Source: a virus
Strand: one strand, 5' to 3'
Length of the DNA stretch: 30,415 nucleotides
IMG/VR virus record: IMGVR_UViG_3300042291_000664
Coordinates: 1 to 30,415 of that record
The position numbers and the translations under genes are program-made. This document shows, in pieces, positions 1-30,415 of the stretch (the stretch's first letter is position 1; the number at the start of each line of letters is the position of its first letter). The notes under the pieces were generated by a model that ran no database searches, had not been told where the DNA came from, and saw only the letters and a list, made by a program, of their open reading frames with translations.

Positions 1-2331
1 ATAGTTACCTATAGTATATTCTGATGTAGCATTATTAGTATATTCATATATTCTAATTTTCATAGACCACATACAATCATTTGCTCTAAATGGCAATCTA
101 ATTTTTATAGAACCTGTAACATTGCCTCCTTGAAAAGAGTTGGCTGCTCCTTGTGGAGCAAAAGTTCTTGAAATAGGTCCTTGTGATGATGGTGAACGAG
201 AGTTTGTACCAAACGCCCCTGCTTCTAATCTTATTGTTCCGCTTAATACAGCAGAAAAAGTAGTGTTATTAGGATTTAAGTAATATGCTGTGTCCTGATT
301 GTCATAAAAAATATTAGCCCTTATTGAACCTGTATTAGATTGTATTTGAACCGCATCACATGAGTACATTGGAGATGGCGTACCTGCAGCCCATACTGCA
401 TTATACCAAGCACTATCAGTTCTTGATGCATTATGAGTAACAGTCCCTGCAGTAGATGCCGAGCTTGCTGACCCTGCACTACCTGTAATGCTAATTCCCC
501 AAGTCCCACTTGCTCCTCCTCCTGTTAGAGTAGGAGCATAAGAATTATAATTCCCTGCATGCAAAGCTGTGTTACCACTGATAAATAAAGTATTTGCTAC
601 ACGCACATTGCTATCTCCATTGCCAACAGAAAATATCATAGTACTACTACCATTTCCTGCTGCGTCATTATAAAATCTAGTTCCTCCATATAATGGAGAG
701 GCTCCTATTCTAATGCCTGTATGCCAATTAAGTGTTAGTTTAGAATAGTTGCCGCCAACATTTTCCAATTCTGTAAAAACCCCGTACTGCCTCAATGAAG
801 AAGATTCCCATCCACCAAATGAAATTCCGGAACTTGTTCCGGTTGCATCAAGATATGGGGTAGCACCGTTTGTGCCAAAATTTAATCTACCGCTAAGGAC
901 TTGATTAACAAATGTTGGTGAATTTCCTGTACCAACACTTTGATTAATTGTATATGCTGTGATGTTATCTGCTACTCTTGCACTATCTACACGAACACCA
1001 TAAGTACCTGCTCCATTCCACCCCATTAATGTAGGAAATGTTCCAACCCATGCATTTTGAGCGTTAGTTTGATTTACACTTGTTCCATTTGGAGAAATGC
1101 CTGCTGAAGCGTCAAAAATAACATGACTATTATTATAATTTTTCCATGCTAATAAACCTACAACATTATTAATTACAGTATTGTCATTCCAATTTGAATA
1201 TATTCTTGAAACAACATTTCCTGTTGCTGTACCTGTTAGAGCACCAACAAAAGATGAAGCTGTTATAACTCCTGTATTAGAAATTGATGCAACATTTGTT
1301 CCTGAAAAATCACCCCCACCAACATTAGCGTATCTAAAAATCCAACCTCTTGTAATGGTATCCATCACAAAATATGTAGCATATTCACCTGCAGCAATAG
1401 CTCCATGTACACCCCATCCACTACTCGTTGAATTTTTAAATCCAAGATATGATGTTGTTGTATCACCTCCCCCCCATAAAGTTATACCACCACTTGCACT
1501 TGCAGCATTGTTTGCTGTATTTACGTGTAAACTATATCCTAAATTTAACTCACTAAATGATGGCGAACTCGTTGTACTAAGATTTTGGTTAATCGTATAT
1601 GCGGTAATATTTGATGAATTACCTGTAATACTGATACCCCAAGATCCTGATGCAACTCCTCGTATTGACACCATTGCATTTGTAGGAGATACAGCACGAT
1701 AATAATTATCTCCTTGTTTAGTAATGAATGAAGTGATTGCAGTTCCACTCCCCGGATTACCATCATCTGTCATGTTTATATAATTACCAAAAACATAACC
1801 ATTAGGATCACGATATACTATTGTATTTCCTGTAGGAGAAGTAGTTGGATTATTAAATCCTGAGATAGACCCTGCTGTTCCTGTAATATTTATTCCCCAA
1901 GTCCCACTTGCACCACCTCCTATTAATGTAGGTGAATAAGAGTTGTAGTTGCTAGTAGTTATTATTCCTGTTATAGCACCTGTAGATCCATTAATGGAAA
2001 GCACACCGGTGTTTGTAACGGTAATATTACCTGATCCTGAAACGGAGATGCCCGTTCCTGCAATAATTGAAGATACTCCTGCCGCTATTGTCCAACTTCT
2101 GTTAGCACTCAAGTCATAACTTGTACCATTAATAGTAAGCGTTCTTGAAGATGGTACCGCATCAGAAATCCCATACCCCGCAAGCGTAGTAGGTCTATCT
2201 GAAATTTTAGTCCATGACAAAGCCGTAATCCATGCCGGATTAGAATATGATCCTGTATTTAATACTACATTAATAGGATCAATCCCACTATCTGCAAAGA
2301 TGTTACCTGCTATCGTTGATAAATTTGCCAT
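1..2331 (-). CDS. Tail fibre / receptor-binding protein, C-terminus beyond left edge
   Basis: The minus-strand frame opens with ATG at 2331 (MANLSTIAGN) and, where I translated it, stays open to base 1 (777 codons), so the 3' part of the gene lies outside the window. The protein is rich in G, S, T and N and low in charge, as in beta-structured fibres. Near residues 58-75 it has one copy of the repeat TLTINGTSYDLSANRSW that occurs seven times in the upstream gene. Further on it repeats fibre phrases such as SGTWGISITG and YNSYSPTLIGGG, typical of long Bacteroidota phage fibres. It starts 13 bases after the stop of the 1498-residue fibre gene and is probably co-transcribed with it. Role in host attachment is inferred from composition and context; the receptor-binding tip would be in the missing C-terminus. 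Confidence 0.8.
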   Translation of the reverse strand, partial: MANLSTIAGNIFADSGIDPINVVLNTGSYSNPAWITALSWTKISDRPTTLAGYGISDAVPSSRTLTINGTSYDLSANRSWTIAAGVSSIIAGTGISVSGSGNITVTNTGVLSINGSTGAITGIITTSNYNSYSPTLIGGGASGTWGINITGTAGSISGFNNPTTSPTGNTIVYRDPNGYVFGNYINMTDDGNPGSGTAITSFITKQGDNYYRAVSPTNAMVSIRGVASGSWGISITGNSSNITAYTINQNLSTTSSPSFSELNLGYSLHVNTANNAASASGGITLWGGGDTTTSYLGFKNSTSSGWGVHGAIAAGEYATYFVMDTITRGWIFRYANVGGGDFSGTNVASISNTGVITASSFVGALTGTATGNVVSRIYSNWNDNTVINNVVGLLAWKNYNNSHVIFDASAGISPNGTSVNQTNAQNAWVGTFPTLMGWNGAGTYGVRVDSARVADNITAYTINQSVGTGNSPTFVNQVLSGRLNFGTNGATPYLDATGTSSGISFGGWESSSLRQYGVFTELENVGGNYSKLTLNWHTGIRIGASPLYGGTRFYNDAAGNGSSTMIFSVGNGDSNVRVANTLFISGNTALHAGNYNSYAPTLTGGGASGTWGISITGSAGSASSASTAGTVTHNASRTDSAWYNAVWAAGTPSPMYSCDAVQIQSNTGSIRANIFYDNQDTAYYLNPNNTTFSAVLSGTIRLEAGAFGTNSRSPSSQGPISRTFAPQGAANSFQGGNVTGSIKIRLPFRANDCMWSMKIRIYEYTNNATSEYTIGNY

Positions 2332-5300
2332 TTCTTATTTTTTCTTATACCATACCTAGCGTGCGCCAAGTAGAATTACTGTAAATATACAACCCAATTA
2401 CCCCATTCGTCTGATAAATTATCAATCCCTCTACAGGAGTAGCTATCGCTGTTCTCTGAGTAGAGGTCATACGTGGAGGTAAAAATCCTTTTGTAGTACT
2501 ATCCATTTGGAATAATGCAGAAGCATTGATGCTTGCTGTACCCAATCCGACAGCACTACCACTATCATAAAATAAACTGCTAGTCTGTGACGTGCTTCCA
2601 TCATACTTAGATAGATAGCCTGTGATACCTGATCCTGTCATTGTACCTACAGCCCAAGCTCTATTTGCACTCAAGTCATATCCAACCCCATTAATTGTAA
2701 TAGTCCTTGAAGTTGGAACCCCGCCAAGCCCACTTAAACTATACGTAGGGATATTTAAAGTTGCACCAATTAAGGTAGATGCTCCACTTGTCCCCGTAGT
2801 CGTTAGAGTTAGCGCATTCTGTTTGTTATTAAACGTGATCCAATCAGTGCTGCTTAGGTATCCGTCAATCGTAGATGTAGACTGAGAAATACCGATCGTA
2901 CCACTACTTGTGATCGTGCCTCCTGTAAGCGGACCTGAAGTCGCAACGCTAGTTACTGTACCTACATTCCATACTCTGTCAGCACTTAAATCATAAGGAG
3001 TTCCATTGATTGTGATCAATCGAATGCTAGGCACTCCTCCAAGTCCTGATATGCTATACTGAGGAACATTCAATACTCCCGATATATTATCGTAAGTTGA
3101 AGCACCACTATTGCCAAGCGTTGTTAAGCTTATTGATAAACGAGATCTACCATCAGTGTAATATAAGTTTGTTCCTTCTGAAATATTTGAAGTAGTTAAA
3201 CTTACAGCTCCTGTAAATCCATTGACAGATACAACTGACTCCGTATTATCTACCTTCTGCCATGATGTATCATGGAATACAATCCAATCCCCAATACCCC
3301 ATGAATTGTTACCATCAATATTGGTAGTTCCTGCTACACTTACAATATAAAAGTATCCATCAACTCCAATACCTGATGTAATTGCAGGGGTATTTGTTGA
3401 AGCATCCCAAGTCCCCTGATATTGTAACCCACCAACTAATGCATTTATCTGACCTTGTAATTTACCAAAGGCAGAAAGAATACTATCAGTATTAACGATA
3501 GATGTTCCCGTTACAGTAAGGCCTGTTAAGAACTTTCCTGTAACAGCATTATTGCTAAGTGTTACACTTGATGCTCCCGGGCCACTAGCTGTAGCTTCTC
3601 CCGTTAATGAAGTAATATAATCGCCTTGCGCTTGATATATTGGTATGTTAAGTGTATTGCTTACTAATGTAGATGCTCCACTTGTTCCTGTTGTAGTTAA
3701 TGAAGTAATACGATTATCGTATGCAACATTCCACTGCGCCTGAACTGTATTTGTTGGTAAGCTATACCCTGATTCAAAAGTTAAAGCAAGTGTTCCCGCC
3801 GTAGTGACAGGAGTATTAGCTATATTAAATCCAATTGGAACAGACATCCCTACACTAGTAACCGTACCTACAGACCACGCCCTGTTTGCACTTAGATCAT
3901 AGGTTATGCCATTGATCGTTAATGTTGTTGCTTGATTTGCCGCAGTATATCCAAGAGCTTGAGCTATGGTTTTGTTAATCCAATAACCCCCATTATAAAA
4001 TAGTCCTTGATTAGCTACAGGAGAAGTGATCTTCACTCCTTCATCCATATTTATGTTTGATCCAATATTAGGACGAACAACTATAGCACCATTTGTTGTA
4101 TTTGAATATACAACAATAGCTACTGTAACAATATTGTTAGGAGCTTGTGGTGCAGTAGCAGTAAATCCTCCTGCTGATGTAGGAGATGCATATAGGACTG
4201 TTCCTTCAGGATAAGATGCAGTATTTATTTTACGAATCTTTCCAAATGAGGTAACAAATCCATCACCCCCATTTGCAATTGTTTCTGATGTAACACCAAT
4301 ACAGAAGTTAGAAGGGTATGTCCCATTAGCTAAGAAAGGAACTATCAATATCCTTGCACTTGCTCCAAGAGTACCACTTGCCATAACAACAGTACCTTTA
4401 GGAATGATTGCTCCGGATTGATTTTTAACAAGGAAGAATGTATCCTGACCTATCTTCTGCGTAACAGCAGTATCCATTATTATATCAACAGTACGATCCT
4501 CATCACTCCAAAACATTGTTCCGGTAAGTGTAGGTGTAGCTGTTGGTGTTAGGTCAAAACCTAAGTATCCTGCAGTCAATCCCCATTCTCCAAGAGCTAC
4601 ATTTTGAGTAGCTCCTGTATAAGGTACATAACCGTAAGCTGAATCTGACCATGAGGCATTTATTGTGCCACCATCTTGCTGAACCAAACTTAAAGTTTTT
4701 GTTGCCGCCCCTGTTACTGATGCGGATACAATCATATTATTGTATGATTCAGTCCAATTTAACTGAGTTGCATTTGAAGGCAATGAGTATCCTGTATCAA
4801 ATACAAGAGCCAATGTCCCGTCCTCTGTAATTGGATTTCCACTTATTAAAAATCCTAAAGGAACTGTCATATCTACAGATGTGACTGTTCCTACACTCCA
4901 TGATCGGTCTGCAGTTAAATCGTATGTTACTCCATTAATAGTTAATTCAGTTGATGCTGAAGCACCATTAATATCTTGAAGAACTTCTGCCGATGTTCTG
5001 TATTTTATTATTCCTGAGTCTGATACAATGAATGCATTTGTATTTGTAGTTGCATTTAAAATTGTATCAACATATAGATCACCTTCTACAGATAGCTTAT
5101 GACCTAAGTCAATAGCACTCGTACCAAATAAAGTATTCCCATTAGCAAATGTTTTTCTAGTCTGAGTGGATCCTATAAACTCTGCTACATCACCATCTGT
5201 ATAACTGTGCGAAGTTATCCTAGGAGCACCATAGTTATTCATAGTGATGGTATAAGCATAAGCTGTAATGCCACTGTTCAAGAATACTACAGATGCACCA

Positions 5301-6565
5301 TCTGCGCTATTATAATGGAAAGTAAATGTGTCTGATGAGTAAGAAAGAGGACTGTCAATCAATGATGTTGGTCCACTCCACATAGGTAATGAGTAAGCTG
5401 TACCACTACCTGTTACAGGATTGGTTAATGCATCCTGTTTATTATTGAATGTATTCCAATCCGTAGAACTAAGGTATCCATTTGAGGAAACTCCCGACTG
5501 AGTAATGCCTATATTAGATCCTACTAGAGTAATCGGTGCAACAGGAACTAATGCGTCTTGCTTTGCATAAAATGTGTTCCAATCTGTAGAACTTAAATAG
5601 CCATCTTGAGAAACTCCTGACTTATTGATTCCTATTGTGCCAATACCCGTAATTGTTCCACCGGTAATAGGGCCACTAGTAGAAATACTAGTAACTGTTC
5701 CTACACTCCATGTACGGTTGTCACTTAAATCATAAGTTGTACCATTGATTGTTAGTGTTCTGCTTTTATTAACCGCATCAGTAATGCCATACCCACTAAG
5801 AGTAGTAGGTGTATCAATAATCTTGCTCCAATTTAATGAAGTGATCCATGTAGGATCAGCATAAAAGCTATCAGTACGTACATTACCTACTGTCCATGAC
5901 CGATCTTCACTAAGATCATAGCCAATACCATTGATTGTAAGAGTTCTTGCAGCAGGAGCAGCGTCAACATCACTATAGGTAAGCACAACTGCGCCTACAT
6001 ATCCATTAACACTAACTACTGCATCAGTATTATCTACTTGCTGCCAAGCCGTACCGTCATATATTGCCCAATCTCCTACAAACCAATCAGTAATACCGTT
6101 TAGATTTGTAGTTCCTGCAACATTTACTACGTAGTATTCACCTTGATTACCTACAGAACTCTGTAAAGTAGGAGTATTTGTCGCTGCATTCCATACACCC
6201 TTGTACTGAACACCGCCAACAAGACTATTTATTTGGTTCTGAACCTTACCAAAAGCCTGAAGAATACTATCTGAAGCTATGATGTTACCGCCCGTAATGT
6301 TTAATCCTGATAAGATCTTGCTTATTACAGCAGTATTATCAAGAACAACACTTGCATTTCCGGGGCCTAGCGCTGTTGCTTGACCGGAAAGCTGAGTAAT
6401 ATAATTACCTTGCGGTTGATATACAGGAATATTTAGAACCTTGTTTATATATGTGGATGATCCTCCTGTTCCAATAGTTGTTAAGCTATTGATTGTAGGA
6501 AGATCCCATGATCTATCCTCAGATAGATCGTATGTTAATCCATTGATCGTAATGGTTCTATTCTC
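2105..6565 (-). repeat. Eight dispersed INGxxYDLSxxRxW coding repeats
   Basis: About 50-bp coding repeats for TINGxxYDLSxxRxW lie near 6.51-6.56, 5.90-5.95, 5.72-5.77, 4.90-4.95, 3.88-3.93, 2.97-3.02 and 2.66-2.71 kb in the 1498-residue fibre gene, and near 2.10-2.15 kb in the next fibre gene. The protein motif is better conserved than the DNA. They are potential sites for homologous exchange between fibre modules. Confidence 0.8.
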
Positions 6566-6841
6566 AGAGACATATACTGTTGAGTCAAGGCTACCATCCG
6601 CTTTTAAGAATTGTGATGATAGTCCTTCATTAACGATAAAGGAAGAACCCTCTATATTATATACACCTAGATCAACATTACCTGTAGCTCCTACGTATGG
6701 AACATAACCTTGACCAATAAGGTTAACAATCTCTGATAAACGGAAATTTTTAGTATTATTTATATCACTTACATCCGTACCTATTAGTAGGTCACTGAGC
6801 GTAGGAGTGGATATTATGGGGTATGTACTTATTTGTGCCAT
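2345..6841 (-). CDS. Long modular tail fibre protein (1498 aa)
   Basis: The N-terminus (AQISTYPIISTPTLSDLLIG, then TKNFRLSEI) resembles the virion-attachment end of Bacteroidota phage fibres. Two YVPYxGATxNVxLG motifs and seven copies of xxTINGxxYDLSxxRxW follow, several continuing into GTVTSV. A module of about 95 residues (AFGKxQxQINxLVGG through VDNTxxVVSVNG) occurs twice, encoded near 5.98-6.27 kb and 3.20-3.48 kb. A central segment encoded at about 4.05-4.52 kb, with GTVVMASGTLG and GTVLYASPTSAGG, looks like a beta-sandwich module seen in other phage structural proteins. The C-terminus (GFLPPRMTSTQRTAI, then TWRTLGMV) is a common ending in such fibres. Likely role: structural shaft of the adsorption apparatus. 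The repeats suggest growth by internal duplication and recombination. Confidence 0.85.
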   Translation of the reverse strand: MAQISTYPIISTPTLSDLLIGTDVSDINNTKNFRLSEIVNLIGQGYVPYVGATGNVDLGVYNIEGSSFIVNEGLSSQFLKADGSLDSTVYVSENRTITINGLTYDLSEDRSWDLPTINSLTTIGTGGSSTYINKVLNIPVYQPQGNYITQLSGQATALGPGNASVVLDNTAVISKILSGLNITGGNIIASDSILQAFGKVQNQINSLVGGVQYKGVWNAATNTPTLQSSVGNQGEYYVVNVAGTTNLNGITDWFVGDWAIYDGTAWQQVDNTDAVVSVNGYVGAVVLTYSDVDAAPAARTLTINGIGYDLSEDRSWTVGNVRTDSFYADPTWITSLNWSKIIDTPTTLSGYGITDAVNKSRTLTINGTTYDLSDNRTWSVGTVTSISTSGPITGGTITGIGTIGINKSGVSQDGYLSSTDWNTFYAKQDALVPVAPITLVGSNIGITQSGVSSNGYLSSTDWNTFNNKQDALTNPVTGSGTAYSLPMWSGPTSLIDSPLSYSSDTFTFHYNSADGASVVFLNSGITAYAYTITMNNYGAPRITSHSYTDGDVAEFIGSTQTRKTFANGNTLFGTSAIDLGHKLSVEGDLYVDTILNATTNTNAFIVSDSGIIKYRTSAEVLQDINGASASTELTINGVTYDLTADRSWSVGTVTSVDMTVPLGFLISGNPITEDGTLALVFDTGYSLPSNATQLNWTESYNNMIVSASVTGAATKTLSLVQQDGGTINASWSDSAYGYVPYTGATQNVALGEWGLTAGYLGFDLTPTATPTLTGTMFWSDEDRTVDIIMDTAVTQKIGQDTFFLVKNQSGAIIPKGTVVMASGTLGASARILIVPFLANGTYPSNFCIGVTSETIANGGDGFVTSFGKIRKINTASYPEGTVLYASPTSAGGFTATAPQAPNNIVTVAIVVYSNTTNGAIVVRPNIGSNINMDEGVKITSPVANQGLFYNGGYWINKTIAQALGYTAANQATTLTINGITYDLSANRAWSVGTVTSVGMSVPIGFNIANTPVTTAGTLALTFESGYSLPTNTVQAQWNVAYDNRITSLTTTGTSGASTLVSNTLNIPIYQAQGDYITSLTGEATASGPGASSVTLSNNAVTGKFLTGLTVTGTSIVNTDSILSAFGKLQGQINALVGGLQYQGTWDASTNTPAITSGIGVDGYFYIVSVAGTTNIDGNNSWGIGDWIVFHDTSWQKVDNTESVVSVNGFTGAVSLTTSNISEGTNLYYTDGRSRLSISLTTLGNSGASTYDNISGVLNVPQYSISGLGGVPSIRLITINGTPYDLSADRVWNVGTVTSVATSGPLTGGTITSSGTIGISQSTSTIDGYLSSTDWITFNNKQNALTLTTTGTSGASTLIGATLNIPTYSLSGLGGVPTSRTITINGVGYDLSANRAWAVGTMTGSGITGYLSKYDGSTSQTSSLFYDSGSAVGLGTASINASALFQMDSTTKGFLPPRMTSTQRTAIATPVEGLIIYQTNGVIGLYIYSNSTWRTLGMV

Positions 6842-6869
6842 GGTTAAACAAATATAGTAAACATAGCTG

Positions 6870-7325
6870 TCATTTTAGAATGTAACGCTTTACCCCAAAT
6901 GCTACCAAAGGTATTAATAACAGCCACCACAAATTAAAATAACTAGGCTTTTTATCTACAGATTTTATAAATGATTCTTGTTTATTTTGCTTCTTTACCT
7001 CTACCTTTTTTTGTAACAAACTTGATACAATAACTTTTGTTGTATCAATGATTTCTCTTTTTGTTTTTTTAATTCTAATAGTGGTATTTAAATATTCTTT
7101 TCCGCCAATAACCATTGGCTTTGTTGTATCTATTGGTACAAGTTGAATCTCCTGTAGATCTTCCTTGATATTTATTTTATATTCTTGAACAATTTTCTTC
7201 TCTTCTCTAAGATCAGAAACACTATCGGTTTTTGTTTTAAGAATACTCTCTGAAACAGAAACCTTTTTTGATGAGCAGAAAGAAAAAAACAAGATTGCAA
7301 ATATTAAAATAATATACTTCAACAT
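6870..7325 (-). CDS. Single-gene (unimolecular) spanin candidate
   Basis: This 151-residue protein starts with a lipoprotein-like signal: K3, a hydrophobic run, then SFC with Cys17 followed by SSKK. The middle is charged and likely extended or coiled (repeated K/E and KKTKREIIDTTK). The C-terminus (about residues 129-147) is a hydrophobic WWLLLIPLVAFGV segment ending in KRYILK. An N-terminal lipid anchor plus a C-terminal inner-membrane segment is the u-spanin layout known from phage T1, which bridges and fuses inner and outer membranes after cell-wall breakdown. The gene is 5 bases downstream of the endolysin gene and completes the holin-endolysin-spanin cassette. The lipobox is imperfect (Phe at -1), so the lipid anchor is an inference. 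Confidence 0.65.
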   Translation of the reverse strand: MLKYIILIFAILFFSFCSSKKVSVSESILKTKTDSVSDLREEKKIVQEYKINIKEDLQEIQLVPIDTTKPMVIGGKEYLNTTIRIKKTKREIIDTTKVIVSSLLQKKVEVKKQNKQESFIKSVDKKPSYFNLWWLLLIPLVAFGVKRYILK

Positions 7326-7330
7326 GAAAG

Positions 7331-7837
7331 TTAAATTAATACAAATCCATTTTTATCAACCTTATTATTTTTATGTAGTTTTTGCAATTGCATTATAGAG
7401 TATCCAAATGTTTTTTGAAAATGTGGAGTATCAAGAAATTTCCAATCACCTCCCCAAGACCAACCATACCTCTTGAATATTGCAACTATTTCTTGCCAAT
7501 CAGACTTGCCGTCTTTATCAAAGTCAGTCTTAATATCCCAACTTGCAGTTTCATGTGTTCCATTTCCATCCTTATCTATCAATAAAGCTATGTCAATAGC
7601 TAATCCATAGTTATGGTATGACTGACCACCTTTAGCATTAGTTACAATCCTTCCGGGCTTATTTCTTCCTTGAGCATATAAAGCATCTTGCTCAGCAAAT
7701 GTTCTGAATGTAAATGAGAATCTACAAATTGCTTTACCTGTAAGAGCAAGCACAACCTCATCATAAATATCAATAGCCTCTTCCCTTAACTTAGGATGTA
7801 GATATGATATTCTTTCTAATGTGAGTTTGTCTTTCAT
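7331..7837 (-). CDS. Endolysin, M15-family zinc peptidase with Ca-binding-like loops
   Basis: This is the M15 (VanY / D-Ala-D-Ala carboxypeptidase, L-Ala-D-Glu peptidase) fold used by endolysins such as that of T5. The zinc site is readable: H75 and D82 in SYHNYGLAIDIA and H139 in LDTPHF, with D136 placed like the catalytic Asp (DxxH). Between D82 and the catalytic segment there are two acidic loops, DKDGNGTHE (from D88) and DKDGKSDWQE (D107, D109, D113, E116), that look like EF-hand or dockerin-type calcium sites. The protein would cut the peptide stems of peptidoglycan in the periplasm. It has no signal peptide, so release depends on the holin. Its ATG overlaps the holin stop (ATGA), so translation is probably coupled. 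Confidence 0.85.
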   Translation of the reverse strand: MKDKLTLERISYLHPKLREEAIDIYDEVVLALTGKAICRFSFTFRTFAEQDALYAQGRNKPGRIVTNAKGGQSYHNYGLAIDIALLIDKDGNGTHETASWDIKTDFDKDGKSDWQEIVAIFKRYGWSWGGDWKFLDTPHFQKTFGYSIMQLQKLHKNNKVDKNGFVLI

Positions 7838-8265
7838 TTAATATCTTTTATATCAGAGTTTATTTCTTTAGCTCTATTTAAAGCACCCTTAACCATTTTC
7901 CAAATATCAATATTGAATGCCTCCTCAATATTTTCTTTTACTGATACTAACTCAATAAACATCAATAGTATTGCACATATCTTAGTGAACATAAATTCAA
8001 ATCCAAAGACATGCTTAACAAATTCGTTTAGCACAAATTTATCTATTACGAAAAGAAGAAGAATGCATATCTCATATAGCATCATTTTACTTACTATGTT
8101 TGACAATTTTCTACTTTTTACACTTTTCCAACCATGAAGTTTTATTGATTTAAATACACCTGTAAATGTGTCAAGAATAATTGCGGTTCCAACAGCTATT
8201 AGTATTCCATAGATAGGTACAAATAATAATAAAATAGAAGCTAGCAAGTATTGTAGATATTTCAT
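7834..8265 (-). CDS. Holin, phage_holin_4-like
   Basis: The 143-residue protein has hydrophobic segments at about residues 3-35, 66-83 and 90-108, and a charged C-terminal tail (ALNRAKEINSDIKDIK). The motif LDTFTGVFKSIK followed by a basic stretch (KSVKSRKLSN) is typical of the Bacillota/Bacteroidota holin family 4 (toxin secretion/phage lysis holin). It would form membrane holes that time lysis and free the endolysin. It lies immediately upstream of, and overlaps by 4 bases, the endolysin gene. Family assignment is by motif and context. Confidence 0.75.
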   Translation of the reverse strand: MKYLQYLLASILLLFVPIYGILIAVGTAIILDTFTGVFKSIKLHGWKSVKSRKLSNIVSKMMLYEICILLLFVIDKFVLNEFVKHVFGFEFMFTKICAILLMFIELVSVKENIEEAFNIDIWKMVKGALNRAKEINSDIKDIK

Positions 8266-8287
8266 CGAACCTGTATTGTTATAGCAA

Positions 8288-8545
8288 TTACCATAGTGCG
8301 ATAATATTAAGAGCTGTCGTATCTGAAGCGAACACTCTAATTACTTGAACGGGAAGAAATGTCCCATTAGGTATGTTTGTAAAAGTGATATCATCTCCGC
8401 CGGCAGTAAGGACACGAAGTATCCCTCCTGTACCGATGTATAATACACACCCTTCAACTTGACCGTTGCCCGGGTTAGGGATGTCAACAGTGTTACTTTT
8501 CGTAACAACTGAGGCTCTTGATGGTTGTAATTTTTGATATGCCAT
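8288..8545 (-). CDS. Spike-base / small virion protein, RCAP_Rcc01079-like
   Basis: The 85-residue protein follows the pattern of the spike base protein first described in the Rhodobacter capsulatus gene transfer agent: an ALYVG-like strand (CVLYIGTGGILRVLTAGGDD), then FTNIPNGTFLPVQVIRV, and a final ASDTTALNIIALW. Proteins of this type occur as single small beta-barrels in many phages near structural genes. Its position just before the lysis cassette fits a late virion component. The match is to a remembered family pattern and was not checked by search. Confidence 0.65.
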   Translation of the reverse strand: MAYQKLQPSRASVVTKSNTVDIPNPGNGQVEGCVLYIGTGGILRVLTAGGDDITFTNIPNGTFLPVQVIRVFASDTTALNIIALW

Positions 8546-8547
8546 TG

Positions 8548-8730
8548 TTAACCTATTTTTTTAATTTGTTTAGTAACATCGTATGGGAATGCACGGTTAA
8601 GAGCATCCTTTCTTTTTGAGCAACCACATCCCGCACCTGTTGCTTTACTTACAGCTTCAACAACACTTTTTATTCCTGTTGCTGTGGTTATTTTTTCTAT
8701 CGTATCGCCAAGACCTTTACTTATCGCCAT
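8548..8730 (-). CDS. Small conserved phage protein with CGC motif
   Basis: The 60-residue protein reads GDTIEKITTATGIKSVVEAV, then GCGCSKRKDALNRAFPY. I recall similar small proteins with GDxxExxTxATGI and CxCxxRxxxLNxxFPY next to structural genes in many phages, but know no function. It starts 81 bases after the preceding gene and ends 2 bases before the spike-base gene. The Cys pair could bind metal, though one pair alone is weak evidence. Confidence 0.7.
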   Translation of the reverse strand: MAISKGLGDTIEKITTATGIKSVVEAVSKATGAGCGCSKRKDALNRAFPYDVTKQIKKIG

Positions 8731-8756
8731 CGTTTTTTAATTTTAATTATTCAACA

Positions 8757-8786
8757 ATTGCACCGACCATAGAAAGCCGGTGCAAT
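8757..8786 (-). terminator. Hairpin between structural genes; weak terminator or processing site
   Basis: A perfect 9-bp inverted repeat (ATTGCACCG / CGGTGCAAT, loop 12) sits in the 82-base gap between the 134-residue and 60-residue genes. On the transcribed minus strand it is followed by TGTTGAATAATT, not a T-run, so it is not a classical intrinsic terminator. It may attenuate transcription or protect an mRNA end. Confidence 0.5.
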
Positions 8787-8812
8787 ATTGTAGTAACAGA
8801 AAACCAAACCAA

Positions 8813-9217
8813 TTACTCTTCTGTAAATTCTTCTTGAACTTTAACTTCAATCTTTTCAACCCATCCTGCAAGAAACTCTAAGTCTTCAATTCCTTCTGTA
8901 GAGAAGGTGAACTGATAGAACTCAAACTTCTTTTCAAGAAGAGCTTTCATATCTTTAGCCATCGCTTTGATGCCATCCTTAGTAAACTTGTATTCTCCCT
9001 TTTCATTCATGTCCAACACACCATTTGACTCTGTATGAGCATGGTCAAGACGAATGTCCTCACGCTTCTCATTATACTCATCAAACAATACTTTTACTTT
9101 CTCAGCAATCTTTTTAAGCTTTGCTTCTTTTTTACTTCCCTTTTCTGCGGGAGTCATATTCAAACTACGAACTAAGTCCAATAAATCTGAATTACTTTTT
9201 TCAACTTTCTGTGCCAT
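8813..9217 (-). CDS. Phage protein of unknown function, helical (134 aa)
   Basis: The protein is strongly charged and mostly helical. A basic segment (KGSKKEAKLKKIAEKVK) is followed by acidic and amphipathic parts and ends in EEFTEE. No catalytic motif was recognised. The ATG at 9217 has the A-rich leader ATCAAATCAA directly upstream, shared with several other genes here. A TATATTTG box 26 bases upstream may be its own promoter, and a strong hairpin follows its stop. A scaffolding or structural-accessory role would fit the neighbourhood but is a guess. Confidence 0.75.
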   Translation of the reverse strand: MAQKVEKSNSDLLDLVRSLNMTPAEKGSKKEAKLKKIAEKVKVLFDEYNEKREDIRLDHAHTESNGVLDMNEKGEYKFTKDGIKAMAKDMKALLEKKFEFYQFTFSTEGIEDLEFLAGWVEKIEVKVQEEFTEE

Positions 9218-9242
9218 TTGATTTGATTTTAATTTTATTCAA

Positions 9243-9250
9243 CAAATATA
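9243..9250 (-). promoter_or_regulatory. Putative -7 box (TATATTTG) for the 134-aa gene
   Basis: TATATTTG on the minus strand matches the Bacteroidota -7 consensus TAnnTTTG and lies 26 bases upstream of the ATG at 9217. No convincing TTG element is found at the right distance upstream, so the call is tentative. Confidence 0.35.
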
Positions 9251-9257
9251 CTAAACT

Positions 9258-9374
9258 TTAGAAACTCTTTTTGTTTGTCTTTACCTTGCTTACATTACCT
9301 TTCAAAAATTTCATTGGACCATCCAATGATTTCTTTGATTCATACTTAGCTGCTTTTTTCTTTATTGCTTTCAT
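9258..9374 (-). CDS. Small lysine-rich protein (38 aa)
   Basis: Its ATG (9374) overlaps the TGA of the mazG-like gene as ATGA, the same coupling seen along this operon. The product starts MKAIKKKAAKYESKKS and is about one third lysine, with LDGPMKFLKG in the middle. It could bind nucleic acid or be a small virion component, but nothing specific identifies it. Confidence 0.6.
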   Translation of the reverse strand: MKAIKKKAAKYESKKSLDGPMKFLKGNVSKVKTNKKSF

Positions 9375-9673
9375 GAGTTTTTTACAAATGTACCATTGAT
9401 CATCTTTCCTTGACGCTTACTAATAATTTCATAAGCACCTTCCAAGCACTCCATCAAAGACATGCCCTGCATGTGAGCCTGAATAATAACAGTTACCATG
9501 ATGTCTCCTAGTGCATCAGCAATTTCTTCTCTGTCATTTAACAGGATCGCTTCAGCTAACTCCTCAACTTCTTCTTTAGTCTTCTCGCATTGTGCGGTAG
9601 GGTTTCCTTTTTTGAGGATGCCTTTTTCGTCAGCCCATTGGATGACAAGAGATTCGATTTGATTATATTTCAT
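9371..9673 (-). CDS. MazG-like nucleotide pyrophosphohydrolase
   Basis: The 100-residue single-domain protein has the all-alpha NTP-PPase metal motifs: EEVEE at residues 34-38 and EIADALGD at 50-57 (E50, D53, D57). MazG enzymes hydrolyse NTPs to NMP and pyrophosphate. In phages they are proposed to adjust nucleotide pools or lower ppGpp during infection. Here the gene sits inside a chain of small basic-protein genes and overlaps the next one by ATGA. The substrate cannot be told from sequence. Confidence 0.85.
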   Translation of the reverse strand: MKYNQIESLVIQWADEKGILKKGNPTAQCEKTKEEVEELAEAILLNDREEIADALGDIMVTVIIQAHMQGMSLMECLEGAYEIISKRQGKMINGTFVKNS

Positions 9674-9682
9674 TTTAAAGTT

Positions 9683-9877
9683 TTACATCTTCATGTCGCG
9701 CTTTCTAACGCGAGGCTCATACTCAAGACCTGTACTACGCTCAATCTTCTTCTGAGCCTTAGACTCAGTTCTTTCTTCTTTTCTGATTGATCTGTCTTCT
9801 TGATTGGCAGCTTTTCGTTTCATCCTAGTTTCTTTGTCCCCAAAGACTGTAGGTGCTAGTGGGTAATCTCTGTTCAT
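9683..9877 (-). CDS. Small highly charged protein (64 aa)
   Basis: More than half of the residues are charged, with runs such as RSIRKEERTESKAQKK and a C-terminal RKRDMKM. A short non-charged N-terminus (MNRDYPLAPTVFG) precedes this. The start overlaps the stop of the upstream 96-residue gene as TAATG, and the mazG-like gene follows after 9 bases. Function unknown; disordered or nucleic-acid-binding by composition. Confidence 0.7.
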   Translation of the reverse strand: MNRDYPLAPTVFGDKETRMKRKAANQEDRSIRKEERTESKAQKKIERSTGLEYEPRVRKRDMKM

Positions 9878-10167
9878 TAGTATTTTCCTTTACGATTTTT
9901 AGGATTGCTTGTAGTAGATCCACCGGGTCCTGCCCATAGGTTCTTACAAGACCAATATCTTGGTGTTAATTTATCAGTAGCTGTATCACAACTGTGTCTA
10001 GCCTTGAAACTCTTCCTTGCTGCAGGGCTATAGTTGTTACCATAACCTTTTGCTCCGAAGTGGAGAAGCTTTTCTTCTCCACCGGAACAGGCTTTTACCA
10101 TCTTCTTCTTCCCCGGTCTATCGGATGGAACAGGACGGTTACATTTCATTTTAGCTTTGTCAGCCAT
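9877..10167 (-). CDS. Conserved phage protein with RHxCD...YWSCKxLW motif
   Basis: The protein carries the ordered motif KKMVKACSGGEEKLLHFG, AARKSFKARHSCD, DKLTPRYWSCKNLW. I recall this K-FG / RKSFxARHxC / ARYWSxKxxW arrangement in small proteins of many phages and large viruses, with no known biochemical role. Conserved Cys and His residues could coordinate a metal. It is coupled on both sides by TAATG junctions. The GPGGSTTSNPKNRKGKY tail is likely disordered. Confidence 0.75.
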   Translation of the reverse strand: MADKAKMKCNRPVPSDRPGKKKMVKACSGGEEKLLHFGAKGYGNNYSPAARKSFKARHSCDTATDKLTPRYWSCKNLWAGPGGSTTSNPKNRKGKY

Positions 10168-10307
10168 TACTTTTTCTTCATTGCTTTTTTGATAGCAACA
10201 ACTTTCTTTACTGCTTTCTTTACTGTTTTTACAGCTTTCTTTGCAGGACCTTTTAATACTGCCGCTTGTGGCATGCCCATAGCCATACCTTGACTTACAT
10301 TTTTCAT
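10167..10307 (-). CDS. Histone-H1-like lysine/alanine-rich peptide (46 aa)
   Basis: ATG at 10307, TAA overlapping the next ATG as TAATG. The sequence begins MKNVSQGMAMGMPQAAVLKG and continues as KKAVKTVKKAVKKVV and KKAMKKK, a repeated lysine-alanine-valine pattern like the C-terminal tails of bacterial histone-H1-like proteins. It probably binds DNA or RNA nonspecifically. The coupling to its neighbours supports it as a real gene. Confidence 0.65.
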   Translation of the reverse strand: MKNVSQGMAMGMPQAAVLKGPAKKAVKTVKKAVKKVVAIKKAMKKK

Positions 10308-10372
10308 TTTGCTTTGGATTTTTTAGGTTTGAGTACCATTGCGGCCTTCACCTTTTGTGTACACGGTTTCAT
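10304..10372 (-). CDS. Tiny basic peptide (22 aa), first of the operon
   Basis: The ORF begins MKPCTQKVKAAMVLKPKK and ends in a TGA that overlaps the next ATG (ATGA). It is the first frame after the divergent promoter region. Support is its coupling and its lysine-rich composition like its neighbours. It may be a leader peptide rather than a functional protein. Confidence 0.4.
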   Translation of the reverse strand: MKPCTQKVKAAMVLKPKKSKAK

Positions 10373-10386
10373 TTTTTGTATCTTTG
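10354..10386 (+). promoter_or_regulatory. Promoter for the winged-helix-like gene
   Basis: TTTG (10354-10357), 21-base spacer, TATCTTTG (10379-10386), an exact TAnnTTTG -7 box. The expected start would be near 10393, giving a leader of about 11 bases to the ATG at 10404. It overlaps the start of the opposing minus-strand operon, so the two directions may interfere. Confidence 0.6.
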
Positions 10387-10390
10387 ATGA

Positions 10391-10398
10391 CAAATATA
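10391..10398 (-). promoter_or_regulatory. Putative -7 box for the small-basic-protein operon
   Basis: TATATTTG on the minus strand lies 18 bases upstream of the ATG at 10372. A second TATATTTG is at 10411-10418. Neither has a clear TTG at the usual distance, so which is used is uncertain. Confidence 0.4.
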
Positions 10399-10403
10399 AT
10401 AAA

Positions 10404-10865
10404 ATGAAATCAAATATAAATGACTGCCTAAAATATTGGAGGGTAATAAGACAGTACGTAAAGATTAAGTATAATCTTACTCAAGCAGACCTAGATATGC
10501 TCCTGTTCCTCTACACAGAAGACTACTTCTCAAAATTAAAGTTCAAAGAGTTCTCAGAATTGGTGGCATGGGATGCCGGACGGTTTAATAGACTGCTTGA
10601 AGAAGGGTGGATTGAAAATTTTAGGAAGCATAGGCCAAGATCAAGGGGCTTATACAACTTATCATACAAGGGTAAGCGTATGATAACGTCTATCTATAAG
10701 AAATTATCCGGCGAAGAGATCCCAATGACCGCAGAAAACAACCCTATGTTCAAAAAGAATGTGAGTTATAGCGATAAAGTGTACCGCAACATGATTAAAA
10801 CCATGAATGCGCACACTAAAAAGAACAAAATTAAAGAACAACTACTACATCACGTTCCTGAATGA
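10404..10865 (+). CDS. Winged-helix-like (MarR-type) DNA-binding protein
   Basis: I place the start at ATG 10404 (MKSNINDCLKYW), directly after a good promoter; the longer open frame upstream reads through promoter sequence. The 153-residue product has the MarR-like order: helix LTQADLDMLLFLYTED, helix KFKEFSELVAW, recognition-like helix RFNRLLEEGWIENFRKH, then a wing RSRGLYNLSYKGKRMI. It is the only plus-strand gene in a minus-strand region, and its 3' end overlaps the groES 3' end by 35 bases. It may regulate the late or chaperonin genes. The target is unknown. Confidence 0.65.
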   Translation: MKSNINDCLKYWRVIRQYVKIKYNLTQADLDMLLFLYTEDYFSKLKFKEFSELVAWDAGRFNRLLEEGWIENFRKHRPRSRGLYNLSYKGKRMITSIYKKLSGEEIPMTAENNPMFKKNVSYSDKVYRNMIKTMNAHTKKNKIKEQLLHHVPE

Positions 10866-11088
10866 TCGAATGTTGCTCGTCATTGATGATCATGGTGTAA
10901 CTATTTGCTTTATCGTAGTAGATTTCGTCACCTTCCTGTATAGCATTCACCTCAGTACCCGGAGTAATTACCAATCCACGCTTATAGCGCAGCTGATTTG
11001 TATCTTCACCTGACAGGATTATCCCTGATGCGGTCTTTACCTCTTCGTCAATCGGACGAATTACAATATTTTTACCTATCGCTTTCAT
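10831..11088 (-). CDS. groES: Co-chaperonin GroES (Cpn10)
   Basis: This 85-residue protein follows the Cpn10 pattern: NIVIRPIDEE, a mobile loop with TASGIILSGED (GIIL at residues 22-25, the GroEL-binding tripeptide region), RGLVITPG, then EGDEIYYDK and a final QERDVVVVL. GroES caps the GroEL ring to form the folding chamber. It is the last gene of a four-gene operon led by the phage groEL, separated from it by two small genes, and its ATG overlaps the preceding TGA (ATGA). It is shorter than the usual 95-97 residues, with a shortened roof hairpin. It is convergent with, and overlaps by 35 bases, the plus-strand regulator gene. Confidence 0.92.
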   Translation of the reverse strand: MKAIGKNIVIRPIDEEVKTASGIILSGEDTNQLRYKRGLVITPGTEVNAIQEGDEIYYDKANSYTMIINDEQHSIIQERDVVVVL

Positions 11089-11258
11089 TTTTTGTTTTCT
11101 AATATCTCATTTACCATCTCCAAGATCTCGCGCCCATCAAAACTATTGTGGACTACAAGCATCTCACCATTCTCAAAAGTAACCTTTGGCATGCAGTGGC
11201 ATGTCGTGCTGTATAAATCGTGGCTGTCTGTATCGTTTACGGGGTAGACATGTATCAT
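11085..11258 (-). CDS. Small protein of unknown function in the chaperonin operon (57 aa)
   Basis: ATG at 11258, coupled upstream by TAATG and downstream to groES by ATGA. The product begins MIHVYPVNDTDSHDLYSTTC, has a CHCMPKVTF segment and a C-terminal helix (EILEMVNEILENKK). CxC plus nearby His residues hint at metal binding. Unrecognised otherwise. Its fixed place between groEL and groES suggests co-expression with the chaperonin. Confidence 0.7.
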   Translation of the reverse strand: MIHVYPVNDTDSHDLYSTTCHCMPKVTFENGEMLVVHNSFDGREILEMVNEILENKK

Positions 11259-11509
11259 TAAAATACCGTCACAAAGATCGGAGTATTCTCTCCAACATAA
11301 GCACCTGATACATTAAACTCATAAAACTCAATCGCCTCATCCTCATCCATACCTTGCTCTACCAAGCAGTCAATTACTTTACTTGCGTCATACACGATGC
11401 GGCCATTGTTGTCAATACCAATGATTGCCTCATCATACCCATCAGCAAAGAGAAGATCCTCCCCTTGGAAGACCTCCTCAATTTCTTGTCGTTTAGTCAC
11501 GTGTGTCAT
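11258..11509 (-). CDS. Conserved phage protein of the FADGYDEAIIG type (83 aa)
   Basis: The sequence reads FADGYDEAIIGIDNNGRIVYD, then AIEFYEFNVSGAYVGENTPIF. Proteins with this DGYxxAIxG, DEAxExxxFNVxGAYVGExTP signature are widespread in phages of marine and gut bacteria; I know no function. The start overlaps the groEL 3' end by 17 bases. It is acidic and compact. In other phages I do not associate it with chaperonins, so the link here may be positional only. Confidence 0.75.
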   Translation of the reverse strand: MTHVTKRQEIEEVFQGEDLLFADGYDEAIIGIDNNGRIVYDASKVIDCLVEQGMDEDEAIEFYEFNVSGAYVGENTPIFVTVF

Positions 11510-13094
11510 AACTTCTTGCCATCGTAATGATCGCGTTAGTACTAAGTATCGTAACAGCTACACTCACTGCGTTCTGCAATGCTGAGCGTGTTACCTTCAA
11601 TGGGTCAATAACCCCCATCTTAATCAAGTCACCCATCTCTCTCGTCTTTAGGTTGTACCCATGACCGACAGGAACACCATCTTTGTATATCTCACTTGGC
11701 TTCAGACCGGCATTTGCCAAGATCTGTTGGAACGGAGCCATCAATGCGTTGCTCACAATGTAATAAGCAGCCAAGTACTCATTGCTGCAATCCGCAGGGA
11801 TCATTAGCTCAGCACTCTCTTCAAGTAATGCCTTGCCTGCACCCGCTAATATACCCTCTTCCAAAGCTGATCGTACTGCACATACTGCATCGTCAACCCT
11901 GTCATACAATTCCTTCTGCTCTAGGTCAGTCTGCCCGCCTACGTAGATCACACCTATGCCTCCTGTGAGCGACGCAATGCGCTCAAGTAAGTGATCCTTA
12001 TCAGATTTACGTTTGACTGTCTTAGCGGCCTCCCAAAGTTGGTCTACGCGCTCTTGCACTTTTACGCTATCAACCATCATCTCACTCTTCAGTATGATCG
12101 TCTTATCTTTGGATACCACAACCCTTGCTGCATGACCTAAATCTTCGTAACCCATTTGTGACAAATCATCACCCGTCTTCTCGCTAAAGTAGGTCGCGCC
12201 AATACTAACGGCAATGTCCTGCATCAGCTCATGCTGCTTATAACCAAAACTAGGTGGCTGTATGGTACATAACTTATAACCATTCTTCATCACATTGGCT
12301 GATAATGTATTTACCACATTGACTTGGCATGGTGCAATGATCAATAGCTTCTCTTTCTTGTCAATGATACTCTTCAAGACCTTGTCGATCTGCATGAAGT
12401 TCGATATGTCAATGTCAGCAACCAACACCATCACATCCTCAAACACACACTCATCACGACTTTGGTCATTAATGAATAGCGGACTAGAATATCCCCTGTC
12501 AATTTTTAATCCCATCGTGGTCTCCGCATACGTCTCAGAAGTCTGACTCTTCTCAACCGTAACAATGCCCTGACGACCAATGCTCTTATACACCTCCGAG
12601 ATGATCCGGCCTACCTCTCTATCATTGTTTGCAGATAGTGCCGCAATGTCCAATAACATATTGCTCGTAACCTTCTTCGACTTACGTCTTAGCTTATCCA
12701 CCACCTTTGAACTTATATCCACCATGTGTCTCAACACCTCTGTCCTGTTCATGCCCTCAGTGATGTGCTCAAGTCCTCCCAAGACCAAAGCCTCAGTCAA
12801 TACTATAGCAGTAGTCGTACCATCACCCGCCAACGTAGCAGTCTTGTCCGAAGCCTCCTTCATCATCCGAACCGCAAGGTTCTCGACAGGGTCTAATAAG
12901 TCTACAGCTTTTGCAACAGTTACACCATCCTTAGTGACAGTGATACCATGAGTATGGTTTGGTGACTCAATCAATACAGTGTTGCCCGAAGGACCCAATG
13001 TACTCTTGACTGCGCCCGAGATTTTCTTAATACCACTGATGAGTTTCTTACGACCCTCCTCTGCAAATATTAAATCTTTTGGAGTGTATTCCAT
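11493..13094 (-). CDS. groEL: Chaperonin GroEL (Cpn60), phage-encoded
   Basis: A complete group I chaperonin of 533 residues. Visible motifs: LGPSG (33-37), TKDGVTVA with D56 (E. coli D52), GDGTTT (90-95, with the catalytic D91), the apical stretch KIDRGYSSPLFIND, LLIIAP, and the equatorial GYNLKTREMGDL / GVIDPLKVTRSAL. YDRVDDAVCAVRSALEEG keeps the second catalytic Asp. The C-terminus stops at ITMARSYDTRD, without the Gly-Gly-Met tail of cellular GroEL. I choose ATG 13094, not the in-frame GTG at 13121, because a perfect -7 box covers that GTG. The operon continues with two small genes and groES. It likely folds a phage protein, such as a capsid or fibre protein, that the host chaperonin handles poorly; that is inference. 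Confidence 0.95.
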   Translation of the reverse strand: MEYTPKDLIFAEEGRKKLISGIKKISGAVKSTLGPSGNTVLIESPNHTHGITVTKDGVTVAKAVDLLDPVENLAVRMMKEASDKTATLAGDGTTTAIVLTEALVLGGLEHITEGMNRTEVLRHMVDISSKVVDKLRRKSKKVTSNMLLDIAALSANNDREVGRIISEVYKSIGRQGIVTVEKSQTSETYAETTMGLKIDRGYSSPLFINDQSRDECVFEDVMVLVADIDISNFMQIDKVLKSIIDKKEKLLIIAPCQVNVVNTLSANVMKNGYKLCTIQPPSFGYKQHELMQDIAVSIGATYFSEKTGDDLSQMGYEDLGHAARVVVSKDKTIILKSEMMVDSVKVQERVDQLWEAAKTVKRKSDKDHLLERIASLTGGIGVIYVGGQTDLEQKELYDRVDDAVCAVRSALEEGILAGAGKALLEESAELMIPADCSNEYLAAYYIVSNALMAPFQQILANAGLKPSEIYKDGVPVGHGYNLKTREMGDLIKMGVIDPLKVTRSALQNAVSVAVTILSTNAIITMARSYDTRD

Positions 13095-13120
13095 TATATT
13101 AAATTTAATTTGAGTGTTCA

Positions 13121-13152
13121 CAAAAATAACAATTAGTAATCATCTAAACAAA
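13121..13152 (-). promoter_or_regulatory. Promoter of the groEL operon
   Basis: On the minus strand, TTTG (13152-13149), 20-base spacer, TATTTTTG (13128-13121), which matches the Bacteroidota consensus TTTG-N19/21-TAnnTTTG. The start is expected near 13114, giving a leader of about 20 bases before ATG 13094. This also decides the groEL start. Confidence 0.7.
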
Positions 13153-13159
13153 AAAAATA

Positions 13160-13317
13160 TCCTATGTCATTTTAATTTTCCCCTATTATATATATATATA
13201 TTACTATATATATATTAATTCTCTTGACTATAGTTCAATCTTAAAATTAACATAATTGACATCTCTCTGAAAATCAGTTACTTAAACGACATAAAATCAG
13301 CATAGTATTGACAGAAA
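13160..13317 (+). repeat. AT-rich element A, related to element B at 22.4 kb
   Basis: It consists of a TA-alternating tract (13186-13216) and a core at 13246-13317. The core shares with element B the blocks ACATAA(T/C)TGACATC, AATCAG, TTAC, CGACA and CATAG in the same order and orientation. It lies between a terminator and the groEL promoter, with no rightward gene behind it, so a simple shared promoter does not explain both copies. Origin, protein-binding or recombination site are possible roles. Confidence 0.55.
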
Positions 13318-13330
13318 ATCTAGTATCTAT

Positions 13331-13367
13331 AACAAAAGAAAAGAGAGACCACCTAGATGACCTCTCT
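13331..13367 (-). terminator. Intrinsic terminator of the 60-aa gene
   Basis: On the minus strand AGAGAGGTC pairs with GGTCTCTCT (9 bp with two G-U pairs, loop of 8) and is followed by TTTCTTTTG. It sits about 30 bases after the stop of the 60-residue gene and separates it from the groEL promoter. Confidence 0.6.
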
Positions 13368-13397
13368 CTACTAATGAAAAAAGCGTTCAATTATTTA

Positions 13398-13580
13398 TTA
13401 AAACATCTTCTTCATTACATCGGCTTTCTGAATACCAATAGAAACTGCCTCTGAATATAGCTCTAATTTCTTAGCCCTCTTCAGTCCTTTCTTAATCTCT
13501 GCAGCCTCCTGAATACCCGTCATGCCATTAGGACGATCATTAATTAAACGACCGTTCTTCACTGTTAGTCCATCATACAT
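13398..13580 (-). CDS. Small protein of unknown function (60 aa)
   Basis: The sequence starts MYDGLTVKNGRLINDRPNG and continues as a basic helical segment (EIKKGLKRAKKLELY). It has its own TATATTTG box 18 bases upstream and its own terminator downstream, so it is probably a single-gene transcription unit. It stands at the left border of the strand switch. No family recognised. Confidence 0.65.
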   Translation of the reverse strand: MYDGLTVKNGRLINDRPNGMTGIQEAAEIKKGLKRAKKLELYSEAVSIGIQKADVMKKMF

Positions 13581-13597
13581 ACGCGTTATTTTTTTTT

Positions 13598-13605
13598 CAA
13601 ATATA
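13598..13605 (-). promoter_or_regulatory. Putative -7 box for the 60-aa gene
   Basis: TATATTTG on the minus strand, 18 bases upstream of ATG 13580, fits TAnnTTTG. The upstream element is weak (TTC rather than TTG at about 20 bases). It is the leftward arm of the divergent control region. Confidence 0.5.
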
Positions 13606-14054
13606 ACAATTTAGATACATAGAACGTAGGGGTTATAGTAGGGCATTTGAGCCGAGGCTCGCGAACGGAAAGTGCTTTTCTAATTTGGGGTGGGGGGTGC
13701 AAAAGTGTCGGGACCTATCAGATATTTTGGCTTTTTGTATTGGGTGCCGGCCGGTGGTGGTGCCAATGGATCGCGCCGGTGCCGTCCATGTTGCGCGTAC
13801 CTGATCAGCTACTAGCTAGCTTCGCGTTATGCTTCGCGCAGTCCGTCCTTGCATGAATGCAAGCCCGATCGTTACCCCGTAATGTTACCGTAACTGCATT
13901 AAAAGTATTATAAAAACACTGTTTAAACGCCTTTAAACAAGGCTTTACCCCCCTACCATTATAACATAGCGTAAATGATTTACCTATTTACTGAAAAATA
14001 AACGCCTGATTTTCAACACTTTAAATAAATAAACAAATATTTTTTAAATAATAC
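13606..14054. other. Non-coding GC-rich island in the divergent control region
   Basis: About 450 bases without a credible gene lie between the leftward and rightward promoters. By hand count 13641-13890 is about 56% G+C and 13741-13800 is 70%, against a visibly AT-rich genome. It holds G-runs (GGGG T GGGGGG at 13687-13697), GAGCCGAGGCTC (13651-13662), GGTGCC repeats, two GCTTCGCG-type repeats around 13819-13838, and a hairpin at 13848-13863. From 13890 the sequence returns to AT-rich. An origin, packaging site, structural RNA or recently acquired segment are all possible. Confidence 0.5.
13848..13863. repeat. Perfect short inverted repeat
   Basis: CTTGCAT and ATGCAAG are separated by two bases. 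As RNA or cruciform it makes a 6-bp stem with a 4-base loop. There is no T-run, so it is not a terminator. It closes the GC-rich island. Confidence 0.6.
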
Positions 14055-14085
14055 TTGTATATATAAAAGAATTGTACTACTATTG
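14055..14085 (+). promoter_or_regulatory. Rightward early promoter
   Basis: TTG (14055-14057), 20-base spacer, TACTATTG (14078-14085), one mismatch to TAnnTTTG. The start is expected near 14092, 31 bases before the first plus-strand gene. It probably drives the early gene cluster. Confidence 0.5.
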
Positions 14086-14122
14086 TATAACAATTGATAA
14101 ACAGTTATAAAAAACAGACCTT

Positions 14123-14383
14123 ATGAATTACCAACACAACAATGTAACGCGCTATTTACCTGATGCAATTGAGCTTAGGGCCTATTTTGATGAAAGAAAG
14201 GGCAAGGCTTCAAAGACCCGTTTCATTAATGAAACGCTTGCACAAGCCTACGATCAGCGCGCTGATCTAGTTAACGCCTTAGAACGTAGCCCAAATGGAA
14301 TGCTTTACGGCGCTACTCATACAAAGCACGATCTGTTAGTTTACGATCGTTACATTTCAAACATTTTAAACCTTAAAAAATAA
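14123..14383 (+). CDS. First early gene, unknown function (86 aa)
   Basis: The product starts MNYQHNNVTRYLPDAIELRA and is mixed alpha/beta with a basic stretch (DERKGKASKTRFINETLAQA) and a Tyr/Asp-rich C-terminus (HDLLVYDRYISNIL). The LPDAIELRAYFDER region is faintly reminiscent of small DNA-binding regulators but I cannot assign it. As the first gene behind the rightward promoter it could be a host-takeover or regulatory protein. The next gene starts 4 bases after its stop. Confidence 0.7.
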   Translation: MNYQHNNVTRYLPDAIELRAYFDERKGKASKTRFINETLAQAYDQRADLVNALERSPNGMLYGATHTKHDLLVYDRYISNILNLKK

Positions 14384-14387
14384 GATC

Positions 14388-14726
14388 ATGAGAAATTTAT
14401 TAGCAGAATCAAAAGAAATTAGCAAATCGGGCTACTACTTAAATGCGGATGGTACTAAATCAGAAACGCCATATTATGAAATAGTAATAGCAAAAATTGA
14501 GTTATCGGATAATATTATAAGGTATTATCGTATTTGCAGAAATGGTTTTGTAGGTAGAAAAGGCCTAACCTATACCCCTACTCATTCTATATCGGGCACA
14601 ACTTACGATAGAAATGCAGATTATTCCTCGAGGGAAAGCGGTAGAAAATTCATGACTTACAAGGATGAAGAATCATTTGTAAAAGCTATCAAATCAATAC
14701 AGAAAAGGTTAACTGAAGAGGCTTAA
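14388..14726 (+). CDS. Early protein of unknown function (112 aa)
   Basis: The product starts MRNLLAESKEISKSGYYLNA and has beta-rich segments (YYEIVIAKIELSDNIIRYYR) and a C-terminal helix (EESFVKAIKSIQKRLTEEA). No family is recognised. Its last codons overlap the first copy of the intergenic hairpin cassette. The gene starts ATGAGAAAT, like three others in this cluster (14773, 14979, 15160), which may reflect shared start contexts or past duplications. Confidence 0.7.
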   Translation: MRNLLAESKEISKSGYYLNADGTKSETPYYEIVIAKIELSDNIIRYYRICRNGFVGRKGLTYTPTHSISGTTYDRNADYSSRESGRKFMTYKDEESFVKAIKSIQKRLTEEA

Positions 14727-14772
14727 ATAGCCGAAATGTCGCGAGACATCTTAACCAACAAACAAATTAATT
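14706..14772 (+). repeat. Intergenic hairpin cassette, copy 1
   Basis: It runs from AGGTTAACTGA, inside the end of the 112-residue gene, through GCCGAAA, a hairpin (ATGTC GCGA GACAT, 14736-14749, GNRA-type loop) and TTAACCAACAAA to just before ATG 14773. It is homologous to copies at 16007 and 16727. Here the AGGTTAACTGA block is read as sense codons, in a frame different from the other two copies, so conservation is at the nucleic-acid level. Confidence 0.75.
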
Positions 14773-14973
14773 ATGAGAAAATTAATCCTTTTACTAGCCG
14801 TGGTCCTGATCAGCTTAACAGTTATCGGACAAACTAAACCAAACGACAAAGTACTGCAAGATACTGTTATCAGATCTGTTCAGTACAAGATCTATCAGGG
14901 GGCCCGTGGTGGCAAATATTATTTCAAAGTATCTAAATCAGGTACTACTTACAAAGTTTATTTAAAAAAATAA
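14773..14973 (+). CDS. Small exported protein with basic adaptor-like motif
   Basis: The 66-residue product has a clear signal peptide: RK, hydrophobic LILLLAVVLISLTVIG, probable cleavage before QTKPND. The mature part ends in IYQGARGGKYYFKVSKSGTT then YKVYLKK. This resembles the short TGPRGGxYY...GxKxYV motif of the chlorovirus (PBCV) basic adaptor family, which also occurs in bacterial proteins. It would act in the periplasm or outside the cell. Expression of an exported protein from the early cluster could mean a change of the cell surface, but that is inference. Its start follows hairpin cassette copy 1. Confidence 0.65.
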   Translation: MRKLILLLAVVLISLTVIGQTKPNDKVLQDTVIRSVQYKIYQGARGGKYYFKVSKSGTTYKVYLKK

Positions 14974-15155
14974 TGATCATGAGAAATTTTTTAAAAACAT
15001 TCACAATATTATCAGTATCGCTTTACCTTGTTATTTCATTTATCCGCTTCGATCTTAACGTATCGAATTGGGACGAATTAGGGCGCGGTGCTTTTATGTT
15101 CATTACAATATTTATATCAGGATTAATTACACTTATTAACGATCAAACAAACTAA
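14973..15155 (+). CDS. Small two-helix membrane protein (60 aa)
   Basis: ATG 14973 overlaps the previous TAA; an alternative start is ATG 14979 (MRNFLKTF). Two hydrophobic segments, FTILSVSLYLVISFI and GAFMFITIFISGLITLI, are separated by a short hydrophilic link (RFDLNVSNWDELGR). It is probably an inner-membrane protein. Coupling to the exported protein upstream suggests joint expression. Superinfection exclusion is a common role for such early phage membrane peptides, but nothing in the sequence shows it. Confidence 0.65.
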   Translation: MIMRNFLKTFTILSVSLYLVISFIRFDLNVSNWDELGRGAFMFITIFISGLITLINDQTN

Positions 15156-15159
15156 AATT

Positions 15160-16017
15160 ATGAGAAACGTATTTTCAAGTCATTCAGAATTAGCCCACGT
15201 TTGGGCAAACCAATTACAAGCTTCGGGCCGTGGATCCAACATGTTTTTTAACGGTGCTTCGATCTACTCTTATGGATCGCATTATGAAATAGCAAGGATC
15301 GTTCAGGCACCCGACGGGTCGGACGTGGTTTTTATCAATTCAAACGGATATTCCTCGAGCACGGGCAAACATACAAACCATGTTTTTAATGCTATTCCTT
15401 TAAACCTTAAAAAGTTTTACGTACCCTTTACGCGTGGGTTTTACGGGCAAAGTTTTCATATTAGTAATTTAGGTGGAATAATTTCAGCTATTCAGGTGGA
15501 AATTGATCAATTGCTAGCTAGTCAACTAAAGGCTATTTCTAGTACTCATACCTTTTATCAGGCTAGCAAGCTATTTAATACGATCAATGATATTAGTACT
15601 TTGTTTGGTCTACCAATACCAACAAGGCCTGAAAATTGGGACCGTGCAGAACAAAAGGCCGAACATCTAAAGGCTACGGCTTCTGATCGTGCCCGCGCTA
15701 AAGAATTAAAGGCCCTCGCAAAGGATCAGGAATTTCTTGATTTGTGGTTAAAGCATGAGTTTAATAGCCCGCTTTACAATATACCAATTCATTTCAGGCT
15801 ATCAAGGGACGGCCAAAATATCGAAACTACAAAGGGCGCGCGCGTACCGAAAATAGAAGCGATCAGGTTACTAGCAAAGATCAGGGCAAATGAGGCCGTA
15901 AGGGGCGAAAAGATCGCGGGCTTCACTGTTCTTGAAAGTAATGATCAGGACCTTATAATCGGGTGCCATAAGATCAGTTGGAATATAGCTAACAAGTTTA
16001 TGGATCAGGTTAACTGA
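15160..16017 (+). CDS. Conserved phage protein with NMFFNGxSIYSYGSHYxIA motif (285 aa)
   Basis: The N-terminal half (FSSHSELAHVWANQLQ, then NMFFNGASIYSYGSHYEIAR, then YSSSTGKHTNHV) is a strongly conserved signature in proteins from many unrelated phages, where it is annotated as hypothetical. The C-terminal half is helical and charged (KATASDRARAKELKALAKD) with a later GQNIETTKGARVPKIEAIRL segment. It is the largest gene of the early small-gene cluster. No catalytic residues can be assigned. Its last codons (GTT AAC TGA) belong to hairpin cassette copy 2. Confidence 0.8.
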   Translation: MRNVFSSHSELAHVWANQLQASGRGSNMFFNGASIYSYGSHYEIARIVQAPDGSDVVFINSNGYSSSTGKHTNHVFNAIPLNLKKFYVPFTRGFYGQSFHISNLGGIISAIQVEIDQLLASQLKAISSTHTFYQASKLFNTINDISTLFGLPIPTRPENWDRAEQKAEHLKATASDRARAKELKALAKDQEFLDLWLKHEFNSPLYNIPIHFRLSRDGQNIETTKGARVPKIEAIRLLAKIRANEAVRGEKIAGFTVLESNDQDLIIGCHKISWNIANKFMDQVN

Positions 16018-16083
16018 TGAAGCCTAAGTGGCCGAAACGGGGCGGTAAAACGTCCCGTATTAACCAACAAAAATTAAAACATT
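16007..16083 (+). repeat. Intergenic hairpin cassette, copy 2
   Basis: AGGTTAACTGATGAAGCCTA..GCCGAAA is followed by the hairpin ACGGGGC / GTCCCGT (16037-16058, loop GGTAAAAC, one G-U pair) and TATTAACCAACAAA. It ends at ATG 16084. Stem bases differ from copy 1 but pairing is kept. Confidence 0.75.
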
Positions 16084-16173
16084 ATGAGACTTAAAACAAT
16101 TTTAGGAATTATCGTAGGAATTTATTTATCAGTATCAATCATTGTAGCAATTATAAACTTATGGAAACTTTAA
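16084..16173 (+). CDS. Single-span membrane peptide (29 aa)
   Basis: The frame reads MRLKTILGIIVGIYLSVSII and continues VAIINLWKL. It is almost entirely one transmembrane helix with a basic N-terminus. It starts just after hairpin cassette copy 2 and its end overlaps the start of a second membrane peptide by 13 bases. Length makes it uncertain, but context and composition favour a real gene. Confidence 0.5.
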   Translation: MRLKTILGIIVGIYLSVSIIVAIINLWKL

Positions 16174-16274
16174 AAAAATCAGTATCAATTATTATTCTTG
16201 TTGCGACGGGCTTCGCGATTGTAGGAATTTGTTTAACAGTATGGAATTTTATCTTTCACTTATTTAATCTTTAA
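16161..16274 (+). CDS. Single-span membrane peptide (37 aa)
   Basis: The frame starts METLKKSVSIIILVATGFAI and has one hydrophobic helix ending in a WNFIFHLFNL tail. It overlaps the preceding 29-residue peptide gene in another frame. Both share the fragment SVSII, so they may be related by duplication. Possibly an inner-membrane effector acting with its partner. Confidence 0.5.
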   Translation: METLKKSVSIIILVATGFAIVGICLTVWNFIFHLFNL

Positions 16275-16278
16275 AAAC

Positions 16279-16737
16279 ATGGGACGTTCAGTATCTTATT
16301 TAAGCAATGCAGAAAAAGTAAATTATTTCAATTGGCCTACTCTTGAGGCCTACAATGATGAAACGAATGAGTATGAGGAAACTGATCAATATGAGGACGC
16401 TGATTGGGTCATTGAAAATATTCAAGAAAATTTCATTGATAGCTTTCCTGAATTTGATCGGGCGAATGATTGGGACGGGCGCGAGGATCATATTATCCTT
16501 AAAGGTTACGGCGTGGAAATTGGCTTATCAGAATATTGCGGGCTAGCTTCGTTATCAGTTAGGATCAATGAAAAAGAGTTAGAATATTGCGATACTGATC
16601 AAGAGTATCAGGAGGCAAGAGATCAGGCCCTTGCATGGATCAATGATCATTGGGACGAAGCTTCTAAGTATTGGAATTTATACCGTAAGATCGGGTCCTT
16701 TAGTAACGGGGAGGGTGTTTTTGAAAAGGTTAACTGA
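16279..16737 (+). CDS. Acidic early protein of unknown function (152 aa)
   Basis: Strongly acidic and aromatic, with TNEYEETDQYEDADWVIENI near residue 30-50, a central GYGVEIGLSEYCG strand region and a C-terminal DQALAWINDHWDEASKYW helix. The net negative charge and solubility would fit a DNA-mimic or protein-binding role, but no known family is recognised. Its 3' end runs into hairpin cassette copy 3. Confidence 0.7.
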   Translation: MGRSVSYLSNAEKVNYFNWPTLEAYNDETNEYEETDQYEDADWVIENIQENFIDSFPEFDRANDWDGREDHIILKGYGVEIGLSEYCGLASLSVRINEKELEYCDTDQEYQEARDQALAWINDHWDEASKYWNLYRKIGSFSNGEGVFEKVN

Positions 16738-16800
16738 TGATGATCTGAATGATCGAAACGGGGCTGATCAGGCCCCGTATTAACCAACAAAAAAATAATT
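16727..16800 (+). repeat. Intergenic hairpin cassette, copy 3
   Basis: AGGTTAACTGATGATGATCT..GATCGAAA is followed by a perfect 7-bp stem ACGGGGC / GCCCCGT (16758-16778, loop TGATCAG) and TATTAACCAACAAA, ending at ATG 16801. It is the most regular of the three copies. Confidence 0.75.
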
Positions 16801-16968
16801 ATGGAAGCAAAATTTGAAGAGTTATTGAAAAGAATAAAGCACGATCTGCAATTGGTCGAAGCTAGATTAGAGAACCTTGAAAAAGGATCTTTAGAGTATG
16901 AGTTTGATTACGGGGTCATGGTCGCTTTATTAATTGTATTGAGCGACATAAAAGAATTAAAGTTATGA
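16801..16968 (+). CDS. Small coiled-coil-like protein (55 aa)
   Basis: The frame starts MEAKFEELLKRIKHDLQLVE and continues as helix (ARLENLEKGSLEYEF) with a short hydrophobic part (MVALLIVLSDIKELK). Its TGA overlaps the next ATG (ATGA). It starts right after hairpin cassette copy 3. Function unknown. Confidence 0.55.
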   Translation: MEAKFEELLKRIKHDLQLVEARLENLEKGSLEYEFDYGVMVALLIVLSDIKELKL

Positions 16969-17144
16969 GCGAATTAACAAAGAATATAGAACAGTCATGC
17001 TTGCAGTTAGCGAAGCAATTGATTGAGATAAAGCTTGATATTAAGATCAATCAGATCAGGTTTGAGGACGGATCAGGATCCAATTATATATTCACGGCCA
17101 CGGGCGATGATCCTACAAATTGGATCTATATAAAATTATTATAG
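16965..17144 (+). CDS. Small protein of unknown function (59 aa)
   Basis: Coupled by ATGA to the gene before. It starts MSELTKNIEQSCLQLAKQLI, has a basic/hydrophobic strand (EIKLDIKINQIRFEDG) and ends NYIFTATGDD..WIYIKLL. The next gene starts 2 bases after its stop. No family recognised. Confidence 0.55.
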   Translation: MSELTKNIEQSCLQLAKQLIEIKLDIKINQIRFEDGSGSNYIFTATGDDPTNWIYIKLL

Positions 17145-17146
17145 AT

Positions 17147-17371
17147 ATGGAAAAGTTAAATTTTATCATTGATCAGATCAAGAGTACTGAAATTAATTCA
17201 GCACCTGAATTTAAGGACCTGATCTTGCGCGCAAAGGAGGCCCGAATCAGCCAATATATGAGCTTATCAGGACGCGTCGAACAAATGGATTGGGCGAAGC
17301 TGAAAGAGTTTGATTTTAAGGCTGATATAATTGCTTGTGCACGCTTATTAAGTAGACATGGGGACGCTTGA
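17147..17371 (+). CDS. Small helical protein of unknown function (74 aa)
   Basis: I place the start at ATG 17147 (MEKLNFIIDQIKS), because an upstream in-frame ATG at 17120 would lie inside the preceding gene. It is helical (FKDLILRAKEARISQYMSL) and ends ACARLLSRHGDA. It overlaps the next gene by 14 bases. Confidence 0.6.
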   Translation: MEKLNFIIDQIKSTEINSAPEFKDLILRAKEARISQYMSLSGRVEQMDWAKLKEFDFKADIIACARLLSRHGDA

Positions 17372-17546
17372 TCTTTTTGAGGAGCTCGATCTAGTACCGA
17401 AGCGGATCAGGCAAATTTTCGCTACACTAGACGAAAACAAATGTGGTTACAAAGAATTGGATCGCATACAGAAATTAATTACACCATTGGGCTACACTTT
17501 TGACTATTATTTAGACGCGGTGCCCTATAATTTAAGAAAGATATGA
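17358..17546 (+). CDS. Small protein of unknown function (62 aa)
   Basis: The sequence starts MGTLDLFEELDLVPKRIRQI and ends GYTFDYYLDAVPYNLRKI. The compact LxxxLDxxxxGYxExxRxxxxxxxxGYTFDYxLDxxPxxLR arrangement is reminiscent of small conserved proteins I have seen in Bacteroidota phages and plasmids, without a known role. It overlaps both neighbours; the next start is coupled by ATGA. Confidence 0.65.
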   Translation: MGTLDLFEELDLVPKRIRQIFATLDENKCGYKELDRIQKLITPLGYTFDYYLDAVPYNLRKI

Positions 17547-17827
17547 ATCAAATGGAAGAATTATTTAGGACATATTACGATCAATGTCCTAATATAAAAA
17601 TTAAGTATGCTGTTTATAATAGCATAAAAAAACAAGGACATATAGTCTTATCAGAAAATTGGATTGAGATTATTTACTTTGAAGATTATCAGGGTGCTAA
17701 TGCCATAAAGTTTTCAATATCAAGGAATGCAGATGAATTTTTCTTTGATAGTTATGATGAAGCCAAAAGACATTATGCAATGCCTATGAATAAATTTAAT
17801 GATTATGTTTTATCAATTACACTTTAA
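17543..17827 (+). CDS. Unknown protein (94 aa)
   Basis: Mixed alpha/beta: MNQMEELFRTYYDQCPNIKI, then SENWIEIIYFEDYQGANAIK and a C-terminal YDEAKRHYAMPMNKFNDYV. The base composition is more AT-rich than its neighbours, with fewer GATC sites. No family recognised. Confidence 0.65.
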   Translation: MNQMEELFRTYYDQCPNIKIKYAVYNSIKKQGHIVLSENWIEIIYFEDYQGANAIKFSISRNADEFFFDSYDEAKRHYAMPMNKFNDYVLSITL

Positions 17828-17837
17828 TCAAATCAGA

Positions 17838-18059
17838 ATGAGTAAAACAAAAAGAGAAATTGCACTTTATCAGATAGAGTTGCAAGAACGTATCCAAAAA
17901 ATCGGGATCAATTTATTGACTTGCGGACATTGCGGTAGCGTGCTTCTGCATGAAAGTAAAAATGAAACGGTCGAATGTTTCTGCCGAACGATAGCTGAAT
18001 GCGATTGCCCTGATTATTGGTATAGAGGTATAGAAAACAATGCAGAATTTAATGACTAA
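17838..18059 (+). CDS. Small Cys-rich, probable zinc-binding protein (73 aa)
   Basis: I choose ATG 17838 (MSKTKREIALYQIELQERIQ), which has the A-rich leader AATCAAATCAGA just upstream, over an earlier ATG within the previous gene. A helix is followed by LLTCGHCGSVLLHE and later CFCRTIAECDCPDYW; the CxxC plus CxC pairs suggest a zinc ribbon. It may bind nucleic acid or a host protein. Confidence 0.65.
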   Translation: MSKTKREIALYQIELQERIQKIGINLLTCGHCGSVLLHESKNETVECFCRTIAECDCPDYWYRGIENNAEFND

Positions 18060-18333
18060 AGAACAATTTAATGAGTTATACGGCAAGGCCGTGTTAACTA
18101 AAGAGGATCGGGAGATCATCCTAAAGTCCATGGATCAGTCACTTATTGAGGTGGATGAAATTATGGAATCATTCATGGATTATGCTTGCTTGCATGTTAG
18201 TCAAGAGATGCTTCCGCTATCCATTATGGACGTATGGAATTGGACGGGCGAACATTATCAGAACCTGATGAGCCACTCACAAAACTATGCAAACCTTGTA
18301 AATTCACTTTGTAAACAAACTAATAAACAATGA
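18040..18333 (+). CDS. Unknown protein (97 aa)
   Basis: Possible starts are ATG 18040 (MQNLMTKEQF) and ATG 18052 (MTKEQF); both overlap the previous gene. The product is helical, with TKEDREIILKSMDQSLIEVD and Trp-rich MDVWNWTGEHYQ, and ends SLCKQTNKQ. The stop is coupled to the next start by ATGA. Confidence 0.65.
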   Translation: MQNLMTKEQFNELYGKAVLTKEDREIILKSMDQSLIEVDEIMESFMDYACLHVSQEMLPLSIMDVWNWTGEHYQNLMSHSQNYANLVNSLCKQTNKQ

Positions 18334-18725
18334 ATAGAGAAAAATTTTTAGAGGCCATAATCTTAGAGATCAATGGTTTCAATGACAAAGAGTTAAAGGA
18401 CCTGAACAATATATTTTGTTCGTTGACAAATTCAGAAGATGATATGATCTACGATAATGATCAGGAATTTTTTGATATGTTTTTCAGTAATGATGCCATG
18501 GGGGCAGTCAGAAAAGCGCACTACGGTAATTATAACTATTCTAATAGCTTTGTTAGGTTTGACGGTCAAGATAATTTATCGAGCATTGAGTACATTAAAG
18601 AGGCTGATCTATCTGATAGCTTTGAGGCCATTGCTGAAAATGTGGCTGATAATTTAAGAGAATATAGCCACTTGTTCGACGTGGATCCTGATGATTTTGA
18701 GGAGGAGGAAGAAAATGGTAACTAA
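18330..18725 (+). CDS. Acidic unknown protein (131 aa)
   Basis: Very acidic at the C-terminus (FDVDPDDFEEEEENGN) and with acidic patches (SEDDMIYDNDQEFFDMFF). The start overlaps the preceding TGA (ATGA). Like the 152-residue acidic protein upstream, it could interact with a basic or DNA-binding host protein, but no motif proves it. Confidence 0.65.
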   Translation: MNREKFLEAIILEINGFNDKELKDLNNIFCSLTNSEDDMIYDNDQEFFDMFFSNDAMGAVRKAHYGNYNYSNSFVRFDGQDNLSSIEYIKEADLSDSFEAIAENVADNLREYSHLFDVDPDDFEEEEENGN

Positions 18726-18972
18726 AAACGAATCATTCAGGGACAAATTTATGGCCATGGATCCTACGTTAATTGATCAGGGCACCAATTCATTGGGACA
18801 AATATGGAAAGCTTATGAGCATCCAACAAAGGGCGATGAAACTTTTGTGTACGTAATGATCGGGGACGTTCTTGCTAACAGTGAGTTTTTCGAGACAGAA
18901 GATTTTTACCATGGTAGCGACTATGAGCCTACTCTTGTAGATAATGAAATAAAATGTAAGTTTGAAGTTTAA
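18715..18972 (+). CDS. Unknown protein (85 aa)
   Basis: The start at ATG 18715 (MVTKNESFRDKFMAM) overlaps the previous gene by 11 bases; an earlier in-frame start would lie deeper inside that gene. The protein reads GQIWKAYEHPTKGDETFVYV, with a beta-rich core and an acidic middle. Function unknown. Confidence 0.65.
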   Translation: MVTKNESFRDKFMAMDPTLIDQGTNSLGQIWKAYEHPTKGDETFVYVMIGDVLANSEFFETEDFYHGSDYEPTLVDNEIKCKFEV

Positions 18973-18989
18973 CTTTAAAAAATACAAGG

Positions 18990-19301
18990 ATGATAGAATG
19001 CAATAATTGTTATTGGAAAGGCGAAGAATACGATCTAGTGTTATGCGAGTACGCCGAAGAGACTTATAAGGGATGCCCGAATTGTGAATCGGATAGTCTT
19101 GAAATGGAAACGATCCCTGACTACGCGATCAAGACGGATGACGGTGCCATTGAAGAATGGAATTATTATAGCAATGCTAAAGGTTATGAGGAGGCATTAG
19201 AAGCTTTTGAAAGATCAGGGCTAGATCACTTTGGATATGAGCTAGACTTTTATGGAGAATATAAATTAATCAAATCAAATCAAAATGGAAGAACAAATTA
19301 A
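18990..19301 (+). CDS. Zinc-ribbon-like protein (103 aa)
   Basis: The N-terminus has two knuckles, CNNC (residues 4-7) and CPNC (29-32), spaced 21 residues apart as in zinc ribbons. An acidic linker and a C-terminal helix-strand part (EALEAFERSGLDHFGYELDF) follow. Such small zinc ribbons are common in phage early regions and may bind RNA polymerase or DNA. No family assigned. Confidence 0.7.
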   Translation: MIECNNCYWKGEEYDLVLCEYAEETYKGCPNCESDSLEMETIPDYAIKTDDGAIEEWNYYSNAKGYEEALEAFERSGLDHFGYELDFYGEYKLIKSNQNGRTN

Positions 19302-19491
19302 AATTATTGACGGGTTCGTATGGTTAATCATCACGCGAAAGGCAAAAGAGGTTTTTGGATCATGCTTGTTCAGTGTTTATAAATTACATCCTGACGGGAG
19401 CGAGAGCCTATGTGAATCTTATGCTGACATTAATGACGCATTGGAGTTTGGATTGGAGTTAGCTATCGAGGTAGGACATTTACCTAGTTAG
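19285..19491 (+). CDS. Small unknown protein (68 aa)
   Basis: The ATG at 19285 lies within the end of the previous gene and is preceded by TCAAATCAAATCAAA, the A-rich leader shared by several genes. The product is beta-rich (IIDGFVWLIITRKAKEVF, LFSVYKLHPDGSESLCESYA) with a C-terminal helix (DALEFGLELAIEVG). Function unknown. Confidence 0.65.
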   Translation: MEEQIKIIDGFVWLIITRKAKEVFGSCLFSVYKLHPDGSESLCESYADINDALEFGLELAIEVGHLPS

Positions 19492-19539
19492 GGAGCTGAA
19501 CAGAAATTAATTAATTATTTATTTTTAAAAAATATTATT

Positions 19540-19722
19540 ATGAGCGATCAAGAATTAGATAAAATCAATAACTACGTGCACGGCCTAAGAGATAGGTTAG
19601 CATACCTAGAGGGTAAAAATAAGGAAGAGTTTGAGGGATACCTAGATACTTTATTCAATGCTTATCCTAGCCCCAAGAAAGTATTGTATGGTTTCGATGT
19701 TATAAAAACGGTACACAGATGA
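19540..19722 (+). CDS. Small helical protein (60 aa)
   Basis: The sequence starts MSDQELDKINNYVHGLRDRL and is helical and acidic, ending PKKVLYGFDVIKTVHR. It is preceded by a 48-base AT-rich gap. The stop is coupled to the next start by ATGA. Confidence 0.6.
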   Translation: MSDQELDKINNYVHGLRDRLAYLEGKNKEEFEGYLDTLFNAYPSPKKVLYGFDVIKTVHR

Positions 19723-19886
19723 TAGCCACGATCAGTAAGAATGTTTTCAGGGTGTACTACGGTAGTGTACTTGTTGGGACGGTGCTTGCCGAGACAAGCT
19801 ATGAGGCGATCGAGAGGGTTCAGTGCAAATTAACTGAATATTATCCCGACCTAAAAAGAAAAGCATTTAATGCAAAAAAAGTTTGA
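19719..19886 (+). CDS. Small unknown protein closing the early cluster (55 aa)
   Basis: ATGA-coupled to the gene before. It starts MIATISKNVFRVYYGSVLVG and ends YYPDLKRKAFNAKKV. The -33 element of the promoter at 19882 overlaps its last codons. No family recognised. Confidence 0.55.
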   Translation: MIATISKNVFRVYYGSVLVGTVLAETSYEAIERVQCKLTEYYPDLKRKAFNAKKV

Positions 19887-19912
19887 ATTGTTCAGAAGTT
19901 TTACTATTTTTG
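19882..19912 (+). promoter_or_regulatory. Strong Bacteroidota-type promoter before the structured leader
   Basis: TTTG (19882-19885), 19-base spacer, TATTTTTG (19905-19912) is an exact TTTG-N19-TAnnTTTG match. The start is expected near 19919. The leader RNA, about 190 bases, contains hairpins and a tRNA-like fold before the ATG at 20112. Confidence 0.75.
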
Positions 19913-20010
19913 TTCAAGCGCAGTACAATACTAGGGTAAGTCCCTGAAAATATCGCTCGTTCTTTTAAGTACCAATTAAAAAGCCCTACATCAGCGAGTG
20001 TAGGCAACAC

Positions 20011-20081
20011 GGTCGGGAGATGCATGGTTTTTCTCATAATTTTCCATGAGGTTCATAAGGGTTCGACTCCCTTCCCGATCA
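20011..20081 (+). ncRNA. tRNA-like element in the leader RNA
   Basis: GGTCGGG (20011-20017) pairs with CCCGATC (20074-20080) as a 7-bp acceptor stem with one G-U. AAGGG TTCGACT CCCTT (20057-20073) is a canonical T arm. Between them are only 39 bases. The best central helix is CTCAT / ATGAG (20033-20050) with an 8-base loop AATTTTCC; no good D stem forms. An alternative fold puts CCA in the anticodon position (Trp) but with a weak A-U/G-U stem. It may be a degenerate tRNA, an unusual tRNA, or a tRNA mimic. Upstream at 19985-19998/20004, CCTACA / TGTAGG forms another hairpin. Confidence 0.5.
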
Positions 20082-20111
20082 CAATAATTAAATCAAATTA
20101 AATCAAATCAA

Positions 20112-20303
20112 ATGAAAGAGATCAGTATCAAGCAAGGAGATGACAATGCCGTAGAGGTACATCTTAATGGAAATGTAGTTGAAATTATCCAAATGATAGT
20201 TTTTGCTATGGAAAGAAACAATGACTGCGGAGCAATCCTGCTTACTGCGGTGTCCATGTTCAAGGGACCTCAAGAAGAACTTCAACCAATAAATCTTAAC
20301 TAG
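20112..20303 (+). CDS. Small protein of unknown function (63 aa)
   Basis: The start is preceded by AAATCAAATCAA. The product reads MKEISIKQGDDNAVEVHLNG, NVVEIIQMIVFAMERNNDCG, then a short tail. It is the first protein gene behind the structured leader and next to the DnaA domain IV-like gene. No family recognised. Confidence 0.65.
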   Translation: MKEISIKQGDDNAVEVHLNGNVVEIIQMIVFAMERNNDCGAILLTAVSMFKGPQEELQPINLN

Positions 20304-20304
20304 T

Positions 20305-20607
20305 ATGAAGAGCGATATTTTTTATCAGTACGTGGATAAGATCACAGATCTGTTTCGGATCACGCGCGAGGATCTATTCTCAAAAACAAAGCGCAGAGAT
20401 ATTGCAGATGCAAGGAACTTATTGTACTACCTATGCAAGAGCAGGCCAATGACATTGGTCTACATCCAAAGATACATGTCCGAGAATGGATATGACATCA
20501 AGCATTCATCAATTATCTACGGGATAAAAACCGTAGTAAGTAAGGTTGAGGATGACGATGACTACATGAGGATCGTAAAAGAAATTGAAAAATCTGTATT
20601 TATTTAA
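20305..20607 (+). CDS. DnaA domain IV-like DNA-binding protein (100 aa)
   Basis: The protein matches the C-terminal DNA-binding domain of DnaA without the AAA+ part: LFSKTKRRDIADARNLLYYL corresponds to the basic RxxxxARxxAxYL helix, MTLVYIQRYM to the following helix, and IKHSSIIYGIKTV to the DHSTVxxA signature. In DnaA this domain binds the DnaA box. Here it may recognise a phage origin or recruit host replication proteins. It opens the replication and recombination module, and a second such protein is encoded at 27.3 kb. Confidence 0.75.
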   Translation: MKSDIFYQYVDKITDLFRITREDLFSKTKRRDIADARNLLYYLCKSRPMTLVYIQRYMSENGYDIKHSSIIYGIKTVVSKVEDDDDYMRIVKEIEKSVFI

Positions 20608-20618
20608 CAACAAACTAT

Positions 20619-21287
20619 ATGACTGAAAACCAAACCAAGAAGCCGACAGTTTTTGAAAGACTGTCCGCGATTAACGTGAATGAGCACGTTGAAAAGAAAG
20701 ACAACCTGACCTACCTATCATGGGCGTGGGCATGGTCTATGACTAAGAAGGAATGTCCTGATGCAAGCTATCAGATCCTTGAGGTAGAGTACGATGAGGA
20801 CCTAGGGTTCATGTGTCACACCAATGTTACAATTGAAGGATCCACTTTAGGGATGTGGCTTCCCGTAATGGACGGTAAGAATAAGAGCATGAAGAAAAAG
20901 TCTTATACTTATTCAACCAAGTATGGAGAGAAGACGGTTGAGTCTGCTACTACCTTCGACATTAATAAAACTTTGATGCGTTGTCTAGTAAAGAATCTTG
21001 CCATGTTCGGTCTAGGTATTTACATCTATGCAGGCGAAGACCTTCCTGAATCAGAGGCACAAGTGGCAAAGTCTACTCCTGCACCTGCACCTGCTGCGGC
21101 CAAGACTGCTCCTGAAAAAGCTGAACTAGCTGATCTTAAAAAAGGAACTGCTAATTGGGATGCAGTAGTTAAGTACGTAACTGCCAATAAAGAGTTAGGT
21201 ATTGAGGCTATCGGGAAGCAGATCACACGTAAGTATAAAATTTCACCTGCACTTAAAAAGGAATTAGCTGAATTATGCAAACAATAA
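20619..21287 (+). CDS. DUF1071-type single-strand annealing protein
   Basis: The 222-residue protein has the DUF1071 (Sak3-like) features YLSWAWAWSMTKKECPDASY (residues 32-51) and TTFDINKTLMRCLVKNLAMF followed by GLGIYIYAGEDLP. These families are recombination mediators that anneal single strands. A Pro/Ala-rich linker (APAPAPAAAK) leads to a C-terminal helical domain. It overlaps the exonuclease gene by 13 bases, as expected for an annealing protein plus 5'-exonuclease pair, with an SSB-like gene following. Confidence 0.8.
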   Translation: MTENQTKKPTVFERLSAINVNEHVEKKDNLTYLSWAWAWSMTKKECPDASYQILEVEYDEDLGFMCHTNVTIEGSTLGMWLPVMDGKNKSMKKKSYTYSTKYGEKTVESATTFDINKTLMRCLVKNLAMFGLGIYIYAGEDLPESEAQVAKSTPAPAPAAAKTAPEKAELADLKKGTANWDAVVKYVTANKELGIEAIGKQITRKYKISPALKKELAELCKQ

Positions 21288-22009
21288 TTAATGAGCTAAG
21301 GGATGACGAAGAGTACTACCGAGGTAAAGGTAAATACTACTTATCCAATTCAGACATTGGATCCCTGCTGAAAAATCCTAAAAGCTTTAGAGCCCACAGA
21401 GAGGACAGTAAACACTTTCAGGAAGGAAGATACTTTCATCAGCTATTATTGGAGCCTGAGAAGGCTGAGAATGTGCTATACGTTGACGTTACAACTCGCA
21501 CTACCAAGGAGTATAAGACTTTCTGCGCTGACAATGACCTTCCGTTCTGCATGCTAAAGAATGAGGTTGATAATGTTAAGAGATTAGTATCTGTAATTAA
21601 GTCAAACATAAATTTTTATGATGATATTTATAGAGAGGGAAATCTTTTCGAGGAGCCAATGATCGCTAAGATCAAAGGTTATGATTGGAAAGGTAAGGCT
21701 GACATCATTACCAATGATTATATCATTGACCTTAAAACAACAGCAGACATAAATAAGTTTAGGTGGAATGCCAAGGCCTATAACTATGACTCACAGTGTT
21801 ACATCTATGAGCAATTGTTTGGTAAGCCACTATACTTTTATGTCATTGACAAAGAAACTGCACAACTAGGAGTGTTCAGGCCATCAGAGAACTTCGTTAA
21901 AGGAGGAGAGATGAAAGCTGATAGAGCATTAGCAGTGTATGAGAAGTACTTCGGACCCAATGCTACCGAGGAAATAGAGAACCATTTTATAAACGAAACA
22001 TTAGATTAA
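21275..22009 (+). CDS. PD-(D/E)XK exonuclease (DUF3799 / RecB-Cas4-like)
   Basis: The nuclease core is visible: H55 and E60 in GRYFHQLLLEPE, D143 in WKGKADII, then D152 and K154 in IIDLKTT, and a QxxxY motif (Q174, Y178). This is the RecB/Cas4-like order. The N-terminus (YYLSNSDIGSLLKNPKSFRA) is typical of the PDDEXK family found next to phage annealing proteins. It probably resects double-strand ends to 3' overhangs for the DUF1071 protein. Both genes overlap. Confidence 0.85.
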   Translation: MQTIINELRDDEEYYRGKGKYYLSNSDIGSLLKNPKSFRAHREDSKHFQEGRYFHQLLLEPEKAENVLYVDVTTRTTKEYKTFCADNDLPFCMLKNEVDNVKRLVSVIKSNINFYDDIYREGNLFEEPMIAKIKGYDWKGKADIITNDYIIDLKTTADINKFRWNAKAYNYDSQCYIYEQLFGKPLYFYVIDKETAQLGVFRPSENFVKGGEMKADRALAVYEKYFGPNATEEIENHFINETLD

Positions 22010-22015
22010 TTAAAC

Positions 22016-22309
22016 ATGTCACAAGAAGAAAAAGTATTTGCCGAAGGATTTATCTTTAAGAGAAGAGAGAATGCACCTGATTTTGTAATTGGAAACATAT
22101 CCATTAAGGTGGATGAAGCCATAGCATTCCTGCGTAAGCATGAGAAGAACGGTTGGGTTAACTTAAATGCCAAGACTGCAAGATCAGGTAATCCATACCT
22201 TGAGTTGGATACATGGGAAGCCACAAATAAAAAGGATGAAGGAGCTAAGCCGAAGCCGGCACCTGCACCTGCACCCGAGGACGAAGACGATCCGGACTTG
22301 CCTTTCTAA
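22016..22309 (+). CDS. SSB-like protein with acidic C-terminal tip (97 aa)
   Basis: A short beta-rich domain (FAEGFIFKRRENAPDFVIGN, ISIKVDEAIAFLRKHEK) is followed by a Pro/Ala linker (KPKPAPAPAPEDE) and the tip DDPDLPF. This tip mirrors the DDDIPF C-terminus by which SSB proteins recruit partners. Position right after an annealing protein and an exonuclease supports a single-strand DNA-binding role. The domain is smaller than a full OB fold of E. coli SSB. An intrinsic terminator follows. Confidence 0.7.
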   Translation: MSQEEKVFAEGFIFKRRENAPDFVIGNISIKVDEAIAFLRKHEKNGWVNLNAKTARSGNPYLELDTWEATNKKDEGAKPKPAPAPAPEDEDDPDLPF

Positions 22310-22317
22310 TAAGAACT

Positions 22318-22347
22318 AGAGGGGGATAAAGTCTCCCTCTTTTTTTT
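22318..22347 (+). terminator. Intrinsic terminator after the recombination genes
   Basis: AGAGGGGGA pairs with TCTCCCTCT (9 bp, one G-U, loop TAAAG) and is followed by seven more T. It ends the transcript of the recombination genes, so the primase gene needs its own promoter in the next 160 bases. Confidence 0.9.
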
Positions 22348-22375
22348 GCCTAAGAAATGACAATTTCATTCCTTC

Positions 22376-22506
22376 CTATATATATATATATAATTATATA
22401 TATTATTATTATTCTATAGAATAATAAAAAGGTTTAAGTATTGACATAACTGACATCAGTTTAGTAATCAGGCAGTTACGCGACACACAACTAACATAGC
22501 AATAAC
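22376..22506 (+). repeat. AT-rich element B, related to element A at 13.2 kb
   Basis: A TA-alternating tract (22376-22411) is followed by a core at 22439-22506 with ACATAACTGACATC, AATCAG, CAGTTAC, CGACA and CATAG in the same order as element A. It fills the gap between the terminator and the primase-helicase gene. TTGACA (22441-22446) followed 16 bases later by TAGTAA could act as a promoter of a different class; no TAnnTTTG box is present. An origin next to the primase gene is an alternative. Confidence 0.55.
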
Positions 22507-22510
22507 ATTT

Positions 22511-24913
22511 ATGACACAGCAAGTAACAATCTTTCAAAATATCAAGGATACAAGCACACCATTCCATAGAGACGTGCATATAATCCTTGAGAGAATTAAA
22601 GAAGGTGCAACAAAAGATCTAGTAAAGAAGATTAGATCAGAGAAAAGAAAGTCTGAAAGGAACGAATTAAAAAAACAATTGCCCGCAGTTTGTTTTAGCG
22701 GTACATTCAATAAGAGAGCAGACAATGCGATACTTGATCATAGTGGTTTGATCTGCCTTGACTTTGATGGCTACGATAAGCAGAAGGTTTTGCTGAATGA
22801 CAAAGAGAACCTATCCAAGAACAAATATGTTTTCTCTGTATTCATATCTCCTTCCGGCAATGGCCTTAAAGCATTGATCAAAATTCCTGCAGATGCAGAG
22901 AACCATACCAATTACTTTAACAGCCTAGAGAAGTACTTCAACTCACCGTACTTTGATAAGACTAGCAAGAACATCAGTCGCGTATGTTACGAATCTTACG
23001 ATCCGTTGATCTACGTTAATGAGAACTCATCCATTTGGGATACGATAGAGGAGGCTGAATACACGGAGGTAAACAAGTACAAGGATATGGCTACCATTCC
23101 AATCACAGATGAGAATAAGATCGTAGAGATCCTTGTGAAGTGGTGGAACAATAAGTATCCAATGGCCGAGGGTCAGCGTAATCAGAATTGCTACATCCTA
23201 GCCATGGCCTTCAATGATTTTGGTATAAACAAAAGCCTAGCAGGGTATGTACTTAATCAGTACGCAACAGCTGACTTTAACATGGCCGAGATACAGAGGA
23301 CCATTGACTCTGCCTATCAGAACACATCAAACTTCGGAACCAAGTATTATGAGGATGAAGAGAGAGTTAATCAGATCAAAGCCAAACTAAGACGTGGCGT
23401 ATCAAAAAAAGAGATCCGCATCCAACTACAGGACTCCCAATTGGATGGGGATACAATCGAGGCGGTACTATCAAAGGTAGAGGAAGAGAACGCTAAGCAA
23501 ACCTTTTGGACCAAGAACGATAAGGGAGTTATAAAAATAGTACACATACTATTCAAACAATTCTTAGAGGACAGTGGATTCTACAAGTACTGTCCCGAGG
23601 GAGGTAAGAACTACGTGTTCGTGAAGGTTACTAATAACCTGATTGACCATACATCAGAGAAGGAGATCAAGGATTTTATCCTGAACCATTTGCTTGAGCT
23701 TGATGACATCATGGTTTATAACTACTTCGCGGACAATACAAGGTTCTTTAAGGAAGAGTTTCTATCCATGCTATCAACAATTGACATCTATTTCATTGAG
23801 GATACCAAGGATGCGGCCTACCTATACTACAAGAATTGTGCAGTAAAGATTACCAAGGATGCCATTATACCAATTGACTACCTTGATCTAGGTGGATACG
23901 TTTGGAAGGATCACGTGATCGACAGAAACTTTGTAATGTGTAGCGTGACTGACCGGTGTAACTACAGAACATTCATCACCAATATTTGTGGTGGAGTGGA
24001 GACTAGAGTATCATCCATGGAAAGTACAATTGGATTCCTTCTACATGCTTACAAGAATTTATCATTCTGTCCTGCTGTGATATTGAACGATGAGGTGATC
24101 AGCGACAATCCCGAGGGAGGAACAGGCAAGGGACTATTCATGAATGCATTATCTAAAATGAAGAAGGTTGTTACCATTGACGGTAAGTCGTTCACCTTTG
24201 AGAGAAGCTTCGCTTACCAATTGGTTTCTGCAGATACGCAGATCCTAGTATTCGATGACGTGAAGAAGCACTTTGACTTCGAGAGATTGTTCTCTGTAGT
24301 TACAGAGGGACTGACCCTAGAGAAGAAGAACAAGGATGCGATCAAGATCCCGTTTAGCAAGTCACCAAAGATTGCTATCACTACAAACTATGCGATCAAG
24401 GGATCAGGAAATTCATTTGCCCGTAGAAAGTGGGAGCTAGAGCTACACCAATACTATACCAAGACCAACACGCCATTAGATGAGTTTGGGAAACTGATGT
24501 TTGGGGATTGGAACGATGACGATTGGTGTGAGTTTGACAACTACATGATTGGTTGCTTGAAGGGATACCTAGCTACAGGTTTGGTTAAGAGTAAGTTTGT
24601 AAACCTAAAGATCAGACAGCTAAGTGCAGAGACTACCCATGACTTCATTGAATGGTGCGGTTTAGTAGAGGGTCAGGAGAAAAACATATCTCTTGTTACT
24701 GACGTGAGACTTTATAAGAACGATTTGTACCATGACTTCATCAATGAGTATCCGGATTACGGGCCTAGAGGAAGGATGAGTATCAGCAGAACTAGATTCT
24801 ACAAGTGGTTAGTAGCTTACGGATTGTTCAAGGAAGGCATTATCCCTGACGAGGGAAGAGATCTTAATGGTAGATGGATAATCATTCATAGAAAGAAAGA
24901 TGTCGCTTCCTGA
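22511..24913 (+). CDS. Primase-helicase: BT4734-like N-terminus and SF3-type helicase
   Basis: This 800-residue protein has three parts. The N-terminus (about 45-190) is BT4734/VirE-like, with GLICLDFDGYD and SPSGNGLKALIKIP, a fold related to archaeo-eukaryotic primases. A middle helical part (about 205-320; AEGQRNQNCYILAMAFNDFG) resembles primase C-terminal linkers. The C-terminal ATPase has Walker A GGTGKG (about 536-541), Walker B ILVFDDVKK (about 579-587) and the SF3 motif C-like AITTNYAIKG (about 620). It likely synthesises primers and unwinds the fork. It overlaps the helicase gene by 14 bases. Confidence 0.88.
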   Translation: MTQQVTIFQNIKDTSTPFHRDVHIILERIKEGATKDLVKKIRSEKRKSERNELKKQLPAVCFSGTFNKRADNAILDHSGLICLDFDGYDKQKVLLNDKENLSKNKYVFSVFISPSGNGLKALIKIPADAENHTNYFNSLEKYFNSPYFDKTSKNISRVCYESYDPLIYVNENSSIWDTIEEAEYTEVNKYKDMATIPITDENKIVEILVKWWNNKYPMAEGQRNQNCYILAMAFNDFGINKSLAGYVLNQYATADFNMAEIQRTIDSAYQNTSNFGTKYYEDEERVNQIKAKLRRGVSKKEIRIQLQDSQLDGDTIEAVLSKVEEENAKQTFWTKNDKGVIKIVHILFKQFLEDSGFYKYCPEGGKNYVFVKVTNNLIDHTSEKEIKDFILNHLLELDDIMVYNYFADNTRFFKEEFLSMLSTIDIYFIEDTKDAAYLYYKNCAVKITKDAIIPIDYLDLGGYVWKDHVIDRNFVMCSVTDRCNYRTFITNICGGVETRVSSMESTIGFLLHAYKNLSFCPAVILNDEVISDNPEGGTGKGLFMNALSKMKKVVTIDGKSFTFERSFAYQLVSADTQILVFDDVKKHFDFERLFSVVTEGLTLEKKNKDAIKIPFSKSPKIAITTNYAIKGSGNSFARRKWELELHQYYTKTNTPLDEFGKLMFGDWNDDDWCEFDNYMIGCLKGYLATGLVKSKFVNLKIRQLSAETTHDFIEWCGLVEGQEKNISLVTDVRLYKNDLYHDFINEYPDYGPRGRMSISRTRFYKWLVAYGLFKEGIIPDEGRDLNGRWIIIHRKKDVAS

Positions 24914-26369
24914 GCCTTTAATTGAGCGCATATCAGGGTACTCTGACTTTAGTATGTTCAAGTACTGCCGTTCACTATTCAATGTAATATCTAAAAACGT
25001 AGAGGTAAAGATTGGTAGAGGCAAGAATGTTGAGACATCTTATGAGTACAAGTACAAGGAAGCTAAAGAACTGATGCCAAGAATAGAGAGAAGTTTAGTT
25101 TATTACAGAGAGTTACACCATAAAAATGGAGCACGAGTGGAATATAGAGAATATCAAACTGACATCATTGAGTCAGGATCTAGGATCCTTTCAGAGCATG
25201 GGTTCTTATACCTAGCCATGGAGGTTAGGACAGGTAAGACCTTGACAAGCCTAGGCATTGCTGAACAGATCAAAGCGCATACCGTACTGTTCATCACTAA
25301 GAAGAAAGCAATTGGATCCATTGAGGATGACTATGCTATGCTTAAACCAAGCTATGAGATCTGCGTGATTAACTATGAGAGTTTGCATACGATTGATCCT
25401 GACATGAATTGGGACCTGATCATCTGTGATGAGGCTCATGGCATGGGAGCTTTCCCGAAGCCGAGTGGTCGTGCTGTCGCTGTTGGAAATCTGATCGAGA
25501 AGCATAAGCCAAAGGTAATCCTGCTATCAGGTACGCCGACTCCCGAGTCCTACTCACAGATGTATCATCAGGTATGTTGGATACCTAGCAATCCGTTCTT
25601 CTCACATAAGAACTTCTACAGATTTGCTGATGAGCACGTCAAGATTAAGCAGAAGAATATCAATGGGTTATTCATCAAGGACTACAGCGGTGGCAATGAG
25701 TCAATCATTGAGGCAATGAAACCATACACAATCAACTATACGCAGTCAGAGGCAGGTTTCGTGGCCGAGACGATCGAGGAGATCCTTGAGGTTGAGCTTA
25801 AAGAATCAACCTATAAGTTGATTAATAAGTTAAAGAGAGATTTGGTGATAGAGGGTAAGGAAGAGGTGATACTAGCAGACACTCCGGTAAAGTTGATGAT
25901 GAAGGTTCATCAGATGTGTAGCGGGACAGTAAAGTTTGAGAGTGGAAACTCAATGATCATTGATCTAACCAAGGCTGAGTTTATCAAGGAACAGTTTGAG
26001 GGGTGTAAGATTGGTATCTTCTACAAATTCAAGGAGGAGTACAATGCACTCAAGCAAGTCTTTGGTGATGAGCTAACCTCTGAGCTTAGTGTGTTTGATG
26101 ATACGCATAAGAACATAGCCCTGCAGATTGTAAGTGGGCGTGAAGGAATCTCATTACGCAAGGCTGAGTACTTGGTGTATTACAACATTGACTTCAGTGC
26201 CACAAGTTATTGGCAGAGCAAGGACCGGATGACAACTAAAGATCGGCTCGAGAACAAAGTCTTTTGGGTATTTGCAAAAAACGGGATCGAGCATGAGATC
26301 TACAAAGCAGTAACAAAAAAGAAAGACTATACAATTAACCACTTTAAAAAAGATTTTTATGAGCATTAA
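24900..26369 (+). CDS. SNF2-like SF2 DNA helicase
   Basis: Motifs are in order: YREYQTDI (Q-like motif), RTGKT (Walker A, about residue 109), DEAHGMG (about 175), LLSGTPTPE (about 211), then in the second RecA lobe GIFYKFKEEY, VSGREGISL (about 413) and YWQSKDRM (motif VI region). The length of 489 residues is usual for phage single-subunit SNF2-like helicases. Motif VI reads QSKDRMTTKDR, slightly different from the common QxxGRxxR. It may remodel recombination or replication intermediates with the VRR-NUC nuclease encoded 0.7 kb downstream. Confidence 0.88.
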   Translation: MSLPEPLIERISGYSDFSMFKYCRSLFNVISKNVEVKIGRGKNVETSYEYKYKEAKELMPRIERSLVYYRELHHKNGARVEYREYQTDIIESGSRILSEHGFLYLAMEVRTGKTLTSLGIAEQIKAHTVLFITKKKAIGSIEDDYAMLKPSYEICVINYESLHTIDPDMNWDLIICDEAHGMGAFPKPSGRAVAVGNLIEKHKPKVILLSGTPTPESYSQMYHQVCWIPSNPFFSHKNFYRFADEHVKIKQKNINGLFIKDYSGGNESIIEAMKPYTINYTQSEAGFVAETIEEILEVELKESTYKLINKLKRDLVIEGKEEVILADTPVKLMMKVHQMCSGTVKFESGNSMIIDLTKAEFIKEQFEGCKIGIFYKFKEEYNALKQVFGDELTSELSVFDDTHKNIALQIVSGREGISLRKAEYLVYYNIDFSATSYWQSKDRMTTKDRLENKVFWVFAKNGIEHEIYKAVTKKKDYTINHFKKDFYEH

Positions 26370-26595
26370 ACTATTTAAGATCCACAGATGGTATGATTAT
26401 GAAATAACAGCCGATGTGCACATTGGAGAAAACATTCATGAGAATGAATACCCAACCGAAGTAATACGAATACACCATACATTTTTTTTTAAGTCGAAGT
26501 GTAAACAGAGAGTAATGCTAAGGTTACTTATATGGTGGTCAATCAAACATTATTTTAAAACTTTATTCAAATCAAATGGAAACGAGAACAATTAA
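26359..26595 (+). CDS. Small protein of unknown function (78 aa)
   Basis: It overlaps the helicase gene by 11 bases. It starts MSIKLFKIHRWYDYEITADV, then a His/Glu-rich piece and a C-terminal part rich in aromatic and basic residues (MLRLLIWWSIKHYFKTLF), which could be membrane-associated. No family recognised. Confidence 0.6.
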   Translation: MSIKLFKIHRWYDYEITADVHIGENIHENEYPTEVIRIHHTFFFKSKCKQRVMLRLLIWWSIKHYFKTLFKSNGNENN

Positions 26596-26887
26596 TCAGG
26601 TTAAGCTATACATATTAACCATGAACCCTATGACGGGACGAACTGAAGATGGTCAGATCACAGCTATATCCTATAGCAAGCAAGCACTAATTGATTTTTA
26701 TAATCGTGAGTCTGTAGAAAATTATATGGATAGGACTTGGTCAAAGTCATTCAGGAAAGGCAGTTTACTTGAGTGGTTCAACCCTCTATACTCTTTTGAT
26801 ATTGGGCATTATGGACATGGTATTAAAGGGACTTGGATGGATACAGACAGTGTTGAAAATATCAGAGGATTATATTATTGGGTGTAA
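26576..26887 (+). CDS. Unknown protein (103 aa)
   Basis: The start lies within the preceding gene and is preceded by TTCAAATCAA, the shared A-rich leader. The product starts METRTINQVKLYILTMNPMT, with SKQALIDFYNRESVENYM and a C-terminal GHGIKGTWMDTDSVENIRGL. It is aromatic-rich, probably globular, and not recognised. Confidence 0.65.
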   Translation: METRTINQVKLYILTMNPMTGRTEDGQITAISYSKQALIDFYNRESVENYMDRTWSKSFRKGSLLEWFNPLYSFDIGHYGHGIKGTWMDTDSVENIRGLYYWV

Positions 26888-26902
26888 AAAATATCAGTAA
26901 AG

Positions 26903-27106
26903 ATGGCAACGAAAGCAAACAAAATAGAAGATTTTAAAATCACAAAAATAGGACGGAAAACTTATGAGGTTACTTATACTTCACCAACTACGGGGAAGTC
27001 TTGGACTCAGACCACAGATGATCACGACCTAATACAGAACATATTAAATGGGCATTCAGTAATCATTGGTTTAAGAAAGTTAAAATTTATTTGTAAAATA
27101 AATTGA
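26903..27106 (+). CDS. Small unknown protein (67 aa)
   Basis: A beta-rich core (FKITKIGRKTYEVTYTSPTT) is followed by GKSWTQTTDDHDLIQNIL and a basic tail (LRKLKFICKIN). It lies just upstream of the VRR-NUC gene. Function unknown. Confidence 0.65.
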   Translation: MATKANKIEDFKITKIGRKTYEVTYTSPTTGKSWTQTTDDHDLIQNILNGHSVIIGLRKLKFICKIN

Positions 27107-27110
27107 TGGC

Positions 27111-27359
27111 ATGACAGAACAACAGGTTCAAACAAAGTTGATTAAAGAGTTAGAGAGTCAGGGATACTATGTTATCAAGTTGGTAAAGACTAATAAGAAT
27201 GGTATCCCTGATCTAATCGCTATACCTAGCGGATCAGACGTAGAGTTTATAGAAGTAAAAGCATCAGGAGGAAAGACCTCTAAGCTACAGGATTACAGGA
27301 TAAAAGAATTAATAAAGCATGGAGTTAAAGCAACAGTGTTCTTCGGACCAAAAGATTGA
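27111..27359 (+). CDS. VRR-NUC nuclease
   Basis: The 82-residue single-domain protein has the VRR-NUC core: GIPDLIAI (G31, P33, D34), EFIEVKA (E48, K50) and the trailing Q60 in SKLQDYRIKEL. Stand-alone VRR-NUC proteins in phages are structure-specific nucleases that can act on Holliday junctions as dimers, and they are often encoded near SNF2-like helicases as here. It overlaps the next gene by 41 bases. Confidence 0.88.
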   Translation: MTEQQVQTKLIKELESQGYYVIKLVKTNKNGIPDLIAIPSGSDVEFIEVKASGGKTSKLQDYRIKELIKHGVKATVFFGPKD

Positions 27360-27867
27360 AGTGATAAAAGATATAGTTCAAGAGGTGATGAAAGTAAATC
27401 TCCTTGATCGTAAGAGACATGCAAGGATCGTCGAGGCACGAATGATATTCTCATTAATGCTTAGAGAGAATGGCTTTACATACAAAGCTATTGGCCGGTA
27501 CCTAAGAAGAGACCACAGCACAATCATGTACTACCATATCATAATCAAAGATCTTATGCAGGTTGATATGGGTATTGTTAAAAATTATACCAAATGTAAA
27601 GAGCAGTTTTTAATAAAAGAAGATTACTTAAATTTAGAGAATAATAAAGAGTACCTTCTTAGTGAGGTAAGTATGCTAAGGAATAAGGTTAAATTATTGG
27701 AGATGGATAATAGATGTTTAATTTCTGAAAAAGAAAATTTAATAAAAGAGTTTACCTTTGATAATAAAAATAGACTAACAAAAGTGTTCAAGTTTATAGA
27801 TGATAATACACCCGACGGACGTGAGCATATTATTTACAGACGAATAAAGAAATGTTTTAATGGATGA
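27319..27867 (+). CDS. DnaA domain IV-like protein with coiled-coil tail (182 aa)
   Basis: Residues about 30-85 match the DnaA C-terminal DNA-binding domain: RKRHARIVEARMIFSLMLRE, YKAIGRYLRRDHSTIMYYH with the RDHSTI signature. The C-terminal half (LNLENNKEYLLSEVSMLRNK, LLEMDNRCLISEKENLIKEF) is a probable coiled coil for dimerisation. There is no AAA+ domain. The ATG at 27319 overlaps the VRR-NUC gene; a later start at 27388 is possible but would trim the helix before the domain. Probably an origin- or promoter-binding protein. Confidence 0.75.
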   Translation: MELKQQCSSDQKIEVIKDIVQEVMKVNLLDRKRHARIVEARMIFSLMLRENGFTYKAIGRYLRRDHSTIMYYHIIIKDLMQVDMGIVKNYTKCKEQFLIKEDYLNLENNKEYLLSEVSMLRNKVKLLEMDNRCLISEKENLIKEFTFDNKNRLTKVFKFIDDNTPDGREHIIYRRIKKCFNG

Positions 27868-28054
27868 TAACATAAAAAAAGAAAATGAAAGAGCCTATCG
27901 TATAGGATTTATGACAGGTAACTTCCATAATGACATATCTTTTATTTACGAAACTTTAGTTGATCGTGAATACGAAGAATCTGTTATTAGGGTTAAGGCT
28001 CTAATGGTTGAATTAAGATACATAATAAAGCTTACACAGGAAGATGATTTTTGA
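27860..28054 (+). CDS. Small helical protein (64 aa)
   Basis: It overlaps the preceding gene by 8 bases and the next by 11. The sequence starts MDDNIKKENERAYRIGFMTG and is helical throughout (SVIRVKALMVELRYIIKL). No family recognised. Confidence 0.6.
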   Translation: MDDNIKKENERAYRIGFMTGNFHNDISFIYETLVDREYEESVIRVKALMVELRYIIKLTQEDDF

Positions 28055-28457
28055 AACAGAGCAAGATCTAATCCGAGAAAAAAAAGCTATCGAAACATTT
28101 GTTAAAGTATTCGGAGGAACATTCACGAAGCTAGGTCCATTCGATATAGACTACAAAGTATTTGATAAAAAAGGATCACTCATTGCATACGTTGAAGTAA
28201 AAGGCAGGCTAAAGACAATGGCCACAGCATACCCATTACCGGTATCATTAAGCAAGCTCAACAAGTTAATTGACAAGCGACTAAACCCTGTAATGATATG
28301 GTGTTGTGATGATGGTATCATATACGGTAAAGCATGCAGTCTCGTTGGAGAAATTCGCATGGGTGGAAGGCCGCCCCGAATCGGAGCGACCAATGACCGT
28401 GAGATGATGGCATATTTTGAAAAACAAAAGGAGTTTAAGTATGTTAGATTTACCTAG
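28044..28457 (+). CDS. PD-(D/E)XK nuclease-like protein (137 aa)
   Basis: The N-terminal region has the order helix (REKKAIETFVKVFGG), strand with D34/D36 (FDIDYKVF), then E51 and K53 in AYVEVKGR, which fits a PD-(D/E)XK core. A C-terminal part (VMIWCCDDGIIYGKA, then GGRPPR) follows. It may be a junction or mismatch endonuclease finishing the replication module. It is the last plus-strand gene and overlaps the opposing late gene by 4 bases. Confidence 0.65.
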   Translation: MIFETEQDLIREKKAIETFVKVFGGTFTKLGPFDIDYKVFDKKGSLIAYVEVKGRLKTMATAYPLPVSLSKLNKLIDKRLNPVMIWCCDDGIIYGKACSLVGEIRMGGRPPRIGATNDREMMAYFEKQKEFKYVRFT

Positions 28458-30415
28458 GGGATATACATATCATCCTTTATTTCCTTCCTTAACTTTTCTT
28501 TTTCCTTTCTGATTTCTTTCTTGATCAATTCAATATCATATAGAGATCCTCCCGGACCATATAGATCATTGTACATATTAGGGAAGTAAGTCTTCATATC
28601 TTCCTTACTCATCTTCTTTGTAGCAGGAGTAGCCACCTCAGCCTTCTCAAGATCTTTGTAAAGTTGTTTGTTTACAATCTTTCTCACGTCTTTATATAGT
28701 GGTATCATACCTAAGTTCCCAAGGATCTCAAGAGGTAGCCTAATTGATTTTTCTTTTTCTGAACGCTCGATTGCTTTCTGTTCTTTCTTATCAGGCTCCA
28801 TCAATTTTCTGAACGCAAACTCCATTGTTTTAATTGAAGGACCAAATGGACCGAACATATTTATAAGCATATCAGCAAACGCAGCAGGCTTACCCTTTCT
28901 TTCCGGAGGCATGATCGTGTACTGTATTGCATCCTTATATGGATCATACTCTCCTTCTCTCAAGAAATCTAAGAAGTTCTCATTCATATACTCAACTCCT
29001 GTATTGATCACAGCCTTAGTAGCATTACCAAAGTCACGACCTAAAACTAATGACGTAAGTCCTGAAGCTAACGATTGACCAAACTTTTGAATCAAGCTCT
29101 TCTCATCATCGTCATCATCATTACCAACAAACATTCCAACAAGCACATTCGATAATGTACTCGATAGCAATGTGTACAATGTCATCCTTGTAGTAACAGC
29201 TGCAAGTAATGCAACACCCTGCTTCCTTGAGATTGATCCATTACCCATGGCTGCCATAACTCCCGTTCTTGCAGTGTTATATTCATATACCAAGAAAGTA
29301 GACATGAAGTTGTTGAACATATTGAAGAAGCGCAACATAGCAGTTTGGTTAGGCTTTGAAGATCCCTTCAATCTACCCATGAACGCATTGTCAGCAGCTC
29401 CGGTAAGAACAGTCTTCTCATCTGCTGTATTACGAGCCGCATCAAGAGCCTCCTTGTTTTCTGACATATACATTTCGTCATTAGCCGCTACCTTGTCAAA
29501 GTCAATCTCTTTACCTGTAAGTTTCTTGAACTCATTAGAGAATGCTCCAAACCACATCGGCCTCATTACCATCTTATCCGGTGTTGAGATCAATGAATCA
29601 GCCATAACTTCTACAACATTCTGATATTTCTTCAGCGATAGATTGTATATCTGTTGTATCTTATTGGCTACATCTGTATTGGCTCTACTTCCTTTTACTC
29701 CTACAGCTTGACTCATAATACTTGAATCAATTAGTCTACCACTCAAGGTATCATTAGGGAAGATCCGATTAGTCTGCTTGCTTTTCAAGTTGTTCATAAT
29801 CGTAGAAGCATCTGCAGAAAATACTATACCTCTCAAGCCTACGCCTGCTTTGAAATCTTGAGGTGCAGCAATCATAGCAAATGCTACGTTAGATGAAAGC
29901 TCTGCAGCAAACCTTGGCAAGCTAGCAAGCACAGCACGGTACCCCTGCTTTGACATGAAGGTTGCAACCTGATCTCCAAATGATGATGAAGTAAAGTTGT
30001 TTGACAGTAAATTATCTACCGCTTCCTCAAATGCATTGTCAATGGCGTTAAAAATATCACGCTTTGTTTGATCTGATTTATCTTGTTTTTCTTTTTCTTT
30101 TTTACTTAAAGGATTTTGCTTTTGTCTTTCATCTCTTTCTTCTATTTTCTGATTCATTAATGCATCAGTCTCATTAAGAGTTTTACGGGCCGTTCTGATT
30201 GGCTCAGTAAGATAATAATCCATCAGAGTAAACTTGGCACCACGATTAGCAGAAGCAAAGACATCAAAGTTTAATGGAGTAATACCTACCTTCCGCTCAA
30301 TTAAAGACTTAGCTTTAGTAGATGGCCTCAATGATTGGTTGTATTGGTCAATGAATGCAGCTCCACTGATAGACTCTTCAGGTTTATAGTCATGCAATAC
30401 ATTATGGTGGATATA
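28454..30415 (-). CDS. C-terminal part of a large virion-associated protein
   Basis: The frame is open to the right edge; upstream of an in-frame TTG at 30397 it continues as YIHHNV with no stop, so the gene begins outside the window. At least 653 residues are present. The visible part has charged helical stretches (RQKQNPLSKKEKEKQD), an Ala-rich and hydrophobic region (VALLAAVTTRMTLYTLLSST, VLVGMFVGNDDDDDE) and a C-terminal EIRKEKEKLRKEIKDDM helix. Large proteins with hydrophobic C-terminal segments like this are often internal virion or ejection proteins in phages. This is inferred from size, composition and the minus-strand late orientation; no catalytic motif was seen. Confidence 0.65.
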   Translation of the reverse strand, partial: YIHHNVLHDYKPEESISGAAFIDQYNQSLRPSTKAKSLIERKVGITPLNFDVFASANRGAKFTLMDYYLTEPIRTARKTLNETDALMNQKIEERDERQKQNPLSKKEKEKQDKSDQTKRDIFNAIDNAFEEAVDNLLSNNFTSSSFGDQVATFMSKQGYRAVLASLPRFAAELSSNVAFAMIAAPQDFKAGVGLRGIVFSADASTIMNNLKSKQTNRIFPNDTLSGRLIDSSIMSQAVGVKGSRANTDVANKIQQIYNLSLKKYQNVVEVMADSLISTPDKMVMRPMWFGAFSNEFKKLTGKEIDFDKVAANDEMYMSENKEALDAARNTADEKTVLTGAADNAFMGRLKGSSKPNQTAMLRFFNMFNNFMSTFLVYEYNTARTGVMAAMGNGSISRKQGVALLAAVTTRMTLYTLLSSTLSNVLVGMFVGNDDDDDEKSLIQKFGQSLASGLTSLVLGRDFGNATKAVINTGVEYMNENFLDFLREGEYDPYKDAIQYTIMPPERKGKPAAFADMLINMFGPFGPSIKTMEFAFRKLMEPDKKEQKAIERSEKEKSIRLPLEILGNLGMIPLYKDVRKIVNKQLYKDLEKAEVATPATKKMSKEDMKTYFPNMYNDLYGPGGSLYDIELIKKEIRKEKEKLRKEIKDDMYIP

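Follow-up and report, generated by a model that had tools for sequence, protein, structure and literature searches.

A tRNA-like element without D arm in a phage replication-operon leader and its relation to a family of phage RNAs with varying centres

During tRNA maturation, RNase P and RNase Z recognise the acceptor stem together with the T arm. The tRNA fold (RF00005; tRNA-Leu-like class II body) shares with the RNA family analysed here the acceptor stem, the T arm and a D arm with GG and A14/A15, as well as a discriminator that is mostly A, the A15-U48 pair and a position in phage tRNA clusters. In contrast to tRNA, the family lacks an anticodon arm, carries a centre of 10-120 nt that is exchanged between elements, and has an acceptor that is near-invariant across unrelated phages; the element that we describe first lacks the D arm as well. 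tmRNA likewise combines tRNA-like ends with another structure in place of the anticodon arm, which is a pseudoknot in several family members. However, family members are mostly 62-160 nt long and have no constant reading frame, and the alanine pair G3-U70 is replaced by U-A in our element and by U-A or U-G in the family.

Phages use structured RNA against type III toxin-antitoxin defence (PMC3475682). The phage pseudo-ToxI RNA described there resembles the family in being structured, encoded by phages and subject to change through expansion and recombination, but it consists of repeats in an array and has no tRNA body, and we found no sequence relation between the two. Several family modules are H-type pseudoknots, none of them in the DNA analysed first, and Rfam gave no ToxI-like match in the family loci searched. 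GOLLD and ROOL (PMC12286853) are also non-coding phage RNAs often found near tRNA islands; they differ in being far larger and in having conserved folds of their own, and neither was matched by Rfam in the 26 family loci searched.

The element and its setting

We analysed a stretch of 30,415 nt from an uncultured virus (IMG/VR record IMGVR_UViG_3300042291_000664, positions 1 to 30,415), called the window in the following. The features around the element are:

19883-19912, + strand: promoter-like site of Bacteroidota type, TTG-19 nt-TATTTTTG (TANNTTTG), with TTG at 19883-19885 and TATTTTTG at 19905-19912; overlaps the stop codon of an upstream 55-aa ORF
19887-20111, + strand: extra segment of about 225 bp with the leader and the tRNA-like element; the closest two relatives, L001 and L002, lack it
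19932-19946, + strand: small hairpin TAGGG-TAAGT-CCCTG
19963-20006, + strand: leader motif GTTCTTTTAAGTACCAATTAAAAAGCCC and hairpin CCTACA/TGTAGG; terminator-like on the - strand
20011-20081, + strand: tRNA-like element without D arm, made of acceptor stem, central hairpin, T arm and discriminator A20081; found by a covariance model built without the window and by alignment with L006, L011 and L145
20023-20048, + strand: central hairpin CATGG-TTTTTCTCATAATTTT-CCATG in place of the D and anticodon arms; its loop core CTCATA is common to the three relatives, while the stem differs
20057-20073, + strand: T arm AAGGG-TTCGACT-CCCTT; aligned relatives have the compensatory forms ACAGG/CCTGT and ATGGG/CCCAT
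20082-20111, + strand: A+T-rich 5' leader CACAATAATTAAATCAAATTAAATCAAATCAA, which would stay on the mRNA after an RNase Z-like cleavage
20112-20303, + strand: 63-aa ORF, the first gene past the leader; no PHROGs match
20305-20607, + strand: small protein, annotated as dnaA in the relative MW202828
20619-21287, + strand: Sak-like annealing protein
21275-22009, + strand: exonuclease VIII-like protein
22016-22309, + strand: probable SSB-like protein

The window carries the extra segment, since homologues of the flanking ORFs (19719-19886 and 20112-20303) overlap or abut in L001 and L002. The first-pass annotation of this DNA had placed a near-perfect promoter ahead of the leader. This holds for a site of Bacteroidota type but not for a sigma-70 site, of which 9 of 12 positions match and which is no commoner than in shuffled sequence. 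The site says little on its own, being one of six such Bacteroidota-type sites on the + strand of the window; a similar one lies immediately before the dnaA-like gene of L001. Both leader hairpins were present as first described (AGGG/CCCT within 19932-19946, CCTACA/TGTAGG at 19985-20004). Folding of the whole 192-nt leader was not unusually stable (z -0.95). In L145, the motif GTTCTTTTAAGTACCAATTAAAAAGCCC recurs with another stem just 3' of the homologous element and is followed by a U-rich tract.

A pattern search yielded no relatives of the 63-aa ORF. After the SSB-like gene, the replication operon continues with a primase/helicase and then a helicase. The best match of the primase/helicase among annotated records is MW202828, an environmental podovirus genome, and among cultured phages its best matches are Flavobacterium phages. 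A few protein matches, together with the promoter type, point to a probable Bacteroidota host. Read by eye, the translations of 10831-13121 on the - strand suggest that the phage has GroES-like (10831-11088) and GroEL-like (11493-13121) proteins of its own.

Several of the related loci (L003, L006, L012, L020, L035, L042, L048 and others) have a conserved H-type pseudoknot leader directly 5' of the SSB-like gene. Its loop 7-mer (GCCTCAG, GCCTTAG, ACCTCAG, ATCTCAG or GCCTAAG) is exactly complementary to a downstream sequence in about 22 distinct leaders, and the arrangement resembles the autoregulatory leader of T4 gene 32. The window has no such leader, its exonuclease and SSB-like genes being 6 nt apart. 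Between these two genes, L012, L018 and L036 contain a conserved long imperfect inverted repeat, approximately GGGAGACTAAGGGACCCCACCTACCTGCAATTGGGGTGTGAGTTGTTAGCAGGTAGTCTCCC, which occurs with or without a neighbouring tRNA-like element.

From 20011 to 20081 the element reads GGTCGGG-AG-ATG-CATGG-TTTTTCTCATAATTTT-CCATG-AGGTTCAT-AAGGG-TTCGACT-CCCTT-CCCGATC-A. As in tRNA, a 7-bp acceptor stem (20011-20017/20074-20080, six Watson-Crick pairs and one G-U) is combined with a 5-bp T stem and a TTCRANN loop. The D arm, which most other family members retain, is absent from the window element. A 5-bp anticodon stem with a 7-nt loop, U33 and a purine at 37 was not found either; the loop of the window hairpin has 16 nt. 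The acceptor, the T arm with its TTCGACT loop and the missing D arm had all been noticed at first pass, and its description of a D-arm-less tRNA-like RNA without usable anticodon inside a replication-operon leader was correct. Only the central helix has to be redrawn: in place of CTCAT/ATGAG with an 8-base loop, the relatives support CATGG/CCATG (20023-20027/20044-20048) around a 16-nt loop, which is conserved among the window and its relatives at 16-19 nt.

The centre type of the window is present in three related phages (L006, L011, L145). In their alignment with the window the CTCATA loop core is unchanged, and part of the differences in the acceptor, the T stem and the central stem are paired. 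A covariance model derived solely from L006, L011 and L145, with the window left out, gave 45.5 bits (E 1.6e-10) on the window element and at most 8.1 bits on the next match in the window; on 57 other loci, its best matches were mostly other elements of the family. ARAGORN reported no tRNA and no tmRNA at the element, and Rfam gave no match in the window at the gathering threshold, the best weak match of the element being tRNA-Sec (17.7 bits, E 0.97, threshold 47). The likeness to tmRNA that the first-pass annotation had pointed to was not borne out by ARAGORN, by Rfam or by the acceptor identity. The two roles that it had proposed, regulating the downstream genes and evading host tRNA nucleases, are conceivable. 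We additionally ran a descriptor of acceptor, T arm and TTCRA loop over 80 related loci (0.9 Mb of phage DNA). It found 29 matches, all on the coding strand, compared to 0, 0 and 2 in three randomised copies, which argues that the fold is more than chance. As judged from sequence comparison, the window element is a real tRNA-like fold, yet neither a normal nor a decayed tRNA. The family as a whole fits neither tRNA, for want of an anticodon arm and in the window also of a D arm, nor tmRNA, given its acceptor identity and the results of the models.

A family with one body and many centres

Two pattern scans of viral contigs returned 59 and at least 120 stretches, and we catalogued 264 elements, more than 200 of them distinct, in diverse uncultured phages. 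Most have a common body, AGTCAGG-TGGCGGAATTGGTAGACGC ... ACAGG-TTCGAAT-CCTGT-CCTGACT-A, with the acceptor AGTCAGG/CCTGACT, a tRNA-Leu-like D arm, a TTCGAAT T loop and the A15-U48 pair. The 5' body occurred in only three small contigs among the genomes of 84,980 bacterial and archaeal species, compared to more than 120 viral stretches. This indicates a phage-specific family, and we rejected an origin from host tRNAs for the same reason. In 50,697 records of cultured phages, the same body was not found except for partial matches in three Synechococcus phage records. The family is apparently spread through uncultured, mostly Bacteroidota-type, phages and is apparently undescribed, no description having been found in the openly licensed literature.

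The acceptor GGTCGGG of the window deviates from the typical family acceptor. However, L006 joins the common body (GGTCAGGTGGCG...ACAGGTTCGAATCCTGTCCTGACC) to the centre type of the window, and this shared centre, together with the score of the three-relative model, places the window element in the family. When the loop type of the window was searched alone, 48 stretches were returned, with elements only in the three known relatives. A candidate member in a cultured phage is an 86-nt 'tRNA-Cys' of Flavobacterium phage immuto 2-6A (L334, NC_055915.1, 20246-20331), which ARAGORN does not call. Its acceptor is different, and it scores 23.0 bits (E 0.006) with the window-type model, a canonical tRNA of that phage scoring only a little lower. 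With such a related-looking element in a cultured phage, the family idea can be tested directly.

The body varies in the manner of a structured RNA. At the first four T-stem pairs, 25, 19, 16 and 8 elements have compensated changes on both sides, and double-sided changes likewise preserve acceptor pairs. Like the Levitt pair of tRNA, positions 15 and 48 pair as A-U in 205 elements and as G-C in 8. Because part of the catalogue was gathered by body sequence, the identity of the searched 5' body is inflated; in the 102 elements for which only the 5' body had served as query, the 3' body nevertheless matches the consensus at 96% identity.

Between the D and T arms lie 10-120 nt of unrelated sequence, compared to the 17-nt anticodon arm of tRNA. 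These centres are more structured than chance (mean MFE z -0.84 +- 0.09; pseudoknot z -0.70 +- 0.10), and helices that stop precisely 2 nt short of the T arm were seen in 42.5% of 113 representatives, compared to 16.6% of shuffled sequences. Some modules form H-type pseudoknots with compensatory changes (such as CCGG/CCGG and ATGG/CCAT in L142, CTGG/CCAG and CGGG/CCCG in L222), and others are hairpins with GNRA loops. No universal motif was enriched among the centres. Antisense action on the phage itself was rejected, because the longest complement to the own locus (9.35 nt) does not exceed that of shuffled centres (9.39 nt).

Two further observations were made in the catalogued loci. The Rfam RNA 'freshwater-1' (RF02979, 72.3 bits) lies at 10301-10363 of L142 within the tRNA cluster that holds seven family elements. 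In L186, the 5' body at 6114 is followed by the next CCTGACT only about 290 nt on, with a small ORF between them, possibly an element interrupted by a gene.

Explanations for the elements

The explanation that we prefer, and to which we give about an even chance, is that the family consists of phage-encoded, tRNA-bodied, non-decoding RNAs that are processed and stable and whose module carries a specific activity, with the window element as a reduced member that lost its D arm. Host RNase P and RNase Z would excise the RNAs from longer phage transcripts, after which the RNAs would be CCA-tailed and stable. In the window, the cut would at the same time release the mRNA of the replication operon, headed by a short A+T-rich leader. 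Since own promoters are rare among the elements (5.9%, compared to 3.1% of random positions), the elements are likely to be co-transcribed and processed. A stable, non-decoding RNA is suggested by compensatory changes that preserve the body although its anticodon arm has been replaced.

The positions of the elements also allow a role in cis. Elements sit between genes on the coding strand, and about 35% of them lie 10-45 nt upstream of an ORF, for which a purely cis-acting role is possible. A start 15-25 nt downstream follows 56 of 264 elements but only 17 of 311 canonical tRNAs. It is conceivable, though in our estimate unlikely, that only the body matters, as a substrate of RNase P and RNase Z that cuts polycistronic transcripts and gives the next gene a short clean leader, leaving the centre free to vary. 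The scarcity of own promoters and the 30-nt A+T-rich leader that a cut in the window would leave ahead of the ORF fit this explanation as well. However, about two thirds of the elements have no close downstream start, many occur in runs (seven in L142), and a free spacer would hardly be as structured as the centres are or 87-100% identical between unrelated sites, as some centres proved to be. Acting as a processing point would suit about a third of the elements, that of the window included, and is compatible with a role in trans.

That the modules of the preferred non-decoding RNAs matter is suggested by this high identity across unrelated sites. In all, 84 pairs of elements have centres of up to 107 nt with at least 80% identity and unrelated sequence on both sides. 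Conversely, loci upstream of the SSB-like gene (L012, L022, L036, L051 and L130) have matching flanks, 90-98% identical and up to 98% over 350 nt, around centres no more alike than shuffled sequence. Among 216 independent elements (one per context) there are 157 centre families, of which 124 were seen once and 22 twice, and the Chao1 estimate is about 506 families. This comparison of flanks and centres shows that the centres behave like cassettes that can be exchanged, which is what recombination within conserved body sequences would produce. The same pattern, of one module in unrelated flanks and different modules in one flank, could also arise if the bodies were mainly short recombination homologies by which modules spread without benefit to their carrier; a body identity far above that of canonical tRNAs of one isotype, in a comparison biased by selection of the elements, agrees with this. 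We nevertheless consider such selfish exchange improbable, since compensatory changes in the T stem, the acceptor and the modules, as well as the Levitt pair, point to selection at the RNA level, and since no recombinase or other protein accompanies the elements.

A gradual loss of phage tRNA genes, the decayed tRNA of the first-pass annotation, would account for the frequent location of elements in or beside tRNA clusters (those of L096 and L142 lie amid ordinary tRNA genes, and a contig has between one and about eight copies). It would also account for the 30-47 bits that some members reach with the Rfam tRNA model (RF00005, threshold 29), compared to about 40-75 for canonical tRNAs of the same loci. 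Decay would erode every part alike, whereas acceptor and T arm are more uniform in the family than in intact tRNAs, albeit in a selection-biased comparison, stem pairs (through compensatory change) and the A15-U48 elbow pair persist around a centre that is replaced, and highly identical modules recur, which makes this origin very doubtful.

Equally hard to sustain is the idea of an odd tRNA that still decodes, for instance once an insertion has been removed or through an atypical anticodon loop: ARAGORN makes forced tRNA calls on 51 of 219 elements and the window loop TTTTTCTCATAATTTT holds a heptamer of tRNA-Met genes (CTCATAA, similar to a CAU anticodon loop), but no stem closes this heptamer, the anticodon-like CTCATA is not enriched in the centres, canonical-like anticodon arms are no commoner than in shuffled sequence (6 of 219 elements, 7.7 expected), and 16 centres of less than 21 nt are too short for an anticodon arm with variable loop.

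What the modules of the stable, non-decoding RNAs do is a guess, because they show neither complementarity to their own locus above chance nor a universal motif nor a constant protein partner (the largest cluster of neighbouring proteins occurs in 15 of 128 loci). With less certainty than the processing steps, we propose that the module carries a specific activity with a fast-evolving binding specificity, and that the size and turnover of the module pool may reflect conflict with host factors, of which a large, fast-changing and recombining pool is a typical product. In such a conflict the RNAs would most plausibly decoy or inhibit defence RNases or toxins, a role for which the phage use of RNA against type III toxin-antitoxin systems provides a lead by analogy.

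Overall, and more tentatively than for the RNAs themselves, uncultured phages may draw on a common, recombining set of several hundred RNA modules, all carried by a single invariant tRNA body. Each of them would act against or through a particular host factor, and the whole would be an RNA counterpart of the anti-defence cassette pool, made by the tRNA maturation machinery of the host. If true, a widespread class of phage RNAs has been overlooked, since annotation tools miss the elements or call them tRNA. It would further mean that a tRNA body can carry exchangeable RNA modules and that phages hold a large pool of candidate RNA effectors against bacterial defences.
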